The notes below the pieces were generated by a model. That model saw only the letters and a list, made by a program, of their open reading frames with translations, was not told the DNA's origin and did not search any database. Position numbers and translations under genes: made by a program. Positions 1 to 64,000 of a stretch of 64,000 bases of DNA are shown here, piece after piece. This stretch comes from Rhodobacteraceae bacterium MED-G08. Lineage in GTDB: Bacteria > Pseudomonadota > Alphaproteobacteria > Rhodobacterales > Rhodobacteraceae. How positions within the stretch are numbered: the stretch's first letter is position 1; each line of letters begins with the position of its first letter. The stretch lies in NCBI GenBank assembly GCA_002457055.1, contig NTKT01000012.1, positions 1-64,000 on the forward strand, in the 5' to 3' direction.

Positions 1-40
1 AATCAAGGGGCCGTGGGTTCGAATCCTACCCGGTGCGCCA
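1..40 (+). tRNA. tRNA 3' end, probably tRNA-Arg (partial)
   Basis: Only the 3' half is in the window. A T arm (GTGGG-TTCGAAT-CCTAC) is followed by a 7-nt acceptor strand CCGGTGC, discriminator G and an encoded CCA. The 5' acceptor strand would therefore read GCACCGG. G at the discriminator and a GC-type start suggest Arg, but the anticodon lies outside the window, so the identity is a guess. Confidence 0.85.
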
Positions 41-120
41 CAAACAGCCTAACTTTATAGAGTAAAGCTAACCTAAGCATCTGACATCACTCAGTTATTC
101 TTAATGCCATGCTTTATGGC

Positions 121-549
121 TTATCTGGAGTACTGACCAAAATGCAGACCAAAAGTATCCCATATACGTTTAACAGGGGTGGCTACTATTATTTCAACTG
201 ATTTTCCTTCATCCATAGGTCGAGCGTCAACATACCATTCTGTAATTTTGTCACCTGACTTCTTTGCAAAGATAAAGCACCTGCTTTTCCAGTCGCCATC
301 TTCGGCCTTACCCCAAGCAGCATGAGTTCCAGCAATACTTTCATCTGTATCATTGACGATTACATAATCATCAATACCACTGCAAATACCAGTTTCAGAC
401 CAGTCGAGTGTCTCCTGCCTTGTCATAGTTTCATTAAGGTCAGTGAAATGAATTTTACAGTTATCTGCCAAAATTAGGTCAAGGTAAGACCTATCTTTAT
501 TTACGAAAGCATTATTAAAGGCATCTAAGAATTCTGTAGCAGTTGTCAT
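121..549 (-). CDS. NTF2/SnoaL-like protein
   Basis: 142 aa with the NTF2-like pattern: an N-terminal helix ending in a short acidic stretch (about residues 5-30), a 'W..tGIC' strand region and a final strand 'KITEWYVDARP'. Family members are small cone-shaped proteins, either enzymes (cyclases, isomerases) or binding domains. No catalytic residue can be assigned here. A good ribosome site (AAAGGA) precedes the ATG. It is monocistronic and lies next to the tRNA. It is one of four NTF2-like genes in the window (others near 6.8, 12.0 and 41.8 kb), all divergent from one another. Fold call is moderately sure; function unknown. Confidence 0.7.
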   Translation of the reverse strand: MTTATEFLDAFNNAFVNKDRSYLDLILADNCKIHFTDLNETMTRQETLDWSETGICSGIDDYVIVNDTDESIAGTHAAWGKAEDGDWKSRCFIFAKKSGDKITEWYVDARPMDEGKSVEIIVATPVKRIWDTFGLHFGQYSR

Positions 550-661
550 TTGTTAATTCCTTTGTAATCGTCCAATAAAGATCAGCATACTGCGAGTATT
601 TTTGACAACTTTATAGTTTATGAAGCATATCGACTGGCGACTGTTAAATTGTGAAAATTAA

Positions 662-725
662 CTACAGAATTTGTACTATTTTGTAATAGTCAATCGGGTA
701 CTTCTCTTTAAAGCACGGTACCCGA
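662..725 (+). repeat. Intergenic repeat copy 1 with palindrome and hairpin
   Basis: About 45 bases (662-706) recur with few changes at 3989-4033. Inside is an inverted repeat ACTATT-N4-AATAGT at 675-690, a good shape for a dimeric repressor site. Just downstream an 8-bp hairpin (TCGGGTAC at 694-701 with GTACCCGA at 718-725) lies in the probable leader of the following MAPEG-type gene. The hairpin is not conserved in the second copy. Confidence 0.6.
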
Positions 726-761
726 TGTTGTCAGTGTATAAATTAAAATATTATTAATGAC

Positions 762-1187
762 ATGAAAGATAGATTAATGATTGATACAAATTCTCCAGAG
801 ATTTATTGGTTAGCTCTTACTGTTCTGATGACTGCTTTGTTATGGATCCCGCAGATTTTACACTCTGTTTTTAGAGCTGGCCCAAATAAAGCTTTTTTAT
901 ATCCTGATGAGGCAGCAAAGGAATATGCTGATTGGGCTATACGATCTAAGGCCGCACATAATAATGCAGTTGAAAATTTAGTAATATTTGCACCATTAGT
1001 CTTTTTAGTTTTGCTATTGGGTATAGGAAATGAACTTACCGCCCTAGCAACGATGATTTATTTCATAGTGAGAGTGCTTCACTATGTGATGCATGTACTG
1101 GCTATTCCTTTGATGCGAACACTTGCATTTTTAATTGGGTTTGCCTGCCAAATAATAATGGGTTTATCTATAATTGGAGTGTTTTAG
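762..1187 (+). CDS. MAPEG family membrane protein
   Basis: 141 aa with about four membrane segments (roughly 13-35, 65-88, 92-110, 118-140). It carries the MAPEG landmark 'RSKAAHNNAVENLVIFAPLV', the loop and helix that in eukaryotic members binds glutathione. MAPEG proteins are trimeric membrane enzymes of glutathione and eicosanoid metabolism; the bacterial members are mostly uncharacterised. The start could also be the ATG at 777. A repeat with a palindrome lies in the upstream region, so expression is probably regulated. A second, more divergent MAPEG-like gene is at 14499. Confidence 0.8.
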   Translation: MKDRLMIDTNSPEIYWLALTVLMTALLWIPQILHSVFRAGPNKAFLYPDEAAKEYADWAIRSKAAHNNAVENLVIFAPLVFLVLLLGIGNELTALATMIYFIVRVLHYVMHVLAIPLMRTLAFLIGFACQIIMGLSIIGVF

Positions 1188-1229
1188 AGGCTGCAAATTG
1201 AAGCATATCACTAAAACTTTTTGCAACTG

Positions 1230-1260
1230 TGATCCAAACTCAATGTCGCTCGAATAATGG
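1230..1260 (+). promoter_or_regulatory. Candidate ECF-type promoter upstream of the 1336 gene
   Basis: TGATCCAA at 1230-1237, then CG at 1251-1252 and an A/T-rich stretch. The TGATCC hexamer with about 18 bases to the -10 region resembles the RpoE (singlet-oxygen sigma) promoter type known from Rhodobacter. This copy has one base less before CG than the other sites in the window. The first downstream start codon is at 1336. Confidence 0.4.
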
Positions 1261-1335
1261 TACAAGTTTTGTAGTTGTTTTTTAGTGGGTATTATTTAAT
1301 GAAAAGGTTCAAACAAATTAATAAAGGAACCTAAA

Positions 1336-1674
1336 ATGGCATCTCAATTCTACCTTGTACATCATCACATTAAACCAAACATGTCAGAAGCATGGTGGGG
1401 GATAGTCGGTGGTCAGACTGAAGAAGACAGCAAAGAATATGAGAAATCGGTAATGGAAAAAGGGTTTTTCAACCATTCTTTTATGCCAATGGGACCAGAC
1501 GGGCCGATGTACTGCGTGTGGGAAGTGAAAGACGGAATATCAGCTTCGGAGTTTCAAGACTTCATTGACGGTCCTTACGGAGTTAATTTTGGCCTTGTGG
1601 CCTTAAACAACAATGTGATGCAACTTAATTTAGAATTGACTGGTGGGCAAACACCATACGAGAGAAAATTCTAA
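1336..1674 (+). CDS. Small dimeric alpha/beta-barrel (ABM-like) protein
   Basis: 112 aa: strand 'QFYLVHHHIKP', helix 'MSEAWWGIVGG', strand 'HSFMPMG', strand 'YCVWEVKDG', helix 'SEFQDFID'. This beta-alpha-beta-beta-alpha order fits the ABM/EthD-like dimeric barrel, but no named family can be assigned. A strong ribosome site (AAAGGA) precedes ATG. A TGATCC-type promoter is about 80 bases upstream, which suggests stress control. Similar-sized ABM-like genes occur at 4115, 15792, 17112, 20296, 20673 and 44400. Catalytic role unknown. Confidence 0.65.
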   Translation: MASQFYLVHHHIKPNMSEAWWGIVGGQTEEDSKEYEKSVMEKGFFNHSFMPMGPDGPMYCVWEVKDGISASEFQDFIDGPYGVNFGLVALNNNVMQLNLELTGGQTPYERKF

Positions 1675-1693
1675 AACCCTAACAGTCAAACTG

Positions 1694-1727
1694 TGATCCA
1701 AACTACATGTTGGTGCGAACTTTCTGT
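1694..1727 (+). promoter_or_regulatory. Candidate ECF-type promoter of sRNA copy 1
   Basis: TGATCCAA at 1694-1701, with CG at 1716-1717 exactly 18 bases from the end of the hexamer to the -10 region, then AACTTTC. The segment conserved with the second locus (20137 onward) begins about 10 bases further on, where a transcript would start. Confidence 0.45.
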
Positions 1728-1836
1728 GTGTCACGACATAAATAGTACGTGTTAACCAAGGTTAGTAAACATCTCCCAATTCTTATCTTTACCTTTTGAG
1801 GGCTAGCCATATAAGCTAAGCCCTTTTCTTTTTTAG
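1727..1836 (+). ncRNA. Candidate small RNA, copy 1 (paralogue at 20137)
   Basis: About 55 bases starting TGTGTCACGACA are shared with 20137-20195, including a short inverted repeat (TAACC-AA-GGTTA here) and a CTCCCAAT segment that could pair with Shine-Dalgarno sequences. The stretch ends in a good intrinsic terminator. It has no open reading frame of note. The pairing of promoter-like site, conserved start and terminator argues for a regulatory RNA of about 105 nt. It could instead be the 3' UTR of the gene ending at 1674. Confidence 0.5.
1800..1836 (+). terminator. Rho-independent terminator
   Basis: GGGCTAGC (1800-1807) pairs with GCT-A-AGCCC (1815-1823, one bulge), followed by TTTTCTTTTTT. 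It ends the candidate sRNA and possibly also transcripts from the 1336 gene. Confidence 0.75.
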
Positions 1837-1954
1837 GTAACTGTAAATTTGATCAAAACTTTAAAAGGCTAAAGCCAAAACGCTTTTCTGTAACCCACAC
1901 TTAATTTGCCAGAGTTGCCAAAGTTACGAAGATGGTTGCGAAATTACCTGATGA

Positions 1955-2323
1955 TTACATCATGTACATCACATAGAGTTCCGCCAAAGTCGTCAGGCCG
2001 AACCCAACAACTATTAGTCCCTTAAATGCTCCCCATTGAACACTATCAAAACGTTTCTGAAAGTGTGTATTAACTTCAGCTTCTCCACGATCCATGCCAA
2101 TTGCCTTAATATCGTCCAGACAATCCAGACTTCCCATTATACCAATAATAGTACCGAAGATTATAAAAACAGTTATTGGTAGATTGGCAGCTGTACCTCC
2201 AAAAGCGATGATGCCAAACACTACAAAATGCATTACGGCCGTTATGCTGAATATCCAAAATAAGTCTCTACTTCTTACTGTTACTGCTGCTATTCGATTT
2301 GCCCGATCCTGTACCGTGTTCAT
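1955..2323 (-). CDS. Small membrane protein, paralogue of 41210-41584
   Basis: 122 aa with three predicted membrane segments (about 22-42, 46-66, 98-120). Between the second and third is a conserved 'SLDCLDDIKAIG' motif. The product of 41210-41584 shares the frame 'RSRDLFW..SI', 'S-DC-DD-KAI' and 'FKGL.V..FG', so the two are paralogues. I do not recognise the family. A strong ribosome site (AAGGAG) fixes the start. Unknown function, inner membrane. Confidence 0.7.
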   Translation of the reverse strand: MNTVQDRANRIAAVTVRSRDLFWIFSITAVMHFVVFGIIAFGGTAANLPITVFIIFGTIIGIMGSLDCLDDIKAIGMDRGEAEVNTHFQKRFDSVQWGAFKGLIVVGFGLTTLAELYVMYMM

Positions 2324-2493
2324 AACTTACTCCTTTTTTTGTGCCCTCTAAATTACCAAGACTAATTACTACCACAGGAGTTTCTAACTTTAAAAATTTC
2401 TAGCAAGTATAAGAAATGTACTAGTTAGGAAAATATAAACTTGCCATTATCGACAGACCTTTTGAAATTCCAAAATTAATGAAAGGAGATAAA

Positions 2494-3114
2494 ATGTTTG
2501 GATCGAGAAGAGTTTTAAAGCCACATAGTGGCAAAACAGAGTTGGCTAAAGAGCGATTGAGAAAAGCGTCAAAGATAATGGTAAATAATGGTGCAAATGC
2601 CGTTGACCTTACCCAGGTGCTTGGTGGATATGGAGCGGAAACACTCCACATGTACTCTTTTTTCAACTCAGTTGAGCATGCCTTTCAAGTAAGCGCCAGT
2701 TTACAAAATGATAAAGCTTGGAGCAATTTAATGGCAGAGAGAGAAGCTGCTCCTGCAGCAGATATGACTGGTCCAGAGTTAGCCAGAGTAGTCGCTGGAG
2801 AAGGTAATCCAGATCACAATGCAGCCATGGTAAGGGAGTATGTGCTCCCACGTAAAAATTTGGCGGAGGCGGCTGCGATGGTATCTACTGTTCCAGATAT
2901 GCTAGCTGGCCATGATGTAAATGTAACGATGTGGGCACCTGTGATTGCAGAAGATATGAAGAGAGCTCAAGTTGTTTATTCTGCACCAGATATGGTGGCT
3001 ATAGGCAAGGCGATTGATGAAGTTGGTATTTCGGCAGAGTTTCAGGAAATGCTTGTTAAAGCTTCAAACCTAGGAACGCTGGACAGAGCTTGTGGAATGG
3101 TGAGATTTGAATAA
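2494..3114 (+). CDS. Two-domain ferredoxin-like/ABM-like protein
   Basis: 206 aa. The first half contains 'LTQVLGGYGAETLHMYSFFNSVEHAFQVS' and the second 'NVTMWAPVIAEDMKRAQVVYSAPDMVAIGKAID'. Both look like a strand, a loop and the helix of a dimeric alpha/beta barrel, so this is probably a fused tandem of the fold common in this region. The ATG at 2494 is chosen because AAAGGAGA lies seven bases before it; an ATG at 2479 is less likely. No catalytic residues are apparent. Function unknown. Confidence 0.65.
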   Translation: MFGSRRVLKPHSGKTELAKERLRKASKIMVNNGANAVDLTQVLGGYGAETLHMYSFFNSVEHAFQVSASLQNDKAWSNLMAEREAAPAADMTGPELARVVAGEGNPDHNAAMVREYVLPRKNLAEAAAMVSTVPDMLAGHDVNVTMWAPVIAEDMKRAQVVYSAPDMVAIGKAIDEVGISAEFQEMLVKASNLGTLDRACGMVRFE

Positions 3115-3285
3115 AAGCATTCATTAGGCTTTCAGAAACCTGTTGCCTGGCAGAGATAGAGGCTAAGATAAGCGAAAGATAGTCTGGTTCAGCAGCTCCT
3201 TCCTTGTTGCTGGCCTGGCTAAAACCCTAAATCTCATTCTAATTAATCACTCTTTAAAATGTTTATAAAATTGGAAAGGTACCAT

Positions 3286-3708
3286 ATGGCTGATGACGGT
3301 GTAAGACTAGTGAAACCGGGTATGAAATATGAAGGAGCCCAAGGGGTCACATACAATGCTGGTGTGTCTAGGAAAACCGTTGGAGCAGAAAAGGTTTGTA
3401 TGAATATTTTGCCTATGCCTCCTGGTGTTAAATCTAAGCCACACATACATAGAGGCATTGAAACTATAGCCTATATGCTAGAAGGCGAATGCACACTATT
3501 TCATGGTAAGCAGCTTGAAAACCAAACTTTGATCAAGCAGGGTGAACAGATATTTATTCCTGATAACGTACCTCACGCACCTTATAATCTAAGTGACAAA
3601 AAGTGTGTGTGGGTTGTTGTTCATTCATCGGGTGATGATCAAGATGAACTTATCCGAACAGAAGAGTTAGACTATGTTCTCGAGAGCTATGAACAAAGAG
3701 AGCCATAA
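3286..3708 (+). CDS. Cupin-domain protein
   Basis: About 140 aa. A single cupin fold is visible: first motif 'PPGVKSKPHIHRGIETIAYMLEGE' (His-x-His, later Glu), second motif 'IPDNVPHAPYNLSD' with its His. These residues normally bind one divalent metal. The family includes small isomerases, dioxygenases and sugar-binding proteins, and nothing here picks one. The ATG at 3286 is preferred over 3259 because GGAAAGG lies just before it. The next gene follows after 15 bases and may be cotranscribed. Confidence 0.8.
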   Translation: MADDGVRLVKPGMKYEGAQGVTYNAGVSRKTVGAEKVCMNILPMPPGVKSKPHIHRGIETIAYMLEGECTLFHGKQLENQTLIKQGEQIFIPDNVPHAPYNLSDKKCVWVVVHSSGDDQDELIRTEELDYVLESYEQREP

Positions 3709-3723
3709 AAATGTAGAGGTTAA

Positions 3724-3927
3724 TTGGTGATACCTAAAAAAGTTGAAGACGAAAAGAAGGGTTATGTTTTTCAAGCGATAATAATTGCTTTGACATTTTT
3801 CGTCTTTGTGGCTTCGTGCGATCCGTCTGACTATACGGCTCTAGGATGGCTTATCCTGCTAGTAGTAGTGACAATATTTGTTGGCGCTTTCGCATATAGT
3901 GTCCGTAAAGCTATTCAGTTTAGGTAG
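3724..3927 (+). CDS. Small membrane protein
   Basis: 67 aa with two membrane segments (about 15-32 and 38-58) and a lysine/glutamate-rich N-terminus. Start is TTG 3724 or GTG 3727, following AGAGG. It sits 15 bases after the cupin gene and probably shares its transcript. Family not recognised. Confidence 0.5.
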   Translation: MVIPKKVEDEKKGYVFQAIIIALTFFVFVASCDPSDYTALGWLILLVVVTIFVGAFAYSVRKAIQFR

Positions 3928-3988
3928 AATGAAACTAATGAAAAACATATAGTCATAGTTTCGATTGTTCTCTTCGCCTAAAACCAGC

Positions 3989-4033
3989 TACAGAATTTGT
4001 ACTATTTTATAATAGTCAGTAGGATACTTCTCA
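3989..4033 (+). repeat. Intergenic repeat copy 2 with palindrome
   Basis: Second copy of the repeat at 662-706; the core shared block runs from CTACAGAATTTG to TACTTCTC. The inverted repeat ACTATT-N4-AATAGT is kept at 4001-4016. Both copies lie upstream of plus-strand genes (762 and 4115), as expected for a shared operator or promoter module. Confidence 0.6.
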
Positions 4034-4114
4034 ATAATAGGAAAACACTTGGAAAGAAGCAGGATACTGTATGGTTCCTGACAAAACATAACTTGGAGTA
4101 TCTACTATGAACAT

Positions 4115-4378
4115 ATGAACATTTTTTTTCACGGAACCATTGCTGCTGGCTTTAATGCGATAAAGGGCAAACTTGAAAAAGACATGGCTGGGCCAATGGG
4201 TCAGTGGATAACTGAATATCGTCTAGCTGATCTTGGCAATAATGAGGTAATGTGTGCAATGAATTGTAAAGACATGGAAGCTTTAGGAGCATTTATGTCT
4301 GATCCTGCAGAAATGCAGTGGGATGAAGATAATGGCGCAGTTTACAAAGCTTATATTATGTCAGAGATGACTGAATAA
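4115..4378 (+). CDS. Small ABM-like protein
   Basis: 87 aa: strand 'MNIFFHGTIA', helix 'NAIKGKLEK', strand 'TEYRLADLGNNEVMCAMNCKDM', helix 'EALGAFMSDPAEMQ', last strand 'VYKAYIMSEM'. This is the stress-responsive dimeric barrel pattern. An ATG at 4107 opens a three-codon frame whose stop (ATGA) overlaps this start, so initiation may be coupled or regulated. It lies downstream of the palindromic repeat shared with the gene at 762. Function unknown. Confidence 0.65.
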   Translation: MNIFFHGTIAAGFNAIKGKLEKDMAGPMGQWITEYRLADLGNNEVMCAMNCKDMEALGAFMSDPAEMQWDEDNGAVYKAYIMSEMTE

Positions 4379-4481
4379 CCAGGCACCAAGCTCTCCAATT
4401 AAAAAAGACTAGTGCTCAAGGGAACAAGTATAAGGGTAATTGGTCGCATTGTTTTAAATTTTATGAATGTATACCTCCGAT

Positions 4482-4636
4482 GTGGGGGCAGGTTCGATAG
4501 CGACAGGAGTTCGCTAGGACTGCTTTTTATTGTAGCCAACAGTGTAGCCAAAGGGGAAAGTTAGTGGCCTACCCCCACCAATTTCACAAACCCGATAGGG
4601 GAACTGTATCACTCTACAGGCTCGATATTTTTTAGT
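4482..4636 (+). ncRNA. Candidate structured RNA of unknown class
   Basis: GTGGGGGCAGG (4482-4492) pairs with CCTACCCCCAC (4568-4578) with one mismatch. Inside is a perfect hairpin TAGCGA (4498-4503)/TCGCTA (4511-4516), and GCCAAC may pair with GTTAGTGGC. CCA follows the long stem directly. A further hairpin, CTGTA-TCACTC-TACAG, precedes a T-rich stretch near 4627-4633. The region has no convincing reading frame and is unusually GC-rich for its surroundings. It lies just upstream of the malonyl-CoA decarboxylase gene and could instead be part of its leader. Confidence 0.35.
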
Positions 4637-4683
4637 TATTAAGATTTCGTTAACAGAATTATAGCAATATCTTTAATTGTTGG

Positions 4684-5934
4684 ATGAAAGAAATGAGTAT
4701 TTTAGCAGACTTGTTACGGACAATTTTCGAGCGAAACCAAGGGAAATCAGACTTTAAAAATGATCAAGATGAAAGATCAATAATAGAACTTTGTAATACC
4801 CTTATTAGCACTACCAGTGAAACATCGGCACTTTTTGTAGCCAACAAAGTTCTCACAAAATATTCGAGTCTAAGCGATTTAGATAAGTTATCTTTCTTCC
4901 AATACTTATCTACTCAGATGACGATCGACCCTGATCTTGTGCGCAGGGCACTTAAGGATTATGAAAAATTACCATCCCGTGAAACTTATCAGGCATTTTC
5001 AAATGCTGCAGAACCAAGCAGGCAAGAATTAGTAAGACGCCTCAATCAACCTCCAGGAGCAACAAAAAAACTTGTTGAGATGCGTGCAGACTTGCTGCGT
5101 CTGGCAAAACAAAGTCCTGAGTTGCAAGCTTTTGATTTGGACTTCAAGCATTTGTTTGCGTCTTGGTTCAATAGAGGGTTTCTCGTTCTGCGACCAATAA
5201 ATTGGGAGAGCCCTGCGCACATTTTAGAAAAAATTATCGAATATGAAGCCGTACATGCTATCGATAGCTGGGAGGACCTCAGGCTGCGACTGGAACCGAG
5301 AGATAGACGCTGTTTTGCTTTTTTTCATCCAGCTATTCCTGATGAACCTCTAATTTTTGTTGAGGTGGCACTCACAAAAGGAATGCCTACTTCCATACAG
5401 GAGTTACTAAGCGAAGCCCGAGAAGAAGTCGCAATTCAACAAATTGACACTGCAGTATTTTATTCGATTTCAAATTGCCAGGCTGGTTTAGCAAATGTTT
5501 CTTTTGGTAACTTTTTAATAAAACAAGTAGCTTCCGATCTCGCATTAGAGTTAGAAGGTATAAAGAAATTCATAACCCTTTCACCTATTCCAGGGCTGGG
5601 AAATTGGTTGCGCAAAACACATCCAAATTGGAATTCTGCTGATGAGGTCAGGTTGCGTTCTCTGACAGCACATTATTTAATAAATGAAAAATCAAGTAAT
5701 AATTTACCACTAGATCCAGTTGCACGCTTTCATTTAGGAAACGGTGCAATTGTTGAACAAATCCATGTTGAAGCTGACAACTCAGAAAATGGCAAATTGC
5801 AATCTTTAGGTTGTATGGTGAACTACTTATACGATCTTGAACAAGTAACAAAAAATCATGAGGAATTTGTTTCTGAAGGAAAGGTTACGGCCTCTCGAGA
5901 AGTAAAGAATCTTGCTAAATCATTTAAAATATAA
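4684..5934 (+). CDS. Malonyl-CoA decarboxylase
   Basis: 416 aa, full length for bacterial malonyl-CoA decarboxylase, which converts malonyl-CoA to acetyl-CoA and CO2. The N-terminal part is helical. The C-terminal acetyltransferase-like catalytic domain is very clear: 'ASWFNRGFLVLRPINWESPA', 'DRRCFAFFHPAIPDEPLIFVEVAL', 'FYSISNCQAGL.NVSFGNFLIKQV', 'LSPIPGL' and 'ARFHLGNGA' (His near residue 350). Glu of 'VEVAL', Ser of 'SISN' and this His match the known active-site positions. Cytoplasmic. No malonate transporter or malonyl-CoA synthetase gene is nearby, so the malonyl-CoA source is open. A structured element precedes it. Confidence 0.93.
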   Translation: MKEMSILADLLRTIFERNQGKSDFKNDQDERSIIELCNTLISTTSETSALFVANKVLTKYSSLSDLDKLSFFQYLSTQMTIDPDLVRRALKDYEKLPSRETYQAFSNAAEPSRQELVRRLNQPPGATKKLVEMRADLLRLAKQSPELQAFDLDFKHLFASWFNRGFLVLRPINWESPAHILEKIIEYEAVHAIDSWEDLRLRLEPRDRRCFAFFHPAIPDEPLIFVEVALTKGMPTSIQELLSEAREEVAIQQIDTAVFYSISNCQAGLANVSFGNFLIKQVASDLALELEGIKKFITLSPIPGLGNWLRKTHPNWNSADEVRLRSLTAHYLINEKSSNNLPLDPVARFHLGNGAIVEQIHVEADNSENGKLQSLGCMVNYLYDLEQVTKNHEEFVSEGKVTASREVKNLAKSFKI

Positions 5935-6055
5935 ACTTTACCTGCTTGCATCCGTTTGGATCGTCTAAACACTTATCACTGAGCCCAACACTGGCGCTTG
6001 ATATCAACGCAGTTGCACCAAGTAAAACTTTCAGACTCAACTTAGACATACTCAT
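5924..6055 (-). CDS. Small exported peptide
   Basis: 43 codons convergent with, and overlapping by 11 bases, the end of the decarboxylase gene. The product has a basic start (MSMSKLSLK), a hydrophobic stretch 'VLLGATALISSASVGLS' and then a short tail 'DKCLDDPNGCKQVKF' with two cysteines seven residues apart. This looks like a signal peptide plus a mini-domain that could form a disulfide in the periplasm. The ribosome site is weak. No family recognised. Confidence 0.45.
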   Translation of the reverse strand: MSMSKLSLKVLLGATALISSASVGLSDKCLDDPNGCKQVKFIF

Positions 6056-6274
6056 TTGTAGAGTATAAAAGTGTTAAGCCAGTATGTGTGGTGAGTAGTA
6101 AAGTTGTAACATTTTGATCAAGCAATATGGCTACCATTGATGCATTTAAGAAGGTAGGTACATTTAAATTCAATACAAAATCTGTACTTTTCAAAACTTT
6201 TATACTTTGAGAAATTAAAGGCGAGCTAATGCTTGGAGATATTTTACGTTGTGAGTTTCATTGATTTTAGCAAT

Positions 6275-6448
6275 ATGGAAAAGCGAGATTTTAAAAGACC
6301 TAAAGTTAAAAAAGAGACTATACACCGTAGTCTTATCTACGATGCTCGACAGTTAACAAACGGTGGAAAAAAAGCTATTATCAAATTAGATAATCAAGAG
6401 TATACTTTGCGCATCACCAAGAATGCCAAACTAATTCTTACAAAATGA
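6275..6448 (+). CDS. hemP: Hemin uptake protein HemP
   Basis: 57 aa from the ATG at 6275 (a TTG at 6233 would add 14 residues and is unlikely). The family signature is plain: 'IHRSLIYDARQLTNGGKKAIIKLDNQEYTLRITKNAKLILTK', ending in the invariant-type 'LR-T-x-KLILTK'. HemP is a small cytoplasmic protein encoded with haem uptake genes and, in some bacteria, an activator of them. Here it stands alone, with no haem receptor or Hmu transporter nearby. No Fur or Irr site was identified with confidence. Confidence 0.85.
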   Translation: MEKRDFKRPKVKKETIHRSLIYDARQLTNGGKKAIIKLDNQEYTLRITKNAKLILTK

Positions 6449-6547
6449 GCCTTTTATTCTTGCAAAGGCTCGTTGGCGCAGACAGGAAGTGCAGCAAATA
6501 AAGATAGCATTAATGATGTAGAGTTTTACTGGTGAGATCTGCCTATA

Positions 6548-6784
6548 ATGTTTACTAAATCGAATTTAATAAGAAATGGAGTGCCGTCATTAGTTGCTTT
6601 TGTAATTCTTTATTTCTTAGGTGATAGGTATGTGCTTCCTGCTGTATTCAGTGCCACAGATAGCGGTAATATGAATTTATTTATATGGCTTGCCATTGAT
6701 GCAGCGATGTTATTGTCAACGTTCTACGGAACTAGATGGACACTTTTCAAGTTTGGCCTTATCGATAATTGGCTAAGTAAGTAG
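6548..6784 (+). CDS. Small membrane protein
   Basis: 78 aa with two membrane segments (about 12-32 and 45-65) separated by a short 'ATDSGNMN' loop, and a basic N-terminus. It ends 13 bases before the NTF2-like gene at 6798 and is probably cotranscribed with it. Not recognised. Confidence 0.5.
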   Translation: MFTKSNLIRNGVPSLVAFVILYFLGDRYVLPAVFSATDSGNMNLFIWLAIDAAMLLSTFYGTRWTLFKFGLIDNWLSK

Positions 6785-6797
6785 CGGTTTATTGGTG

Positions 6798-7130
6798 ATG
6801 GTATTAGAGAAATTTATCGAAGGCATAGCCAACCAAGATTTGCCTCTTTTAGAAAGTCTTTTGCATGAGGATATGCTCTTCGTGCAAGAAACAACTTTAG
6901 AGACCAAAGAAGAGTGGATGAAAGATACCAAACAACAGTTTAATAATGGTATGCTTGATGCAACTAAAATGGAAGTCACAAAAAAATTTGAAACAAAAGA
7001 TATGGGCGCACTTGAGGTGACCATGAAGAAAGATAGGCACTTGATAACATTTTCAAACGTCTTTTTATATAAGGATAATAAAATTTACAGACATTTGATA
7101 AATGTGGTTACAGATAATTTAACAGAGTGA
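6798..7130 (+). CDS. NTF2/SnoaL-like protein
   Basis: About 110 aa from the ATG at 6798 (a TTG two codons earlier is possible). N-terminal helix 'EKFIEGIANQDLPLLESLLHEDMLFVQET', then 'ETKEEWMKD', then strands ending 'HLITFSNVFLYKDNKIYRHLINVVTDN'. This is a typical SnoaL/DUF4440-type layout with no obvious catalytic pair. It follows a small membrane protein gene by 13 bases. A truncated leader-peptide frame begins three bases after its stop. Confidence 0.65.
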   Translation: MVLEKFIEGIANQDLPLLESLLHEDMLFVQETTLETKEEWMKDTKQQFNNGMLDATKMEVTKKFETKDMGALEVTMKKDRHLITFSNVFLYKDNKIYRHLINVVTDNLTE

Positions 7131-7133
7131 GAA

Positions 7134-7181
7134 ATGAAAAAACTATTAGCCATATTATCTGTAGTTCTGTTTGCTTATTAG
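7134..7181 (+). pseudogene. Truncated signal-peptide gene remnant
   Basis: Fifteen codons, MKKLLAILSVVLFAY, then TAG. The first seven codons match almost base for base the start of the lipoprotein gene at 15495 (ATGAAAAAACTA...GCCATA), and a third related start lies at 16166. The frame stops inside the hydrophobic core, so it is probably the remains of a small lipoprotein or exported-protein gene. It could alternatively be a leader peptide. Confidence 0.4.
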
Positions 7182-7247
7182 TCAGAGCCACACTGTTGAC
7201 TCATCACTTACAACTGTGCTCGACAACCATTGTTCTTAAGGGACTAG

Positions 7248-7296
7248 GGCCACTCCAGTTAGTGCTTTTTGGGAGGACGCTTACTGTAGAGTGGCC
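7248..7296. other. 8-bp hairpin with GGGAGG in its loop
   Basis: GGCCACTC (7248-7255) pairs with GAGTGGCC (7289-7296). Its long loop holds TTTTGGGAGGACGC, which could pair with GCG...TTCCTCCCAGAAA at 7398-7415. Mutually exclusive structures are therefore possible in a transcript crossing both. It lies in the 560-base gene-free stretch 7182-7742. Confidence 0.3.
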
Positions 7297-7393
7297 AATT
7301 TAATTCTAGAAAATTACATTTGATTAAAGTGCATACCAGCTTTGCATAAATAACATATTTAGTTTTCTGAATATAAACCTACATTAATCTTAC

Positions 7394-7470
7394 AGGGCGT
7401 ACTTCCTCCCAGAAACTGCCCTAGATATATTAAACCCGAAAGTCCTCTCCCTATTACTTTCGGGTTTTTT
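7394..7470 (+). ncRNA. Candidate CCUCCC-loop small RNA
   Basis: Two consecutive hairpins. The first is AGGGC (7394-7398)/GCCCT (7418-7422) with a loop containing CTTCCTCCC. The second is a terminator hairpin whose loop contains CCTCTCCC. Two stem-loops each exposing an anti-Shine-Dalgarno-like sequence, the second being the terminator, is the architecture of the CcsR/'cuckoo' type stress sRNAs of alphaproteobacteria. That family link is inference from shape only. No coding frame is present. Confidence 0.45.
7433..7470 (+). terminator. Rho-independent terminator
   Basis: Perfect 11-bp stem AACCCGAAAGT (7433-7443)/ACTTTCGGGTT (7456-7466), running into six T. It is the strongest terminator in this part of the window and forms the 3' end of the candidate sRNA. 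Confidence 0.85.
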
Positions 7471-7742
7471 ATTTGGTTAATCATTATGCAACCAGACGAT
7501 ACTTACCTCTTACCTGAATCAAATACCCTAAGCAGACAAATCACCACATATAAAGAGCAACCATTACCAACCCTGCAAACTGCGATACACACTCATCCTG
7601 CTAATGTTTAACTGCTTGGCTATAAGCAACACCCTATCTGTGTAAGAGCGTATATACATACTACCCATACACCCACTATGGCCCCTGCATGGGTATGTCT
7701 TACACACGGTTAAGCGGTCCTAAACATACAAGCGTAAAGAGA

Positions 7743-7928
7743 TTAAGCAGCTAGATCGTCTTCGAGCAATCGAGCAACTTTGTGACCCATTGCAGTAAGC
7801 TTGTTATTTTTATCGAAATAACCACTTAATCGTCCGTAATGAAGTGCTTGCTCGTAGCCGTTCATAGTTTTGTCACAGCAATATGCTAATACTGCCTCAT
7901 AGTCATTCAAAATTTTTGATGCGGACAT
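7743..7928 (-). CDS. Small hypothetical protein under a TGATCC-type promoter
   Basis: 61 aa, acidic, predicted helical: 'SASKILNDYEAVLAYCCDKTMNGYEQALHYGRLSGYFDKNNKL', ending in 'HKVARLLEDDLAA'. A good ribosome site (AAGGAGA) precedes ATG. The promoter-like site at 7950-7979 lies only about 20 bases further upstream, so the leader would be very short. The twin cysteines at 17-18 are notable if the promoter really answers oxidative stress. Family not recognised; expression is likely real, function unknown. Confidence 0.6.
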   Translation of the reverse strand: MSASKILNDYEAVLAYCCDKTMNGYEQALHYGRLSGYFDKNNKLTAMGHKVARLLEDDLAA

Positions 7929-7949
7929 TGCTCGTCTCCTTTTTGCATA

Positions 7950-7979
7950 GGGGTACGCTAGCAGTCAGGAACTGGATCA
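7950..7979 (-). promoter_or_regulatory. Candidate ECF-type promoter for the 61-aa gene
   Basis: On the minus strand TGATCC (7974-7979), exactly 18 bases ending in CG (7956-7957), then TACCCC. Spacing and the CG-TA junction match the sites at 19518 and 20104. Confidence 0.5.
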
Positions 7980-8019
7980 AAAAATGAAGGTAGGGGGGCA
8001 AAAGTCGCGGCTTTGAAAT

Positions 8020-8047
8020 ATGTGAGTACCTACTCTCACATTTTTTT
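8020..8047 (+). terminator. Terminator-like hairpin (shared with 12480-12497)
   Basis: ATGTGAG (8020-8026) pairs with CTCACAT (8035-8041), then seven T. The T run faces the plus strand although the flanking genes are on minus, so a short plus-strand RNA may end here. The hairpin also sits at the stop of the minus-strand gene. The block CCTACTCTCACATTTTTT recurs at 12480-12497. Confidence 0.5.
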
Positions 8048-9082
8048 AGCAAAGGGTGCATCCCATTTTTCCCCATGACTGAGCGCTCTGAATTTATCAT
8101 AGGGAATTCGTTGATTTTTTAGGCTCTGAAGTAAACGCTCTGGTGGCTCGTCCATTCGTTCCGTCGTTAGCTTGAATGTTCCCCAGTGGATAGCAACTCC
8201 ATATTTCGCTTGCAAATCTTCAAATGCCTTCACCGCTTCTTCTGGGTGCATGTGAGCATCTTTCATTAAATGGCGAGGCTCATAAGCGCCGATAGGAATT
8301 GCTGCGAGTGTTGGGCTGCCAAGCCTTTTGGCTGTTTCTTTAAAGTCACCTGAATATCCACTATCACCTGCAAAGTAGAATGAAAAATCATCCCATTTTA
8401 TCATCCATCCAGCCCAAAGTGATTTATTACGATCAAACAAAGAACGGCTCGACCAGTGCTTTACTGGAGTTGCCTGTATTTCTATTTCCTGAAATTTAAC
8501 AGCTTGCCACCAGTCCAGTTCTGTTACATCGACAGCGCCCCATTTATAAAGTGTCTGAGCAAGGCCCAACGGAACCATAAATTTTATTGACGGTTGATGC
8601 TTGACCAAATCTTTGATGCTAGAGCGATCTAGGTGATCATAATGGTTATGGCTTATTAAAACGACGTCGATATTTGGTAAGTCTCCTATCTTAAACGGTG
8701 TGGGAGTTACTCTTTTTGGTCCACCAAAAAACAGTGGTGATGCTCTATTTGAAAATTGAGGATCGGTTAGAACTGTCAAGTTTTTGTAGTTCAATAGTAT
8801 TGTCGATTGCCCTATCCACATTACACTATCTAAAAACGTTGATATTTCGTTCTGTTCTGAAATCTCAACGGGAAAACCATTGTGTTCAAATTGATCGTAT
8901 TTTCGTTTAGAAAATTCTCTCATCATCGCAAAGAGTTCAGATGGTTTTTTATTGCTTGGGTCACCATCAGGATGCTGAAAGCGATTTAAGCTCGAGTTAA
9001 AATTTGGTGAATGATAATAATCCATTGAAAAGCTGCAAGCAGTTAAAGCTGAGATTAGTGTTACTACGATAAATCGGTACAT
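8036..9082 (-). CDS. NAPE-PLD/RomA-like metallo-hydrolase lipoprotein
   Basis: 348 aa from the ATG at 9082 (an ATG at 9106 is also possible). The start 'MYRFIVVTLISALTAC' is a lipoprotein signal with the Cys at residue 16. The body is a metallo-beta-lactamase fold of the N-acyl-phosphatidylethanolamine phospholipase D type: 'WIGQSTILLNYKNLTVLTDPQFSNRASPLFFGGPKR', metal motif 'ISHNHYDHLD', 'FAGDSGYSGDF' and 'AIHWGTFKL'. Such enzymes are zinc phosphodiesterases acting on phospholipids or related esters. Membrane-anchored in the periplasm or outer membrane. Substrate not determined. Confidence 0.85.
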   Translation of the reverse strand: MYRFIVVTLISALTACSFSMDYYHSPNFNSSLNRFQHPDGDPSNKKPSELFAMMREFSKRKYDQFEHNGFPVEISEQNEISTFLDSVMWIGQSTILLNYKNLTVLTDPQFSNRASPLFFGGPKRVTPTPFKIGDLPNIDVVLISHNHYDHLDRSSIKDLVKHQPSIKFMVPLGLAQTLYKWGAVDVTELDWWQAVKFQEIEIQATPVKHWSSRSLFDRNKSLWAGWMIKWDDFSFYFAGDSGYSGDFKETAKRLGSPTLAAIPIGAYEPRHLMKDAHMHPEEAVKAFEDLQAKYGVAIHWGTFKLTTERMDEPPERLLQSLKNQRIPYDKFRALSHGEKWDAPFAKKM

Positions 9083-9176
9083 TTTAATCTGTCTTATATA
9101 AGACAATGAAAAGTAGAGCGGTTCGTAGAAGTGGACAGCAAATTGTGAAAATTTTACTAAGAGTTATCACAATTTT

Positions 9177-9566
9177 CTATAAAAGGTATTTCAATGCAGC
9201 TCCGGCAATGGCAATGTGCGTTAAAGTAATAATTACGGACAGCCCATGCAGCATTCCCCAAGTTTTTTTGTTCCCGGTATCCGCAGCATTGTTGATGGCA
9301 GGCATAAGAAATTGCCGATTTGGAATAGTGGTTACAAATATTAGAATAAGTAAAAGAAAAGCTGATTTGTTTTCAAAGAAACTTAGGACAGCAGCAATTC
9401 CAGAGTTTGCTAATACATAAAGGTAGAAATATGGGAAAGTATCTCTGATAAACGAGCGTGCTGCGGCCTTGTCTAATAATTTGAAAGCCAAGGTCCCAAA
9501 GCCGCCTGCAAAAAGTAACATCCCACCAAATAGTGAAGCCACACATAAAATAGATAAAAGATACAA
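9177..9566 (-). CDS. DUF4149/TMEM205-like membrane protein
   Basis: 129 aa with four membrane segments. The features 'GGMLLFAGGFGTLAFKLL', 'IRDTFPYFYLYVLANSG', 'NRQFLMPAINNAADTG' and 'LHGLSVIITLTHIAIAG' match the DUF4149 pattern (Gly-rich helix, FP-Y, LMP-IN, LH--S). Inner membrane; no established function. It lies between the metallo-hydrolase gene and an exported protein gene on the same strand. Confidence 0.65.
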   Translation of the reverse strand: MYLLSILCVASLFGGMLLFAGGFGTLAFKLLDKAAARSFIRDTFPYFYLYVLANSGIAAVLSFFENKSAFLLLILIFVTTIPNRQFLMPAINNAADTGNKKTWGMLHGLSVIITLTHIAIAGAALKYLL

Positions 9567-9592
9567 GCCTTAAGCTCCTCTTGATATTGCGG

Positions 9593-10060
9593 TTAATTTG
9601 TGGGGTCGTTTAAACCATCAGCGCACATTTTTATTATCTCCGCGTGAAGACGAAAGTCAGATACTAGTTTGTTTCTTATTAATCGCGCATCTTTATCAAT
9701 TTCAAACAAGTTGTTCCAGATCATAGAGTGGTCTTCAGCAGGCAACTTTTTCAAACTCGCCGTAATATAGGCCGTTTTTTTGTAAAAATCATTCGTCAGA
9801 GCAACATAAAGCTCTTCCAAATTAGCTTCGGCATAAAACGCTTCGTCAATTTCAGTCTGCATCTTTGTCCGATTTATTTTTGCCTGTAAAACATATGGCT
9901 TTTCAGCTTCATCTGGTCGCCAACCATTACCACCCCAAGGCATTAATGCATTCCCACAAGTTGAAAAACCCTCCACGGCCTTGATGTACAACATCCGCGC
10001 GTCAACGCCTGCGAAACAAAAATTTGGTAAGATGACGCAAATGAACAGTAGTTGTCTCAC
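9593..10060 (-). CDS. Exported hypothetical protein
   Basis: 155 aa with a clear signal peptide (MRQLLFICVILPNFCFA, cleavage about residue 17). The mature part is mostly helical, with cysteines at 'STCGNALMPWGG' and near the C-terminus ('KMCADGL'), perhaps paired in the periplasm. Family not recognised. Same strand as neighbours, separated by short gaps. Confidence 0.6.
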   Translation of the reverse strand: MRQLLFICVILPNFCFAGVDARMLYIKAVEGFSTCGNALMPWGGNGWRPDEAEKPYVLQAKINRTKMQTEIDEAFYAEANLEELYVALTNDFYKKTAYITASLKKLPAEDHSMIWNNLFEIDKDARLIRNKLVSDFRLHAEIIKMCADGLNDPTN

Positions 10061-10218
10061 CTGTCTTTCCTCACTTTATTTTAAGTTTAAAAAATACGGC
10101 TACACTTTGTATTGTATACGCTTGTGAACTCTGTTTGGATTTAAAAGCTTCGTTTGCCAAACTTTTTAAAAACCGATCTATGTGTTAATTGCCGTTTCCT
10201 AGCCAACATATTTTTTTC

Positions 10219-11064
10219 TCAGTCCTCAAGACCATCTAAATATTCTGCAGCAACTCTTTTTCCTAATTTGTAGTCTGCTTTTAGAATCTCAGTATTTTTT
10301 GAGTCTCTTTTTGATTTTAGTTTTTTGGGAGGGCATAGTTGGACAATCTCACAATCATTCGGAGGATTTTTTATAAAATCGAGTGCCCGATTATAAGTTT
10401 TGTCATGTTTTAATAGTGCGTTTCGCAATTTTGGATATTTTTTTGAAAATAAAGCACCAATATAATTTTCAAGCTTCATCTTCCTTTTAAATTTTTCTTC
10501 ATATGTTCTAATTAATATTATTTTTTTTGCTCCCATTTCATATGCTTTTTCTACTGGTAAAGGATCTGCAACTCCTCCATCAAATTTCCTACGTCCATTT
10601 ATTAAGCTTGGTGTTCTTACCAACACAGGTAAGGTTCCAGAAGCGATCATTTTTGGCATCCAATCACCATCCCCAAATGAATAATATTCAGCATTTGCTT
10701 CAATCGCATCTGTAACAACTGCAATATACTCTTTCCCCTCCAAATTATTTTTAATTTTATCCATACTTGGTTTAAACATTTTCTCACCATCTTCGTACAT
10801 CTGATGAAATTTTAATATGTCTTTTCCTGTAAAAATATTCTTGTAACTGAGGTAGTCACCTTTAGCAGCATAGAGCATTTTCTCTAAATTATTGTCAGTT
10901 TCTCTAATTAGATACCAGCAGAGAACAGCCACGCCATTTGAAACACCAATATAAATATCGAATGGATCATAATTCCTAGCGATAAAAGTGTCAGTTATTC
11001 CAAAAGAAAATACACCTCTTTGACCGCCGCCTTCTATGATTAGAGCTGTTTTTTTATTTTCCAT
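10219..11064 (-). CDS. Patatin-like phospholipase
   Basis: About 281 aa from the ATG at 11064. All patatin landmarks are present: oxyanion motif 'EGGGQRGVFSFG' (residues 7-18), nucleophile elbow 'GVSNG' (G-x-S-x-G, Ser near 44) and the catalytic Asp motif 'DGGVADPLPVEKAYEMGAKKIILIRT'. The closest described group is the RssA/YjjU type of cytoplasmic patatin-like hydrolase. Substrate not known, presumably phospholipid acyl esters. The basic C-terminal 80 residues are typical of the group. Monocistronic. Confidence 0.88.
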   Translation of the reverse strand: MENKKTALIIEGGGQRGVFSFGITDTFIARNYDPFDIYIGVSNGVAVLCWYLIRETDNNLEKMLYAAKGDYLSYKNIFTGKDILKFHQMYEDGEKMFKPSMDKIKNNLEGKEYIAVVTDAIEANAEYYSFGDGDWMPKMIASGTLPVLVRTPSLINGRRKFDGGVADPLPVEKAYEMGAKKIILIRTYEEKFKRKMKLENYIGALFSKKYPKLRNALLKHDKTYNRALDFIKNPPNDCEIVQLCPPKKLKSKRDSKNTEILKADYKLGKRVAAEYLDGLED

Positions 11065-11253
11065 AATGGCTATCAACTAGAAAAGTTAATTAAAAAATCA
11101 AATGTGTTCAAAATTTCAAAAATTGAGCAGTTAGGATTATTGCAATTGTTCCTCACTGACTCGGCGTATTTTTAAACTGAATTGACACAAGATTTCATTG
11201 ATCTAACGGAGAGGCTTCGTCGTATAGTTTTAAATCAATGGAGGTCGATTATT

Positions 11254-11922
11254 ATGAAAGCAATTTTTTTAGGATCAATCGGGACAATTGCAGATACGTC
11301 AGAACTTCAGTTGAAATCATTTAATCTAGCTTTTGAGAAGCATGGACTTGAATGGGTCTGGTCTCCGCATGAATATACTGAGATGCTCGAAATTGCTGGA
11401 GGTAAAAAGCGCATCCAATGTTATGCTGCCCAAAGAGGTGAAGCGGTTGATGTAGAGTCTATTCACCTTACAAAAACATCAATGTTCCAAGGCCTTCTCG
11501 CAACAAAGCCCGTTTCTATTCGTTCTGGAATTAACGAAGTCATCGATCTAGCGCGTGAAAGAGCCTTAAAATTAGCCTTAGTTACTACGACTTCGTGTGG
11601 TAATGTTCATGAAATATTATCTGCAACGTGCATTAATCGAGATCAATTTGACGTAGTTATCACTAATGAAATGGTTAAGTACGAAAAACCAGAACCAGAT
11701 GCCTATAATTTAGCTTTGAAAAAACTTGGTCTTCTGCCCCACGAAGTTATAGCCATAGAAGATAACTTAGATGGCTTAAAGGCCGCAATGAGTGCTGAGC
11801 TTAAGTGTTTCGCTTTTCCGGGCAGTATGCAATCTGAAGCTATATTCAAAGATAAAAGTATCCTTACACACGATATTTTTAAAAGTGTTTCCAATTTTTA
11901 TAATAAGCGTTTAGCTGCCTAA
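11254..11922 (+). CDS. HAD-superfamily protein lacking the catalytic aspartates
   Basis: 222 aa from the ATG at 11254, which follows GGAGG. The architecture is that of CbbY/phosphatase HADs: cap about 20-90, motif II 'LALVTTTS', motif III Lys in 'YEKPEPDAYNLAL', motif IV 'AIEDNLDGLKAA'. In motif I, where D-x-D-G-T is expected, it reads 'IFLGSIGTIADT': both aspartates are absent. From memory, a 'GSIGT' form recurs in Rhodobacteraceae next to carbon-fixation or sugar genes, so this is probably a conserved variant rather than decay. It is either inactive as a phosphatase or uses another mechanism. Monocistronic. Confidence 0.8.
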   Translation: MKAIFLGSIGTIADTSELQLKSFNLAFEKHGLEWVWSPHEYTEMLEIAGGKKRIQCYAAQRGEAVDVESIHLTKTSMFQGLLATKPVSIRSGINEVIDLARERALKLALVTTTSCGNVHEILSATCINRDQFDVVITNEMVKYEKPEPDAYNLALKKLGLLPHEVIAIEDNLDGLKAAMSAELKCFAFPGSMQSEAIFKDKSILTHDIFKSVSNFYNKRLAA

Positions 11923-12227
11923 CTCTCATTGTGGACTGAAACTAGTACTTTCCATTCAGTGACTTTATTGTTTTCGAACTTTCCATAATACATGACATCT
12001 CTTCCCTCTCCTTGAGGGTTAAAAGCAGTGTGGGTTCCAACTGCTACGCCATTCTCTTCAAAAATAACCTTAAATCCGCCTATTCTTGGGCTTTCATCTG
12101 AAACACACCAAGCAATATGCTCTTCCTTCGTTTGAGAAGAACTGTCTTTACCCATAAACTCAATAACCAAATCATCCGCAAGGTGTTCAGAAAGGTAATC
12201 CACTTTTTCGGAAAATAATTCTCCCAC
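11919..12227 (-). CDS. NTF2/SnoaL-like protein, start uncertain
   Basis: 102 aa from GTG 12227: 'SEKVDYLSEHLADDLVIEFMGKDSS', 'KEEHIAWCVSDESPRIGGFKVIFEENGVAVGTHTAF', 'VMYYGKFENNKVTEWKVLVS', the NTF2-like order. In frame upstream, the sequence still reads KYIEEIFDYGRENDIIN after a TAA, which looks like the missing first helix but has no ATG, GTG or TTG. The start codon may have been lost, or a rare start is used. It overlaps the HAD gene end by four bases, convergently. Confidence 0.55.
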   Translation of the reverse strand: MGELFSEKVDYLSEHLADDLVIEFMGKDSSSQTKEEHIAWCVSDESPRIGGFKVIFEENGVAVGTHTAFNPQGEGRDVMYYGKFENNKVTEWKVLVSVHNES

Positions 12228-12373
12228 ATTGATAATATCGTTTTCGCGTCCATAATCAAAAATTTCCTCGATATATTTTTAATTAATTCTTATCCTATTC
12301 ATTTTATTGGTCTTTTACCATTATAAGTTTGTTAATTGAGCCAATCTGTAAAAATAAGGGCTTTAGTGAGTGA

Positions 12374-12510
12374 TAAGTGGTATTGTGAGTAGGGGTAAGG
12401 TTGCCTGTGGACTAGTAGACTATGTGGACATCCGGAGGGGCAGCGGATCAAAAGTCAAGCGAGTATGATATGCAAATATCCTACTCTCACATTTTTTCCG
12501 AAAAAATGTG
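12374..12510 (+). ncRNA. Candidate structured transcript/terminator region
   Basis: This fills most of the 397-base gap 12228-12624. TGTGAGTAGG near 12374 can pair at long range with CCTACTCTCACA (12480-12491). Nested inside is a GNRA-capped hairpin: GAGTA-T-GATAT-GCAA-ATATC-C-TACTC (12461-12486), followed by TCACATTTTTT. A second perfect hairpin, CACATTTTTT-CCG-AAAAAATGTG, covers 12488-12510. The segment from GGATCA (12445) to the T run parallels 7974-8047. No reading frame. Possibly an sRNA with tandem terminators. Confidence 0.4.
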
Positions 12511-12624
12511 ATGCTAATAATTTTTTTACGGAGCCACAGTAAAATAAAAGCATTGATTTAAAGTGCTGCATATAGATTGCTTTTTTAAAAAAATAATGGA
12601 CTATATTCGAAAACGGAGCTTCAA

Positions 12625-13515
12625 GTGTCATTACGGCGTATTATCAAAAATTTCGGGTTTAAGGATTTTGTACAGATGGGGGTTGCCGCAGCGACCTCGA
12701 GAAAGATGGCAAAGCCAGTAGTTCCTAGGAATGAAGCACTACGGCGAGTTAAGGTGGCAGAGACTGGTATTATCGGTCAAGATCTTTCTAGCCAGTTTGA
12801 AATATTTGGGGAAATGGTTAAGCTCGTCACTGGTGCAGATTTCAGTATGGTCAATATTCTTGACGGTAAGAACCAGTTTACGGTGGGTGGTTGTGGTATA
12901 CCGGTAGATCCTTTAATGGCTATGCCTCAAGATATCTCAATTTGCCAATACGCATTAGCGTCCCCAGAACCATTTATCATTGCCGACCTTTCTGAGGATG
13001 AACGGTTTGCGGGAATTATGATGACCAAGCCGCCAATGAATGTCTCGGCATATGCTGGCTTTCCTCTGAATACGACAGAGGGCGTTGTTCTAGGCACTTT
13101 ATGCGCTTTTCATAAGCGTCCAATCCGATTAAATCCTGAGCAGGTGCGAATGATGCGCCAGCTCGCTAAGGCAACTACAGACCAAATACTTCTTCGAACC
13201 CAAAAAGCCAACTTATACGCATCAGAGATTGGGGCTTTGCTTGGACGGTTTGTCCGTTTTGCCCCAGATGGTACAATTTCTGAGCTTATTGGCTTCCTTG
13301 ATTTTTGCGCTCATGGGGCTGCACTACCAGAGGTAATTATCGCCTTGGAGAAAGATGGAATAATTACACAAATTGATGGGAACTGGATGCTAACTCAAGA
13401 TGGTGTCGACCTAAAAGCAGAATTAGGACTTGCTGAAGATGGCTATCGAGGCGCTCAAGTAAATGTCCCTTCCGTTGGTAGCCAACTGGAAGATCTGCTT
13501 GAGAAAATGGAGTAG
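12625..13515 (+). CDS. GAF-domain protein, cassette 1
   Basis: 296 aa, GTG start after ACGGAGC. Residues about 45-195 form a GAF domain ('SSQFEIFGEMVKLVTGADFSMVNILD', 'ISICQYALASPEPFIIADLSED', 'YAGFPLNTTEGVVLGTLCAFHKRPIRL'). GAF domains of this short-signal type bind small ligands or chromophores. Residues about 205-290 ('IGFLDFCAHGAALPEVIIALEKDGIITQIDGNWMLTQDG') look like a compact helical, possibly winged-helix, domain. Gene order GAF then ~107-aa partner is repeated at 40155-39025 with clear homology of both genes. No output enzyme is present, so it probably works through a partner. Function unknown. Confidence 0.75.
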   Translation: MSLRRIIKNFGFKDFVQMGVAAATSRKMAKPVVPRNEALRRVKVAETGIIGQDLSSQFEIFGEMVKLVTGADFSMVNILDGKNQFTVGGCGIPVDPLMAMPQDISICQYALASPEPFIIADLSEDERFAGIMMTKPPMNVSAYAGFPLNTTEGVVLGTLCAFHKRPIRLNPEQVRMMRQLAKATTDQILLRTQKANLYASEIGALLGRFVRFAPDGTISELIGFLDFCAHGAALPEVIIALEKDGIITQIDGNWMLTQDGVDLKAELGLAEDGYRGAQVNVPSVGSQLEDLLEKME

Positions 13516-13521
13516 TTTGCA

Positions 13522-13848
13522 ATGTACTCTTCGCAACTGCAGTTGAAATTTAGTAACGTTTCTGAGGCCAAAATAGCTGCCCAAAGTTTATGTGAACTTT
13601 TGAAAAGTCGCATATCTGTATTTGATTTTCATGGTTTGCAAGTGACCGTTGGGAAAGATGGTGATCTTTCGATTAGTGTCAGGTTTCAGGATGTTAAAGC
13701 CATGAATGATTTTGAAAAAGATATTCCAAAGATTATAGAAGATATAAAACAGGCTTTTTTATTCAAAATGACAAAATTTACAGGCGTTTGTGTATTTTCT
13801 TTTGAGCGTGAAGCAATGTCTTCATCAATCTCAATTGATGCGAAGTAG
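13522..13848 (+). CDS. Small partner protein of GAF cassette 1
   Basis: 108 aa, six bases after the GAF gene. The paralogue at 39025-39345 shares 'KF-N---AKIAA', 'L--T-GK---LSI---F', 'FEK' and 'F-F----F-GV--F--E-EA', roughly a third of positions. The predicted layout is strand-helix-strand-strand-helix-strand, ferredoxin-like. I know of no named family. Invariable linkage to a GAF protein suggests a complex or an antagonist pair. Its last codons overlap the next gene by 11 bases. Confidence 0.7.
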   Translation: MYSSQLQLKFSNVSEAKIAAQSLCELLKSRISVFDFHGLQVTVGKDGDLSISVRFQDVKAMNDFEKDIPKIIEDIKQAFLFKMTKFTGVCVFSFEREAMSSSISIDAK

Positions 13849-14017
13849 AACCAAAGAGTGCCATATCTGTGAAGTTCAGGAGGATGCTTTGTACCGCTGT
13901 AGATACGATGGTGCGAAAGAATGGTCGTTCTTGTGTGGTAAGTGCGTCACGGAAATTAAGGCTGAGCACGAAAAGACTTATCAGTATGGTGGCACATGGA
14001 AGCGTAAAAAGCGGTAA
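13838..14017 (+). CDS. Small zinc-finger-like protein
   Basis: 59 aa starting at the ATG at 13838, inside the end of the previous gene, so translation is probably coupled. Cysteines are arranged C-x2-C ('CHICEVQE'), then 'YRCRYD' and C-x2-C ('LCGKCVTE'), a treble-clef or zinc-ribbon type layout, followed by a basic tail 'WKRKKR'. It could bind nucleic acid or act as an adaptor. Cassette 2 near 39 kb has no such gene. Family not recognised. Confidence 0.6.
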   Translation: MRSRTKECHICEVQEDALYRCRYDGAKEWSFLCGKCVTEIKAEHEKTYQYGGTWKRKKR

Positions 14018-14120
14018 GACTGATTGCTGCCGAAGATGAGTTTAAAATAAACGACGCAGTCTATTGAAACTAAATCAATGCCGCATATTTCATATAGTAA
14101 GTAACGACTAAGGAGATAAA

Positions 14121-14429
14121 ATGAACACCTTTGATGACAGGAAAAAAGCGTTTGAGTCAAAGTATGCAAATGATGCAGAAATGCAATTTAAAGTTATGGC
14201 AAAGCGTAATAAATTTGTTGGGCTGTGGGCGGCAGAACTTTTAGGCAAGTCTGGTGATGATGCAGAAAATTATGCCAAAGAAGTTATTAAGTCCGACATG
14301 GAAGAAGCTGGTGATGAAGATGTCATACGGAAGGTTAAAGGTGACTTAGGCAATCTTGCAACTGATGAAGAGATAAGAGCTAAACTTAACGAGTGTTACG
14401 GAAAAGCGATGGACGATTTAGCAGCATGA
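14121..14429 (+). CDS. F1-ATPase inhibitor subunit zeta (DUF1476)
   Basis: 102 aa, the standard length. Family signatures are evident: 'TFDDRKKAFESKYANDAEMQFKVMAKRNKFVGLWAAELLGKSGDDAENYAKEVIKSD' and 'GDEDVIRKVKGDL'. In Paracoccus this subunit binds the F1 head and blocks ATP hydrolysis, acting like mitochondrial IF1 through its N-terminus. It is confined to alphaproteobacteria, which supports the taxonomic placement. Good ribosome site (AAGGAGA). It is not next to the atp operon, as is normal. Confidence 0.92.
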   Translation: MNTFDDRKKAFESKYANDAEMQFKVMAKRNKFVGLWAAELLGKSGDDAENYAKEVIKSDMEEAGDEDVIRKVKGDLGNLATDEEIRAKLNECYGKAMDDLAA

Positions 14430-14498
14430 CTATGCCTTTATTTTGCACCACTTCGCTTGGCTTGCTAAGTTGTAGAAATTTCATCAAATAGGGTCTTT

Positions 14499-14891
14499 AT
14501 GATACCAGAAATGCAACTCGTTTTATTCTATGCGCTGAGCGTAATCATTATGTTAATTGTGCAGTCTTATTTAGCAACGCAGCAACACGGTATGACGATT
14601 TTAGCAGAGCGTAGAGAACATATCACCTTAACTGGTATCGCTGGTAGATCAGACAGAGCGGTTAAGAACTCTATTGTCTCTTTGGTATTTGTTTTGCCTG
14701 CAGTAATGGCGTTGGCGCTAATTGGACAAAGCGCAAAAGAAACGGTTATAGCTCTCCAAATCTTTCTAATCGTGAGAATTTTATATTTTGTCGCTTATTT
14801 ATTTTTAATTACTTGGGTTAGAAGCTGTCTTTGGTGGGCAGGTACAATTTGTATTTTTTATCTATATGCAATCGCAATTAGCTCAACTTAG
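14499..14891 (+). CDS. MAPEG-like membrane protein
   Basis: 130 aa with four membrane segments. The loop 'GIAGRSDRAVKNSIVSLVFVLP' matches the MAPEG signature position (R-x-x-R-A-x-x-N-x-x), and the overall layout matches the product of 762-1187 although sequence identity is low. Inner membrane; substrate unknown. Ribosome site AGGG precedes the ATG. It is followed by a mostly gene-free stretch to 15792. Confidence 0.7.
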   Translation: MIPEMQLVLFYALSVIIMLIVQSYLATQQHGMTILAERREHITLTGIAGRSDRAVKNSIVSLVFVLPAVMALALIGQSAKETVIALQIFLIVRILYFVAYLFLITWVRSCLWWAGTICIFYLYAIAISST

Positions 14892-15032
14892 GTTAAAGCT
14901 GCTGAACCCTGAAAACTGAGCTGATCGTTATGGGAGGCTGACGGTATTTAAAAGGATAAAGTTAATTTGTGGGAGTTAATTTGTCACATCTGAAATTCTT
15001 GAGAATATCGCCTCTAGGTTTAACCTTTACAC

Positions 15033-15125
15033 ATGAGATTCTTATTTAATGTATTTGTTTACAGTGTATTAATTGTAATGTTCATTTTGGTTGCGTGGCG
15101 TTTTGCAGACGTGGTTTTGCTGTAG
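15033..15125 (+). CDS. Very small membrane protein
   Basis: 30 aa, almost entirely one membrane helix (MRFLFNVFVYSVLIVMFILV) followed by 'AWRFADVVLL'. The ribosome site is weak. Short single-helix proteins of this kind often regulate membrane complexes, but nothing identifies a partner. The call rests on composition only. Confidence 0.3.
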   Translation: MRFLFNVFVYSVLIVMFILVAWRFADVVLL

Positions 15126-15297
15126 CATATGGCCCTCTACTCATCTGTGGCATGTAAAAGTTTTAGCTACGTAGCGCAGCGAAGTGTTGGATTTCCACAC
15201 ATACCTAAACATGGCTGTAATGGAACATAAGTCGTATCTGGTGCAAAGCAAAGAAGCTGTTTAATGGAATGTATCGAGGAATATTAAGGGTTCATTC

Positions 15298-15498
15298 GTG
15301 GTTCAAAAGATCTTTTTGATTATGGGAGTAATAGTTATTTGAGCCGGAATATTTTGGCCATATTTATCCCGTCTGCCACTTGGGAAAATGCCACTGGATA
15401 TTAGTCTCAAGTATGGAAATACCCAAGTCTACTTAGCAATAGGATCCTGCATTTTGTTGAGCGTTAAATTAACTATACTGCTGAGGTTTTTGAGATGA
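15298..15498 (+). pseudogene. DUF2905 family membrane protein with in-frame TGA
   Basis: Reading from GTG 15298 (after TAAGGG) gives VVQKIFLIMGVIVI-stop-AGIFWPYLSRLPLGKMPLDI and then 'YGNTQVYLAIGSCILLSVKLTILL'. After the stop the match to DUF2905 is excellent ('WPYLSRLPLG--P-DI', two membrane helices). A single TGA at 15340-15342 interrupts the first helix. TGA is used as a normal stop elsewhere in the window, so this is a nonsense mutation or a sequence error. The end overlaps the next start as ATGA. Confidence 0.75.
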
Positions 15499-15650
15499 AA
15501 AAACTACTAGCCATATTTACATTGATGCTGGTAAATGGATGTAATTTCTATGCTGAACAGGCTATCAGAGGCGAAAAAATCATCAAGTCCAATAGCCCAA
15601 GCGTAAAATTTAACATGTCTATTAGCCAAGGTGTAAAAATTAAAAAGTAA
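15495..15650 (+). CDS. Small lipoprotein
   Basis: 51 aa. The signal 'MKKLLAIFTLMLVNGCNFYA' has a lipobox (LVNGC, Cys 16). The mature part is short and basic with a repeated element ('SPSVKFNMSI' / 'SQGVKIKK'). Its ATG overlaps the stop of the broken DUF2905 gene (ATGA), so translation was probably coupled. Almost the same leader occurs as a remnant at 7134. It resembles no named lipoprotein I know. Confidence 0.55.
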   Translation: MKKLLAIFTLMLVNGCNFYAEQAIRGEKIIKSNSPSVKFNMSISQGVKIKK

Positions 15651-15791
15651 TACATAGCAATAAAAAAACTAAATTGTGTTTCAGGTTGTTTTATGGATTT
15701 GAGTATTGTGATACAAAAATTGTACTTTTAAACGGCATCAAAATCATTAACTTAGATCAGGCTCAAGACTGAACTCAAAGGGAGAAGTTCA

Positions 15792-16085
15792 ATGCATATT
15801 CAAGTAATTAATTTTGGTATAAATGTTTCACATGACGATTTTTTATCAGGGGCGACAGAGTTGGCTCCAAATTTTGCGTCTATTCCTGGACTAGTAAGTA
15901 AACATTGGTTGGGTGATGAGGAAAACAAAGTTTATGGCGGTGTATATATCTGGGAGAGTAAAGAACATTGCGAGGCTTATAAAGCGGGAGAAATATTTAG
16001 CATGGTCATGAATAGTGAAAACCATGTGAACCCTACTTCAAAAGACTTTGGAGTTTTAGAGGCACCAACCAACATAACAACGTAG
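15792..16085 (+). CDS. YdhR-like putative monooxygenase
   Basis: 97 aa: 'HIQVINFGINVSHDDFLSGATELAPNFASIPGLVSKHWLGDEENKVYGGVYIWESKEHCEAYKAGEIF'. This is the YdhR-type dimeric barrel: strand, helix, 'F..IPGL--K-WL', then '-YGG-Y-W------YK-G'. The family is annotated as putative monooxygenase from fold similarity to ActVA-Orf6, with no proven reaction. Ribosome site GGGAGAAG. Monocistronic. Confidence 0.8.
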   Translation: MHIQVINFGINVSHDDFLSGATELAPNFASIPGLVSKHWLGDEENKVYGGVYIWESKEHCEAYKAGEIFSMVMNSENHVNPTSKDFGVLEAPTNITT

Positions 16086-16165
16086 TAAACGCGTTCCGAA
16101 GAACAAGACTCTTACTTGTGAACTTGATGTTCGTTTATTGTTTGGAGAAGGTTAATATGTAAAAA

Positions 16166-16245
16166 ATGAAAAACTACTAACCTTCCTATTCGTTCTTCTC
16201 TTTGCTAACCAAGCTGGTACTGAGTTTATGAGTGATACAACATGA
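16166..16245 (+). pseudogene. Frameshifted signal-peptide gene
   Basis: ATGAAAAACTACTAACC... has five A after ATG where the related leaders at 7134 and 15495 have six. Restoring one base gives MKKLLTFLFVLLFANQAGTEFMSDTT, a signal peptide with a short tail ending TGA at 16243-16245. As written, the frame stops after four codons. The stop overlaps the ATG of the acetyltransferase gene, a coupling arrangement that the frameshift would break. Confidence 0.5.
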
Positions 16246-16826
16246 AATTTAGAGGTGGCACAGCCGATGATTGCACGACGCTCGCTCTAATTCTTGATGC
16301 GGCAGGCAGAAGAATACCTGCATATTTCTGGAGTTTATATGCAGCTGAGGGGCAGTCCTTCTTTGAATTTGGTCGTGAGAATATTCGTACTAATGATGAT
16401 GGGAAATCATTTCATAAAAACTGGAAAATAGCAGAATTAGACAATAAACTCTTAGGAGCATTTTTTGGGTTTAGAGTGGCAAATCCATATCCTGAAATTA
16501 ATTATAAAGAAGAACCAGAATGGTGGATACCATTTCTAGAACTCGAAGAAATAGCGGCTGGATCATGGCTGCTTCAGGCCATATCTATTCTGCCTGAATA
16601 TAGAGGGCAAGGTCATGCAAATGCACTTTTGGCAAGGGCTGAAGAAGAGGCAAAAGCTAGCGGTGCAAAAAAAATTTCTCTTCAGGTGGAAGAAATTAAC
16701 CAAATTGCTCTAAAAACATATACCAGTAATGGATATGCAGAATTAGCTCGGAGAGAATTAATACCATTTCCATTCTCTCAAGATACGGGTGACATTATCC
16801 TTATGAGTAAGAATTTAGGTGCCTGA
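16242..16826 (+). CDS. GNAT-family N-acetyltransferase
   Basis: 194 aa. The acetyl-CoA-binding motif A is clear: 'LQAISILPEYRGQGHANALLARAEEEAKASGAKKISLQVEE' (R-G-x-G-x-A near residue 125), followed by motif B 'ALKTYTSNGYAEL'. The N-terminal 100 residues are the variable substrate part. Acceptor not known; the length fits the general aminoglycoside- or amine-type GNAT. Cytoplasmic. Its start overlaps a frameshifted leader gene. Confidence 0.85.
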   Translation: MKFRGGTADDCTTLALILDAAGRRIPAYFWSLYAAEGQSFFEFGRENIRTNDDGKSFHKNWKIAELDNKLLGAFFGFRVANPYPEINYKEEPEWWIPFLELEEIAAGSWLLQAISILPEYRGQGHANALLARAEEEAKASGAKKISLQVEEINQIALKTYTSNGYAELARRELIPFPFSQDTGDIILMSKNLGA

Positions 16827-16904
16827 CAAAGCACGCGTGCTCTGCGCTATCACAAACATTGGGTTTGTTAACCGGATAGTTTTCTATAAGTTTTAATTCC
16901 AGCT

Positions 16905-16952
16905 AGGGCGGATCAGTTCAATAGGGAGAGAAAACTGATCCGAACCTGCCCT
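16905..16952. repeat. Long perfect-arm hairpin with TGATCC in the stem
   Basis: CGGATCAGTT (16909-16918) pairs with AACTGATCCG (16933-16942), extended by AGGG/CCCT across a bulge. The loop is CAATAGGGAGAGAA. No T run follows. Either a processing or stability structure at the end of the acetyltransferase transcript, or a regulator site. It lies in the 285-base gap before 17112. Confidence 0.45.
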
Positions 16953-17111
16953 GCCGGCTACAAATCATAATTAATTTTAAACATATTCGATTCAATGCAT
17001 ATATTGTCGCAGGTATATGAGATAGTATAGTTTATTTAATTACATATTTTGTACTTAACTAAACCGAAATAATCTTATTAACGTAATTGAGTATCAAATA
17101 AGGAGATTACT

Positions 17112-17414
17112 ATGAAATATGCAGTGTATACTAAGTGGAGATGGTCGGGTGGTGTGCCAGATCCAAGTCATCTTCAATCAATGATGAAAGGTTATCGGGA
17201 CAGTTACGAAGGCGAGTTTCCACCTGAAGAAGTTTTATGGTGGAAAATTGATGATGATCACCATCAGGCATTGATCGTATATCCCTCGGAAGAGATAGCG
17301 ACTGCAGAACGAAAAAAGCTCGAGGAAGCAAGAAACAAATCTACCAAAGACAATAATAATGTAATGGTTGAAGAGTTCGTAGGACCAATTGTAATGCAAT
17401 TGACTGCATTATAA
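17112..17414 (+). CDS. Small ABM-like protein
   Basis: 100 aa: 'MKYAVYTKWRWSGGVPDPSHLQSMMKGYRDSYEGEF', 'LWWKIDDDHHQALIVYPSEEIATAERKKLEEARN', 'MVEEFVGPIVMQL'. Strand-helix-strand-strand-helix-strand order with the two strands around the His-rich loop is typical of small dimeric barrels. Excellent ribosome site (AAGGAGA). Function unknown. Monocistronic. Confidence 0.65.
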   Translation: MKYAVYTKWRWSGGVPDPSHLQSMMKGYRDSYEGEFPPEEVLWWKIDDDHHQALIVYPSEEIATAERKKLEEARNKSTKDNNNVMVEEFVGPIVMQLTAL

Positions 17415-17588
17415 TGATGGACCACTGATGGGGATTTTCAGAAAGAGCACTCGTTTACACTCAAGCTACTTCCCTCAGTTTTTTTCTATTGGTTACTTGA
17501 TGTAACTCTAATACACTGGATTGTGAACACAATAAGCCTGAGGTTAAAATAAATATTACTATTTCCTAGGGTTTAGTTCTAAAGGGAA

Positions 17589-17837
17589 ATGAAGAGTTTA
17601 TGGATGATACTAACATATAAAATATATATCTTTGGTACTGCCGCAGTCATTTCGATCATTATTGCGTCATGGGTTTCTAATGAATACTATTCTGCTTACT
17701 TTGTTTTAATCGGTTTGGTATGTGGCATAATTGCCTGTTTATTTGTAAGTTTTAAAATGCTGACATCGAATAAAATAAAGGTTAGCACTAACAAGAATTC
17801 GATGGGTGGCTTTGGCGGTGGTGGTGAATTTAAGTGA
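17589..17837 (+). CDS. Small membrane protein with Gly-rich tail
   Basis: 82 aa with two membrane segments (about 10-29, 34-56) and a tail 'SMGGFGGGGEFK'. The stop overlaps the next start as GTGA, so it is translationally coupled to the fatty-acid-hydroxylase-family enzyme. It may be an accessory subunit of it. No family recognised. Confidence 0.6.
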   Translation: MKSLWMILTYKIYIFGTAAVISIIIASWVSNEYYSAYFVLIGLVCGIIACLFVSFKMLTSNKIKVSTNKNSMGGFGGGGEFK

Positions 17838-18823
17838 CAAAATATCGAATAGATACAGAGGCTACTCGTTGGAACTACCGACCTAAAAAAGGTGTTTCCA
17901 TGAACCCGCTGTTTGAATGGCCACCAAAATTTTTGCCAGTTTTACGTTGGTATTCTGCGTATTGGTTGGCAGCATCTACCACAACCCTCGCTATTATTTT
18001 ATCAATTATCGCATATTTTGCGATTTTACCATCTTTAGATGTTATGCAAGATCCTCGGTTGCATTGGATAATTAGAGTATGGCTTGCTAATCTTGTTCCT
18101 CATATAGTTTGCGCTGGGCTACTGCATTTTTGGCTTTATACTGTCAAAGGCCAAGATAAGAATTTTAAGTTTGATGCACGGCAACCTGCAACCAATAACG
18201 GAATTTTCAGTTTCCGTAATCAGATTCACGATAATATATTCTGGTCTCTGATAAGTGGTGTTACTCAGTGGTCAATGATGCAATGCATCGTCTTTTGGGC
18301 TATGGCGAATGGTTACGCGCCAGCCTTTCTTTTCCCAGACAATATGATATGGTTTTTTTTGATGTTCCCTTTCCTCATTTTATGGGCAAGCTTTCATTTC
18401 TATTGGGTTCACCGCGCACTCCACTGGCCTCCACTCTATCGTATTGCCCACGCCGTCCATCACAGAAATATCAATGTTGGACCGTGGTCAGGCATTTCAA
18501 TGCATCCGATCGAGCATTTCGTTTTCTACACCAACTTTCTGATCCACTTCGTTGTGCCGAGCCACCCTTTGCATATAATGTTTCATGGCTATATGCAGTC
18601 AATTCATCCAATTTTCTCTCATTCTGGATTTGAGAAGCTTTACATTGCGGATAAAGAGAGGGCTAATATAGGTGATTTTTTTCACCAACTTCATCACAGA
18701 TATTTCGAATGTAATTATGGGACCGTTGAAATGCCTTGGGATCGGTGGTTTGGTTCATTTCATGATGGATCGTCACAAGGGACCGATGAGACGCGGGAAC
18801 GCAAGAAAAAGATGTATTCTTAA
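17834..18823 (+). CDS. Fatty acid hydroxylase/sterol desaturase family protein
   Basis: 329 aa, GTG start coupled to the gene before. Multiple membrane segments (about 38-60, 75-100, 150-185) carry the family's histidine boxes: 'WVHRALH', 'HAVHHRN', 'HPIEH' and 'HQLHHRYFECNYGT'. These bind a diiron centre that hydroxylates or desaturates lipids. Bacterial members include hopanoid, carotenoid and alkylglycerol oxidases; the substrate here is unknown. Inner membrane with the metal site on the cytoplasmic face. Confidence 0.88.
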   Translation: MTKYRIDTEATRWNYRPKKGVSMNPLFEWPPKFLPVLRWYSAYWLAASTTTLAIILSIIAYFAILPSLDVMQDPRLHWIIRVWLANLVPHIVCAGLLHFWLYTVKGQDKNFKFDARQPATNNGIFSFRNQIHDNIFWSLISGVTQWSMMQCIVFWAMANGYAPAFLFPDNMIWFFLMFPFLILWASFHFYWVHRALHWPPLYRIAHAVHHRNINVGPWSGISMHPIEHFVFYTNFLIHFVVPSHPLHIMFHGYMQSIHPIFSHSGFEKLYIADKERANIGDFFHQLHHRYFECNYGTVEMPWDRWFGSFHDGSSQGTDETRERKKKMYS

Positions 18824-18910
18824 AATTGAAACTAAAACTTAAAGTAAATGGTATATACTTAATTTATATCTATGCGTATAAAATTCTATCAAACTTAAAA
18901 AAAAGCCAAC

Positions 18911-19447
18911 ATGCTAACCCCAAGACAAAAAACTCCAGACTTAGTATTACCCACAGTGAATGGCGAAACTTTTAACTTGGCAAATGAAACTTCTGAACGG
19001 GGAACTGTAATTTGTTTCTAACGTGGATTGCATTGTCCAATTTGCGCAACATACCTTAATGAGCTCGAACGTTTGACGCCTGAGTTTAAAAAAAGGGGTG
19101 TTACCACAATAGCAGTGATTACAGATGGTGCGGAGCGAGCAGGTGAAATGGCTAAGCGGATTTCAGCAAAAACGCTGCGAATTGGATATAATTTAAGTTT
19201 GAAGAACGCTCGTGATTGGGGTCTTTATATTTCAACATCTCGCGTGAAAACTTCAATTGGCATTGAGGAACCTGACTTATTTCCAGAGCCTGGTTTATTC
19301 ATGGTCACGCCTGAACAGTCTCTTTATTATGGTTCTGTTCAGACTATGCCATTCGTTCGCCTCTATTTCTCTGAATTGATTGGTGCGCTCGATTTTGTAA
19401 TAGAAAACGCTTACCCGGCAAGAGGCGAATACATTCGCGAAGTATAA
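18911..19447 (+). pseudogene. Peroxiredoxin-like (AhpC/TSA) gene with in-frame TAA
   Basis: From ATG 18911 the frame reads 'TPDLVLPTVNGETFNLAN...GTVICF', then TAA (19019-19021), then 'RGLHCPICATYLNELERLTPEFKKRGVTTIAVITDG', continuing to 19447. The family sequence at the break is F-Y-R-G-x-x-C-P-x-C, so one Tyr codon has become TAA immediately before the redox C-P-I-C motif. The 139-residue downstream frame from ATG 19028 lacks strand 1 and could not fold normally. Product would have been a thiol peroxidase-like protein of 178 aa. Confidence 0.8.
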
Positions 19448-19517
19448 ATAAAATCAGAAACCTTCATTAAATTCATCGTTGAATATTCTTTAAAAATTCT
19501 TGGTGATCTTTTTAGTG

Positions 19518-19546
19518 TGATCCAATCAAAGTGGCCTTACGTAAAT
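19518..19546 (+). promoter_or_regulatory. Candidate ECF-type promoter
   Basis: TGATCCAA at 19518-19525, 18 bases ending in CG (19540-19541), then TAAATA. One of the best matches of the five similar sites. The start codon at 19606 is about 55 bases from the expected transcript start. Confidence 0.5.
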
Positions 19547-19605
19547 ATTACAAATCATAATTACAGAGCTCGGCTTCAGTCCGGTTGATTAATTTAGGAT
19601 TAGTA

Positions 19606-19791
19606 ATGATACCTGATCATGGCTTTAATAATTTTTTTCCGAGACACCAGCAGCAGTGCAACTGTGAGTATTGTAGATCACTTAATGTGGATTTGACGAA
19701 ATTGAGCAAGACTGAAAAAATGGTAAAAGCCTTAATTCTTAAAGCTAATATAATGGCTGAATTAAATTCATCAAAAGCGAATTTTGATTAA
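19606..19791 (+). CDS. Small cysteine-containing protein
   Basis: 61 aa from the ATG at 19606 (AGGATT upstream; the in-frame TTG 19585 is less likely). 'HQQQCNCEYCRSLNVDL' gives C-x-C-x2-C, which could bind metal or be redox-active; the rest is a charged helix 'SKTEKMVKALILKANIMAEL'. It follows a TGATCC-type promoter and the broken peroxiredoxin-like gene. Family not recognised. Confidence 0.5.
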   Translation: MIPDHGFNNFFPRHQQQCNCEYCRSLNVDLTKLSKTEKMVKALILKANIMAELNSSKANFD

Positions 19792-19803
19792 TTAAGAAAT
19801 TAT

Positions 19804-20043
19804 ATGTCCGTATTCTTTCGACCCATTGGTAGCAATAATATCTTCTATTTTTTTGAGGATAAGGAAATTTCAGGGTGTATAAAAACCATTTCGTATAATC
19901 TCGACAAAGACGGAAATATCAACGGAAAGTGGGAGAAACCTGGTACGGTTGCTCAGTTAATGGGCGCAATTAAATCGGTTGAGCAGGGTAAGCTGGAGAT
20001 AGTTTCTGAAGCTGAGTGGAAAAGCTTGCTAGGTGCAGAGTAA
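19804..20043 (+). CDS. Hypothetical protein
   Basis: 79 aa, 12 bases after the previous gene and probably in its operon. 'FFRPIGSNNIFYFFEDKEISGCIKTISYNLDKDGNINGKWEKPG' suggests antiparallel strands, then a helix 'VAQLMGAIKSVEQG'. No motif or family recognised. Confidence 0.5.
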   Translation: MSVFFRPIGSNNIFYFFEDKEISGCIKTISYNLDKDGNINGKWEKPGTVAQLMGAIKSVEQGKLEIVSEAEWKSLLGAE

Positions 20044-20103
20044 TTGCCGGAGCTTTATTATTTGTTGTCTAAATTGAAAAAAATCGAATAAAAATTTTTT
20101 ATT

Positions 20104-20134
20104 TGATCCAATAAAGCAGTCAGGGCGTATCTAG
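20104..20134 (+). promoter_or_regulatory. Candidate ECF-type promoter of sRNA copy 2
   Basis: TGATCCAA at 20104-20111, 18 bases ending in CG (20126-20127), then TATCTA. The conserved sRNA start TGTGTCACGACA follows seven bases later, as at copy 1. Confidence 0.5.
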
Positions 20135-20136
20135 AA

Positions 20137-20233
20137 TGTGTCACGACAAAAATAGTGCGCGGTAAGCATGGTTACTTGCCACTCTCCCAATAGTTTAACA
20201 TTATGGGGCGGAGCACTCCACTGCTCCGCTCCC
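20137..20233 (+). ncRNA. Candidate small RNA, copy 2 (paralogue of 1727-1836)
   Basis: Shares TGTGTCACGACA-AAATAGT-CG-G-TAA-CA-GGTTA and CTCCCAAT with copy 1. The inverted repeat differs in sequence but is kept (GTAAGC-ATG-GTTAC). It ends with a perfect stem GCGGAGCA (20208-20215)/TGCTCCGC (20222-20229); no T run follows, so the end is less certain. It occupies the 252-base gap 20044-20295. No reading frame. Confidence 0.5.
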
Positions 20234-20295
20234 AACTGTAAGGTACGCCAATTAAAAATTTTCAGACTGCAATTATTTTCAAATCTATATTTCGA

Positions 20296-20586
20296 CTAAT
20301 TTCCAAGCCAGTAATCACCGATTGGAGTGATTACAGTAGTTGATGATACATCCGCACCTGCTTCTTCCCTTGCTTTCACAACATCAGGTCTTAAGCCGAA
20401 TGTCTGCATGAAATCAGGATTTGGTACGTCCATCATCACATAGACAGAAGACTCATCTGGGTTAGTTGCCGCCCAAATTATCTTGGCGCCTTCTGCACCA
20501 GCCTTCTCCTCCATCGACTTCGCCATTTCTGTCCAAGTTTTGAAACCTTTAGATATTTTGACAGTGACTAACATACTGGGCATCAT
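20296..20586 (-). CDS. Small ABM-like protein
   Basis: 96 aa from the ATG at 20586, preceded by AAAAGGA. Pattern: 'SMLVTVKISKGFKTWTEMAKSMEEKAGAEGAKIIWAATNPDESSVYVMMDVPNPDFMQTFGLRPDVVKAREEAG'. This has the strand, helix, strand, strand ('SSVYVMMDV'), helix order of small dimeric barrels, perhaps DUF3764-like. No catalytic residues evident. Separated from the similar gene at 20673 by 86 bases on the same strand. Confidence 0.65.
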   Translation of the reverse strand: MMPSMLVTVKISKGFKTWTEMAKSMEEKAGAEGAKIIWAATNPDESSVYVMMDVPNPDFMQTFGLRPDVVKAREEAGADVSSTTVITPIGDYWLGN

Positions 20587-20672
20587 TTTTCCTTTTCGCA
20601 TGACCGTGAACTTAAATTTAGATTGTAATGTAATATAATGATATTTAGGTTTGTCCTGCTGCCGGTATTCGG

Positions 20673-20960
20673 TTATTCAACCAGATCACCTGACAGAGGA
20701 ATAGTGTGACGGTTAACGGGGTCATATTCTTGTAGCATTGGTCTTCTTTCATCCAGCCAATTTACTACACCATCCTGGGCTTTTTGCTCAAAGTTGTCGG
20801 CATCTCGCACTACAACCGCAATCACTTCATCACCTGCCCTTACGCAAAAGTGTGGAAATTCTGGATCACGATCCTTTCCGTTTTCGATCACATCATTCAA
20901 AAATGCTTCATAATGTTCTGGTTTTGGCTTGAAACGAATAATACTTAATTTTTTTGCCAT
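20673..20960 (-). CDS. Small ABM-like protein
   Basis: 95 aa with an excellent ribosome site (TAGGAGA). 'KKLSIIRFKPKPEHYEAFLNDVIENG', 'HFCVRAGDEVIAVVVRDADNFEQKAQDGVVNWLDERRPMLQEY': the ABM strand-helix-strand-strand-helix pattern. The reaction, if any, is unknown. It is upstream of the ABM-like gene at 20296 and may share a transcript. Confidence 0.65.
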   Translation of the reverse strand: MAKKLSIIRFKPKPEHYEAFLNDVIENGKDRDPEFPHFCVRAGDEVIAVVVRDADNFEQKAQDGVVNWLDERRPMLQEYDPVNRHTIPLSGDLVE

Positions 20961-21173
20961 TTTAATCTCCTAGAATTGATTTTAGTAGTGTGAATTACGC
21001 TTATTTTTTTGAAAGTACAGATACTGTAGTAATAAGAATTAAAATTTGCACTGATTTAGATTAAGAAATGTTTTGAACTCTGTACAAAGACGATTTACTT
21101 TTGCTTACAGTCAAAGAGCTAAGGTTACTGTTAAAAAATTTTAAAGTGCATTTGGGTTAATTTAGAAAAATAG

Positions 21174-21218
21174 AGCTGAGATGCTTTTTCGTATCCACCA
21201 TTATAAGCTCAGCTTTTT
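21174..21218 (+). terminator. Possible terminator in the 20961-21351 gap
   Basis: AGCTGAG (21174-21180) pairs with CTCAGCT (21208-21214), then TTTTCTTCTT. The loop is long (27 bases), so it is weaker than the one at 7433. The rest of this 390-base gap shows no gene. Downstream, about 21215-21305 on the minus strand, reads like a coding fragment without a start ('LKRYGHSSIEHLRSVARDRI'), possibly a remnant. Confidence 0.35.
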
Positions 21219-21351
21219 CTTCTTACCGGAGCATGTTCAACAATTCGATCCCGAGCTACACTACGAAGATGTTCAATTGATGAATGCCCGTAACGCTTAA
21301 GCTAACCTGCCAATTCATTTCTTTATTGGTGAACTTCTACGTAGTAAAAGA

Positions 21352-22041
21352 TTATGCATTTAACCACTTTGGGTAATCACTAACTAGTAAATGAATTGGT
21401 GCGGTATCCTCATCAATGTAGGAAAACCGCGAGACTTCGTCACGGAAAATGTTATCTATCACGTCGTCGTTTACAGTAGAAACTTCACCAACAAGGACAT
21501 CGCCGTCGTGACCCCAAAAAGCATGCCAATCTCCAGGTAATAAAGTTATACTCTGACCAGGTTTTAGAATAATAATTTCACCTGGGGAGTAAGATCGTTC
21601 TATGCCATCACAAAAAACGATGCCTCCTTTCTCCTCATCACAATTTCCATGTGGATCTGATCCAAAAATTTCTACCGCTAGGCTTGCCCCCCCACGATTT
21701 ATTATATCTTCTACTTTTTTAATGTGAGTATGCATCGGTGCTACCTGGTTATGCCGAGAGATAAGTAGCTTTTCAGCGTAACACATCCCTTTTCCGGATG
21801 CTAAGTCTGCCATCTTTCCATTTCGCAGTGTGAATAGGAAAAGTCCAGTGGTTTGAAAGTTACCCCTACCGTAATCAGTAATATCCCAGCCGCAACCGGC
21901 TCGAATGATTTCTTTTGCTTCTTCCTGTTTTTCTCTAAATTTTTCAACAGACCAATACGCGAAGTCCGGTAGATGATGCCCAAAGGATTTAATCATCTCA
22001 TTAGCTTCTAATATTATATTATTTATTTCAGATCTTTTCAT
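21352..22041 (-). CDS. D-lyxose/D-mannose ketol-isomerase-like protein
   Basis: 229 aa, typical family length. It opens 'MKRSEINNIILEANEMIKSFGHHLPDFAYWS' as D-lyxose isomerases do. The cupin metal site is visible: 'QVAPMHTHIKKVEDIINRGG' (His-x-His and Glu) and 'LLPGDWHAFWG' (His). Known members interconvert D-lyxose/D-xylulose and D-mannose/D-fructose. Last gene of the sugar operon, 22 bases after the ATPase gene. With a mannosylglycerate-type hydrolase upstream, mannose to fructose is the likely role. Confidence 0.85.
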   Translation of the reverse strand: MKRSEINNIILEANEMIKSFGHHLPDFAYWSVEKFREKQEEAKEIIRAGCGWDITDYGRGNFQTTGLFLFTLRNGKMADLASGKGMCYAEKLLISRHNQVAPMHTHIKKVEDIINRGGASLAVEIFGSDPHGNCDEEKGGIVFCDGIERSYSPGEIIILKPGQSITLLPGDWHAFWGHDGDVLVGEVSTVNDDVIDNIFRDEVSRFSYIDEDTAPIHLLVSDYPKWLNA

Positions 22042-22063
22042 AAATATGGCTTGCTTCTAAAAT

Positions 22064-23104
22064 TTATATTTTTGCACCGCTGCTGTCGAAAAAATGAGTA
22101 TTTTCCCTCATAAACTTCAGGGTAATCGTTTCACCTAAATTGAACTCTTGGGATCCATCAACTCGTACTGTAATTACCCCTAAATCTGCACAATCTACGA
22201 ACAGAAAACTATCGGCACCTAAGTACTCAATCACATCGATCTTTCCATTGATAGCGCTCTGCCTTTTAGAATCTATTTTTATATGCTCCGGGCGAATTCC
22301 AAGTTTTTGAGGAACAACCCCCAGTTGCTTATTTGAACTAATGTCATCGATGGCAGAAGTGGTTAGGTCGCTACTATTTATAATATTCATTCTAGGTGAA
22401 CCAATAAATTGAGCAACGAATAGATTTGCAGGGTTTTGGTATAATTCACGAGGAGTTCCCACCTGTATTATTTTCCCATCATCCAGTACAACAATGCGAT
22501 CTGCAAGCGTCATTGCCTCTGTTTGGTCATGTGTCACGTAGATCATAGTTGATTTAAGTGACTTATGAAGCTTAGCAATCTCGAGTCTCATTTCCACTCT
22601 CAATGCAGCATCTAAATTAGAGAGGGGTTCATCAAATAAAAAAGCAGAGGGTGCTCGCACGATGGATCGTCCAATCGCAACACGTTGTCGTTGTCCTCCA
22701 GATAAATCTTTAGGATGGCGGTCAAGTAGCTCTTCCAGTTTTAAAACTTTAGCTGTTTCTATGACCTTCTTTCTAGTTTCTTCTTTGTTTTTCCCTGCGG
22801 TCTTTAGGCTAAAACCCATATTTTCTCTTACTGACATATGGGGATACAGAGCATAAGACTGGAAAACCATTGAAAGGCCACGTTTTGCAGGTGGTTCGTC
22901 TGTTACATCTCTGCCGTTTAGGGTTATTTTACCTCTAGAGGTTTCTTCTAAACCACCGATCATCCTTAGTAATGTTGATTTGCCACAACCAGAGGGGCCA
23001 ACAAAAATGATGAACTCACCAGCTTTAATGTTAAGATCGATGCCTTTTATGACTTGTGCTTCACCAAACCATTTTTCTATACTAGACAACTCTATAGAAC
23101 CCAT
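22064..23104 (-). CDS. Sugar ABC transporter ATP-binding protein (UgpC/MalK type)
   Basis: 346 aa from the ATG at 23104; that start overlaps the stop of the gene before as TAATG. Walker A 'GPSGCGKST' (near 37-45), signature 'LSGGQRQR', Walker B 'FLFDEPLSNLD', switch His in 'YVTHDQTEAM', and a C-terminal OB-type regulatory domain (from about 235) with 'LGIRPEHI'. It energises the permease pair encoded at 24372-26827. It probably has one subunit type forming a homodimer. Confidence 0.93.
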   Translation of the reverse strand: MGSIELSSIEKWFGEAQVIKGIDLNIKAGEFIIFVGPSGCGKSTLLRMIGGLEETSRGKITLNGRDVTDEPPAKRGLSMVFQSYALYPHMSVRENMGFSLKTAGKNKEETRKKVIETAKVLKLEELLDRHPKDLSGGQRQRVAIGRSIVRAPSAFLFDEPLSNLDAALRVEMRLEIAKLHKSLKSTMIYVTHDQTEAMTLADRIVVLDDGKIIQVGTPRELYQNPANLFVAQFIGSPRMNIINSSDLTTSAIDDISSNKQLGVVPQKLGIRPEHIKIDSKRQSAINGKIDVIEYLGADSFLFVDCADLGVITVRVDGSQEFNLGETITLKFMRENTHFFDSSGAKI

Positions 23105-24375
23105 TAGTACTCTCCGTTCGATGGCGAAGCCCAAGCAAGCCAAACCGCTGCAGTCCAAGTAAAGCTATCACCGCCGCCTGGTGTGCCATTGATAGGATGA
23201 AAATATTCTGCAAAACCTTTTTCAATTATTAAAGATTGTGTTCTTTTTCTTAACAGTGTTGCCTCCGCTACATGTCCCATTTCGTACAAACCAACCCCTA
23301 TTAAAGAGTTTAAAATCGCCCAGGTTGGCCCACGCCAGTATCTCATTCCATCGAACTTTTCTGAGTTAATTGAGAGACTGGGAATAGGATATCTCGTTTC
23401 CTCAAGAGTTTTTGTTAAAATCTTAAGCGTTTCGTCATCATCAATTCCTGCATACCAATTCAGAAATGATGCAGATGTTATATTTCCTGAGTGTTCATTG
23501 GTTCGACAGTTAATAGCATTAAAGAATCCTCCATCTGGGTTTCTTAGCGTTTCGATCCCTTCCCTGAGCCTGGAGCACCATTCGGAAATTTCGATATTAT
23601 CGACATCAAGGGCTTCCGCCATGTGTAACAAATCTTGAGATGCTCGGAGTAGTATGAATGTCATTGTAGGGTCCGCAACCTCAAAAGGCCTATTCACCGA
23701 CATGAGTTCTTCGTCCCACTTTAGTTTGCGACCTCGTTGGACCAACCATAGATACCGATCATAATCTTCTTTAGTTGGACGCATTGATCCATCGACATGG
23801 CTGGTATCACGCCGCGTATATTCTCCTACACCGACGGGATTAATTGCTCTCATTGCATTGTCCCAATCGGGGCTGTTATCTCGTCCTGCCTCCCAAGGAT
23901 GCGAAATAAAAATACAATTTCTGTTGGTAAGTCGCCAAGTCATGAACCACTTATGCCAGGCCTTAAGCTTAGGGAATATTTTTTTTAATCTGTTGTTGCC
24001 AGTGGTTTTATCTTTTTCCCAGATTGCACGCACAAAAGTCGCAGCAACTGGTGGCTGACTAATGCCACTTGATGAAATAGGCCCGCATTCTTCAGTACCC
24101 CATATGTCAGGCCCAGGAAAATAATCAGGATCATTGCTTCTAAATAGAATATGAGGGACCATTCCGTTATTCCATTGGCCTGCAAACAGAGACTCTAGTT
24201 CTTGCCATGCGCGCTCAATGTCAAAAGTTGAGAAACCCCAGCCGGCAAAAGCGCTATCCCAGTTCCATTGATAGGGGTAAAGGCCCGCTGTCGGAACGGT
24301 AAAACCACCTCGATCATTTTTTATTAAAATATTTTGTGCTCTCTCATCTAGCTGTAGCCACTTACTATTTGTCAT
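23104..24375 (-). CDS. GH63 mannosyl-/glucosylglycerate hydrolase-like enzyme
   Basis: 423 aa, close to the length of characterised mannosylglycerate hydrolases. (alpha/alpha)6-barrel features: 'AGLYPYQWNWDSAFAGWGFS' near 30-50, 'GQWNNGMVPHILFR', 'YFPGPDIWG', 'SSGISQPPVAATFVRA', 'HPWEAGRDNSPDWDNAM' (containing the likely acid Asp), 'FDGMRYWRGPTWAILNSLIGVGLYEMG' and 'FAEYFHPINGTPGGGDSFTWTAAVWLAWA' (likely base Glu). Such enzymes split alpha-mannosyl- or glucosyl-glycerate into sugar and D-glycerate. No signal peptide, so it acts in the cytoplasm on imported substrate. Start overlaps the MalG stop by four bases. Exact sugar not proven. Confidence 0.8.
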   Translation of the reverse strand: MTNSKWLQLDERAQNILIKNDRGGFTVPTAGLYPYQWNWDSAFAGWGFSTFDIERAWQELESLFAGQWNNGMVPHILFRSNDPDYFPGPDIWGTEECGPISSSGISQPPVAATFVRAIWEKDKTTGNNRLKKIFPKLKAWHKWFMTWRLTNRNCIFISHPWEAGRDNSPDWDNAMRAINPVGVGEYTRRDTSHVDGSMRPTKEDYDRYLWLVQRGRKLKWDEELMSVNRPFEVADPTMTFILLRASQDLLHMAEALDVDNIEISEWCSRLREGIETLRNPDGGFFNAINCRTNEHSGNITSASFLNWYAGIDDDETLKILTKTLEETRYPIPSLSINSEKFDGMRYWRGPTWAILNSLIGVGLYEMGHVAEATLLRKRTQSLIIEKGFAEYFHPINGTPGGGDSFTWTAAVWLAWASPSNGEY

Positions 24376-25586
24376 CCTTTTACGCTCCCTGCAGTAAGCC
24401 CTTTTGTCATAAAACGTTCCAGGAATAGGAATATAAGCAGAATTGGTACTGTGGATATGACTGCTCCCGCCATCAGATGTTGCCGTGGGACTTCTGATGA
24501 GTTAAGCGAAGCAACGCCCCTTGTAAGTGTAAATGTTAGGGGATCATCCAGTAACATAAACGCGAGTAAAAATTCATTCCAAGCAATCATAAAGACATAG
24601 AGACTTACTGATGCAAGGGCTGGAAGCGCGAGTGGTAGTGTTATCTTCCAGATAACTGCGAGACGAGAAAGCCCGTCCATTAAACCGGCTTCTTCGATTT
24701 CATATGGTAAGCCTCTGAAATATCCTTGCAGCATATAAAGAGCCACTGGAATTGTTGTAACTGGGTAAATTAGCACAAGCCCAAGAATTGTGTTTCGAAG
24801 GCCAGTAAGGGAAAACAAAATGTATATTGGCAGGGCAAGTACGATCATTGGAACCATGTAGATCAGTAAAATTGATCTGCTGAATACTGAGCTCCCTCTG
24901 AACCTAAGTCTTGCTACCGCATAGGCACCAGGTATTGAGAAAGCTAAAGTAACCAGCACCGTCACAATAGAAACATAAAAACTTGTCCATAAGTAACGTG
25001 CAAAACCAAAATCTTGGAATAATTCGGAGTAACTTCTAAAGAGCATTAGTCCTTTTGAAAGGTCTATACTGAAGTCCAACGGGTTCAATAAGAGTTCCTG
25101 TTGCGTTTTTAGACTGGTCATCACCATTACATAGAACGGGATAAGAACAATCATTGTAAAAAAGATTAGACCAAACCCAGAAGAAAACCTTATAAAAGCT
25201 GCTTCTATTTCATGTCTGCCAGGATCATGAATTGAGAGCCCAGAAAGTATTTTTGTTAGTGGAAAGACTGTGCTTATTGCAAAGAGTGCCTGAGAAAAAT
25301 ATTTCAGCAGGTAGGAAATATCTTGGCCAGTTGTAATGGGTCCATAAGTTAAAGAGTTTAATAAAATGGACGAAGTGATCATAAGTAAAAGTATTGTAGT
25401 GGACTTCACGGAACTCAGTACGACAATGCCTGCAATTCCTCCAAGGCTAATTACGATTAGTATGTTTGGTTTTAATGGAAACCCCGAGACAAATGATAAT
25501 ACAACGGATACAACAATTGACATTGTTAAAGCCCAGAGTGCTCCGATAGTTAAAGCTGTGAGATAAATATTCTTTTTATAGATCAC
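24372..25586 (-). CDS. Sugar ABC transporter permease, MalG type, extended N-terminus
   Basis: 404 aa, longer than the usual 280. Residues about 130-404 form the normal MalG-like permease with the EAA loop 'EAGLMDGLSRLAVIWKITLPLALPAL' and a typical C-terminus 'RFMTKGLTAGSVKG'. The extra 125 N-terminal residues add about three or four membrane helices. It overlaps the MalF-type gene by four bases. Inner membrane. Confidence 0.88.
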   Translation of the reverse strand: MIYKKNIYLTALTIGALWALTMSIVVSVVLSFVSGFPLKPNILIVISLGGIAGIVVLSSVKSTTILLLMITSSILLNSLTYGPITTGQDISYLLKYFSQALFAISTVFPLTKILSGLSIHDPGRHEIEAAFIRFSSGFGLIFFTMIVLIPFYVMVMTSLKTQQELLLNPLDFSIDLSKGLMLFRSYSELFQDFGFARYLWTSFYVSIVTVLVTLAFSIPGAYAVARLRFRGSSVFSRSILLIYMVPMIVLALPIYILFSLTGLRNTILGLVLIYPVTTIPVALYMLQGYFRGLPYEIEEAGLMDGLSRLAVIWKITLPLALPALASVSLYVFMIAWNEFLLAFMLLDDPLTFTLTRGVASLNSSEVPRQHLMAGAVISTVPILLIFLFLERFMTKGLTAGSVKG

Positions 25587-26827
25587 AGCCCTTCCTCCTT
25601 ACTAAAAAATTTGAAGAAGAAAAGTGAAAAGATCAGAAGGAAAATAAAAATAACTACGGCTACAGCAGCTCCGGCTCCTATATTTGATACTGCGAACGCC
25701 TGCTCATAGACATTCACTGTCAGTGTTCGAGTTCCTGAAGCTCCACCAGTTAAAAGAAAAATATCGTCAAATTTATTAAACGTCCAAATAAAGCGAAGCA
25801 AAAAAAGGATACTCATTATACCAATAAGCATCGGAAGGCTTATGTACCAGAATTTCTGAAGTGGACTGGCGCCATCCATATCTGCTGCTTCATACATTTC
25901 GGTATCTATTGATTGCATTCTTGCAAGAATAAATAGAAAGGACAAAGGAAAGTATCGCCAGATCTCGAATACCGTTACCATTATTAGAGCATTGGGTCGT
26001 TGGCCAAAAAAGTTAATTGGACTGGTTAAAACGTTCATTTGCAGTAATAAGTTATTTACAGATCCTGAAAATGGATCAAAAAGATTTATCCATGAAAAGG
26101 CTACTGCTATTACAGGAGCAACATAGGGAAAAAGATATAAGCCCCTCACCAGTCCTTTGCCTCGAAAGTTAATATTCAAAAGTAGTGCTGCGAAGAGGCC
26201 AACTACAACAGCTCCGACAGTTCCAAAAACAGTATAAAAAAGAGTCGTAAGAATAACTGTTATAAATTCTTCGCTATCAAAAATCTTACGGAAATTTTCA
26301 AAGGTTAATTCAGAGTTGGTTAATATATTGTCTCCAACACTTGAGGTGCTCGGCTCCGATAATTTGTACTCTTTTTCAGATCCAAAAAAGGAATCTTTTA
26401 CCAGAACCTCAGCTTCAATAACCTCGCGCTGGCCACCTTCCAAAACACCTATGATGCAGTATATTAGATTAGTTTCATCAAACGAACATCTGTCATCAAT
26501 ACTTTGAATATCAAAAGAATTAGGAATTGTATCTGAAATTGTTACATCATTCAGTGGTTTGGTTTGACTGGAATTCCTAATTCTGTAGCGGATTTTTGCC
26601 GCATCACCTGCTGAATTGATCGGACCCTTTAACTGCTCTTTAATCAAAACTGTCGGTGGGCGTAAATCTGCTAACGAAATTGGTTTGAAGCTAATCCAGA
26701 AAATTGCACACAGTGGTAATATAATTATTAATGAGACTAAAAAGATTGTTGGGAGTAGCATACTCCATGCGAATCTTTCCTCGCGCTTTCCCAAGGGCCC
26801 CAGCCCTGATGGTGGCACTTTTTGCAT
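25583..26827 (-). CDS. Sugar ABC transporter permease, MalF type, with Ig-like insertion
   Basis: 414 aa from the ATG at 26827 (GGAGCG just before). After the first membrane helix (about 20-45) comes a periplasmic insertion of about 100 residues: 'GDAAKIRYRIRNSSQTKPLNDVTISDTIPNSFDI...YCIIGVLEGGQREVIEAEVLVKD', which matches the DUF11 Ig-like repeat pattern. The remaining five helices carry the EAA loop 'YEAADMDGASPLQKFWYISLPML'. E. coli MalF has an unrelated insertion at the same topological place that contacts the binding protein, so a similar role is plausible. Confidence 0.88.
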   Translation of the reverse strand: MQKVPPSGLGPLGKREERFAWSMLLPTIFLVSLIIILPLCAIFWISFKPISLADLRPPTVLIKEQLKGPINSAGDAAKIRYRIRNSSQTKPLNDVTISDTIPNSFDIQSIDDRCSFDETNLIYCIIGVLEGGQREVIEAEVLVKDSFFGSEKEYKLSEPSTSSVGDNILTNSELTFENFRKIFDSEEFITVILTTLFYTVFGTVGAVVVGLFAALLLNINFRGKGLVRGLYLFPYVAPVIAVAFSWINLFDPFSGSVNNLLLQMNVLTSPINFFGQRPNALIMVTVFEIWRYFPLSFLFILARMQSIDTEMYEAADMDGASPLQKFWYISLPMLIGIMSILFLLRFIWTFNKFDDIFLLTGGASGTRTLTVNVYEQAFAVSNIGAGAAVAVVIFIFLLIFSLFFFKFFSKEEGL

Positions 26828-26926
26828 TGTGCGCTCCAAATTAATTTAGTGGATAAGTGCTTTATTTTTAGGAAGGCGGCAAGATAAATTACCGCCTTCC
26901 AAGAGGAAGTTCCAATATTAGTATAC

Positions 26927-28276
26927 CTAATTTATTTTAGATAATTCGGAGTTCATCTTTGCTACAGCTGCGTCTGCTGCTATATCACCATCAATAAACT
27001 CCCTAACAACGCGGTTTATCACTTGGCTGTTAATAATTTTGGATGCTAGTCCCAGTTGGCCTTCTGTGACACCCCATCTTTGTGCTACATCTAAGCCTTC
27101 TACTATACTAGATATCACATCGGCAGGATACAAGTCAGATAATGGAGCTCTGCGATCAACTCCAACGTCTAGTTTAGCCCACCCATCAATATATTCAGTT
27201 GGGTTACTAGAACTTCCGTTTCTGCTTGGAAACTTTCCTTCTGGCGCAATAGCTAGAGTGTCTAAATAACCATCGCCGACAGCAAATTTTACAAAATCCT
27301 GTGCTGCCTCAGTGTCGGCATCGACAGTTATCCCAAAATATCTTGAGTCGGCCCATGCTGCACCAGCTGGGTTAGATGGTCCAGAGAAGTTTGTTACGAA
27401 GCCAGTGGCGCTTGCTAGTTCACGGCTCGTTGGGTCAGAATTAATAGTGGGAGGAGCAGAATCTCTTAATCCTGCCAACTCGTCCATAATAAATGGAGAC
27501 CAAATAATCATTGCTGCCTTCCCTGCAAAGTAAAGTTCGCGAGATTGCTGCCAAAATAGTTCACCTTCAGGAGATGCATCTGCTATCGCCTTATAGAATT
27601 CTAATGCTTCGATTGTTTTGCTTTCATCAAAACCTGAAAATCCAGAATTGTTTACAGGCGTTGCCCCATTTGCCAGAAGGACATGTTCTAAAACCTGGCT
27701 CATGAAGTTTTCATCAACTTTGGTGGCTGCAACAAATCCGTACATACTTGGAGGATTGTGCAGTTTTGAAAGTGCCGTAGTCACATTTTCGTAGCTTGAA
27801 GGAGCTTCAAGCCCGTTCGCTTCAAAAAGGTCTTTACGGTAAACGACCATTTGGGTCCAGCCATCAACTGGTACACCTGCCACGCCGTTTGGAGTGGCGG
27901 CCATTTGAATAGGACCTGGTGCAAACGTATCAGAGCCAAGCGCATCTACAACTTCCTGAGCTGCTTCTGGATCTAGTATTCCTGCTTCAGTCCACGGTAA
28001 TGCGTATTGTAACCCGTAATAAATGACGTCAGGAAGATCGCCTGCAGCGAATGCAGCAGTGGCTCGCGTTCCCATTTCGCTTTCCTCTACCGGGATCATT
28101 TCAACTTTCACACCGGTTGAAGATTCATATTCTGCCGCCATTTTTGCTTGTCTTTCCAATCGGGCTGGCTGAGTTTCAGTTGTCCACACCTTAATTTCTT
28201 GACCAATCACTGTGGTGGTTGAAGCAATCATCGCAATTAACGAAATTGCGCCAGTTATTTTTTTTTGTAATTTCAT
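26927..28276 (-). CDS. Sugar ABC transporter substrate-binding protein
   Basis: 449 aa with a signal peptide (MKLQKKITGAISLIAMIASTTTVIG). Family 1 solute-binding protein features: 'IKVWTTETQPARLERQAKMAAEYESSTGVKVEMIPV', 'TAAFAAGDLPDVIYYG', 'GFVAATKVDENFMSQVLEHVLLANGATP', 'AMIIWSPFIMDEL'. Periplasmic. First gene of the minus-strand operon, with the perfect palindrome about 60 bases upstream of its start codon. Ligand probably an oligosaccharide or glycosylglycerate, inferred from the operon. Confidence 0.92.
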   Translation of the reverse strand: MKLQKKITGAISLIAMIASTTTVIGQEIKVWTTETQPARLERQAKMAAEYESSTGVKVEMIPVEESEMGTRATAAFAAGDLPDVIYYGLQYALPWTEAGILDPEAAQEVVDALGSDTFAPGPIQMAATPNGVAGVPVDGWTQMVVYRKDLFEANGLEAPSSYENVTTALSKLHNPPSMYGFVAATKVDENFMSQVLEHVLLANGATPVNNSGFSGFDESKTIEALEFYKAIADASPEGELFWQQSRELYFAGKAAMIIWSPFIMDELAGLRDSAPPTINSDPTSRELASATGFVTNFSGPSNPAGAAWADSRYFGITVDADTEAAQDFVKFAVGDGYLDTLAIAPEGKFPSRNGSSSNPTEYIDGWAKLDVGVDRRAPLSDLYPADVISSIVEGLDVAQRWGVTEGQLGLASKIINSQVINRVVREFIDGDIAADAAVAKMNSELSKIN

Positions 28277-28336
28277 AAATTCCTCCCAATACTTACTACT
28301 AAAATATATATTTTTAGTCCCGTAATAATACTTAAG

Positions 28337-28358
28337 TATGATATAACGTTATATCATA
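28337..28358. promoter_or_regulatory. Perfect 22-bp palindrome, probable LacI-type operator
   Basis: TATGATATAAC-GTTATATCATA is a perfect inverted repeat with the central CG step typical of LacI/PurR-family operators. It sits between the divergent transporter operon and the regulator gene. A partial half-match, ATATAACGATCTC, lies at about 28439-28451, 20 bases before the regulator's ATG, and may serve autoregulation. Confidence 0.8.
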
Positions 28359-28469
28359 AGTCAAATATAAAAAGTTTATTAAAATTAATATATTAGAGAT
28401 TTTTACATAATATAAATTTGCATAATTTAATATTTTAGATATAACGATCTCGCATTAAAGACGTATATA

Positions 28470-29486
28470 ATGAAAAATAAACCTAACTTAAAATCCGTTG
28501 CAAAACTCGCTGAGGTATCTGTTCCAACCGCTAGTCAGGTAATGCGTGGAACAGGGCGTATTTCAGAAAATACCCGTAAAAAAGTTTTGGAAGCTGCAAA
28601 AACCTTACACTATGTTCCAGACGGCCGTGCTGCCGCGATGAGGTCTGGAGAAAATAGAGAGATCGGCATGATCATCCATCAGATAGCTAATCCATTTAAT
28701 GCAGAGGTAATAAGTGGGTTAAGTGATTTATTGGATCTCAATAATTATTTACTGTCAGTTTTGGACTCACGCGATGAAGTGACCCGGCAGCAGCGTAATC
28801 TTGAAGCGTTTATTAGAAGTTCTCGGGGTGGTTTAATTTGGGTTCCTGCCTATGATACACCAATGGACACTATAGATATGGTGAAAGCATACAAAATTCC
28901 TACTATTACATTCTTGCGAGAGGTTAACCATGCCAATTTTGATCATATTGGTATTCGTAATTTGGAGGCAGTAAGAAACGCAACCCAGTACTTAGTAGAT
29001 TATGGGCATAAAAAGATTGCATTTCTTGGGGGCAGACAAAACTCCCAAGTGCGTGAGGAAAGAATAGCGGGTTATAATATGTCGCTTGAGGCAAATGACA
29101 TAGCTTGGAGTGCTACAATAGACTCGGATGAGAATAAAAGGTCAGGTAAAGAAGCGATGGTGCGCTTACTAACACGTCATCCCGATGTGTCTGGTGTTAT
29201 TTGTAATGGTGATATGGTAGCTTTAGGGGGATGTTATGCCTTACAAGAACGAGACATTGTTCCAGGACGAGAAATTTCGATAATAGGCTTTGATGATGTT
29301 GCGGATGCTTCTTTTGCGACGCCAAGCTTAACCACCATTCAATCTCAGCCCTATAAGCTAGGTCAACTCCTTGCGAAAACTATAATGGATAGAATTGAGA
29401 ACCCTGAAACCCCAATTTGCAAAGTGCTTACTGATGCAAGTCTTGTGAAACGGCTGACTACAGGCCCACTAATAAAGAAAAATTAA
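28470..29486 (+). CDS. LacI-family transcriptional regulator
   Basis: 338 aa. The N-terminal helix-turn-helix 'LKSVAKLAEVSVPTASQVMRGTGRISENTRKKVLEAAKTLHYVPDGRAAAMRSG' includes the hinge helix. The effector domain resembles periplasmic sugar-binding proteins ('EIGMIIHQIANPFNAEVISGL', 'KKIAFLGGRQNSQVREERIAGY', 'VSGVICNGDMVALG', 'IIGFDDVADASFATPSLTTI'). Divergent from the ABC/GH63 operon, which it presumably represses until the sugar ligand binds. Confidence 0.92.
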   Translation: MKNKPNLKSVAKLAEVSVPTASQVMRGTGRISENTRKKVLEAAKTLHYVPDGRAAAMRSGENREIGMIIHQIANPFNAEVISGLSDLLDLNNYLLSVLDSRDEVTRQQRNLEAFIRSSRGGLIWVPAYDTPMDTIDMVKAYKIPTITFLREVNHANFDHIGIRNLEAVRNATQYLVDYGHKKIAFLGGRQNSQVREERIAGYNMSLEANDIAWSATIDSDENKRSGKEAMVRLLTRHPDVSGVICNGDMVALGGCYALQERDIVPGREISIIGFDDVADASFATPSLTTIQSQPYKLGQLLAKTIMDRIENPETPICKVLTDASLVKRLTTGPLIKKN

Positions 29487-29510
29487 TGCATTGATACATT
29501 GAAGTTAAAG

Positions 29511-30434
29511 TCATTGCTTTATCTTTGACAGAAATTTATCCACTTCTTTTTTATCGACAATACTTGGATCAAATTTCAACGAAATTCCCTCTTCTTTTAC
29601 AGTAACTAGGCTTCTTTTTGAAATTTGATTGGTCAAAATATATCCAATTATTGGCCGATCAATTCCTTTCGCTTTCACCTCAATCGAGTCACTTACTTGG
29701 AAAGTGTCCGCGAGAAGTGATTTGGTCGAATTAGAAAAAAGCATCGAATTCTTAGGGGCAGCTTGTTCAAGTCGTGCTGCTACATTTACTGCTCGGCCAA
29801 TGACAGTGTAATCTAGTCTTTGATCACTCCCAAAGTTACCGACACTACATACGCCACTATGCACACCAATTCGAATTTCTAATTTTTCTGGAAAGTTAAA
29901 TTGTTCTTTGAATAATTCCTCATTTTTCTCCACAAAAGCCAGCATTTCAAGTCCCATATTACAACATGCTAAGGCATCTTGCTCTGGCCCTTTAGATTGT
30001 GGATCGCCGAAAAAAATCATTACAGAGTCACCAATAAATTTATCTATTGTACCACCGTATTTAAGTGCAATTTCACACATGTTGGTTAGATAAAAATTTA
30101 AAAATCCACTTAATTCTTCTGCCTCCATACTCTCAGTGATGGACGTAAAGTTAACTATATCAGAAAAAAATATAGTTAACTTTTTTCGACCAGTTCCAGT
30201 ATCAAATTCTACATCAGAGAAAATTTGCTCACAGATTTGTGGCGATAAATATTTTGATAGCCTGTCGGATGCTTTTTGAAGTAGTTGCTGCTGTTTTTCT
30301 GCTTCCTCTTTGGCCGCTTGAACAATACCCTTTTGACGCTCAAGCTCAACAGATAAAGACTTTCTTAAGCGGGCTTCCAGCTTTAACTTGCTGTTTTCTT
30401 TCTTAAGTAATTTTAGTTCTTCATCGTTAATCAA
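29511..30434 (-). CDS. Adenylate/guanylate cyclase with N-terminal coiled coil
   Basis: 307 aa. Residues 1-65 are heptad-rich, with many Lys, Glu and Leu and 'LERQKGIVQAAKEEAEKQQQLLQ'. Residues about 85-265 are a class III catalytic domain: 'LTIFFSDIVNFTSITESMEAEEL' and 'YGGTIDKFIGDSVMIFFGDP' supply the metal-binding aspartates, and 'YTVIGRAVNVAARLEQAAP' the R/N pair. Lys in 'IDKFIGDS' and Asp in 'RLDYTVIG' suggest ATP as substrate. No membrane segment, so a soluble dimer. It shares no operon with the CNB/MBL genes at 50 kb but may feed the same signal. Confidence 0.9.
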   Translation of the reverse strand: MINDEELKLLKKENSKLKLEARLRKSLSVELERQKGIVQAAKEEAEKQQQLLQKASDRLSKYLSPQICEQIFSDVEFDTGTGRKKLTIFFSDIVNFTSITESMEAEELSGFLNFYLTNMCEIALKYGGTIDKFIGDSVMIFFGDPQSKGPEQDALACCNMGLEMLAFVEKNEELFKEQFNFPEKLEIRIGVHSGVCSVGNFGSDQRLDYTVIGRAVNVAARLEQAAPKNSMLFSNSTKSLLADTFQVSDSIEVKAKGIDRPIIGYILTNQISKRSLVTVKEEGISLKFDPSIVDKKEVDKFLSKIKQ

Positions 30435-30461
30435 TATTCTTATCCAAACTAAAGAAAAAAT

Positions 30462-31781
30462 TTAGGTGTTAACAACTTCCAGATTTGAATGTTTCGCCAT
30501 ATGCGCTTTGTCTCGCCAGCGATACCAAGAAACGACAGCCGGTAAAAACCATGGGTTTCCACCATAAAACGGTCGAGTAGGAAAAGGCAAATCGTCAAAC
30601 GGAGTTACCCCCTCTTTTGCGCCAATAACCTTCTGTCCAAGTCGCATTCCCAAATAGCTTGCCATGGAAACGCCTGAACCGCAGTATCCCATTGAGTAGA
30701 ACATTCCATCATGGCATCCGGTATGAGCTAGTTCGTCAAATGTATAGGCGACTGTTCCAAACCAAGAATGTGATATTTTTGTTTTACTCAATTCTGGGAA
30801 TATGCGGCACATATCATAGTGAAGTTTTGGTCCACTCACGCTTGGGTTGGTTTCTTTTGCAGATACCCTCCCTCCAAAAAGTACTCTGGTGCGATCTGGT
30901 GAAGGTCTGTAATAGTAAACCACTTTGCATGTATCACTTACAATGCGGTCAGTAGGAAAGAGTTGATCCATTAGTTTCTTATCGAGAGGCTCAGTCGCAA
31001 TAATGTAGCTGCCTATTGGTATAACGCGCCGCTGCAGCCATGGTGTCAGTTTGCTAGTGTATCCATTAGTTGCAATTACCAATTGCTTGCACGAAATTTT
31101 ACCTTTTGATGTAAGCACTTCAAAGCCAGTCAGGACTTTATTAATTTTTTCAGCATGGCAGTTGCCAGCTATCTTGGTTCCTGCCTTAATGGCCAAATTT
31201 AATAACCCACGGTGATATTTTGCTGGATCTACGGAGGCATGTCGGGGGAAAATAACTCCACCGTTATATAAATCAGTACCAAGTTCTTTTCTCTGATCTT
31301 GCTTGGAAACTATCTCAACTGGGATACCCTCTTGCTTTGATAACTTTTGAGCATCTTTTACAAGAATATCGAACTGCTCCTGTGAATGGGCAGCATGAAA
31401 TCGACCACATCTTTTAAAATAGCAATCTATTCCCTCTGTTTTGATAAATTCTTCAATCCATTCAAGCGCATTTTCACCTTCATGTCTGATCGCACGAGCC
31501 CGATCTTGTCCATACTTTGCTTCTAATTTTCCTTGAGATGGCTTCACGCTAGTGCTGATTTGCCCTCCATTTCTGGTACTGCAACCATAGCCTGGTTCTC
31601 CTGAGTCAATAACAAGAACGTCTCGACCAGCCCTTGCTATTTGGATTGATGCATGTATACCTGTGTATCCTGATCCGATGATCAGTACATCAACATTTGT
31701 TGCGTTCGTTTCAAAAGATTCTTCAGTGGCTTCGAGCCCATCTAACCAGTATGATTGATTTTGCCAATTTTCAGCCCACAT
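30462..31781 (-). CDS. FAD-dependent amine oxidase (DAO family, PuuB-like)
   Basis: 439 aa. Dinucleotide-binding start 'VDVLIIGSGYTGIHASIQIARAGRDVLVIDSGEPGYGCSTRNGGQIS' (about residues 30-75), then 'CKQLVIATNGYTSKLTPWL' and C-terminal 'HTGCHDGMFYSMGYCGSGVSMASYLGMRLG'. This resembles gamma-glutamylputrescine oxidase and related oxidases. Last gene of the Pot-type operon, 82 bases after the enolase-superfamily gene. Role: oxidative removal of an amine from the imported substrate or its derivative; substrate not proven. Confidence 0.88.
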   Translation of the reverse strand: MWAENWQNQSYWLDGLEATEESFETNATNVDVLIIGSGYTGIHASIQIARAGRDVLVIDSGEPGYGCSTRNGGQISTSVKPSQGKLEAKYGQDRARAIRHEGENALEWIEEFIKTEGIDCYFKRCGRFHAAHSQEQFDILVKDAQKLSKQEGIPVEIVSKQDQRKELGTDLYNGGVIFPRHASVDPAKYHRGLLNLAIKAGTKIAGNCHAEKINKVLTGFEVLTSKGKISCKQLVIATNGYTSKLTPWLQRRVIPIGSYIIATEPLDKKLMDQLFPTDRIVSDTCKVVYYYRPSPDRTRVLFGGRVSAKETNPSVSGPKLHYDMCRIFPELSKTKISHSWFGTVAYTFDELAHTGCHDGMFYSMGYCGSGVSMASYLGMRLGQKVIGAKEGVTPFDDLPFPTRPFYGGNPWFLPAVVSWYRWRDKAHMAKHSNLEVVNT

Positions 31782-31863
31782 AGCACAATTCCATTTTATG
31801 TCTGTTGGTATGAACTTATATCCCTAAAAAATTAATACAATGAGTTTTGGTGTTCCTAACAAC

Positions 31864-32967
31864 TTAAAGTTCGCTGCATTGGTAAGTTGAGTTTTCAAGC
31901 CAATCTGACCTTATTTCTATTCCCCAACCCGGTATATCAGAAATAGTTACCTTACCATCGTCAACAGAGTAGGGGTCCTCAAGAAATAAGTCTTGTTGCC
32001 ATGGGTAGTAATCTGCGCCTTCAATAGAGAACTCCAAATATTTTCCAGCATTTGGGATTGCCTTTAGTAAATGCATTGTAAAAAGTGTCACGAGGGAAAG
32101 ATTTGCGCAGTGAGGGGTTATCGGAATACCGGCCGATTTTGCTAAATCCACAACACGCAGGGTTCGATTGATGCCTCCAAGATATAAAATATCTGGTTGT
32201 GCAATATTTACAGCGCCCATTTCAATCATTCTACGCCAAGTTGGTATATCGCAGTCTTGCTCGCCGCCGGTGACATCGATCTCCAGAGCATCGGTCACCG
32301 CCTTAGTTTGCTCGAGCTCCCAGTAAGGGCAAGGTTCTTCAAAATGGGAAAATCCATTGTCTTGTAATAGCTTACCAATTTCAATCGCCCGATCAACTGT
32401 GTAACAGCTATTTGCATCAATTAGAAGGTCAACTCGATCACCTAGCTCTGTACTTATGGTCGGAATTATTTCCTCAGTGCGACCCGGCCATTCATCCTTG
32501 TTCCGTCCCACTTCAGCCCCTGCTCGAACTTTGAAGGCGTCGAAGCCAAATTCATCTCTCAATTTACAAAGACGGTATGCCTCATCTTTTGGCGTGATGT
32601 CTCGTTTCATAGATGAGGCGTAAGCTCTTAGTGACCCAGGAGTCCCTCCGAGTAGTTTTACAACGGGCTGGCCAGTGACCTTTCCTTTCATGTCCCAGAT
32701 AGCGGTATCAAAGCCACCTATAGCACGTCTCAAATATGATCCAGGAAATTTGTGTTCACGTTCTGTCACTAAATCTAATAGATCATCTAAATCTTCTGTT
32801 TTTTCACCCAAGGTCCAAGGAGCTACCTGTCGATGCAGGATCTGACATGTTATATCGGAGTTATAGGTAGAAACTTGTCCCCATCCTTGAGCACCATCTT
32901 CATTAGTTAGCCGAACGAACCCTATATACTCATTACAAAAGCTTTCAATTTTTGTTATCTTAAACAA
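31864..32967 (-). CDS. Mandelate racemase/muconate-lactonizing-type enolase superfamily enzyme
   Basis: 367 aa. Active-site positions are visible: K-x-R in 'FDAFKVRAG' (usual form K-x-K), metal ligands Asp in 'LLIDANSCY', Glu in 'FEEPCPYWE' and Glu in 'TGGEQDCD', and a base His in 'ITPHCANLS'. The His places it nearer to the mandelate racemase or sugar-acid dehydratase branch. Reactions in this group begin by abstracting a proton next to a carboxylate. It lies between the GMC and FAD oxidase genes, suggesting an acid intermediate in the pathway. Substrate unknown. Confidence 0.88.
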   Translation of the reverse strand: MFKITKIESFCNEYIGFVRLTNEDGAQGWGQVSTYNSDITCQILHRQVAPWTLGEKTEDLDDLLDLVTEREHKFPGSYLRRAIGGFDTAIWDMKGKVTGQPVVKLLGGTPGSLRAYASSMKRDITPKDEAYRLCKLRDEFGFDAFKVRAGAEVGRNKDEWPGRTEEIIPTISTELGDRVDLLIDANSCYTVDRAIEIGKLLQDNGFSHFEEPCPYWELEQTKAVTDALEIDVTGGEQDCDIPTWRRMIEMGAVNIAQPDILYLGGINRTLRVVDLAKSAGIPITPHCANLSLVTLFTMHLLKAIPNAGKYLEFSIEGADYYPWQQDLFLEDPYSVDDGKVTISDIPGWGIEIRSDWLENSTYQCSEL

Positions 32968-32982
32968 GTGATATTCCTCATA

Positions 32983-34596
32983 TTATTTATTTTCTTGAAG
33001 AATCAGTTCTGCTGCTTTTTCTCCTACCATAATTGACGGTGCGTTGATATTGCCTGATGGAATAGTAGGAAAAATAGAAGCATCAGCAACGCGTAAGCCA
33101 TAGACACCTCTAACTTTTAGTTTTCCATCAACGACTGAATTTGCAGGATTATCGCCCATTCTGCATGTGCCGCACTGATGAAAAACTGTTTCGCCATGGA
33201 GCCGTGCATATTCTAAGAGCTCCGCATCACTCTTGACATCTTTTACTTGGCTCATTTCTGTGTGAATTATTTCTTTTAAGGCTTCTGTTGCGGAGAGCTT
33301 GCGCATTAACTTCATTCCAGAAATCATAGTTTTTTGATCATATCGAGTGGAGAGATAGTTTCCAAAAAATTTAGGTGGCACGGAAGTGTCTGCAGATTGT
33401 ATCGATATGCTTCCCTCGCTAGTTGGCTTGCATAGACTAAACCCCAATCTAACTGCGGGATATGGGTCAGGCATCATCAGAGGTCGCCTTCCATAGGGTG
33501 CGGTCGAATAACTTAAGGGAGAAAAATATAATTGTAGATCCGGCACATTAAGAGTTGGATCAGATTTTACAAAGCCTCCTCCTTGGTTGAGGCTCATCGA
33601 CAACGGCCCGTTACGGAAGAATAGATACTGTAATGCAACCTTGATTTTTCCAGAAAGTGGGCGCAGTAACTGATTTAGAGATGGTTGGTTTGTTAGAAGT
33701 GTATGATCGAGTCCGATATGATCCTTTAAATGTAAGCCTACATCCGGTAAGTCACTGAGAACTTTTATATTGAGGTCTTTGAGTTTTTCAGCAGGACCAA
33801 TCCCCGAAATCTGCAAAAGTTGAGGTGAACCGAGCGCCCCCGCTGATAATATTATTTCTTTAGTCGCATGTGCTACTTTTGGGCTACCTTTATGTGAATA
33901 TTCAACTCCAATGGCCCTTGCTCCTTCGAAAAGAATTTTTTTGACGAGAGCTCTTGTTATTATAAAAAGATTCTTTCGTCTCTTAATTGGCGACAGATAA
34001 GCATTCGAGGCGGATGATCTCAGTCCCTTGTGCGTATTTGTTTGATACACAAATGAACCTTCGATATTTCCGGTATTGTAGTCAGGGTTTTTGCTTATTC
34101 CTATTTGCTCAGTTGCCTCCAAAAAGCAATCTGTTAAAGGATGCGCTTGTGTTGAAACATCTGTAACTCTTACTGGCCCACTCTGACCACGACTTTGATC
34201 GCTTTTACCGTTCCAAGTTTCCATTTTCCGGAAAAATGGCTCTATGTCTTGCCAGGACCAGCCACTAGCATGCGCGCCCCACTCATCGAAGTCATTCCTA
34301 CTTCCTCGAGAGAAGACCATTGCATTTATTGAGCTTGACCCGCCCAGGACCTTTCCTCTGGGCCAATACATTTTCTTTCCATGAAGGTTTTCTTCTGGTT
34401 CCGTGTAATATTTCCAATTAACGGATTGATCGTAGAATAGCTTACCGTATCCGATCGGTAATTTAATGTAAGGGTTATAATCTTTTGGTCCGGCTTCTAG
34501 CAGAAGTATCTTACTATTTTTATTAGTCGCCAAGCGACCCGCAAGTGCTGAACCTGAGGATCCCGCGCCAATAATTACGTAGTCATAACTGCTCAT
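32983..34596 (-). CDS. GMC oxidoreductase (choline dehydrogenase-like)
   Basis: 537 aa, full length. FAD motif 'YDYVIIGAGSSGSALAGRLATNKNSKILLLEAG' at 3-36, GMC signature 'WPRGKVLGGSSSINAMVF' near 78, second signature 'GALGSPQLLQISGIGP', and catalytic His in 'FHQCGTCRMG' with Asn in 'SGNINAPSIMVGEKAAELI'. Family members oxidise an alcohol to an aldehyde; BetA does this on choline. No BetB or BetI gene is nearby, so choline is only one option. Operon position directly after the two permease genes. Confidence 0.92.
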   Translation of the reverse strand: MSSYDYVIIGAGSSGSALAGRLATNKNSKILLLEAGPKDYNPYIKLPIGYGKLFYDQSVNWKYYTEPEENLHGKKMYWPRGKVLGGSSSINAMVFSRGSRNDFDEWGAHASGWSWQDIEPFFRKMETWNGKSDQSRGQSGPVRVTDVSTQAHPLTDCFLEATEQIGISKNPDYNTGNIEGSFVYQTNTHKGLRSSASNAYLSPIKRRKNLFIITRALVKKILFEGARAIGVEYSHKGSPKVAHATKEIILSAGALGSPQLLQISGIGPAEKLKDLNIKVLSDLPDVGLHLKDHIGLDHTLLTNQPSLNQLLRPLSGKIKVALQYLFFRNGPLSMSLNQGGGFVKSDPTLNVPDLQLYFSPLSYSTAPYGRRPLMMPDPYPAVRLGFSLCKPTSEGSISIQSADTSVPPKFFGNYLSTRYDQKTMISGMKLMRKLSATEALKEIIHTEMSQVKDVKSDAELLEYARLHGETVFHQCGTCRMGDNPANSVVDGKLKVRGVYGLRVADASIFPTIPSGNINAPSIMVGEKAAELILQENK

Positions 34597-34620
34597 CTAA
34601 AGATTTTCCAACTATGATGA

Positions 34621-35469
34621 TCAAGTGGATTTATCCTTATTTCCTAATAACTGTACTAAGATTAAAAGGCCGGATGAAACAATAATTAATATAGTTGAAA
34701 TAGCCGCAATCGTGGGATCAATCTGATCCCTCAGCGCTAGAAACATACTTCTAGTAATTGTGGAGTTATCTCCACCTGCTACAAAAAGTGAGATAATTAT
34801 CTCATCAAATGATGTTAGAAATGCAATAAGTGATGCGGAAACAATTGAAAACTTTATTTGTGGCAAAGTGATTTCTCTAAAAGCTCGAAATCTGGTCGCA
34901 CCTAGTGAACGGGCAACTTTTTCTTGGTTCATATCGTAATTTTTTAGCGCAGAGAATACAATTATTAGAACTAATGGCATCGCTACGAGTGAATGACCTA
35001 AAACTAAACCGAAAACACTTCCTACAAGTTTAAACTGTACAAAGAAGTAAAATAGGCCAATTGCCACAAGTATGATTGGGACCATCATTGGGGATATAAA
35101 GATTGGGAAAAGAATCTTGCTCAATCGAGAACTACCGTTAACTAGACCATAAGCCGCCATTGTTCCTATTGGGGTTGCGACAATTATTGTTAGTATTGCA
35201 ACCTTAACGGATGTCCAAGTTGCTGACATCCAGTCGTTGAACCCATTTTCAACTTTCCATGAGAAAAAGTAATTTTCATACCATCTAAAAGACCATTCTT
35301 TTGGAGGAAATTCCAAATATTGGCTTGCTGAAAAAGACATAGGAATAACAACTAATGATGGAACGATAAGCAAGAATAAGACAATAAAAGATATAACATA
35401 CAACCAAAGCCGGTCCTTTAGGCGGATTTGGGTTTCTGAGACATTTCTATTTAGAAAGCTATTAGCCAT
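34621..35469 (-). CDS. ABC transporter permease, PotC type
   Basis: 282 aa with six membrane helices. The EAA loop 'EKVARSLGATRFRAFREITLPQIKFSIVSASL' and 'TSFDEIIISLFVAGG' are typical of spermidine/putrescine-type PotC permeases. Its start overlaps the stop of the PotB-type gene by one base. Inner membrane; works with the PotA, B and D homologues next to it. Confidence 0.92.
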   Translation of the reverse strand: MANSFLNRNVSETQIRLKDRLWLYVISFIVLFLLIVPSLVVIPMSFSASQYLEFPPKEWSFRWYENYFFSWKVENGFNDWMSATWTSVKVAILTIIVATPIGTMAAYGLVNGSSRLSKILFPIFISPMMVPIILVAIGLFYFFVQFKLVGSVFGLVLGHSLVAMPLVLIIVFSALKNYDMNQEKVARSLGATRFRAFREITLPQIKFSIVSASLIAFLTSFDEIIISLFVAGGDNSTITRSMFLALRDQIDPTIAAISTILIIVSSGLLILVQLLGNKDKST

Positions 35470-36353
35470 TATCGACTTCCTAATTGATCAATTGATACTA
35501 GTTTGGATGCTATAAATAGAATTATTCCCGTTACTACTAGTAATACTACACCTAAGGCACTTGCCGCGCCCCAACTGAAATAAAGCTCAATGTTACTAGA
35601 GATTTTCATCGCCGCCATTATCACTTTTCCTCCACCAAGAATTGCTGGGGTGACATAGAAGCCAAGACACAAAACAAACACGATCAGTAATCCGGCGAGC
35701 AGACCTGGAAGTGACAAAGGCAAAAAGACTGTCCAAAAAGCTCGAGACGGCGTTGCTCCTAAGCTTGACGCAGCTTTCATACAGTCTTTATCTATTGCGC
35801 GCATGTTTGCATAAAGCGGCAGGATAAGAAATGGTAGCATTATGTGCACCATTCCGATGAGTGTACCCGTTGTATTATGAACGAACTTAATAGGCTCAGA
35901 TATGAGGCCCATATCAATGGCTATATTATTCAATAATCCTTTCTTTTGAAGAAGAACCAACCAAGCATAAGTTCTTACCAGAAGACTCGTCCAAAAAGGA
36001 ATCAGTACACCAATCATACATATATTTGCCCACTTTCTGGATAACTGCGACATGAAATATGCGAGGGGGTAACCAATAGCAGCACAAATAATTGTGGTAA
36101 GAATACTAATTTTAAAAGTTGTTATAAATATTTTAATATAAGCTTTGCTTTTCCACATTCGCTCATAATTTTCGAACGAAAAAGTTCCATCGCGTCCAAT
36201 GAAAGATAGGTAAAATAACCATCCTACCGGTATAGCAATTAGAGCTGTTACCATTATCAGATAGGGGACGGTTAGTCCAAAAAAGGTGTAGCCCTCTCTT
36301 GCAGCGAGTTTCCGCAGCTCATTTTGATTGATATTATTCGTGGTCAAACTCAT
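35469..36353 (-). CDS. ABC transporter permease, PotB type
   Basis: 294 aa with six membrane helices. 'TYAWLVLLQKKGLLNNIAIDMGLI', EAA loop 'CMKAASSLGATPSRAFWTVFLPLSLPGLLAG' and 'FYVTPAILGGGKVIM' match PotB/polyamine-type permeases. Four-base gap after the ATPase gene, one-base overlap with the PotC-type gene. Inner membrane. Confidence 0.92.
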   Translation of the reverse strand: MSLTTNNINQNELRKLAAREGYTFFGLTVPYLIMVTALIAIPVGWLFYLSFIGRDGTFSFENYERMWKSKAYIKIFITTFKISILTTIICAAIGYPLAYFMSQLSRKWANICMIGVLIPFWTSLLVRTYAWLVLLQKKGLLNNIAIDMGLISEPIKFVHNTTGTLIGMVHIMLPFLILPLYANMRAIDKDCMKAASSLGATPSRAFWTVFLPLSLPGLLAGLLIVFVLCLGFYVTPAILGGGKVIMAAMKISSNIELYFSWGAASALGVVLLVVTGIILFIASKLVSIDQLGSR

Positions 36354-36357
36354 TTAT

Positions 36358-37437
36358 TCAACTAACCACATAGCTGTCAGCAACTTTGAGAGCGATCGTG
36401 ACCTTTTCGCCTATAGCGGGGAGGGCTTTATCTGTAACGCTTTGATTTGGAATTCGTACTCTAAGTTCCTGCGCCTCTCCACCTGCAGATTCTAATTCAA
36501 TAACAAGCAGCTGACTTTCTCCCTGAAAGATTGAATCAAGCAACGTACCATTAAAGTAGTTTTCGTCTTTCTTTTTTTTCGATGGCGCCAGAAAAACTTT
36601 TTCTGGCCTGACCACTAATGAAAAGTTTCCATCTTTGTCCAATGGCTGAGCCACGTTTATTTCTGTTTTTCCAATTGTTGCTTTTGAATTTTTTACTTGA
36701 ACGGGAAGAAGTGTCGATTCCCCAATAAAATCAGCAATAAATCCGTTTTCTGGGTGCTCATAAATTTCGTTAGGTGTTCCTAATTGCATCAGCTCTCCAC
36801 CGTTTATCACTGTAATCCTGTCCGACATAGTCAGTGCTTCTTTTTGGTCGTGGGTTACGTATACCGTGGTCATATTTAGGGTGTCATGAAGTTGACGGAG
36901 TTCAATTTGCATTTCTTCCCTGAGTTTTTTGTCAAGGGCTGAAAGAGGTTCATCCATCAGAAGAATTTTAGGTTTGAATACAATGGCCCTTGCAAGGGCT
37001 ACCCGCTGCCTTTGCCCGCCAGATAGCTCATCTACTCTTCTATGCCCCAATCCTCCAAGCTTCACTGTTTCCAAGGCCTGATCAACTGTTCTTGAAGTCT
37101 CCGCCTTACTGACACCACGGAGTTTCTGTGGATAGCCGACATTTTGTTCTACGGTCATATGTGGAAACAGAGCATAATTTTGAAAAACCATTCCGATGCC
37201 TCTAAGATGAGGGGGTTTTAAAATTACCTCTTCCTCGCCAAACTTTACACTGCCATAGTCGGGATTAGTAAAACCCGCTAAAACCATCAGTAAGGTTGTT
37301 TTCCCTGATCCCGATGGGCCAAGCAGTGTCATAAACTCACCTGAGGTTATATCAAGGCTGATATCTTTTAATGCGTAGAATTCGTCATATTTCTTTGTCA
37401 CATTTTTGATAGAAATGTTGAGTGAGGAGTTTTCCAT
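36358..37437 (-). CDS. ABC transporter ATP-binding protein, PotA type
   Basis: 359 aa. Walker A 'GPSGSGKTT', signature 'LSGGQRQRVALARAI', Walker B 'ILLMDEPLSALD', switch 'YVTHDQKEAL' and a C-terminal TOBE domain ('VVRPEKVFLAPSKKKK', from about 270). The Q-loop region 'VFQNYALFPHMTVEQNVGYP' is typical of the PotA/FbpC group. A long perfect hairpin separates it from the binding-protein gene upstream, a usual way to lower expression of the later genes. Confidence 0.93.
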   Translation of the reverse strand: MENSSLNISIKNVTKKYDEFYALKDISLDITSGEFMTLLGPSGSGKTTLLMVLAGFTNPDYGSVKFGEEEVILKPPHLRGIGMVFQNYALFPHMTVEQNVGYPQKLRGVSKAETSRTVDQALETVKLGGLGHRRVDELSGGQRQRVALARAIVFKPKILLMDEPLSALDKKLREEMQIELRQLHDTLNMTTVYVTHDQKEALTMSDRITVINGGELMQLGTPNEIYEHPENGFIADFIGESTLLPVQVKNSKATIGKTEINVAQPLDKDGNFSLVVRPEKVFLAPSKKKKDENYFNGTLLDSIFQGESQLLVIELESAGGEAQELRVRIPNQSVTDKALPAIGEKVTIALKVADSYVVS

Positions 37438-37462
37438 ATTAACCTGATATTTTAATGAATGG

Positions 37463-37490
37463 GGGCCTGAACGTTTAAACGTTCAGGCCC
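37463..37490. terminator. Perfect 28-base inverted repeat inside the Pot operon
   Basis: GGGCCTGAACGTTT-AAACGTTCAGGCCC, 14-bp arms with no mismatch, between the binding-protein and ATPase genes. No T run on the minus strand, so it more likely protects the 3' end of the abundant binding-protein mRNA or causes partial termination than acts as a full terminator. Confidence 0.7.
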
Positions 37491-37508
37491 TATTGCTTAG
37501 TCGTAAAC

Positions 37509-38558
37509 TTACTCTGTCATCATTTCGGTATACATTTCGGCAGCAATAGTGCGCCACTTAGAATACCATTCTGTAGACAAAGTTAATTGATGTTTTGCAT
37601 TGTCAGGATGACTAGGCATCATTTTGGCCCGTGAATCTTCCATAAGGCCAAGTTCGTAAACCTTACCATTAGTTGGGCCATAAGTGATGTATTTTGCGAA
37701 CTCTGCCATATATTCTGGCTTCATCATTTCGGCAATATACTTCATGGCTAAGTCTTTATTTTTGGCTCCTTTTGGAATTCCATAACCTTCCCAATCCATA
37801 ATCCCTGTTCGCCAATCATATGCAACTTTCGCTCCATCGTCTTTAGCGACATCAAAGCGGCCATTCCAGCCTGTAGTCATATCAACTTCGCCGTCCTTCA
37901 TCAGCTGCGCATGCTGCGCGCCAGAAGACCACCAAACCGCAATATGTGGTTTAATCGTTCTAATTTTATCCAAAGCACGTTCGATCCCGGCTTCACTATT
38001 TAGGACTTCATAGATTTGATCCATTGGAACGCCGTCTGCTAAAAGCGCAGTTTCAAGCTGTGCATCTACTTTATTACGCATTGCTCGTGTGCCAGGAAAT
38101 TTTTCTACGTCGTAGAAATCAGCCCATGTTCTAGGCCCATTGTCACCGTAAGTCTCTGTATTCCATGCAGCAACAACTGAAAAGATGTCTGCACCAGCGC
38201 AATAGTCACTGTACATGCCAGGCAAGTGATCGCTAACGTCGATAATTGAGTAGTCAAGCTTTTCAAGCACTCCTTCCGCTGCCCCTGATGCGCAGCTTCC
38301 AGCGCCACTAGAAAAGATATCAAATTTGTCCGCTCCGGATTTTACCATAAGTTTTACATCTGATATACCACCATAAGTATCTTCTTTAACTGTTATACCC
38401 ATAGCCTTTGCTGCTGGCTGAAAGATGCCTATGGATTGACCTTTTTGGTAAGCCCCTCCCCAGGACACAATACGTAGTTCCTCAGCGAAAGCAGTAGTGC
38501 TTGATAAAGCAAGTCCCGTGGCAGCTATTAAGCCGACCGATCGCAAACCTTTCATCAT
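37509..38558 (-). CDS. ABC transporter substrate-binding protein, PotD type
   Basis: 349 aa with a signal peptide (MMKGLRSVGLIAATGLALSSTTAFA). 'LRIVSWGGAYQKGQSIGIFQPAAKAMGITVKEDTYGGISDVKLMVKSG' and 'KFPGTRAMRNK' match family 1 polyamine/opine-type binding proteins. The conserved acidic polyamine pocket cannot be confirmed by eye, so the ligand may be a polyamine, a quaternary amine or another compound. First gene of the seven-gene operon. Divergent from the DUF1127 gene. Confidence 0.9.
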   Translation of the reverse strand: MMKGLRSVGLIAATGLALSSTTAFAEELRIVSWGGAYQKGQSIGIFQPAAKAMGITVKEDTYGGISDVKLMVKSGADKFDIFSSGAGSCASGAAEGVLEKLDYSIIDVSDHLPGMYSDYCAGADIFSVVAAWNTETYGDNGPRTWADFYDVEKFPGTRAMRNKVDAQLETALLADGVPMDQIYEVLNSEAGIERALDKIRTIKPHIAVWWSSGAQHAQLMKDGEVDMTTGWNGRFDVAKDDGAKVAYDWRTGIMDWEGYGIPKGAKNKDLAMKYIAEMMKPEYMAEFAKYITYGPTNGKVYELGLMEDSRAKMMPSHPDNAKHQLTLSTEWYSKWRTIAAEMYTEMMTE

Positions 38559-38756
38559 TAAATTTTCCTCCCAATTTTACTGTTAATTCGTTTAGTCTAA
38601 CAACAATGGGATAGTAATCAATAATTGATTTTGTAAAATTATGCTGCAGCACAGCATCATTGAGAATGCAGTTACTGCATAGCGGCTTTGCAAATTTACC
38701 TGATGAAAAATAAATATAAACAATTAACTACAACTTATAGTTACGGAGAATGAACT

Positions 38757-38990
38757 ATGTTTAAAAAAATATTAAAAACAATAATGTTGGCACAGGCTGC
38801 AAGTGCAGCAAGAAAGACGTTACGTTATCTTTCGGACCGCGATCTGAACGATATGGGATTATCTCGGTCAACATTTGTTGATGGCGTAGTTGAAAGTGTG
38901 AAAGCTGACATTGAAGCAAATGTTAAAGATCAACCAATTTCAAAAAACATAAAATGTGTTGTTAACCCAAATTTACTTGGTGCAGTATAG
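38757..38990 (+). CDS. DUF1127 small protein
   Basis: 77 aa. 'AARKTLRYLSDRDLNDMGLSRSTFVDGV' is the DUF1127 motif (R-L-S-D-R-x-L-x-D-x-G-L-x-R). Proteins of this family are small, basic and stress- or growth-phase-linked in alphaproteobacteria. Some are proposed to bind RNA or other proteins, and a detailed function is not settled. Ribosome site CGGAG precedes ATG. Monocistronic, divergent from the PotD-type gene. Confidence 0.85.
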   Translation: MFKKILKTIMLAQAASAARKTLRYLSDRDLNDMGLSRSTFVDGVVESVKADIEANVKDQPISKNIKCVVNPNLLGAV

Positions 38991-39024
38991 CCCACTAAGT
39001 ATCATATCTAGGACAATGCGGTAG

Positions 39025-39345
39025 TTAGCTCAGATCTATGGCCTCTAATGCGGCTTCGCCTTCGTAGTTGAAAATCATAACGCCCGGGAAACCACCCTCG
39101 CGGAAGGTAAAAGTCTTTCTAAGTTGGTCGATCAAGTTTGAAGCATATTTTTCGAATTGCTGTAAATCGGAATTGTTTTCAAACTTAGCGACGATAGAGA
39201 GACTTGCACATTTGCCAATTGTGATACTTAAAGATTGGATGTTAAATTTATCAATTTTATCACCCAACTCCATCGAGCAATGGTTTGCGGCTATCTTTGC
39301 TTGATCGAGATTTGTAAATTTGTACTCAAAAATTCTCGCAAACAT
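39025..39345 (-). CDS. Small partner protein of GAF cassette 2
   Basis: 106 aa, homologous to the product of 13522-13848 ('YKFTN-DQAKIAANH', 'LSITIGKCASLSIVAKF', 'FEKYASNLIDQLRKTFTFREGGFPGVMIFNYEGEA'). It begins the base after the GAF gene stops, so translation is coupled. Probably a ferredoxin-like fold. The conservation of size, order and spacing in both cassettes argues for a physical or functional pair. Unknown function. Confidence 0.7.
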   Translation of the reverse strand: MFARIFEYKFTNLDQAKIAANHCSMELGDKIDKFNIQSLSITIGKCASLSIVAKFENNSDLQQFEKYASNLIDQLRKTFTFREGGFPGVMIFNYEGEAALEAIDLS

Positions 39346-40155
39346 TTACAATTCTCCCAATAGTTCATCAAGAAACGTGGGCTTGTTCTGGGTTTTGATT
39401 ATAGATTTTTTCATTACTTTGGGCTGAAGTTTCATTTTCCTTTGAAGAGATTTTCCAGCCTCGCTCAAAACCATTTCACTGTTTTCATATTTAGCTAAAT
39501 CCAAATCAACTAATTTTGAGAAAGAAAGCTCTGAGATGGGTTTTCCTGAGCAAAGAGATAAAAAATCATTAAGGTCTGAAGTATCTGCTGAGTTTGTCGC
39601 AGTCCTAAAAGATTTCAATGCCGTTTGAACAGTCTCTGCAGTAATTTCTTTTTGCTCAGTTTGAGTATCGATCTGGTGAGCTATTCTTTCACACATGCCT
39701 TTAACGAGCGTGATCTGCTTATCGTTTAGTGCTAATGGTTGTCTGTTTAATAAACAAAAAGTACCAAGAGCATAATTGTCTTTATTTATGACTGGAAAGC
39801 CAGCGTATCCGAGCCATCTATCCTCATTTTGTAGAGATGGGTGAGATTTCCATTTTTCATGTTTTGTCAGATCGGGTATCAGTGTGGGCTCAGAGCTCAA
39901 GAGGACATATGAGCAAATGTTGTATTCGTGACGCTCACTTTTATCGCCACTCACCCCATCTGTACTAGCTATTCCGCACTGATAGTTCTCGTCAAAAAGA
40001 CTAAACGAGACGTAATCAAATCCTGTAAGTTCTTTTGCCATCTCGCAAAATATAGAGAAATTATCAGCTTGTTTACCGTCAATAATTCCAGTGCGTTTGA
40101 CTGCGACTACTCGTCTTTCCTCATTTTGGGGTCTTGGTGCTAATGCGGTAGACAT
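39346..40155 (-). CDS. GAF-domain protein, cassette 2
   Basis: 269 aa, homologous to the product of 12625-13515. GAF domain about 20-170: 'VKRTGIIDGKQADNFSIFCEMAKELTGFDYVSFSLFDE', 'NICSYVLLSSEPTLIPDLTKHEKW', 'WLGYAGFPVINKDNYALGTFCLLNRQPLAL'. C-terminal 90 residues have a short helical domain ('LNDFLSLCSGKPISELSFSKLVDLDLAKYENSEMVLSEAG') like the partner's C-terminus. Conserved Cys at 'NICSY' (and 'SICQY' in cassette 1) could hold a ligand or chromophore; speculative. Monocistronic pair with 39025-39345. Confidence 0.75.
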   Translation of the reverse strand: MSTALAPRPQNEERRVVAVKRTGIIDGKQADNFSIFCEMAKELTGFDYVSFSLFDENYQCGIASTDGVSGDKSERHEYNICSYVLLSSEPTLIPDLTKHEKWKSHPSLQNEDRWLGYAGFPVINKDNYALGTFCLLNRQPLALNDKQITLVKGMCERIAHQIDTQTEQKEITAETVQTALKSFRTATNSADTSDLNDFLSLCSGKPISELSFSKLVDLDLAKYENSEMVLSEAGKSLQRKMKLQPKVMKKSIIKTQNKPTFLDELLGEL

Positions 40156-40285
40156 TGTGGCCTCTCCTTTTGATCAATTATGCGGATGCTAATCATCATT
40201 AAAATTAAAAGAAATTATTGATTTATAAATTTATAGTATTGTCTTTGATTAAAATTTTTTTACCATCTGATATTTATCCATATGG

Positions 40286-41203
40286 TCACATTGTTGCAGC
40301 TAAAGAAACAGTAATCAAGGAACCAATTGAGGTATATAGTATGATTGGCGAAATTCTATCGACGGTAACATTATAATTCATTGCAAGCATATACGCCATT
40401 ACTCCGCTCGGAGCTGCCGCAACCATCAATGCTGTTAAGTGATTTGCTGGATACGAACCACCAAAAAGAAAGGCAATGAGAAACCACGCTAAAATTGGAT
40501 GTAAAATCAACTTTATAGTGGTCATCGAAACAATGAGTTTTGTCGGAGCTATTTTATCTTGATAACTAAGCATAATGCCCAATGAAAATAAGAGAGCAGG
40601 GGTGGCAGTTCCACCCATTTTTTCCAAAAAGAATAAAAAGCCGCTTGGTAGTTTCAGATTGGTTAGACTTATAACTAGGCCAATTAAAATACCAATTAGA
40701 GGCGGATTCGTAATTATTGCCTTGATTGTCACAAAAAATGGACGTTTGGAATTGGATAAAATATCCATCGCAATCAATGTCAGGCTAAAAATAAGGAGTC
40801 CATCCATAGTTATTATAGAAACTATAGTGAGTGTATTTGATGCTTCAAATATTTCATCGGCGATGGGTAAAACAAATAAAACATGATTTGTGAGTGCTAG
40901 TGCCAGGCCAATTAATATTGCTTCAGTATTCGACAATCTAAAAATATATTTTGAAATAAACACCCCGATCAAAAAGAGTATAATTTCGGATAAAAAGTAT
41001 CCAAATAAAAGCAAAAAATCAAAATGCCTAATTGGAGCTAAAGCTAAAAATTCGATGCATAATGCTGGCATGCAAACAAGCATGACAAACTTATTTATTG
41101 CAAAAGCTGCAGCGACGTCAAAAGTGCGCATTTTGCCAAGCAAAAAGCCCAATGCACCTATTGCAAATATTGGAAAGACAGCAGTACTTAAATGACCCAA
41201 CAA
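40286..41203 (-). CDS. AEC-family transporter
   Basis: 305 aa with about ten membrane helices in two inverted halves ('FPIFAIGALGFLLGKM' at the N-terminus, 'PALCIEFLALA', 'NPPLIGILIGLVISL', 'GTATPALLFSLGIML', 'MVAAAPSGVMAYMLAMNY'). This is the auxin-efflux-carrier-like fold; bacterial members export or import malonate, malate and other small acids. Substrate unknown. A second AEC gene is at 53379-54263. It ends 6 bases upstream... of the small membrane gene at 41210-41584 on the same strand, so the two are probably cotranscribed. Confidence 0.88.
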   Translation of the reverse strand: MLGHLSTAVFPIFAIGALGFLLGKMRTFDVAAAFAINKFVMLVCMPALCIEFLALAPIRHFDFLLLFGYFLSEIILFLIGVFISKYIFRLSNTEAILIGLALALTNHVLFVLPIADEIFEASNTLTIVSIITMDGLLIFSLTLIAMDILSNSKRPFFVTIKAIITNPPLIGILIGLVISLTNLKLPSGFLFFLEKMGGTATPALLFSLGIMLSYQDKIAPTKLIVSMTTIKLILHPILAWFLIAFLFGGSYPANHLTALMVAAAPSGVMAYMLAMNYNVTVDRISPIILYTSIGSLITVSLAATM

Positions 41204-41209
41204 ATAATT

Positions 41210-41584
41210 TTACCAGATTTCCAGCAGCTGAGTTACAGCCATAGCTCCAAAACTTATCACCAACAGACCTTTGAATAAATACCAAGGAGACCCAAGTAAT
41301 TTTGCGCCTAATTCGGTTGAAGCCTCTTCATCATCCATATCCGAAGCAATAGCTTTTAAATCATCCATACAATCAAAACTGCTTACGAGCACGAAAACCA
41401 ACGTAGCAATTAGTACCGCAGAAATTGCGAGGGCAGGGGTATCATCTATTGAGGAGATTATAACCAAAGTTACTAAATTGGATATCATCCCAATACTTAT
41501 TGTCCAATAAAGATCCCTGCCTCGGGTATAAGCATTACTTGCTCGCCTATCACGATCTGTTGCGCTCGCAAACTTATTTGTCAT
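41210..41584 (-). CDS. Small membrane protein, paralogue of 1955-2323
   Basis: 124 aa with three membrane segments (about 28-48, 50-70, 100-120). Shares 'RGRDLYWTISIG', 'SSFDCMDDLKAIASD' and 'FKGLLVISFGAMA' with the 1955-2323 product. The acidic segment 'SDMDDEEASTELGAKLLGS' follows the D-D-x-K motif. Directly upstream of the AEC transporter gene. Family not recognised. Confidence 0.7.
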   Translation of the reverse strand: MTNKFASATDRDRRASNAYTRGRDLYWTISIGMISNLVTLVIISSIDDTPALAISAVLIATLVFVLVSSFDCMDDLKAIASDMDDEEASTELGAKLLGSPWYLFKGLLVISFGAMAVTQLLEIW

Positions 41585-41626
41585 TAAAATATTCCTGTAA
41601 TCATTAAAATTTTAATAACTAATGAT

Positions 41627-41956
41627 CTAATTTATTGGGGTGGCCCCAGTTTCGCTTCGAATAATTTTGCCATCACTTAGAGTAAAGCACACCAAGACTG
41701 CTTCACTTGTTCCGTCAGGAAAGCTTACAAATGAGTGGGAGATTAAAATGTCGTCATTTTCATAGATACATCGGGAATTCGTTCTTGTTACTTTTCCGCT
41801 TTCCATCATTCCACTAATCACGTTCACCCAATCGCTTTTTGTCATTTCAGAATTTGTAGCATGTCGGACGAATTTAAAATCATCATGTAATAACTCCGCA
41901 TAAGCATTTACATCGTTATTATCCATTGCAGTATTGAGTTTTTCATAGATTGACAT
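41627..41956 (-). CDS. NTF2/SnoaL-like protein (DUF4440 type)
   Basis: 109 aa from the ATG at 41956, just after TTGGAG. 'SIYEKLNTAMDNNDVNAYAELLHDDFKFVRHATNSEMTKSDWVNVISGMM', then 'ILISHSFVSFPDGTSEAVLVCFTLSDGKIIRSETGATPIN'. This is the best DUF4440-like pattern of the four NTF2-like proteins in the window. Either a small enzyme or a binding protein; no catalytic residue assigned. Separate from the gene at 41584 by 42 bases, possibly cotranscribed with it. Confidence 0.72.
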   Translation of the reverse strand: MSIYEKLNTAMDNNDVNAYAELLHDDFKFVRHATNSEMTKSDWVNVISGMMESGKVTRTNSRCIYENDDILISHSFVSFPDGTSEAVLVCFTLSDGKIIRSETGATPIN

Positions 41957-42068
41957 TGGTTTCTCCAAGTTTAAGGCAGTGAGGATTTCTCAAATTTTTG
42001 TAAAAAAACTGTGAGTTTATTAGGCTTTAATAGCAAAGATCTACAAGTACATAAATTGTACTGCTTAA

Positions 42069-42491
42069 CTATCTAGTTAACAATATTTTTGAATGTCTTT
42101 TAAAGATGTTCAGGGCGTCAGAAGAACTAATTCTATTTAATGCGCCAGAATCGACTTCCTCTCGGCTCAACATCCAGCTACGGACTGGATCGTCACGCAT
42201 CGCCCATTTTGGGAAAAGTCTTTTAGCATGTACCCCTTCTTTCAAGATTTTAACCTCAACATGACGATCGTCATGTTTAATCTTATTAAACGTTTCATCA
42301 ATACTCTCAGTGGGTCCCTCAAGGTACTGTAGATATAAATCTGATCGACATATCAGAGCGCCTGTTATTTGATCTCTTTGATTATTATTAACAGAACTAA
42401 TCATTATACCATTTAGAATATTTTGATCGAAACCAAATGGTCGGGAAGAGTAGATTAAATGCTTCAGTAAATATTTAACTTGTCCGTTCAA
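42069..42491 (-). CDS. BLUF-domain blue-light sensor
   Basis: 140 aa, TTG start. The whole protein is one BLUF domain: 'LKHLIYSSR' (flavin-adjacent Tyr), 'IMISSVNNNQRDQITGALICRSDLYLQYLEGPTESI' (Asn and the key Gln in 'LQYLEG'), 'KIKHDDRHVEVKILKEGV' and 'FPKWAMRD' (Trp). BLUF proteins bind FAD and switch hydrogen bonding on blue light. Short ones signal through a partner, often a transcription regulator or a cyclase. No partner gene lies adjacent; the next gene upstream is the hypothetical at 42529. Cytoplasmic. Confidence 0.9.
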   Translation of the reverse strand: MNGQVKYLLKHLIYSSRPFGFDQNILNGIMISSVNNNQRDQITGALICRSDLYLQYLEGPTESIDETFNKIKHDDRHVEVKILKEGVHAKRLFPKWAMRDDPVRSWMLSREEVDSGALNRISSSDALNIFKRHSKILLTR

Positions 42492-42528
42492 ACTTTATCC
42501 AATCGTAATCAATTGGTGGCAAAGTCAC

Positions 42529-42957
42529 CTACTTTGGTGGCTGGGGATTGTTAGCTGGATTAGAGTCTATAACCTTTACTTCGAGTAGGTCTTCACTTAG
42601 CCCTAAATTCAGTAGCTTTTTTTCCAACGACAGTGCCAACTCTTTCTCGTATATTTGCTCGAAACCTCTGTAAAAAGCAAACGACTTTAGATGTTTTGCT
42701 TTTTTTTCCGGATTTTCGATTGTGGCTTTAGTCCAGTCGTACAAAGCATAGTCCTCGATGCCGTTTTCTTCAGCTTCATCACAGTACCCTTTAAACGCAT
42801 CATAGGTACATACTAGAGACATTCCATGGTCGTTGGATATTTCATCTAAATTATTTGCTAAATCTGAATGATTTCCACTTCTTAAACTTTCAGACAACCT
42901 TTCTGAAACCCTAATCCTTACCTGATATAGCCAGTCTGACATTTGCAACCTCTTCAT
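42529..42957 (-). CDS. Hypothetical acidic helical protein
   Basis: 142 aa. 'SERLSESLRSGNHSDLANNLDEISNDHGMSLVCTYDAFKGYCDEAEENGIEDYALYDWTKATIENPEKKAKHLKSF' looks helical and soluble; the tail 'SNPANNPQPPK' is proline-rich. Start may be the internal ATG at 42942 ('MSDWLYQ'). It is 37 bases upstream of the BLUF gene on the same strand and may be its operon partner. No family recognised. Confidence 0.55.
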   Translation of the reverse strand: MKRLQMSDWLYQVRIRVSERLSESLRSGNHSDLANNLDEISNDHGMSLVCTYDAFKGYCDEAEENGIEDYALYDWTKATIENPEKKAKHLKSFAFYRGFEQIYEKELALSLEKKLLNLGLSEDLLEVKVIDSNPANNPQPPK

Positions 42958-43073
42958 TTTATCTTTAAAAGAAACTAGTTCTTTACACTTAAAATTCTAA
43001 ACAAAAGTGGCTTTTAAAAATTTTTTAACTAAATACGTAAATGAAGATAATGTGCACAAGGTGGTAGCGAGCT

Positions 43074-44321
43074 ATGTTTGAGTCCTTTTTTCCAAAACCG
43101 AAACTTTTCTTTATGTCGTTATTTGGGTGGGTCGCCCTATTAATAATATTTTGGTACACTTCTGGGGAATACGTAGGAAGTGCTTTAGGTTTTAATTTAG
43201 AGGACACTGCCCCTGTAATTGGTTTAGGGCATTTTATAACACCACAATTCTTGTGGTTTGATACTTATTTTCTCATTGGATTGTTGGCATTTTACGGTTT
43301 TTGGCGTTACCACAGTCCCCATGAATGGCAGGACTGGGCCATCTTAGGTTCCGCTCTTTTGATTTTCCTTTCTTATGCATCGGTTCAGGTATCGGTAGTT
43401 ATAAACGCGTGGTATGGGCCATTTTATGACGATATACAAAAAGCCTTAGGGGGCGGTGGTGAGGTGACCGCCGGTCAGCTTTACGGGCATTTAGCTGTTT
43501 TCTGCACAATCGCGTTTCCTTATATCGCATTCATCATTGGTAATAGGTTCTTTACCGCACATTTTATTTTTAGGTGGAGAACCGCTATGAATGATTTCTA
43601 CACAGCCAGATGGAAGCAAGTAAGGCACATTGAGGGTGCATCTCAGAGAATCCAAGAAGACACAATGAGGTTCGCTGCAATTATGGAGGGTCTTGGTGTC
43701 GCTTTCGTGGACTCTATAATGACCCTTATTGCTTTTCTGCCAGTTTTGGCCGCCCTTTCTATTCATGTAGAAACATTGCCAATCATCGGTGCGATCCCAT
43801 ACCCGCTCGTTACCCTATCAATTGTTTGGTCAATTTTTGGTACCGTTTTGCTTTTGGTTGCTGGTATAAAACTGCCTGGTCTTGAATTTAAAAATCAGAG
43901 AGTTGAGGCGGCGTTTCGTAAGGAACTAGTTTTAGGTGAAGAAAATGAAGACAGTGCTCAGCCTGTTACGTTAAAAGAGCTGTTTTCGAATGTAAGGAGA
44001 AATTATTTCAGAATTTATCTGCATTACACTTATTTTAACCTATTTAGATATCTATACTTGCAAGCAGATAATGTGATTGTTTACATCTTTTTGATACCTA
44101 CAATAGTTTCAGGGCGTATAACTCTTGGAATAATGAACCAAATTTTGAGAGCTTTTGGGCAAGTTGCTTCTTCTTTTCAATTTCTTGTTTCTTCATGGAC
44201 AACGATTATTGAACTGATCTCAATTTACAAAAGACTTCAAGCTTTTGAGGCTTCAATTCGCGATCAACCATTACCGCAAATCGATCAAGAGTTTATAGAA
44301 TCTGGTTTAAAAGAGACCTAG
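43074..44321 (+). CDS. sbmA: SbmA/BacA-family peptide transporter
   Basis: 415 aa, the usual length. Family hallmarks: 'MFESFFPKPKLFFMSLFGWVALLIIFWY' at the start, 'INAWYGPFYDDIQKAL' near 125, 'RWRTAMNDFYTARWKQVRHIEGASQRIQEDTMRFA' in the middle, 'RNYFRIYLHYTYFNLFRYLYLQADNVI' and 'SSWTTIIELISIYKRLQAFE'. SbmA/BacA imports peptides including antimicrobial peptides and is proton-driven; BacA is required by symbionts. Inner-membrane dimer with seven or eight helices. Monocistronic. Confidence 0.92.
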   Translation: MFESFFPKPKLFFMSLFGWVALLIIFWYTSGEYVGSALGFNLEDTAPVIGLGHFITPQFLWFDTYFLIGLLAFYGFWRYHSPHEWQDWAILGSALLIFLSYASVQVSVVINAWYGPFYDDIQKALGGGGEVTAGQLYGHLAVFCTIAFPYIAFIIGNRFFTAHFIFRWRTAMNDFYTARWKQVRHIEGASQRIQEDTMRFAAIMEGLGVAFVDSIMTLIAFLPVLAALSIHVETLPIIGAIPYPLVTLSIVWSIFGTVLLLVAGIKLPGLEFKNQRVEAAFRKELVLGEENEDSAQPVTLKELFSNVRRNYFRIYLHYTYFNLFRYLYLQADNVIVYIFLIPTIVSGRITLGIMNQILRAFGQVASSFQFLVSSWTTIIELISIYKRLQAFEASIRDQPLPQIDQEFIESGLKET

Positions 44322-44399
44322 TTGCGGGAAGGCTAATCATTGATTTTTGAAGTTTTTTAGTAATTTTAATATTTCTTTAACACTTTGGTAATTTGATAC

Positions 44400-44771
44400 T
44401 TAGTAGCCTTCCACAATTATAACGTCTGCCACAGAATATTTATTTCGTATGGTTTTTGCTTCTTGATATTCGTGGCTCTCATAACATAATTTCGCAGCCG
44501 TTAAATTAGGAAATTCTATTAAAACAGTTCTTGCTTTACAGGACCCTTCAGGAACCTCTTGAGAACCTCCCCGAATTAAAAATTTGGCGCCAAATTTTGA
44601 TAATGGTGCTGCGATTGCGTTTCTATAATCCTCATATCCTTTTGAGTCTTTAACATCCACGTGTGCAATCCAGTATCCTTTTGGCAAAGTCGTTTCTCCT
44701 AATCCTCGATAGATTTCTGCAAGACGCTCTAAATTTATCTCAGAAGTTAATCTTCTCGCTTTCGATGACAT
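44400..44771 (-). CDS. DUF1330 protein
   Basis: About 123 aa from the ATG at 44771. 'PKGYWIAHVDVKDSKGYEDYRNAIAAPLSKFGAKFLIRGGSQEVPEG', 'RTVLIEFPNLTAAKLCYESHEYQEAKTIRNKYSVADVIIVEGY' is the DUF1330 dimeric barrel (K-F-G-A-x-F-x-x-R-G and Y-S--Y-Q). The N-terminal 30 residues are extra. No reaction known. This is the clearest named ABM-clan member in the window. Confidence 0.85.
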   Translation of the reverse strand: MSSKARRLTSEINLERLAEIYRGLGETTLPKGYWIAHVDVKDSKGYEDYRNAIAAPLSKFGAKFLIRGGSQEVPEGSCKARTVLIEFPNLTAAKLCYESHEYQEAKTIRNKYSVADVIIVEGY

Positions 44772-44938
44772 TACATTAATCAAACATTGAAATTAATTTG
44801 GTACGATATGAGCAACCATATTAAATCCCACACCTAATTTATAGAAAAATCTTATTGCATGTCGCATTCTACACAGCTCAACTCAAAATTAACTTTTATC
44901 TTAAGTAGACTGAATGAACCAAAATCATTGGATTTGAT

Positions 44939-45853
44939 ATGCAAACTAAAAATTTGGCGATAGGCTTGGCCATTCTCTCGACGCTTGGTTTCGCAATCCA
45001 AGATATGGTGGTGAAACTCTTAAGTGAGATTGGCTCAATGTGGCAATTGATGTTTTTAAGAGCGATCCTTGTAGTTTTAATTCTGGTAACCTGGGCGGTA
45101 CTAAAAAAGCGTTCAGATATTATAAAACCAAAAGGATGGAAGTGGCCGATTATTCGGGCATTTTTAATGAGTTGTGCATATTCTTTTTTCTACGCATCAC
45201 TTCCATTTGCCGCCCTTGCTCAAGCTGCTTCCTGCTTCTTTACTGCTCCAATTTTTACCTGCTTTTTTGCCGCTGTAATACTCAGGGAAAAAATTGGTTT
45301 CTGGAGAATATCCTCCATATTTATCGGTTTTTTGGGCGTGCTTTATATTATTCAGCCTGGCACTTCAAATATGCAGGCTGTCTTGTTTCTACCTGTGCTG
45401 GCGGGTGCCTCTTATGCGCTTGCTGTGGTAATAACGAGAGGGTTTTGTGCAGATTATCCTTCCTTATCGCTTACAATAATTCATAATGCATTTTATGCAT
45501 TAGTCGGTGCTTTTATGGTAACATTTATCCCAGTGTTACCCTTTTCAGTAGAACTTAAAGTTGCAAATCCCTTTGTTATGTCAGGTTGGGTACAGCTTAC
45601 TTCAGTCATACTAGTTATGATTGGGATTACATCTCTGACACATATTTTAGCGATGACCTCCTCAATAAAAGCGTACCAAATAGCTGATAGTAGTTTTGTT
45701 GCACCATTTGAGTACACCTACTTAGTTTTTGCCATATTAATTGATTACATCGTTTGGCAATATCTTCCCAATACTGAGGGTCTCATCGGGTTAACGATGG
45801 TTATCAGCGCCGGTGTATTGATTGCAATTAGGGAACGTAGCCTAATAAGATAA
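44939..45853 (+). CDS. EamA/DMT-family transporter
   Basis: 304 aa with ten membrane helices in two EamA repeats ('NLAIGLAILSTLGFAIQDMVVKLLSEIGSMWQLMFLRAILVVLIL', 'ASLPFAALAQAASCFFTAPIFTCFFAAVILREKIG', 'SFVAPFEYTYLVFAILIDYIVW'). Drug/metabolite superfamily; substrate unknown. Monocistronic. Confidence 0.9.
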   Translation: MQTKNLAIGLAILSTLGFAIQDMVVKLLSEIGSMWQLMFLRAILVVLILVTWAVLKKRSDIIKPKGWKWPIIRAFLMSCAYSFFYASLPFAALAQAASCFFTAPIFTCFFAAVILREKIGFWRISSIFIGFLGVLYIIQPGTSNMQAVLFLPVLAGASYALAVVITRGFCADYPSLSLTIIHNAFYALVGAFMVTFIPVLPFSVELKVANPFVMSGWVQLTSVILVMIGITSLTHILAMTSSIKAYQIADSSFVAPFEYTYLVFAILIDYIVWQYLPNTEGLIGLTMVISAGVLIAIRERSLIR

Positions 45854-45908
45854 GTTTAGAAGAAAACTTTTTTGATTATACTGCGTGTAGAATTGAATGT
45901 GTTTTTTA

Positions 45909-47420
45909 TTAATGCTCCGGTTCGTCGCCTATTTCAGCCATCTTTCTTGTAAGCATTCCCTTCATATTTTGAACAATATCTTGATACTTTGGATCTGAAT
46001 ATACGTTAAACAACTCTAATGGGTCTTCTTTGCAGTCGAATAGTTCCCACTCTCTGTCCTCTCCTCCATGATTTGTCCCTGGTAAGTCATATCCCTCGTT
46101 ATACCAGTAGATTAGTTTGTACCTTTGGTCTCTAATGCCATAATGAGAATATGCGTTATGGTCAGGATCCCGGTGCATCCAATATCTGTGATATACTACT
46201 GCCTGCCAACTTTTTGGAGCCTTTCCATTCATAATGGGCATTAAACTGTGACCTTGCATGTAAGTCGGAATTTCGAGTTGAGCAGCATCAAGAAAAGTGG
46301 GGGCAAAATCAACATTACAGGCTAAATTCTTATTAATCTGCGCACTGGCAATTTTTTTCGGAAAACGAGCAAGAAAGGGCATCTGTAAAGACTCTTCGTA
46401 CATGAATCTTTTATCGAACCATCCATGCTCACCGAGGAAAAAACCTTGATCTGACGTATAGATAACCAGAGTATTTTCTTTAAGTTCATTATCATCCAGA
46501 TAGTCTAGCAAAACGCCAACACTTTCATCTATTGATGCAATTGTCCGTAAATACCGTTTTATGTATCTTTGATATTTGAACTGGCCCAGTTCCTCTTTAC
46601 TTTTAAAAGTAAAAACTTCTCCACTGTCCTTATCTATTAATCGTAATTTTGAGACATCATCGGGGTTTGGTATTTTCCTATGAGACATCTCGGGTCGAAC
46701 CCGTTCACCGACTTCTGAACCACCTTCTGGTTGAGCAAGGCCCAAATCAGCATATTTCATGTCATCTTTAATGCGCATTTTGGCTTCTGCCGCGGCTTTT
46801 GCACGATTCTTGTAATTGTCATAAAAGGTTTCTGGTACTTTTATATCCTCGCCATATAAATTTCGGTTTTTAGGGTGGGGTTCCCATTCTCTATGAGGTG
46901 CCTTGTGGTGGCACATCAGAAAAAAGGGTTTGCTCCCATCTCTAGAATTTAACCAATTTATACATTTGGACGTAATTATGTCTGTAACATAACCAAACTC
47001 TTCTCTCTCCTTGCCCATCTCAATCATAAACGGGTCAAAATACTCACCCTGACCTGGCAAAACTGACCAAAAGTTGAAACCCTTTGGTTCATGCGATTTA
47101 CCTTCGCCGAGGTGCCATTTACCAACAATTGCGGTCTGATATCCGCCAGTTTGTAAATGTTTTGCAACGTGCGGTAAGTCATTATCCATATGTGTATCGA
47201 GTGTTTTAACACAATTCACATGATTATATGTTCCGGTTAAGATCGCGGCACGGCTGGGTGTACAAATTGAATTTGTAACATAACAATGGTCAAATCTTAC
47301 GCCTTCATGGGCAATTCTGTCTATATTAGGAGTATCATTTAACCCGCCACCATAGCTACTAATAGCCTTGGCTGCATGATCATCGGCCATTATGAAAAGT
47401 ATGTTTGGCTTTTTTGTCAA
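45909..47420 (-). CDS. Sulfatase
   Basis: 503 aa of the type I formylglycine sulfatase family. 'NILFIMADDHAAKAISSYGGGLNDTPNIDRIAHEGVRF' gives the metal-binding D-D. 'TNSICTPSRAAILTGTYNH' gives the C-T-P-S-R motif whose Cys becomes formylglycine. 'GKWHLGEG' and 'YTSDQGFFLGEHGWFDKRFMYEESLQMPF' complete the site. No signal peptide, so cytoplasmic, which suggests action on an imported sulfate ester. No maturation enzyme gene lies in the window. Substrate unknown. Confidence 0.92.
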   Translation of the reverse strand: MTKKPNILFIMADDHAAKAISSYGGGLNDTPNIDRIAHEGVRFDHCYVTNSICTPSRAAILTGTYNHVNCVKTLDTHMDNDLPHVAKHLQTGGYQTAIVGKWHLGEGKSHEPKGFNFWSVLPGQGEYFDPFMIEMGKEREEFGYVTDIITSKCINWLNSRDGSKPFFLMCHHKAPHREWEPHPKNRNLYGEDIKVPETFYDNYKNRAKAAAEAKMRIKDDMKYADLGLAQPEGGSEVGERVRPEMSHRKIPNPDDVSKLRLIDKDSGEVFTFKSKEELGQFKYQRYIKRYLRTIASIDESVGVLLDYLDDNELKENTLVIYTSDQGFFLGEHGWFDKRFMYEESLQMPFLARFPKKIASAQINKNLACNVDFAPTFLDAAQLEIPTYMQGHSLMPIMNGKAPKSWQAVVYHRYWMHRDPDHNAYSHYGIRDQRYKLIYWYNEGYDLPGTNHGGEDREWELFDCKEDPLELFNVYSDPKYQDIVQNMKGMLTRKMAEIGDEPEH

Positions 47421-47656
47421 AGTTAAACCGCTTCCTTATTCCGTTCATCTACACTAACCACAAATGGTCCGCCAAGCTTTGATGAACCATTTTATCTTTT
47501 CTTTCTAATTTTGTGATTGCAATACTTAATTTACAAAATACCGGTGGTTATCCTGTTTTTGAGTTAAGTTCGAAATTACTGATCTATTAACTGCGGCAAA
47601 CTGGAGCTTTCTTTGAAAAAAATTTGCACTAATTAAATTTGGCAAGGAGAAAGCAC

Positions 47657-48130
47657 ATGAAAAAACTTTTCGTATTAATTTTTACTACATTATTTTTGGC
47701 GCAGCCTCTCTTTTCAGCTGGTTACGGGAGTAGCGATACATCGTCGTCGGGATCATCCAGTGGTAAGGATAAAAAAGCAGATCCTTTTGCAAATGTTTAT
47801 AAGTTGATTGATCTTAAAAAATTTACCGAGGCTCATAACGCCCTAAAACTTCTAAATGTTCCAACAAAGCAAGCTGACAGGTTTAATTTGCTAGGCTTTA
47901 CTGCCCGTAAAAGTGGTGATTTAGAAACTGCTAAAAGTTACTACTTGAGGGCTCTAGAGATTAATCCAAAGCACGTTGGTGCTCTTGAATATCAAGGGGA
48001 GTTGTTTCTTCAGCTAGGCAAAGTTGCAGACGCTAAGCAAAACCTTGAAAAAATTCAACGGATTTGCTGGCTTCCATGTAATGAAGAAAAGCAACTCGAA
48101 GAAGCTATTGAACTAGCTCTAAAAAATTAA
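47657..48130 (+). CDS. Exported TPR protein
   Basis: 157 aa from the ATG at 47657, after AAGGAG. A signal peptide 'MKKLFVLIFTTLFLAQPLFSAG' is followed by a serine-rich linker ('SSDTSSSGSSSGKDKK'), then about three TPR units ('FNLLGFTARKSGDLETAKSYYLRALEINPKHVGALEYQGELFLQLGKVADAKQNLEKI'). Cys pair in 'RICWLPCNEEK' may form a disulfide. Periplasmic scaffold or co-chaperone; target unknown. Two further small exported-protein genes follow on the same strand. Confidence 0.8.
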   Translation: MKKLFVLIFTTLFLAQPLFSAGYGSSDTSSSGSSSGKDKKADPFANVYKLIDLKKFTEAHNALKLLNVPTKQADRFNLLGFTARKSGDLETAKSYYLRALEINPKHVGALEYQGELFLQLGKVADAKQNLEKIQRICWLPCNEEKQLEEAIELALKN

Positions 48131-48210
48131 GACCACATATGTGTTCTGTAACATCGAATCCTACATTTAATAAGGTTAAGATGACTTTATCAGGCTACGG
48201 CTGCAGTTAA

Positions 48211-48729
48211 ATGCTTTTACGGGTAATTAGTTCACTGTTGTTCATGACTCTTGCTTCGATAAGTTATGCTGGGTCCGAGTGTGATCACTTGGCGGCGCTA
48301 GAAGCTGATCCGCTTTCAGTTTCGATGGCCATAAAGTTTGAAGATCTTAATGCAGAAAAGGTAATTGCCGCTTGTTCAGAGGCCATAGTTACCAGCCAGG
48401 AAAAAACGGAAAAGGCTCGATTCACACTTCAGCGTGCTAGGGGTTATTTTCGCGCTGGAAACGCCGTCGCCGCCTTGAAAGATTTACTCGTGGCGCATGA
48501 TCTAGGTTATCCTGCAGCATCTTTTGGACTTGCAACGGCACATTTCCTTGGGGATGGTGTAGAAAAAAACGTTTCGCGAGCTGAAACACTTTTTTTAGAG
48601 TCTTATCGTGAGGGAGTGACATGGTCTGCACGTGGTCTCGCTCTATTATATAGTGAAGTTGGATCTGACTTATATGACACTGAAAAATCAATTTTATGGG
48701 AAAATAAATTCAATGAAGAAATTAATTAA
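48211..48729 (+). CDS. Exported SEL1/TPR-like protein
   Basis: 172 aa with a signal peptide ([20 protein letters not shown]). The mature part has helical repeats: '[75 protein letters not shown]'. The unit 'A--FGLA--F--G-GV-KN--RAE-L' is SEL1-like. Its end overlaps the FKBP-rhodanese gene by 17 bases, so the two are coupled. Periplasmic, probably protein-binding. Confidence 0.75.
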
Positions 48730-49477
48730 CGTAATACTGTTGTCATTAGGTACTGTAGGTTTTTTTTCATTTTCGGTTGCTCAAAGTTCATCCGAACTAA
48801 CATTTGAGATCATTGCAGCGGGAACAGGTGAACAGGCAAAGTCAGGTCAAAGGGCGACCCTTCATTATACTGGGAAATTGGAAGATGGTTCGGTTTTTGA
48901 TAGTTCGCGTGAACGAGGTGAGCCGTTTTCATTCACCCTAGGTGCTGGTCAAGTTATTCAGGGATGGGAGCAAGGTGTTCTGGGAATGCAAATTGGGGAG
49001 ATCCGAACCCTTAATATACCACCAGAATTAGGTTATGGAGCAAGAGGAGCGGGAGGGTCTATTCCACCCAACGCTCGCTTAATCTTTGAGGTGGAACTCC
49101 TGTCTTTGGATAATCCTCCAAAACTAGAGCATGCAAGTGTGTTAGAATTTAAAGATGCGCAGAAAAAAGGTCAGTTAATAATTGATATCAGGCGACCAGA
49201 GGAGTGGGCTGAAACTGGCATTTTAGAAGGTGCACAGACTATTACTGCCTTTACAGAAAGTGGTGCTTTACATCCTGATTTTCAGCGCAAGTTTTTTCCT
49301 TTGATCGAAGATGAAAATACTCCCGTTTACCTTTACTGTAGGACTGGAAATAGAACAGGTACTTTAGGTAATGCTCTTGTAAATCAAGTTGGTTTAAGGA
49401 ATGTAACTCACTTGAAAACAGGGATCGTTGGATGGAAGAAAGACGGACTTCTTACTGTGCCTTATAAATCAGACTAG
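48713..49477 (+). CDS. FKBP-type prolyl isomerase fused to a rhodanese domain
   Basis: 254 aa from ATG 48713. Signal peptide '[24 protein letters not shown]'. Residues about 30-135 are an FKBP domain ('[86 protein letters not shown]'). Residues about 145-250 are a rhodanese domain with the loop '[11 protein letters not shown]', whose Cys begins the active-site loop. The FKBP residues for prolyl isomerisation are intact. This domain pairing in one exported protein is uncommon. It probably acts on folding or sulfur-related modification of periplasmic proteins. Translationally coupled to the SEL1-like gene. Confidence 0.88.
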
Positions 49478-49941
49478 TTAATTCTTAGGTATTCAAAATT
49501 TAAAAGTGTAGCGAATGACACCCAGAGGAGGTACGGAATGAACAAGTAAGCAGCTATCTTGTCTATTTTGTACGAACTTACAGTGTAACAAAGTATCGCG
49601 ATCCACAGGAACAGAATTAATACCAGCGCTCCCAAGAGATCATATGCCCCAAAGAATACTGGTGTCCATAAAGTATTCAGGCACAGCTGTAGGGCCCAAA
49701 GTGCATAAGTTATACCTTTCAAATAATGAGGTTCTGCATTGATAATCCTAAAAGCACTAGTAGCAATAAAGATGTATAGAATTGTCCATACCGGTGGGAA
49801 AAGCCAGGAAGGTGGTGCAATGCTGGGCATGATCCAACCATTGGCATTTAGATCTCCAGCAAACCATACTGCGCCGCTCGCCGCAACAAATGTTGAAGCA
49901 TATAGTAAGAGCCAAGTCAGTATGTTGATATATTTTTTCAA
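49474..49941 (-). CDS. tspO: TspO/MBR family protein
   Basis: 155 aa with five membrane helices. Family marks: '[39 protein letters not shown]', '[47 protein letters not shown]', '[21 protein letters not shown]'. The P-P-W and W-T-P-x-F-F regions form the porphyrin- and cholesterol-binding site. TspO in Rhodobacter regulates pigment genes in response to oxygen. Convergent with the FKBP-rhodanese gene, overlapping by four bases. Confidence 0.9.
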
Positions 49942-50020
49942 GAATTTTATTTATTGAGACCAATCATTAGCGATTTAGAGTGTGCCGCACAGAAGTCCAT
50001 AAATTTTAATAAGTCACAAC

Positions 50021-50362
50021 TTATCTACGTTTTTGTAATTCTCGAAGCCTTGATGACAAGATCGCCATGACCCCTCTTACAATCATATCGCCTTCATCAA
50101 GTTTCTTCTCAAATTCTTTTTGTGATACAAAAATTACTATACAATCACTTAATGCTTTCGCGGTTGCCATTCTCGGAGCAGTATCGATAACGCCCATCTC
50201 ACCAAGTATTTCATTGGCTTTTAAAATAATATCTGGTTCGACCATTTCTTTATTTGTTGGAAAATATATTCCGACCTCTCCCGATCCAACAATATAAAGG
50301 CCATCAGCAGGCTCACCAGCTTTGAAAATGGTTTTGCCTGGTTTCATCTCAATTTTTTTCAT
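50021..50362 (-). CDS. Stand-alone cyclic nucleotide-binding domain protein
   Basis: 113 aa, one CNB domain: 'GKTIFKAGEPADGLYIVGSGEVGIYF' (beta roll), then phosphate-binding cassette 'ILGEMGVIDTAPRMATAKALSDCIVIFVSQKEFEKKL' with the ribose-binding Glu (G-E) and the phosphate-binding Arg (P-R-M-A-T). A short helical C-terminus ('IVRGVMAILSSRLRELQKRR') may interact with a partner. No output domain is fused. Immediately follows the metallo-beta-lactamase-fold gene with no gap, so the two are coupled. Confidence 0.88.
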   Translation of the reverse strand: MKKIEMKPGKTIFKAGEPADGLYIVGSGEVGIYFPTNKEMVEPDIILKANEILGEMGVIDTAPRMATAKALSDCIVIFVSQKEFEKKLDEGDMIVRGVMAILSSRLRELQKRR

Positions 50363-51148
50363 TCACAACTTCAAAACCTGTCCATCTTTTGCCAAGTGGA
50401 TACCGTTTGGTAAACTATTTCCAATTATATCTAATTCAGCATCTGTTCTGTAAGGAGCATGGTGCGAAATTATAATCTGTCCACAATTTATATCTGAAAA
50501 GAATTCCACGCCCTGCTCAAGAGAGGAATGACCCCATCCAGTCTTTGATTTTAACTCTTCTTCGGTGAACATTCCGTCCCAGATCACAATATCAGCATTT
50601 TTCGAAAAGTTTTTTAACTCATCAGCCTGAGAAGTTGTAAATTCGTTGTCGCAAAGAAATACACATTTCTTATCGTCCTTTGTTACACTATACCCATAGC
50701 TTCCACCGGGGTGGTTTAACTTAATTGCTTCTATATTGAAACCCACGCTCAAAGTCCTCTGAGCTTCACTAAAATTTGAAAAGGTCACGTTATCTAAGTT
50801 ATCAAATATATCTAGGGGGAAAAAAACTCCAGAAAAGTAGCGTCTAATAATTTTGTTCAACTCTTCTGAGTCAACCAATGCGCTGGAAATAAAAGTCTTC
50901 GTCTCTGGCTTTAAAAGATATTTGTTGAACGCTAAACCCTGCAAATGATCGTGATGAAAATGACTGAAAAGAACTAGTATTTCTTTATTGGGATTCAAAA
51001 TCGCATTTTGGAACCCTGAGCCAGTATCAAAAAATATTTGAAATTCATCCGTAATTAGTTCAAAGCAGGTGGTATTCCCACCGTATTTCATCATTTCACT
51101 AGATGAAACTGGAATTGATCCTCGGCAGCCATGTGTAATGAGTCTCAT
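50363..51148 (-). CDS. Metallo-beta-lactamase-fold hydrolase (possible cyclic-nucleotide phosphodiesterase)
   Basis: 261 aa. The metal site 'FSHFHHDHLQGLAF' (H-x-H-x-D-H) plus 'LNHPGGSYGYSV', 'VFLCDNEF' and 'IISHHAP' are the MBL motifs. The order resembles small phosphodiesterase- or RNase Z-like MBL proteins. With a CNB protein fused in operon and a cyclase gene divergent, a cyclic-nucleotide phosphodiesterase role is attractive but unproven. Cytoplasmic. Confidence 0.82.
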   Translation of the reverse strand: MRLITHGCRGSIPVSSSEMMKYGGNTTCFELITDEFQIFFDTGSGFQNAILNPNKEILVLFSHFHHDHLQGLAFNKYLLKPETKTFISSALVDSEELNKIIRRYFSGVFFPLDIFDNLDNVTFSNFSEAQRTLSVGFNIEAIKLNHPGGSYGYSVTKDDKKCVFLCDNEFTTSQADELKNFSKNADIVIWDGMFTEEELKSKTGWGHSSLEQGVEFFSDINCGQIIISHHAPYRTDAELDIIGNSLPNGIHLAKDGQVLKL

Positions 51149-51406
51149 GACTGATACACGGGGTTTATTGAGAGAAGGGATGCTATTGATTTTTTATTTT
51201 CCATGCTCTGGATAGTATTCTAATTTTTCTGAAACCGTCAATCACATGTAAATCTGTTTGATTACAATTTAATCAATTTGTGAGCACGTTCCCTTATCTT
51301 ACTGAACTGTACATAAAAACACTCGAGTGCATTCAGTTTTTGTTGCAATCCATTATTTATGCAATCTATTGTACAGCAACTCTTTCTTACTTCTCAGGAT
51401 TTTTAT

Positions 51407-53161
51407 ATGGAACGGAAACTTTGCACTATACTGGCGTTAGATGTTGTCGGCTTTAGTAAAATGATGGCAACGGACGAGGACCAAACGTTAAAGGTTCTCA
51501 ATAGTAGACGGGAATTTATTGATGCATGCATTAACGAGCACGGGGGGAGTATTTTTAATACGGCAGGTGACAGTGTTTTGGCTGAATTCTCAAGTCCGGT
51601 CAGAGCTGTAGAGTGTGGAGTTCAAATACAGAACAAATCGATGGCCATTAATGCAGAGAGTGACGAAAAGGATCAGATGCGGTACCGAGTAGGCATTAAT
51701 ATTGGTGACGTTATGGTTTCTAATGACAATCTTTTTGGAGACGCGGTGAATATTGCAGCACGTCTGGAAGCTCAAGCAATAGCCGATGGAATTTGTATTT
51801 CAGATAACATTTATGATCTGGTAAATTTGAAAGTCAAAGTTTCCTATGAAGATGCAGGAGAATTAGAGTTAAAAAATATTGGTCGACCTATCAAGGCATA
51901 CAATGTATTGAAATGCAAAGGAGCGACAAGAGGCTTAAGAAGTGATGACGCAGAGCCGCAAGTTAAAATAGAGTCGGCAGAGCCTGGGTCATTGGCTGTG
52001 ATGTTGTTTAAAAATCTTAGTAGTGATGAAGATCAAGAATATTTTTGTGAAGGCTTTTCAGAGGATCTTATATCGGCATTTTCTAGGTTCAAAAAACTTA
52101 CAGTAATCGCCAGTAATGCAACCTTTGCTTACTCTGGCAAGGATAAGTCTCCCACCGTCGTGGGACAGGAGCTTGGCGTGCGATACATCTTAGATGGGAA
52201 AGTAAGGAAGATGGGTAAGAAAATGCGAATTTCTGCATCTCTTTTGTCCGCCGAAGATGGTACTACACTTTGGTCGCATAATTTTGACACTACACTGGAT
52301 GATATTTTTGATATTCAAGATGAATTAGTTGAAACAATTGTTTCAAACATTGTTGGTAATGTGGAAAGAGACCAAGTTAAAAAATTGGCAAATAAAAAGC
52401 CAGAAAAAATGGAAGCATATGATTTAGTTTTGCAAGGTTTAGAATATCACCGTCGAAGTTCGGTCAGTGCGGAAAATAACAAGAAAGCTCTTAGCCTATT
52501 TACAAAAGCCACTGAAGTAGACCCAAACTATGCTAGAGCCCATGCTTGGAAAACTTGTTCTCTTGCCAATAATTCAGAATGGTTTCCGGATGATATGCCT
52601 GAAAATTGGATGAATGAGGCATTTTCATCTGTTAACAAGGCTATCGACCTCGACCCAAATGATCCCGAAGCACACAGAATATTAGGTGCAGTAAAACTTT
52701 TGTTTGAGGGTGATTTTGAAAAGGCGATATTTCATCATGAGAAAGCAATTGAGATATGTCCCAGTGATACTTATCACATTGCACGTTATGCGGTTTTACT
52801 TTGTTATTTGGGAGAGCCAGAAAAAGCAATGGAGCAGATTAAAAGGGCCATGAGAATTGATCCATTTTGCTCTGATTTAGTCCTTGAGACCGAAGGCTTA
52901 TGCAATTTTGTTTCCGGTGAGTTCGAAAGTGCTATCGCGAGTTTTAAAAAGATGCAGATAGAGACTAGAACAAGTCTCTTTTATACGGCAGCCTCCTTGA
53001 GAAAAATTGGAAAGTCTGAAGATGCTAAGAGAGTTTTAAAAGTTGCTCAAACTGAAAGTGGAATGGAGAATGAGAAATTTGTTGCATCACAGCTTTTCCA
53101 AAGAGAAAGTGATAAACGCTCTCTTGTGGGGGCTTTAGAAGAGATTCAGGCTAGTCTATAG
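51407..53161 (+). CDS. Class III adenylate cyclase with TolB-like and TPR domains
   Basis: 584 aa from ATG 51407 (AGGA upstream; ATG 51359 less likely). Cyclase domain about 3-170: 'CTILALDVVGFSKMMATDEDQTL', 'HGGSIFNTAGDSVLAEFSSPV', 'GDAVNIAARLEAQA'. Next a TolB-N/FlgO-like region ('SLAVMLFKNLSSDEDQEYFCEGFSEDLISAFSRFKKLTVIASNATFAYSG', about 200-330), then about five TPR units to the end. This architecture is common in alphaproteobacteria. The usual metal Asp pair is present, so cAMP synthesis is likely; the TPRs probably sense a partner. Divergent from the CNB/MBL pair. Confidence 0.9.
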   Translation: MERKLCTILALDVVGFSKMMATDEDQTLKVLNSRREFIDACINEHGGSIFNTAGDSVLAEFSSPVRAVECGVQIQNKSMAINAESDEKDQMRYRVGINIGDVMVSNDNLFGDAVNIAARLEAQAIADGICISDNIYDLVNLKVKVSYEDAGELELKNIGRPIKAYNVLKCKGATRGLRSDDAEPQVKIESAEPGSLAVMLFKNLSSDEDQEYFCEGFSEDLISAFSRFKKLTVIASNATFAYSGKDKSPTVVGQELGVRYILDGKVRKMGKKMRISASLLSAEDGTTLWSHNFDTTLDDIFDIQDELVETIVSNIVGNVERDQVKKLANKKPEKMEAYDLVLQGLEYHRRSSVSAENNKKALSLFTKATEVDPNYARAHAWKTCSLANNSEWFPDDMPENWMNEAFSSVNKAIDLDPNDPEAHRILGAVKLLFEGDFEKAIFHHEKAIEICPSDTYHIARYAVLLCYLGEPEKAMEQIKRAMRIDPFCSDLVLETEGLCNFVSGEFESAIASFKKMQIETRTSLFYTAASLRKIGKSEDAKRVLKVAQTESGMENEKFVASQLFQRESDKRSLVGALEEIQASL

Positions 53162-53224
53162 CTATTGTCAAAAACAACTGTTTATTGTGTGTTTAAACAA
53201 CCGGAGTTGATTTAACGAATTATT

Positions 53225-53377
53225 ATGATCTTTGCACTTTTTGGTATCATAGCAATTCTTCTAGTATTTATTGTGTTCTCTGCAGCAGGTCGCTCTGAGA
53301 GAACAAATAAATTCATTTGGCCTTTTGCCCTATGCTTTGTATCTTTCTTAGTCTTTTTAGGGTATTTAGCCAGCTGA
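53225..53377 (+). CDS. Small two-helix membrane protein
   Basis: 50 aa: helix 'IFALFGIIAILLVFIVFSAA', loop 'GRSERTNK', helix 'FIWPFALCFVSFLVFLGYLAS'. It ends one base before the convergent AEC gene's stop. The composition supports a real membrane hairpin protein, though the ribosome site is poor. Not recognised. Confidence 0.45.
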   Translation: MIFALFGIIAILLVFIVFSAAGRSERTNKFIWPFALCFVSFLVFLGYLAS

Positions 53378-53378
53378 A

Positions 53379-54263
53379 CTAAATCAATAAAAATGACAAA
53401 AGCACTGGCGTAGTGAAAGTTGTAAGGAAAGTGGAAATTACAACAAGACCTGCAACAGCTTCAGCGTCAGCACCATATTTTTCAGCCAGAAGATAAGATG
53501 TTACTGCAACGGGCATAGACATTTGAATGACCAAAACAGCAAAGGCTTCATAAGGCAGATTAAACTGATAACCAACTCCTATTCCTGCAATAATACCTAT
53601 CATGATTTTTGATAGACTTATGCCAAGTGTTTTAAAAGCTAAACGCGTTTTTAGCCGTGCGACTGCAACTCCTAAAGTGATCAGCATTAGGGGAATAGCC
53701 ATCTGCCCAATTAGGTCCAGTGCATTCGTGAGAATTTTTGGTGTCTCCCATTCATAAAACATGAATAAAAGTCCTAGTATTGTTGCTGGCACTAAAGGTT
53801 CTCTGAGTGGTTGCCTCAGAGAGCCAGTGCCAGAAACCACCCATAGACCAAATGTGAACGCCACAATACTTGTGAATGCAAAAACTATTACGGCATATCC
53901 CAAGCCATCTTGGCCAAACGCTAGAAAACACAGTGGTAAACCTAGGTTTCCGGTATTCCCGGAAATTAAAGGCATAAGAAAGGTACGCAAGTTTAGTTTG
54001 AAAATAAATGTAAATACTAAAGCTATTATACTCACTAATGCGTATGCTGCGCAAACTACGATTATCATTTCACTCAGAAACTGAGGGTTTATCGTATTCT
54101 GTGTTAGAGAGGTAAAAACTAAAGCTGGAACGGCTAAGGTCATTGCAAGCCGAGTAACAAACTCAACTCGATATTCGAAGCCAAACTTTACCCAGAAATA
54201 CCCTATTGCGGCCAGCAGAAATACGGGCGTGACGACCTCTAGAACTGTAAAAAAAATAATCAC
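53379..54263 (-). CDS. AEC-family transporter
   Basis: 294 aa, GTG start, about ten membrane helices: 'VVTPVFLLAAIGYFWVKFGFEY', 'SGNTGNLGLPLCFLAFG' (the conserved N-x-G--G-P), 'VPATILGLLFMFYEWETPKIL', 'QMSMPVAVTSYLLAEKYGADAEAVAGLVVISTFLTTFTTPVLL'. Auxin-efflux-carrier-like; substrate unknown. It shares fold but little sequence with the one at 40286. Confidence 0.9.
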   Translation of the reverse strand: MIIFFTVLEVVTPVFLLAAIGYFWVKFGFEYRVEFVTRLAMTLAVPALVFTSLTQNTINPQFLSEMIIVVCAAYALVSIIALVFTFIFKLNLRTFLMPLISGNTGNLGLPLCFLAFGQDGLGYAVIVFAFTSIVAFTFGLWVVSGTGSLRQPLREPLVPATILGLLFMFYEWETPKILTNALDLIGQMAIPLMLITLGVAVARLKTRLAFKTLGISLSKIMIGIIAGIGVGYQFNLPYEAFAVLVIQMSMPVAVTSYLLAEKYGADAEAVAGLVVISTFLTTFTTPVLLSFLLI

Positions 54264-54347
54264 ATGAAACTCAATCGCAATACTAAAGAAAAGTAACTAC
54301 AAACAAGTATTAGTAAAGTAAATCACGTTGGAGTTAAATAATCTTTT

Positions 54348-55265
54348 TTACATTATTGGAGGCGGTTTCCAGCGTTTCCCTGAGACTGCGTTTGTAATAA
54401 TTGCCAATAATAAAACGCTACCACCGATAAGAGTATTGTTAGAAGCAAGTTCTCCCAGAAAAAGCCAAACCCAAACTGGCCCAAGAACAACCTCAGCCAA
54501 AGACAATAAAGTTAAATCTGCTGCCGATAAAGCTTTGGAACCGATTGTATATAGTACAAGTCCACCACCAACTTGGAATATTCCCAGTGAAAATGATATG
54601 GCAATATCGTGAAAGGAGAGTGAAAGCGATTGTTTTAAAAACAAACAAATCAAAAAAGTAATAATTATTGCAAAACAGCCAGACAAAAATACTGAAGGAA
54701 GCATTTCATCATCTTTCCCCCATCTAAGTGTTACCGAGAAAATGGCAAACCCCATCGCAGAGCCTAATGCTGCAAGGCTTCCAATTAATGAAAATTGAGT
54801 GGATTGATCAGCAAACATGTATGCTATACCTCCCATTGCAACTATCACCGCACACCATGTCATTATCCGTACTTTTTCACCGAGAAATAGACTTGCTAGA
54901 ATAGCTGCAATGAATGGTGCTGTAGCAAATAAAAGCATTGCGTTTGCAACGGATGTTGTTTGAATAGCAAAAATGCCGCCAGCATAAGCTGCTACTAAAG
55001 ATAATCCTCCAATTATTTTTGGGGTTGTAAATAATTCCTTACTTACAAGTTTCGTTGAGCCCCCTCTAAGATGAATTACAGTATACAGAAGCAGAGTTAA
55101 ACTAATGGAGCGATAGAATAATATCTGCCATACGCCAGCGCCTTCAATAAGCCTTATTCCTAATCCTACAGTCGACCACAGCACACCTGCAAAAAAAACA
55201 AATATTAGGCTGTGTGTATAAGTATTTGACTTCAATAATACCAATAAAACACTCACTACTATCAC
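54348..55265 (-). CDS. EamA/DMT-family transporter
   Basis: 305 aa with ten membrane helices: 'FVFFAGVLWSTVGLGIRLIEGAGVWQILFYRSISLTLLL', 'SVANAMLLFATAPFIAAILASLFLGEKV', 'SAADLTLLSLAEVVLGPVWVWLFLGELASNNTLIGG'. Two EamA repeats. Substrate unknown. Possible alternative start downstream, since the first 15 residues precede the first strong helix. Confidence 0.9.
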   Translation of the reverse strand: MIVVSVLLVLLKSNTYTHSLIFVFFAGVLWSTVGLGIRLIEGAGVWQILFYRSISLTLLLYTVIHLRGGSTKLVSKELFTTPKIIGGLSLVAAYAGGIFAIQTTSVANAMLLFATAPFIAAILASLFLGEKVRIMTWCAVIVAMGGIAYMFADQSTQFSLIGSLAALGSAMGFAIFSVTLRWGKDDEMLPSVFLSGCFAIIITFLICLFLKQSLSLSFHDIAISFSLGIFQVGGGLVLYTIGSKALSAADLTLLSLAEVVLGPVWVWLFLGELASNNTLIGGSVLLLAIITNAVSGKRWKPPPIM

Positions 55266-55397
55266 TTCTAATTAGCTTTGATATATTGCAGGAAAGCATC
55301 AGCTGTACATTTATGTCCACGACATTCGTTCGTCGTCTTTATTATAGATTTAAGACTTATAAATTTCTGCAGCTTTACTTATTATTGAAGGTCGCCA

Positions 55398-55898
55398 ATG
55401 AACTTAAATTCAAACCGTTTACTGATTGGTCATTTCGAAAGAAGCGATCTTGAACAATGGTTCTCAATAGAGAGTGACCCGGAGGTGCGCAAATACATAC
55501 TTGATGGATCTACTTTAAACAAAGAGCAATCACTAGCATATATTGATCAAAATATTGATAGTTATGCAAAATTCAATTTTGGCCGTTATACACTTCGTGA
55601 AAAAAAATCCTTAAGGCTAATTGGTATGTGCGGCTTCCTTAAAACTGAGATGGGGATCGACTTTGGATATCGGCTGTCAAAAGATATATGGGGCTGTGGG
55701 TTGGGGTTCGAGGCGGCTAGTGTAGTTCTCAATTATGGTGTAGCCTCGATAGGTTTGAAGCACTGTGTGGCTGGCGTAATGCCCGGCAACTTAGCCTCAA
55801 TAAAAATCTTAGACAGATTAGGCTTTGTCTATCAAAAAGACGTCATTTTTGATGGTCTAACATATCACAAATATACATTCTCGGCAGATAAGAACTAA
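55398..55898 (+). CDS. GNAT acetyltransferase (RimJ/RimL-like)
   Basis: 166 aa. 'SNRLLIGHFERSDLEQWFSIESDPEVRKYILDG' is the usual start of RimJ/L-type GNATs; 'IDFGYRLSKDIWGCGLGFEAASVVLNYGVASIGLKHCVAGVMPGNLASIKILDRLGFVYQKD' contains the acetyl-CoA loop and the N-x-x-S-x-x-x-L-x-x-x-G-F motif. Modified target unknown (protein N-terminus or small molecule). Confidence 0.9.
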   Translation: MNLNSNRLLIGHFERSDLEQWFSIESDPEVRKYILDGSTLNKEQSLAYIDQNIDSYAKFNFGRYTLREKKSLRLIGMCGFLKTEMGIDFGYRLSKDIWGCGLGFEAASVVLNYGVASIGLKHCVAGVMPGNLASIKILDRLGFVYQKDVIFDGLTYHKYTFSADKN

Positions 55899-55912
55899 TG
55901 AATTAATTGTCT

Positions 55913-56101
55913 TCAGTTCAAGAGATAGCCCTTTGGCGGAAACAACAGATCATCATTTTTTCGATTATTTGGTTTTCTGCGTGCTGGTCGCCTAGGTAAT
56001 CCTAAACCTGTATTTATCATTTTTAAGTAATCACGATATGACATATTCATAAGTGGCTTGATTGGGCCTATGAAGTCTGGGTCTTGATCTGAATTGTGCA
56101 T
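55913..56101 (-). CDS. Small hypothetical protein
   Basis: 62 aa with a strong ribosome site (CGGAGG). Acidic start 'MHNSDQDPDFIGPIKPLMNMSYRDYLKMINTGLG' then a basic proline-rich tail 'LPRRPARRKPNNRKNDDLLFPPKGYLLN'. No family recognised. The good ribosome site is the best evidence that it is translated. Confidence 0.55.
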   Translation of the reverse strand: MHNSDQDPDFIGPIKPLMNMSYRDYLKMINTGLGLPRRPARRKPNNRKNDDLLFPPKGYLLN

Positions 56102-56230
56102 TTGATCCTCCGAAAATTATAGTGGAGCAAATCTTGTGCCATCCATTGACGGATCATCGTAAAATAATTTTGTTGTTAATCTGTGGCAAAAAATTAACTT
56201 TTTGAGCAGGATAATAGTTGGAAGGTAAAG

Positions 56231-56551
56231 TTATCTGTCCCAGTCAAGTCGAAAAAGTTTAGCCAGATTAGTAACGGCTAGCAAACCAAAAGCAGCACTA
56301 ACCATTTTTATGGTACCCGTTTCGACAAAATAAAGTATTGCACTCATGGATGATGCGGACAAAATGATGAGCATTAAATAAGTTGTTTGCTTCTGAATAT
56401 CCTCAGATTTTAAGATATTTGCACCACATTTTAGACAGTTTTCTAAGTATGTATCAAACCTATTATTGCATTCGATGCATTTAAATTTTTTGGGTTTTAT
56501 TTCCAAATTTTCACTATTTATTTTGATTTTTGACAAAAGAAATTTACACAA
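56231..56551 (-). CDS. Zinc-ribbon membrane protein
   Basis: 106 aa, TTG start. A four-cysteine zinc ribbon 'KCIECNNRFDTYLENCLKCGANIL' (C-x2-C ... C-x2-C, residues about 24-46) is followed by two membrane helices (about 58-76 and 80-97) and 'RLDWDR'. The arrangement suits a membrane-anchored cytoplasmic metal-binding module. It follows the gene at 56552 directly. Family not recognised. Confidence 0.65.
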   Translation of the reverse strand: MCKFLLSKIKINSENLEIKPKKFKCIECNNRFDTYLENCLKCGANILKSEDIQKQTTYLMLIILSASSMSAILYFVETGTIKMVSAAFGLLAVTNLAKLFRLDWDR

Positions 56552-56728
56552 TCACCGACGGATTAAGAAATCATTGCTAAGCACCGTACTTTCAGATGAA
56601 TTACTTTCAGGCTTTGCAATTCTATCGTACTCCATTTTGCGCACTTGTATTGCCCGAAACCACTGCTCAGTGGTATACATAAAGGCACCACTGCCATTTG
56701 CTTCTGTTTGGTAATCAGTTGAATGCAT
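56552..56728 (-). CDS. Small hypothetical protein
   Basis: 58 aa from the ATG at 56728 (AGGTTGGAGA-like ribosome site just upstream). 'HSTDYQTEANGSGAFMYTTEQWFRAIQVRKMEYDRIAKPESNSSESTVLSNDFLIRR': soluble, helical centre. Its stop adjoins the start of the zinc-ribbon gene, so they form a pair. Not recognised. Confidence 0.5.
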   Translation of the reverse strand: MHSTDYQTEANGSGAFMYTTEQWFRAIQVRKMEYDRIAKPESNSSESTVLSNDFLIRR

Positions 56729-56966
56729 TTTATATCTCCAAGTTACCAAGCAGTTGAGCACTATCTATGCCAACTTCACCCACTGAATTTAATTTTCGAA
56801 AATTTATTTACCCCCAGTAAGTGTCAAGCTTCGAGCTTATATTTTGAAATATTTAGTGAAATTATTTTTTATCCGTAAATTTGTAGAAATTTGGATCTAA
56901 ATTTCTCCCCATTCGGTCGTACATTTTATTAGTGAACAAAATTAGGTTATTTTTGGGTATATCAAA

Positions 56967-57827
56967 ATGAAACGACTTTATTACTTCGCTTTGACTTTAA
57001 TTATTGTCTTTTCGGTTCCACAAATTGGTAATTCTTCTGTCAGCGCAACCAATTTGCAGCAATGGCGAGAATTAATTTCAAGTTTGGATCCCAATTTTGC
57101 TAAGGATTTAGATTTTTTAGCCGAAAAAAACCAAGCAAAGTCAGGCTGGCAATCGAGCGAGCCTAAGCTAATTAAGAGAGCCCCAACTCTGATAAAGCCG
57201 GATTACCAGCAAGAGTTTGCTAATGTTCATAATTTTCAAAGTTCATTGATAAGTGAAGGCCCGAGAGAAAATAATTTAAATATTCACACTACTCGGTTGA
57301 AGCATGAATTTAGTAATACCATTGATATTCCGCATATAGAGGTTGAGAAAAAGTTTTATAATTATATTTCACTTCAAAATAATCTTTTAAAACCCAGTAC
57401 TGAGGACATTGCACCATCGCTACTTTTGGACGACTCTTTTCTATATCAAAACTATCCTGACGCTTTAAAGCCGGTAATTGCGCTTGTAAAAATTGGTGAT
57501 CAAAAATTACAACTATATGAAAGAGGAAAGTTTCTGAGCCAATGGGATATATCTTCAGCACGTCCTGGGAAAATTACACCTCGCGGGAGTTGGACGGCAA
57601 AATGGCTTTCAAGAAATCACAAGTCAAGCATTTATGACGGTGCTGAGATGCCTTACTCTGTATTTTTTAATGGTGATTATGCAATCCATGGTACGCGTCA
57701 GGTCAATAAATTAGGAGAACCGGCTTCCGCCGGTTGTATAAGATTACATCCTGAAAATGCAAAAATATTCTTTGAGCTTGCTAGACTTTATGGTGTTGAG
57801 AATACACTGGTTAAAATAGTTAACTGA
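56967..57827 (+). CDS. L,D-transpeptidase (YkuD domain)
   Basis: 286 aa with a signal peptide (about residues 1-24). A low-complexity, poorly conserved middle leads to the YkuD domain (about 168-285): 'ALVKIGDQKLQLYERGKFLSQWDISSAR', 'GDYAIHGTRQVNKLGEPASAGCIRLHPENAKIFFEL'. The His and the Cys of 'SAGCIRL' are the catalytic residues. Makes 3-3 crosslinks or attaches proteins to peptidoglycan in the periplasm. Monocistronic. Confidence 0.9.
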   Translation: MKRLYYFALTLIIVFSVPQIGNSSVSATNLQQWRELISSLDPNFAKDLDFLAEKNQAKSGWQSSEPKLIKRAPTLIKPDYQQEFANVHNFQSSLISEGPRENNLNIHTTRLKHEFSNTIDIPHIEVEKKFYNYISLQNNLLKPSTEDIAPSLLLDDSFLYQNYPDALKPVIALVKIGDQKLQLYERGKFLSQWDISSARPGKITPRGSWTAKWLSRNHKSSIYDGAEMPYSVFFNGDYAIHGTRQVNKLGEPASAGCIRLHPENAKIFFELARLYGVENTLVKIVN

Positions 57828-57833
57828 ATGGCT

Positions 57834-58070
57834 CTAGTTTAAAAAATCTCTTATATTTTCATAACCTGACATGCCAACGAACCAATAAGTCCAGACGATT
57901 GCAAAGAAAGCGGATATGAACCTGATTTTTCCACCCCAGATATATCTCCAATTTTCTTTTTTTAAATACTTGTAGTATTCAAAATCGTCCCAAACCTTAT
58001 AGGCAATGAAAAGACCTAAAAAGTAGACCCCAAATGAAAATAGCTTGGGCAGTATGTCATAAGCATCCAC
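57834..58070 (-). CDS. Small membrane protein
   Basis: 78 aa: helix 'LFSFGVYFLGLFIAYKVW', basic loop with 'YYKYLKKENWRYIWGGKIRF', helix 'ISAFFAIVWTYWFVG'. Aromatic-rich. Convergent with the L,D-transpeptidase gene, 6 bases apart. Not recognised. Confidence 0.5.
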   Translation of the reverse strand: MDAYDILPKLFSFGVYFLGLFIAYKVWDDFEYYKYLKKENWRYIWGGKIRFISAFFAIVWTYWFVGMSGYENIRDFLN

Positions 58071-58144
58071 CTTTAAATCATATCATAAATATCCAGAAAT
58101 TTAAATATTTTTATGCTAAACACTTTTAATCAGTCTAAGGACTC

Positions 58145-58444
58145 TTACTGCGATATAGAAATTACAGGCGTACATTTATACTGCGCCTGACGTTTTTGTG
58201 CTTCTTCAAATTTCTCTTGCCATTCAGGACCTGCGGGATCTTCTTTATACAAACCGTATGCAATTTCTGCTAAAGCACGATAGCTTTTGCACTTACGTGT
58301 AGAATCCCTTTCTTTTTGTTTGGCCTCAAAATACTTTGGAACATAATAATATGCAGCAGCACCAAGGGCCGAAACACTCAGGCAAAGTATAAGTGCAATT
58401 AAGATAATTTTTAGATTTCTTTTTAAAAAATTAATTATTTTCAT
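58145..58444 (-). CDS. Small membrane-anchored protein, paralogue of 59050-59316
   Basis: 99 aa with one N-terminal membrane helix (about 13-34) and a periplasmic or cytoplasmic helical tail. The tail shares with the 59050-59316 product 'YFEAKQKERDSTRKCKSYRALAEIAYGLYKEDPAGPEW...C-T': the pattern K-Q-K-x-R-D, a Cys, Y-R, Y, N/D-P-x-G-x-x-W and a final Cys-Thr. The two cysteines are shared. No family recognised. Confidence 0.6.
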   Translation of the reverse strand: MKIINFLKRNLKIILIALILCLSVSALGAAAYYYVPKYFEAKQKERDSTRKCKSYRALAEIAYGLYKEDPAGPEWQEKFEEAQKRQAQYKCTPVISISQ

Positions 58445-58510
58445 ATTCTATTAATTTTGCTCCACCTGTAATCCAGTCTCCTGGAGCATATTCAAAATAA
58501 GATGGGTGAA

Positions 58511-58720
58511 TTATTTATAAAATTCGCGCCTTGCTCCAAATGCGCTTACTCTTTTGCGCCAAGCTCTGTACGATCCCTTTTTCAGGTTTTCTCGCATAAG
58601 TTTTACGACATCTTTCTCTGCAAGACCATATTGTGCACTGATGTCTTTAAATGAAACGTGATCGGATAGTGCCATTTGCACAATCTCACTCAGCTCAGCC
58701 TCACTGTATCTTGCTTTCAT
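58511..58720 (-). CDS. DUF2805/TIGR03643 family protein
   Basis: 69 aa. 'YSEAELSEIVQMALSDHVSFKDISAQYGLAEKDVVKLMRENLKKGSYRAWRKRVS' is a close match to this family (E-I-V-x-M-A-L-S-D-H, helix-turn-helix-like, ending W-R-K-R). Probably a small DNA-binding or adaptor protein; role not established. A 19-bp palindrome lies about 46 bases upstream of its start. It sits between two paralogous small membrane-anchored protein genes. Confidence 0.85.
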   Translation of the reverse strand: MKARYSEAELSEIVQMALSDHVSFKDISAQYGLAEKDVVKLMRENLKKGSYRAWRKRVSAFGARREFYK

Positions 58721-58765
58721 ATTCTTTATTTGCTCACTTTATGTTGCTAATACTGACACGATTTA

Positions 58766-58784
58766 ATGCAAAATAATTTTGCAT
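58766..58784. promoter_or_regulatory. Perfect 19-bp palindrome, possible operator
   Basis: ATGCAAAAT-A-ATTTTGCAT, 9-bp arms around one central base, at -46 to -64 from the start of the DUF2805 gene. It is AT-rich, so chance is not excluded, but arms this long without mismatch fit a dimeric regulator. Confidence 0.4.
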
Positions 58785-58927
58785 CAAATAATTATCCAGA
58801 TTATCTTTTCGAATTCGCAAATTACAAATGCCTCTCTACCACTTAGCCTCAATTTAATTGAAATACAGTCTGTAATTATTTTATAGTGTGAACGGTGAGA
58901 ACTACTTCAGAGTTGGAAGGTATAGTT

Positions 58928-59041
58928 TTGAATTTGTATACCGCTTTAATATTAGCTTTAATGGCTACGTTGGTTATTTTTATTTTACAAATGTTTTCGA
59001 CACATGGACTTATGGGCCTTCAGATTGATTTTGGTTTCTGA
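58928..59041 (+). CDS. Very small membrane protein
   Basis: 37 aa, TTG start with GGAAGG seven bases before it. 'NLYTALILALMATLVIFILQMFSTHG' is one membrane helix; the tail is 'LMGLQIDFGF'. The ribosome site is better than chance, so translation is plausible. No partner known. Confidence 0.35.
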   Translation: MNLYTALILALMATLVIFILQMFSTHGLMGLQIDFGF

Positions 59042-59049
59042 TTTCAGTT

Positions 59050-59316
59050 TTATTTCTTGTTAATGTCTGTACACCCGAAGTCTTTCCTTAGACCTTCTGC
59101 TGCCATACTCTCTCGTACCCATTTCTTCCCATTAGGATTGAGAGCATAACTTTTCTCAGACTCAGTAAGCATCTGCCGATATTGCAAACAGCCCAAACTG
59201 CGATCTCTTTGTTTTTGTTTTTTTTCCAGATATGGCGGTAGGACAATAATTAGAGTAATGATAACGAGAATTATAACTATTCCTAAAATTATGTAGATAT
59301 ACTTCAAATGCTTCAC
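59050..59316 (-). CDS. Small membrane-anchored protein, paralogue of 58145-58444
   Basis: 88 aa. Helix 'YIYIILGIVIILVIITLIIVL', then 'PPYLEKKQKQRDRSLGCLQYRQMLTESEKSYALNPNGKKWVRESMAAEGLRKDFGCTDI'. It shares with 58145-58444 the shape given there. Probably diverged after a duplication around the DUF2805 gene. Not recognised. Confidence 0.6.
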   Translation of the reverse strand: MKHLKYIYIILGIVIILVIITLIIVLPPYLEKKQKQRDRSLGCLQYRQMLTESEKSYALNPNGKKWVRESMAAEGLRKDFGCTDINKK

Positions 59317-59524
59317 CTGGGGCCAAAAAAGATTTACTCAATACTTGTTTCGATGATATTTTAGTATTCGCTTACTGCAAATATAGCAGGTTCCGTTATT
59401 TGATAGTACTATATTTTGTGTATGTGGGATAAATAACACAGCATAAGTCCATATAAATAAATAGAAATATCCTAAAAAGCACAGTTATGGTACTTTTAAT
59501 CAAAATATAAAAAGAGCAGGTATT

Positions 59525-59641
59525 ATGGAAAATTCATCAACACCATCTGTAATGGTATGGAGTGCCTTGCGTGTTTTGCTAGTTGCGCTAATATTTATTG
59601 CACCGGTTTTTCTAGCATTCTCAATATTTTTTTGGCTATAA
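59525..59641 (+). CDS. Very small membrane protein
   Basis: 38 aa: 'SSTPSVMVWSALRVLLVALIFIAPVFLAFSIFFWL', one strong membrane helix. AGCAGG lies just before the ATG. It lies ahead of a 318-base gap (59642-59959) in which I see no gene, only AT-rich sequence leading to the 59960 gene. Function unknown. Confidence 0.4.
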   Translation: MENSSTPSVMVWSALRVLLVALIFIAPVFLAFSIFFWL

Positions 59642-59959
59642 AATGTATCACGTCAAGCCAATGAAGTCGGGTTATGCCGACTGATACAAAATGCAAATTT
59701 AAGGTTTTGTACTCCACTAGAATAGTATTTTTTAAAACAGTACTAAGTTACTCAGTCCGTGGCACTAATCATTTGCACTGACTTTATAAGTTACCACCAA
59801 ATATTTTCTTGGCAGTTCTAAAAACCTTCATTAGCTTAGAGTGTACAAAGAAACATTGTAGGATCATCTTGGGAGTAAATTTTTAATATCAAGAAGTATC
59901 CATTAATTACAAACAAATTTGATAATTATTGCAGCATGTTTTGGGGAGAGTGAAATTTT

Positions 59960-61564
59960 ATGGGACTTATCTGGGGCCGTTTTTCTGCGTTATTTTATGT
60001 TTGGTTAATAAGTTTAGTCTTTATAGTTTCAGCACTCTATTTCTCTATATTCTTTTTTGTACCAGCATTCATAATCGGTTGTTTAGGATTGGTTGGCATA
60101 TATGATCGTCTACAAAAGAGAAGGGCAGTTCTTGCTAATTTTCCACTTCTAGGCAGACTTCGATTTATGATGGAAGCTATCCGTCCGGAGTTGAGACAGT
60201 ATTTCTGGGAGTCGGATAAAGATGAGCTTCCGTATTCTCGCAACCAAAGATCAATGGTTTATCAACGCTCTAAAAGTTTGCTTGCAGCTCGGCCGTTTGG
60301 GTCCGATGAAGATCATTACGCTGATGACTTTAATTGGCTAAATCACTCAATTACCCCATCACATATTGAAAGCGATGATTTCAGAATTGAAGTAGGAGAA
60401 GACCAAAAGCCTTACTCTATGTCCATACTAAATATTTCTGGTACTAGTTTTGGTTCGCTATCGCCGAAAGCTATCGAAGCCCTGTCTGCCGGAGCGAAAA
60501 AGGGCGGGTTTGCACACAATACAGGTGAAGGCTCGTTATCAAAATATCACCAAGCTGGAGGCGGTGATACAATCTGGCAGATATCTACCGGATATTTTGG
60601 CTGTCGTACGCCGGATGGCAAGTTTGATGCTAAGAAATTTTCGGACAGAGTAAAGCTTAATCAAGTAAAAATGATTGAGATTAAATTAAGCCAAGGGGCA
60701 AAGCCAGGACATGGGGGCATGCTTTTAGCGCCAAAAGTAACCCCAGAAATTGCTGAGGCAAGGGGAGTAGAAGCATTTAAGGACGTTATTTCGCCTCACA
60801 GGCATTCAGAGTTTTCCAATCCTCAAGAATTGTTGCTTTTTGTATCAAAACTTCGTGAACTATCCGGAGGAAAACCTGTTGGGATAAAATTATGCATAGG
60901 ACACCCATGGGAATTTATTGCAGTTGTAAAGGCAATGGTCCAGATGCAGATGTTTATAGATTTTGTCACAGTAGATGGCTCTGAGGGCGGAACAGGTGCT
61001 GCGCCAGCTGAATTTACAGATCACTTAGGGAGCCCGTTGCGAGACGCGATTGTTTTCGTTGATAATACATTAAGAGGTGCAGGTTTAAGGGGGAGGGTCA
61101 AAGTAGCCGGTTCTGGAAAAATAGTCAGTGCTTATGATATTGCAAGAGTATGTGCATTGGGGGCTGACTGGTGCAATATGGCTAGACCGTTCATGTTTTC
61201 GTTGGGTTGCATTCAGGCGAGAGATTGCTCGTCTGGGCACTGCCCAACGGGTATCGCCACTATGGATCCATCTCGATATGCTGCGGTAAGTGTATCAGAT
61301 AGATCTGAGCGTGTTTTTAACTTCCAAAAAAATACTCGAGAAGCTCTAAAAGAATTACTTGAAGCAACTGGACTTCATCATCCTAGTGAACTGACTAGAA
61401 GACATATAGTTAGACGCCTGTCAGCTAGCAAAATTAAACTTGCTGATCAAATTTATCCCAATGTTGAGGAGTCAGCACTACTAAATAATGGCCTTGTTAA
61501 AGATCCAAGGCTAAGCGTTTATTGGAATAGAATGGATAAATCATCTTTTTCACCGATAAATTAG
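59960..61564 (+). CDS. FMN-binding glutamate synthase family protein
   Basis: 534 aa. Two N-terminal membrane helices (about 12-34, 36-54) precede a large FMN-binding domain: 'ALSAGAKKGGFAHNTGEGSLSKYHQAGGGDTIWQISTGYFGCRTPDG', 'MIEIKLSQGAKPGHGGMLLAPKVTPEIAEARGV', 'FVTVDGSEGGTGAAPAEFTDHLGSPL', and a cysteine-rich loop 'LGCIQARDCSSGHCPTGIAT' (site of the [3Fe-4S] cluster in GltB). This is the archaeal-type/stand-alone GOGAT catalytic-domain family with a membrane anchor. Glutamate synthesis is not proven for anchored members. Monocistronic. Confidence 0.9.
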   Translation: MGLIWGRFSALFYVWLISLVFIVSALYFSIFFFVPAFIIGCLGLVGIYDRLQKRRAVLANFPLLGRLRFMMEAIRPELRQYFWESDKDELPYSRNQRSMVYQRSKSLLAARPFGSDEDHYADDFNWLNHSITPSHIESDDFRIEVGEDQKPYSMSILNISGTSFGSLSPKAIEALSAGAKKGGFAHNTGEGSLSKYHQAGGGDTIWQISTGYFGCRTPDGKFDAKKFSDRVKLNQVKMIEIKLSQGAKPGHGGMLLAPKVTPEIAEARGVEAFKDVISPHRHSEFSNPQELLLFVSKLRELSGGKPVGIKLCIGHPWEFIAVVKAMVQMQMFIDFVTVDGSEGGTGAAPAEFTDHLGSPLRDAIVFVDNTLRGAGLRGRVKVAGSGKIVSAYDIARVCALGADWCNMARPFMFSLGCIQARDCSSGHCPTGIATMDPSRYAAVSVSDRSERVFNFQKNTREALKELLEATGLHHPSELTRRHIVRRLSASKIKLADQIYPNVEESALLNNGLVKDPRLSVYWNRMDKSSFSPIN

Positions 61565-61681
61565 TGTAGTTTATTGCACCAATTTTCATATTAGTTTTAA
61601 ATGTTTAGAATGATACTTTACATATATGTTCGGTTGAAAATAAAAGTGTGAACTGGAAGCTTGAGTAATAGGTTCTGACCC

Positions 61682-61903
61682 GTGATTATTTTTAGATATT
61701 TTTCGGTAATACTTGTCAGTGTGATTTTTTTATCTGCGTGTGAAAAAATTAACAAAAAAAATATTGCTGAATATAAAGCCCTGTGTTCTGAGTATGGGCA
61801 CGCTCAAAACTCATCTCAATTTAGTAAATGTGTTAAAAGGCAAAATATTATTGCTAAATACGAAAATGAAAATTGGCTAATGCTTACTCTTGGACTTAAA
61901 TAG
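61682..61903 (+). CDS. Small lipoprotein
   Basis: 73 aa, GTG start. Signal 'MIIFRYFSVILVSVIFLSACEKINKK' with a lipobox (LSAC, Cys 20). The mature part has two further cysteines ('KALCSEYGHAQNSSQFSKCVKRQ'), perhaps a disulfide. A second exported-protein gene follows 86 bases on. Family not recognised. Confidence 0.6.
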   Translation: MIIFRYFSVILVSVIFLSACEKINKKNIAEYKALCSEYGHAQNSSQFSKCVKRQNIIAKYENENWLMLTLGLK

Positions 61904-61989
61904 CAGAAGTTATGATCTAATTTTCGGTATCATTATGCTATTTCTCAGATATAATCGAAGCTAGTATTATTTTATTTGGACTTCAGTTA

Positions 61990-62346
61990 ATGACCAAAAT
62001 CCTCAGTTTTTTTATCTTCATATTAACGTACTCTTTTTCTCTAGCTAATACAGCAAGTGATCTCCCCGGTGTTCAAAGTAAATTACAAAAAGAGGCTTCA
62101 TGTGAATTAGTTTCACGCTTAGCATTTCTAGCTGTAGAAAATTTTAGCAAAGACGTTGAGCTCGATCAGGTAAAAGAGTTACTTGATCCAGTATTACGTT
62201 CTGCAGTGGAGAGACTAGAAACCAATGCTCAAAAAAAGTTTGTTGAAACTGAATATGAGAGAATAATACTAGAAACTTATCTGACAAACGATTTAGCTCC
62301 AAAGTATTATGCTAAAAGGTATCTATCCTTATGCAACAAGTTTTGA
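61990..62346 (+). CDS. Exported hypothetical protein
   Basis: 118 aa with a signal peptide ('MTKILSFFIFILTYSFSLA'). The mature part is helical: 'SKLQKEASCELVSRLAFLAVENFSKDVELDQVKELLDPVLRSAVERLETNAQKKFVETEYERIILETYLTNDLAPKYYAKRYLSLCNKF', with two cysteines near the ends. Periplasmic. Not recognised. Confidence 0.6.
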   Translation: MTKILSFFIFILTYSFSLANTASDLPGVQSKLQKEASCELVSRLAFLAVENFSKDVELDQVKELLDPVLRSAVERLETNAQKKFVETEYERIILETYLTNDLAPKYYAKRYLSLCNKF

Positions 62347-62395
62347 CCCTACTATGAGCAAACATTAAAGTGTAAATTTATGTAAATTCAAGTGT

Positions 62396-62752
62396 CTAAA
62401 TTTTTGAGGGTTTCTTCAGGTTTTTCGAAATTATAGGTTCTTTTTTTATGGCAGAGTCGGGCTCTCTATTAATATTGTGGGGCGTGTCTTGATTGCGCGG
62501 AAATATTTCAGGTTGTTTTTTGCTTACGATTTCTACTTGAGGGGCTTCAGTTTTTTCTTTGTTAATTAATTTCTCTGCAGGAAGATTGCTGTTAAGGTTG
62601 AAGCTTAATATTTTATAGCAAGCGTAAATAGACCAAAGTAGCCCAAGCACGGCAACGCCTTTTAATAAAGGCTCCTGATAAAGATAAGAACATATAGCTG
62701 AAAGTGAACAGGTCAGTGCAGCGGCTATTAACTGTAATTGTCTCAGAAACAT
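62396..62752 (-). CDS. Small membrane protein with charged tail
   Basis: 118 aa: two helices (about 7-25, 30-48, the second 'LLKGVAVLGLLWSIYACYKIL') followed by a 65-residue proline- and lysine-rich tail ('KTEAPQVEIVSKKQPEIFPRNQDTPHNINREPDSAIKKEPIISKNLKKPSKI'). The tail looks disordered. Not recognised. Confidence 0.5.
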   Translation of the reverse strand: MFLRQLQLIAAALTCSLSAICSYLYQEPLLKGVAVLGLLWSIYACYKILSFNLNSNLPAEKLINKEKTEAPQVEIVSKKQPEIFPRNQDTPHNINREPDSAIKKEPIISKNLKKPSKI

Positions 62753-62878
62753 ATCAAAACACTAACACCTATAGTATCATAAAAACTCTATTTCGGTATG
62801 AAATTTTATTAAGAAAATCAATATAAATGTCTGCAAAAATAATTGAATTATAAAATGCTGAGTTGACATATTTGATGA

Positions 62879-63076
62879 TCAGGGGAGTAAATCCCAGTAG
62901 TTTTTGTCCCCCTCGGAGTACTCACCACAATGCCACTTCGGTAATATCTTGGGGAATTTTGCTAGGCTGCCGCTATTGATTATTGTTGGAGGATATTTAC
63001 GGCATTCGATAGACACATCATCGTGGTTATCTACTTCCATATGAGCAAATTGACATGTACCACACACTTTATCCAT
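62879..63076 (-). CDS. Cysteine-containing small protein
   Basis: 65 aa from the ATG at 63076 (GGGGA before it). 'DKVCGTCQFAHMEV' (C-x2-C), 'SIECRKYPPTI' and 'PKWHCGEYSEG' give four cysteines in a C-x2-C...C...C layout that could bind one zinc or iron. The 'CG-C--F' start and the last part resemble zinc-ribbon-like proteins of phages and small bacterial families. Soluble; function unknown. Confidence 0.6.
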   Translation of the reverse strand: MDKVCGTCQFAHMEVDNHDDVSIECRKYPPTIINSGSLAKFPKILPKWHCGEYSEGDKNYWDLLP

Positions 63077-63221
63077 TTTAGTCCCCTGCAAATAATTATG
63101 TGAATAAAAGCATTTAACTTAATTTAGTCAACCAATATCAAATATTATTAGACTGCTAATTTTTGTTCTTGAATTAATTAAGAGGCTAGATTTAGAGTAC
63201 AGCAACTCTGATATTAGTTAG

Positions 63222-63371
63222 TTACTTATTAAACTTTTCTTTGAATTTCGTATCGTACAATTTTATTGCCATGAGTTCTTCGGAAGATAATGAATATGGA
63301 TCTTTCTCAAATTGCTGTTTGAGAATTTTTATAGCCCAATATACCAAGTTATTTAATTCACTATTTTTCAT
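63222..63371 (-). CDS. Very small hypothetical protein
   Basis: 49 aa: 'MKNSELNNLVYWAIKILKQQFEKDPYSLSSEELMAIKLYDTKFKEKFNK', basic-acidic, helical. Ribosome site weak ('TTGTGATG' region). The coding-like composition and clean frame suggest a gene; no family recognised. Confidence 0.4.
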   Translation of the reverse strand: MKNSELNNLVYWAIKILKQQFEKDPYSLSSEELMAIKLYDTKFKEKFNK

Positions 63372-63529
63372 CACAATATAAACGACTTAGAATTTGAAAT
63401 TTTAGAGCTTCAAATTTCATCATAAGTAATTTTTAGTACAGTTAAGGCACTTTCTAAAAATAATTTTGTAAAATATTATCGATACCTTTCTTCTTAAATA
63501 AGACTAAACTTTTTAAGAAAAATACTTTT

Positions 63530-64000
63530 ATGGCATCAATTTTGCTCACTCATTTCATGTCGAAAATTACTTTTATATCAAGGCGTATGTTCGTATTGGC
63601 ACTTGGAGCATCAGGCGCTTGTCATGCTGCTAAACCCTTAATTGATTTTGATATGTCACATGGTGCTTTAATAGACTTTGATCAAAACGGTAGTCTATTT
63701 GGTAATCAGAAAAGTTTTAACTTATCGGAAGATCCATATAGTTTATTCGACGCGGAGCCAGATTTAACTGAAAATGAGGCAGCAAATAAATTTAAGAAAA
63801 GCAAGTTTTCCTATAAACCGAGGAAGGACTTTTTAATTAATCTCCATAATGTAAATAATAATGAGAAATTGTCACACATGGTTACCCGCTTTGATAGTGG
63901 CATTGGATATTACAATTCTAGACTGGATCATTTTTTTCGGGATTGGAGAGAAAATAAGTCAATCCCTATGGATTCAGAGGTTTTAAAAAATTTATTTAGC
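63530..64000 (+). CDS. DUF882 murein peptidase, Tat-exported (partial)
   Basis: 157 codons, open to the window end. N-terminal 'FISRRMFVLALGASGACHA' is a Tat-type signal (R-R-x-F-V). The mature part has a low-complexity stretch, then 'KDFLINLHNVNNNEKLSHMVTRFDSGIGYYNSRLDHFFRDWRENKSIPMDSEVLKNLF', matching the start of DUF882 (M15-like) domains ('L-N-H----E', 'L--FFRDWR', 'P-D---L'). These cut murein crosslinks in the periplasm. The catalytic part lies beyond the window. Confidence 0.8.
   Translation, partial: MASILLTHFMSKITFISRRMFVLALGASGACHAAKPLIDFDMSHGALIDFDQNGSLFGNQKSFNLSEDPYSLFDAEPDLTENEAANKFKKSKFSYKPRKDFLINLHNVNNNEKLSHMVTRFDSGIGYYNSRLDHFFRDWRENKSIPMDSEVLKNLFS

Follow-up and report, generated by a model that had tools for sequence, protein, structure and literature searches.

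The window analyzed here, the 64,000-nucleotide stretch at the start of contig NTKT01000012.1 of Rhodobacteraceae bacterium MED-G08, harbors two gene pairs, each consisting of a GAF-domain protein gene followed by the gene of a small partner protein (Table 1). The two pairs lie ~25 kb apart in opposite orientations, and the intergenic gap is 6 bp between GAF1 and partner1 and 0 bp between GAF2 and partner2. An earlier sequence-only reading had taken both genes of one pair to be homologous to those of the other, in the same order and nearly touching, and this holds: GAF1 and GAF2 share 27% identity (E 4e-30), and partner1 and partner2 are 32% identical in a gapless alignment of 105 columns (E 3e-21). 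With partner1 as query, only the partner1 and partner2 genes are found in the window's own genome, which is 86.6% complete. Most substitutions that separate GAF1 and partner1 from their orthologues at loci L004 and L009 are silent (dN/dS about 0.09–0.14), and both genes are under purifying selection. Other genes in the neighborhood of copy 2 include a DUF1127 protein gene that adjoins it and is convergent with it (38757–38990, plus strand) and a short protein that consists of a BLUF blue-light sensor domain alone (PF04940; 42069–42491, minus strand).

Table 1. Features of the two GAF–partner gene pairs, in window coordinates
Feature	Position	Strand	Remarks
GAF1 gene (copy 1 sensor), 296 aa, GTG start	12625..13515	+	xSLRR start kept in aligned orthologues
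Predicted N-terminal helices of GAF1	12631..12696	+	kept in copy-1 lineage, absent from copy 2
GAF domain of GAF1, residues 58–182	12796..13170	+	PF01590 E 2.6e-12; PDB 4zmu E 1.6e-13; Foldseek
Winged-helix-like C-terminal region of GAF1, ~residues 199–268	13219..13428	+	predicted H-H-H-strand-strand-H
C-terminal helix motif LEDLLEKM of GAF1	13486..13509	+	
partner1 gene, 108 aa	13522..13848	+	unnamed family, predicted ferredoxin-like fold
Short CxxC...CxxC zinc-finger-like ORF	13835..14017	+	overlaps partner1 stop
partner2 gene, 106 aa	39025..39345	-	
GAF2 gene (copy 2 sensor), 269 aa	39346..40155	-	
C-terminal helix motif LDELLGEL of GAF2	39349..39372	-	

Copy 1 had further been described as having gained a coupled zinc-finger-like gene. 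The ORF is indeed present and overlaps the partner gene, but it does not belong to the conserved unit, since it occurs in only two of the eight close loci L003–L010 (L003 and L004) and is absent from L005–L010. The ATG that overlaps the partner stop is ATA in L004, which does retain the TTG of the preceding codon; over 55 codons the comparison of the ORF with L004 gives a dN of 0.03 and a dS of 0.22. Given that this ORF is local to the nearest relatives and that L004 lacks its ATG, we rejected it as a part of the module. Downstream of it lies a gene for an ATPase inhibitor subunit zeta (PF07345; 14121–14429, plus strand).

The partner, as the sequence-only reading had suspected, is a protein without a known family: Pfam, NCBIfam, and PADLOC give no match, PHROGs returns nothing better than E 0.08, and a sequence search for relatives of solved structure yields none that is credible (best E 0.31). 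It is predicted to adopt a beta-alpha-beta-beta-alpha-beta, ferredoxin-like fold (mean pLDDT 74.8). The best natural matches in Foldseek are dimeric ferredoxin-like and antibiotic-biosynthesis-monooxygenase-like proteins (TM up to 0.67), with E 1.7e-4 to 1.4e-2 among the 50 matches listed; these raise the prospect that the partner is a small enzyme or a ligand-binding dimeric ferredoxin-like protein that is merely controlled by the GAF protein. De novo designs, however, score equally well, so that Foldseek reports the fold class of the partner rather than its kinship, and the dimeric ferredoxin-like proteins of this class (such as PDB 2op5 and 2od6) have no sequence match to it. Moreover, the two partner alignments contain no His or Tyr that is fully or almost fully conserved, and we regard the enzyme or ligand-binding role as improbable.

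The GAF domains themselves are clear, with PF01590 scores of 47.9 bits for GAF1 and 40.9 bits for GAF2 (Pfam cut-off 22.4), and GAF-containing proteins are the best Foldseek matches to an AlphaFold2 model of moderate confidence. This model predicts N-terminal helices, the GAF domain, a long helix, a winged-helix-like region, and a low-confidence linker. In PHROGs, the GAF proteins match phrog_14602 (function not assigned; E 1.3e-20 and 3.4e-14). They have the GAF fold in common with diguanylate cyclases and sensor kinases (PDB 4zmu and 3hcy), and the likeness to 4zmu extends to a Cys at the IC/FC position and a GTLC stretch; unlike these proteins, they carry a C-terminal region and tail of their own, and the gene for a small partner adjoins theirs. 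Of the 69 GAF proteins, 68 retain C107 and all retain C160. A conserved Cys in SICQY/NICSY had been singled out as possibly important, and we dropped it as a special marker because the GAF domain of the diguanylate cyclase 4zmu has Cys at both positions and the residue is ordinary for this GAF type. A Pfam scan of the GAF proteins revealed no kinase, cyclase, or phosphodiesterase domain, and in GAF1 and GAF2 no CheZ or FliM domain either (CheZ at E up to 1). The claim that the proteins have no output domain is nonetheless too strong, as it overlooked the winged-helix-like region and the C-terminal helix motif.

The winged-helix-like region invites the reading that the GAF protein is a transcription regulator that binds DNA by this region, with the partner as co-regulator. 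Its predicted order of elements fits a winged helix, and a profile of the C-terminal region finds weak matches to Sso10a (E 0.009), CggR (0.17), CtsR (0.56), and MotA (0.95), with a SorC-family protein also within the range of E 0.17–1.5; the strongest profile match, however, is ribosomal eS19 (E 6.8e-4), and other weak matches include calmodulin, for example. The matched chains of eS19, Sso10a, CggR, CtsR, and MotA are of the winged-helix type. Among 19 members scanned with Pfam, the top HTH-type matches have E 0.0044–0.053, each in one or two members. The region is also acidic, with a mean net charge of -2.4 (range -10 to +4) over 69 proteins, and DNA binding is therefore not favored; we consider such a regulator quite unlikely.

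The extreme C terminus of the GAF proteins ends in a short helix with the approximate pattern hydrophobic, acidic, x, L/M, L/F, x, x, L/M. Of the 69 GAF proteins, 68 have this motif within their last 16 residues, compared with one of 386 background ORFs, these being other mechanically called ORFs of 250 codons or more at the same loci, many of which are probably not genes. The pattern was taken from the same alignment on which it was counted, and the contrast is therefore descriptive. It is present in 15 of the 16 cluster representatives described below, and L022 keeps the gene pair with the motif missing.

To place the two pairs in the context of other genomes, we collected 153 loci, in which 150 partner hits correspond to 83 distinct sequences. 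A GAF gene lies directly upstream on the same strand, with a gap of -1 to 12 bp, for 69 of these 83; together with two contig-edge rows, the 69 form 16 clusters at 60% identity, and the genes that flank the pair vary between distant loci. The 14 partners without a directly upstream GAF gene comprise nine that are found in chemotaxis gene clusters (Che-type, see below), two orphans with GAF nowhere nearby (L037/L050 and L043/L051), and three explained by a contig end (L010 and L128) or a deletion (L036/L063). Co-occurrence thus stands for 69 of the 83 and fails for the 11 Che-type and orphan partners that have no adjacent GAF gene, so that partners free of GAF genes, which the sequence-only reading had named as evidence against itself, do exist in part. 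In the reverse direction, profile A4, which covers the GAF C-terminal region, was run against 198 family genomes at E 0.001 and gave 10 hits in seven genomes, each beside a partner, with no further copy at that threshold; this test is weak because all 10 hits are sequences of the profile itself. In the deletion case (L036/L063, G377:C1), one short in-frame ORF fuses part of the GAF gene to the back of the partner gene. Neighboring GAF–partner pairs occur in two genomes, one with two pairs in tandem and the other with two pairs back to back (loci L137, G1084:C155, and L149, G924:C68); three partner matches were obtained in G924.

Overall, the family has a patchy distribution, with two marine groups in which it is common. 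A contig scan with partner1 gave 16 loci, of which six are labeled Rhodobacteraceae, six SAR116, and four otherwise (Glaciecola, Flavobacteriaceae, Porticoccaceae, and Gammaproteobacteria; L003, L010, L011, and L012); the latter labels are probably binning errors, given that the L003 partner is 100% identical to that of the window. A GAF gene is directly upstream in 15 of the 16, the exception being L010, where the partner stands alone and starts 171 bases from the contig end. In overlapping genome samples, profile A1 matches six of 289 class genomes and 14 of 198 family genomes, and profile A3 matches six of 385 class genomes, 17 of 394 family genomes, and one of 299 in the phylum sample, the window genome itself; each A1 tally and the A3 class tally includes one row judged spurious (G155 and G350, E 0.004; G136, E 8.9e-4 with internal stops). 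The same profile matches 34 of the 61 genomes of the SAR116-type family to which G109 belongs and 14 of the 16 genomes of the window's genus, although the protein has no family name. We rejected carriage as phage cargo, as no partner relative is found in viral contigs with the partners P0002 and P0004 as queries or in phage records with P0002, and as plasmid cargo, as none is found in plasmids for two other partner sequences; GAF2 meets only the GAF domains of other proteins among the plasmid matches listed, with identity below 60% in all 82 records. A search for anti-phage defense systems gave no PADLOC match for five proteins at E up to 0.1.

A partner tree of 82 rows, from which the L036/L063 deletion sequence was omitted and for which the X in the L071 row was deleted beforehand, places copy 1 among SAR116 orthologues (support 99/97) and copy 2 in a separate clade (100/100) with members of the genus and one SAR116-type row, the genome behind which is listed as 7% contaminated. 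The two copies are therefore old paralogues, and a recent local duplication is rejected; the cassette termed duplicated is paralogous in both of its genes, without being the product of recent copying. Three types of partner occur among genus members, in varying combinations. Transfer of these old pairs between marine lineages is possible. The partner is a short protein with few alignment columns, and with long branches meeting, the deep joins of this tree are unsure.

The Che-type partners fall on one side of a single branch (96/77; 96% of bootstrap trees). In all nine, a CheA4-like gene follows directly downstream on the same strand within a chemotaxis cluster. In L046, the CheA-like protein combines H-kinase_dim, HATPase, and CheW domains and lacks an Hpt domain, and the other eight are 67–79% identical to it. 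The L046 cluster further encodes CheR, CheB, and a soluble receptor; on the other side lies a sigma-54 activator, past which are genes read by eye as fliE and fliF. Clusters of this kind, in which the Che-type partner gene immediately precedes a cheA4-like gene, are similar to the cytoplasmic chemotaxis operon cheOp3 of Rhodobacter sphaeroides. The accessible portions of two reports describe in cheOp3 the CheA4 kinase, CheA3, TlpT, PpfA, and CheY6 (PMC6829392, PMC2829493). They differ from the present case in that those portions name no small partner and in that the window pairs lie outside any chemotaxis cluster.

Two partner residues distinguish the Che-type proteins from the GAF-linked ones, as judged from the cluster representatives (the L036/L063 deletion sequence again omitted). 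At E97, all 16 GAF-linked representatives keep the Glu, and each of the nine Che-type partners has N, S, or G instead; at K17, 15 of those 16 have Lys, and all nine Che-type partners have Gln. Because the Che-type partners make up one clade, both changes may reflect a single event. The two orphan partners are mixed, with E97 kept in one and K17 in the other.

The pair is a real, conserved, and apparently unstudied two-gene unit; in our literature search, we recognized no paper that deals with it. That the two genes are kept together in many marine bacteria makes it probably one sensing unit, and we infer, with a probability of roughly 0.47, that the GAF protein and its partner form a two-protein module and bind each other directly, probably via the GAF tail. 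In such a module, a cytoplasmic GAF protein would sense a small ligand or redox state, as its fold suggests, and the signal would be relayed via the winged-helix-like region to the amphipathic helix at the C terminus. The ferredoxin-like protein encoded by the next gene would be the working partner of the GAF protein, likely contacted by the tail, and the output would be the freed or bound partner.

A predicted interface between the two proteins had been named as evidence that would support the module. As the GAF and partner genes are in frame, they can be folded as a single read-through chain, with the stop read as Gly, using an alignment of only 14 sequences (window copy 1 plus 13 rows, namely copy 2 and 12 loci). 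This prediction contains no confident GAF–partner interface: the chain has a mean pLDDT of 67.0, the tail blocks reach 32 and 35, and the partner blocks reach 30–66 compared with 50–86 for the partner alone. The modeled chain neither shows nor excludes binding. Of the two-protein sensing module proposed at the outset, the conserved linkage is thus borne out, and the predicted interface is not, nor is the strict dependence of the partner on a GAF gene. The two genes could also form a conserved operon of one pathway whose products make no physical contact, since linkage does not prove contact and no interface is predicted; that the linkage persists in 16 clusters amid changing neighbors and that partner residues are changed where GAF is absent both argue against this, and we consider it unlikely.

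A different target for the tail is suggested by chemotaxis. The CheZ C terminus and the FliM N terminus bind CheY, and the GAF tail resembles these docking helices in being a short chain-end helix of the loose form hydrophobic-D/E-x-L-L-x-x-L. By eye, the same pattern is found at the C terminus of E. coli K-12 CheZ and at the N terminus of FliM in all six genus genomes read. The conserved C-terminal region of CheZ is marked as involved in CheY binding in the accessible part of one report (PMC7750401). The GAF tail might accordingly act as a peptide that docks onto a CheY-type receiver in the manner of CheZ or FliM, so that a response regulator is tuned and the partner modulates this interaction, and the Che-type paralogues before cheA4-like genes would fit such a role. 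Short helix motifs, however, arise easily, and the window genome, at 86.6% completeness, shows no match to CheW and no stand-alone CheY; five of its six receiver hits read as multi-domain regulators, and the sixth, unread, lies in a 231-codon frame. The lack of a visible stand-alone CheY in this incomplete genome favors another tail target there, and we judge docking to a CheY-type receiver unlikely.

We rejected FliM as a required target, as genus members that lack a FliM match, among them the window genome and G451 (the latter 96% complete), do have the partner. FliM is matched in eight of the 16 genus genomes and does not track partner presence, G1104 having FliM without a partner match, in a comparison that partial genomes weaken. 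It is conceivable, if quite unlikely, that the partner itself replaces CheY as the receiver of FliM/CheZ-like helices, with one branch held by the GAF tail and released by the signal, and another recruited beside CheA4. An unnamed partner, a docking-like tail, and a sister clade in chemotaxis operons together build a concrete case, open to testing, for a two-protein signal relay of a new kind. Finally, in a relative within the genus (G1101), the 33.6-kb contig that carries L178–L179 (C20) harbors flagellar genes, with no che gene recognized by eye, and the FliM of this genome keeps the N-terminal motif.
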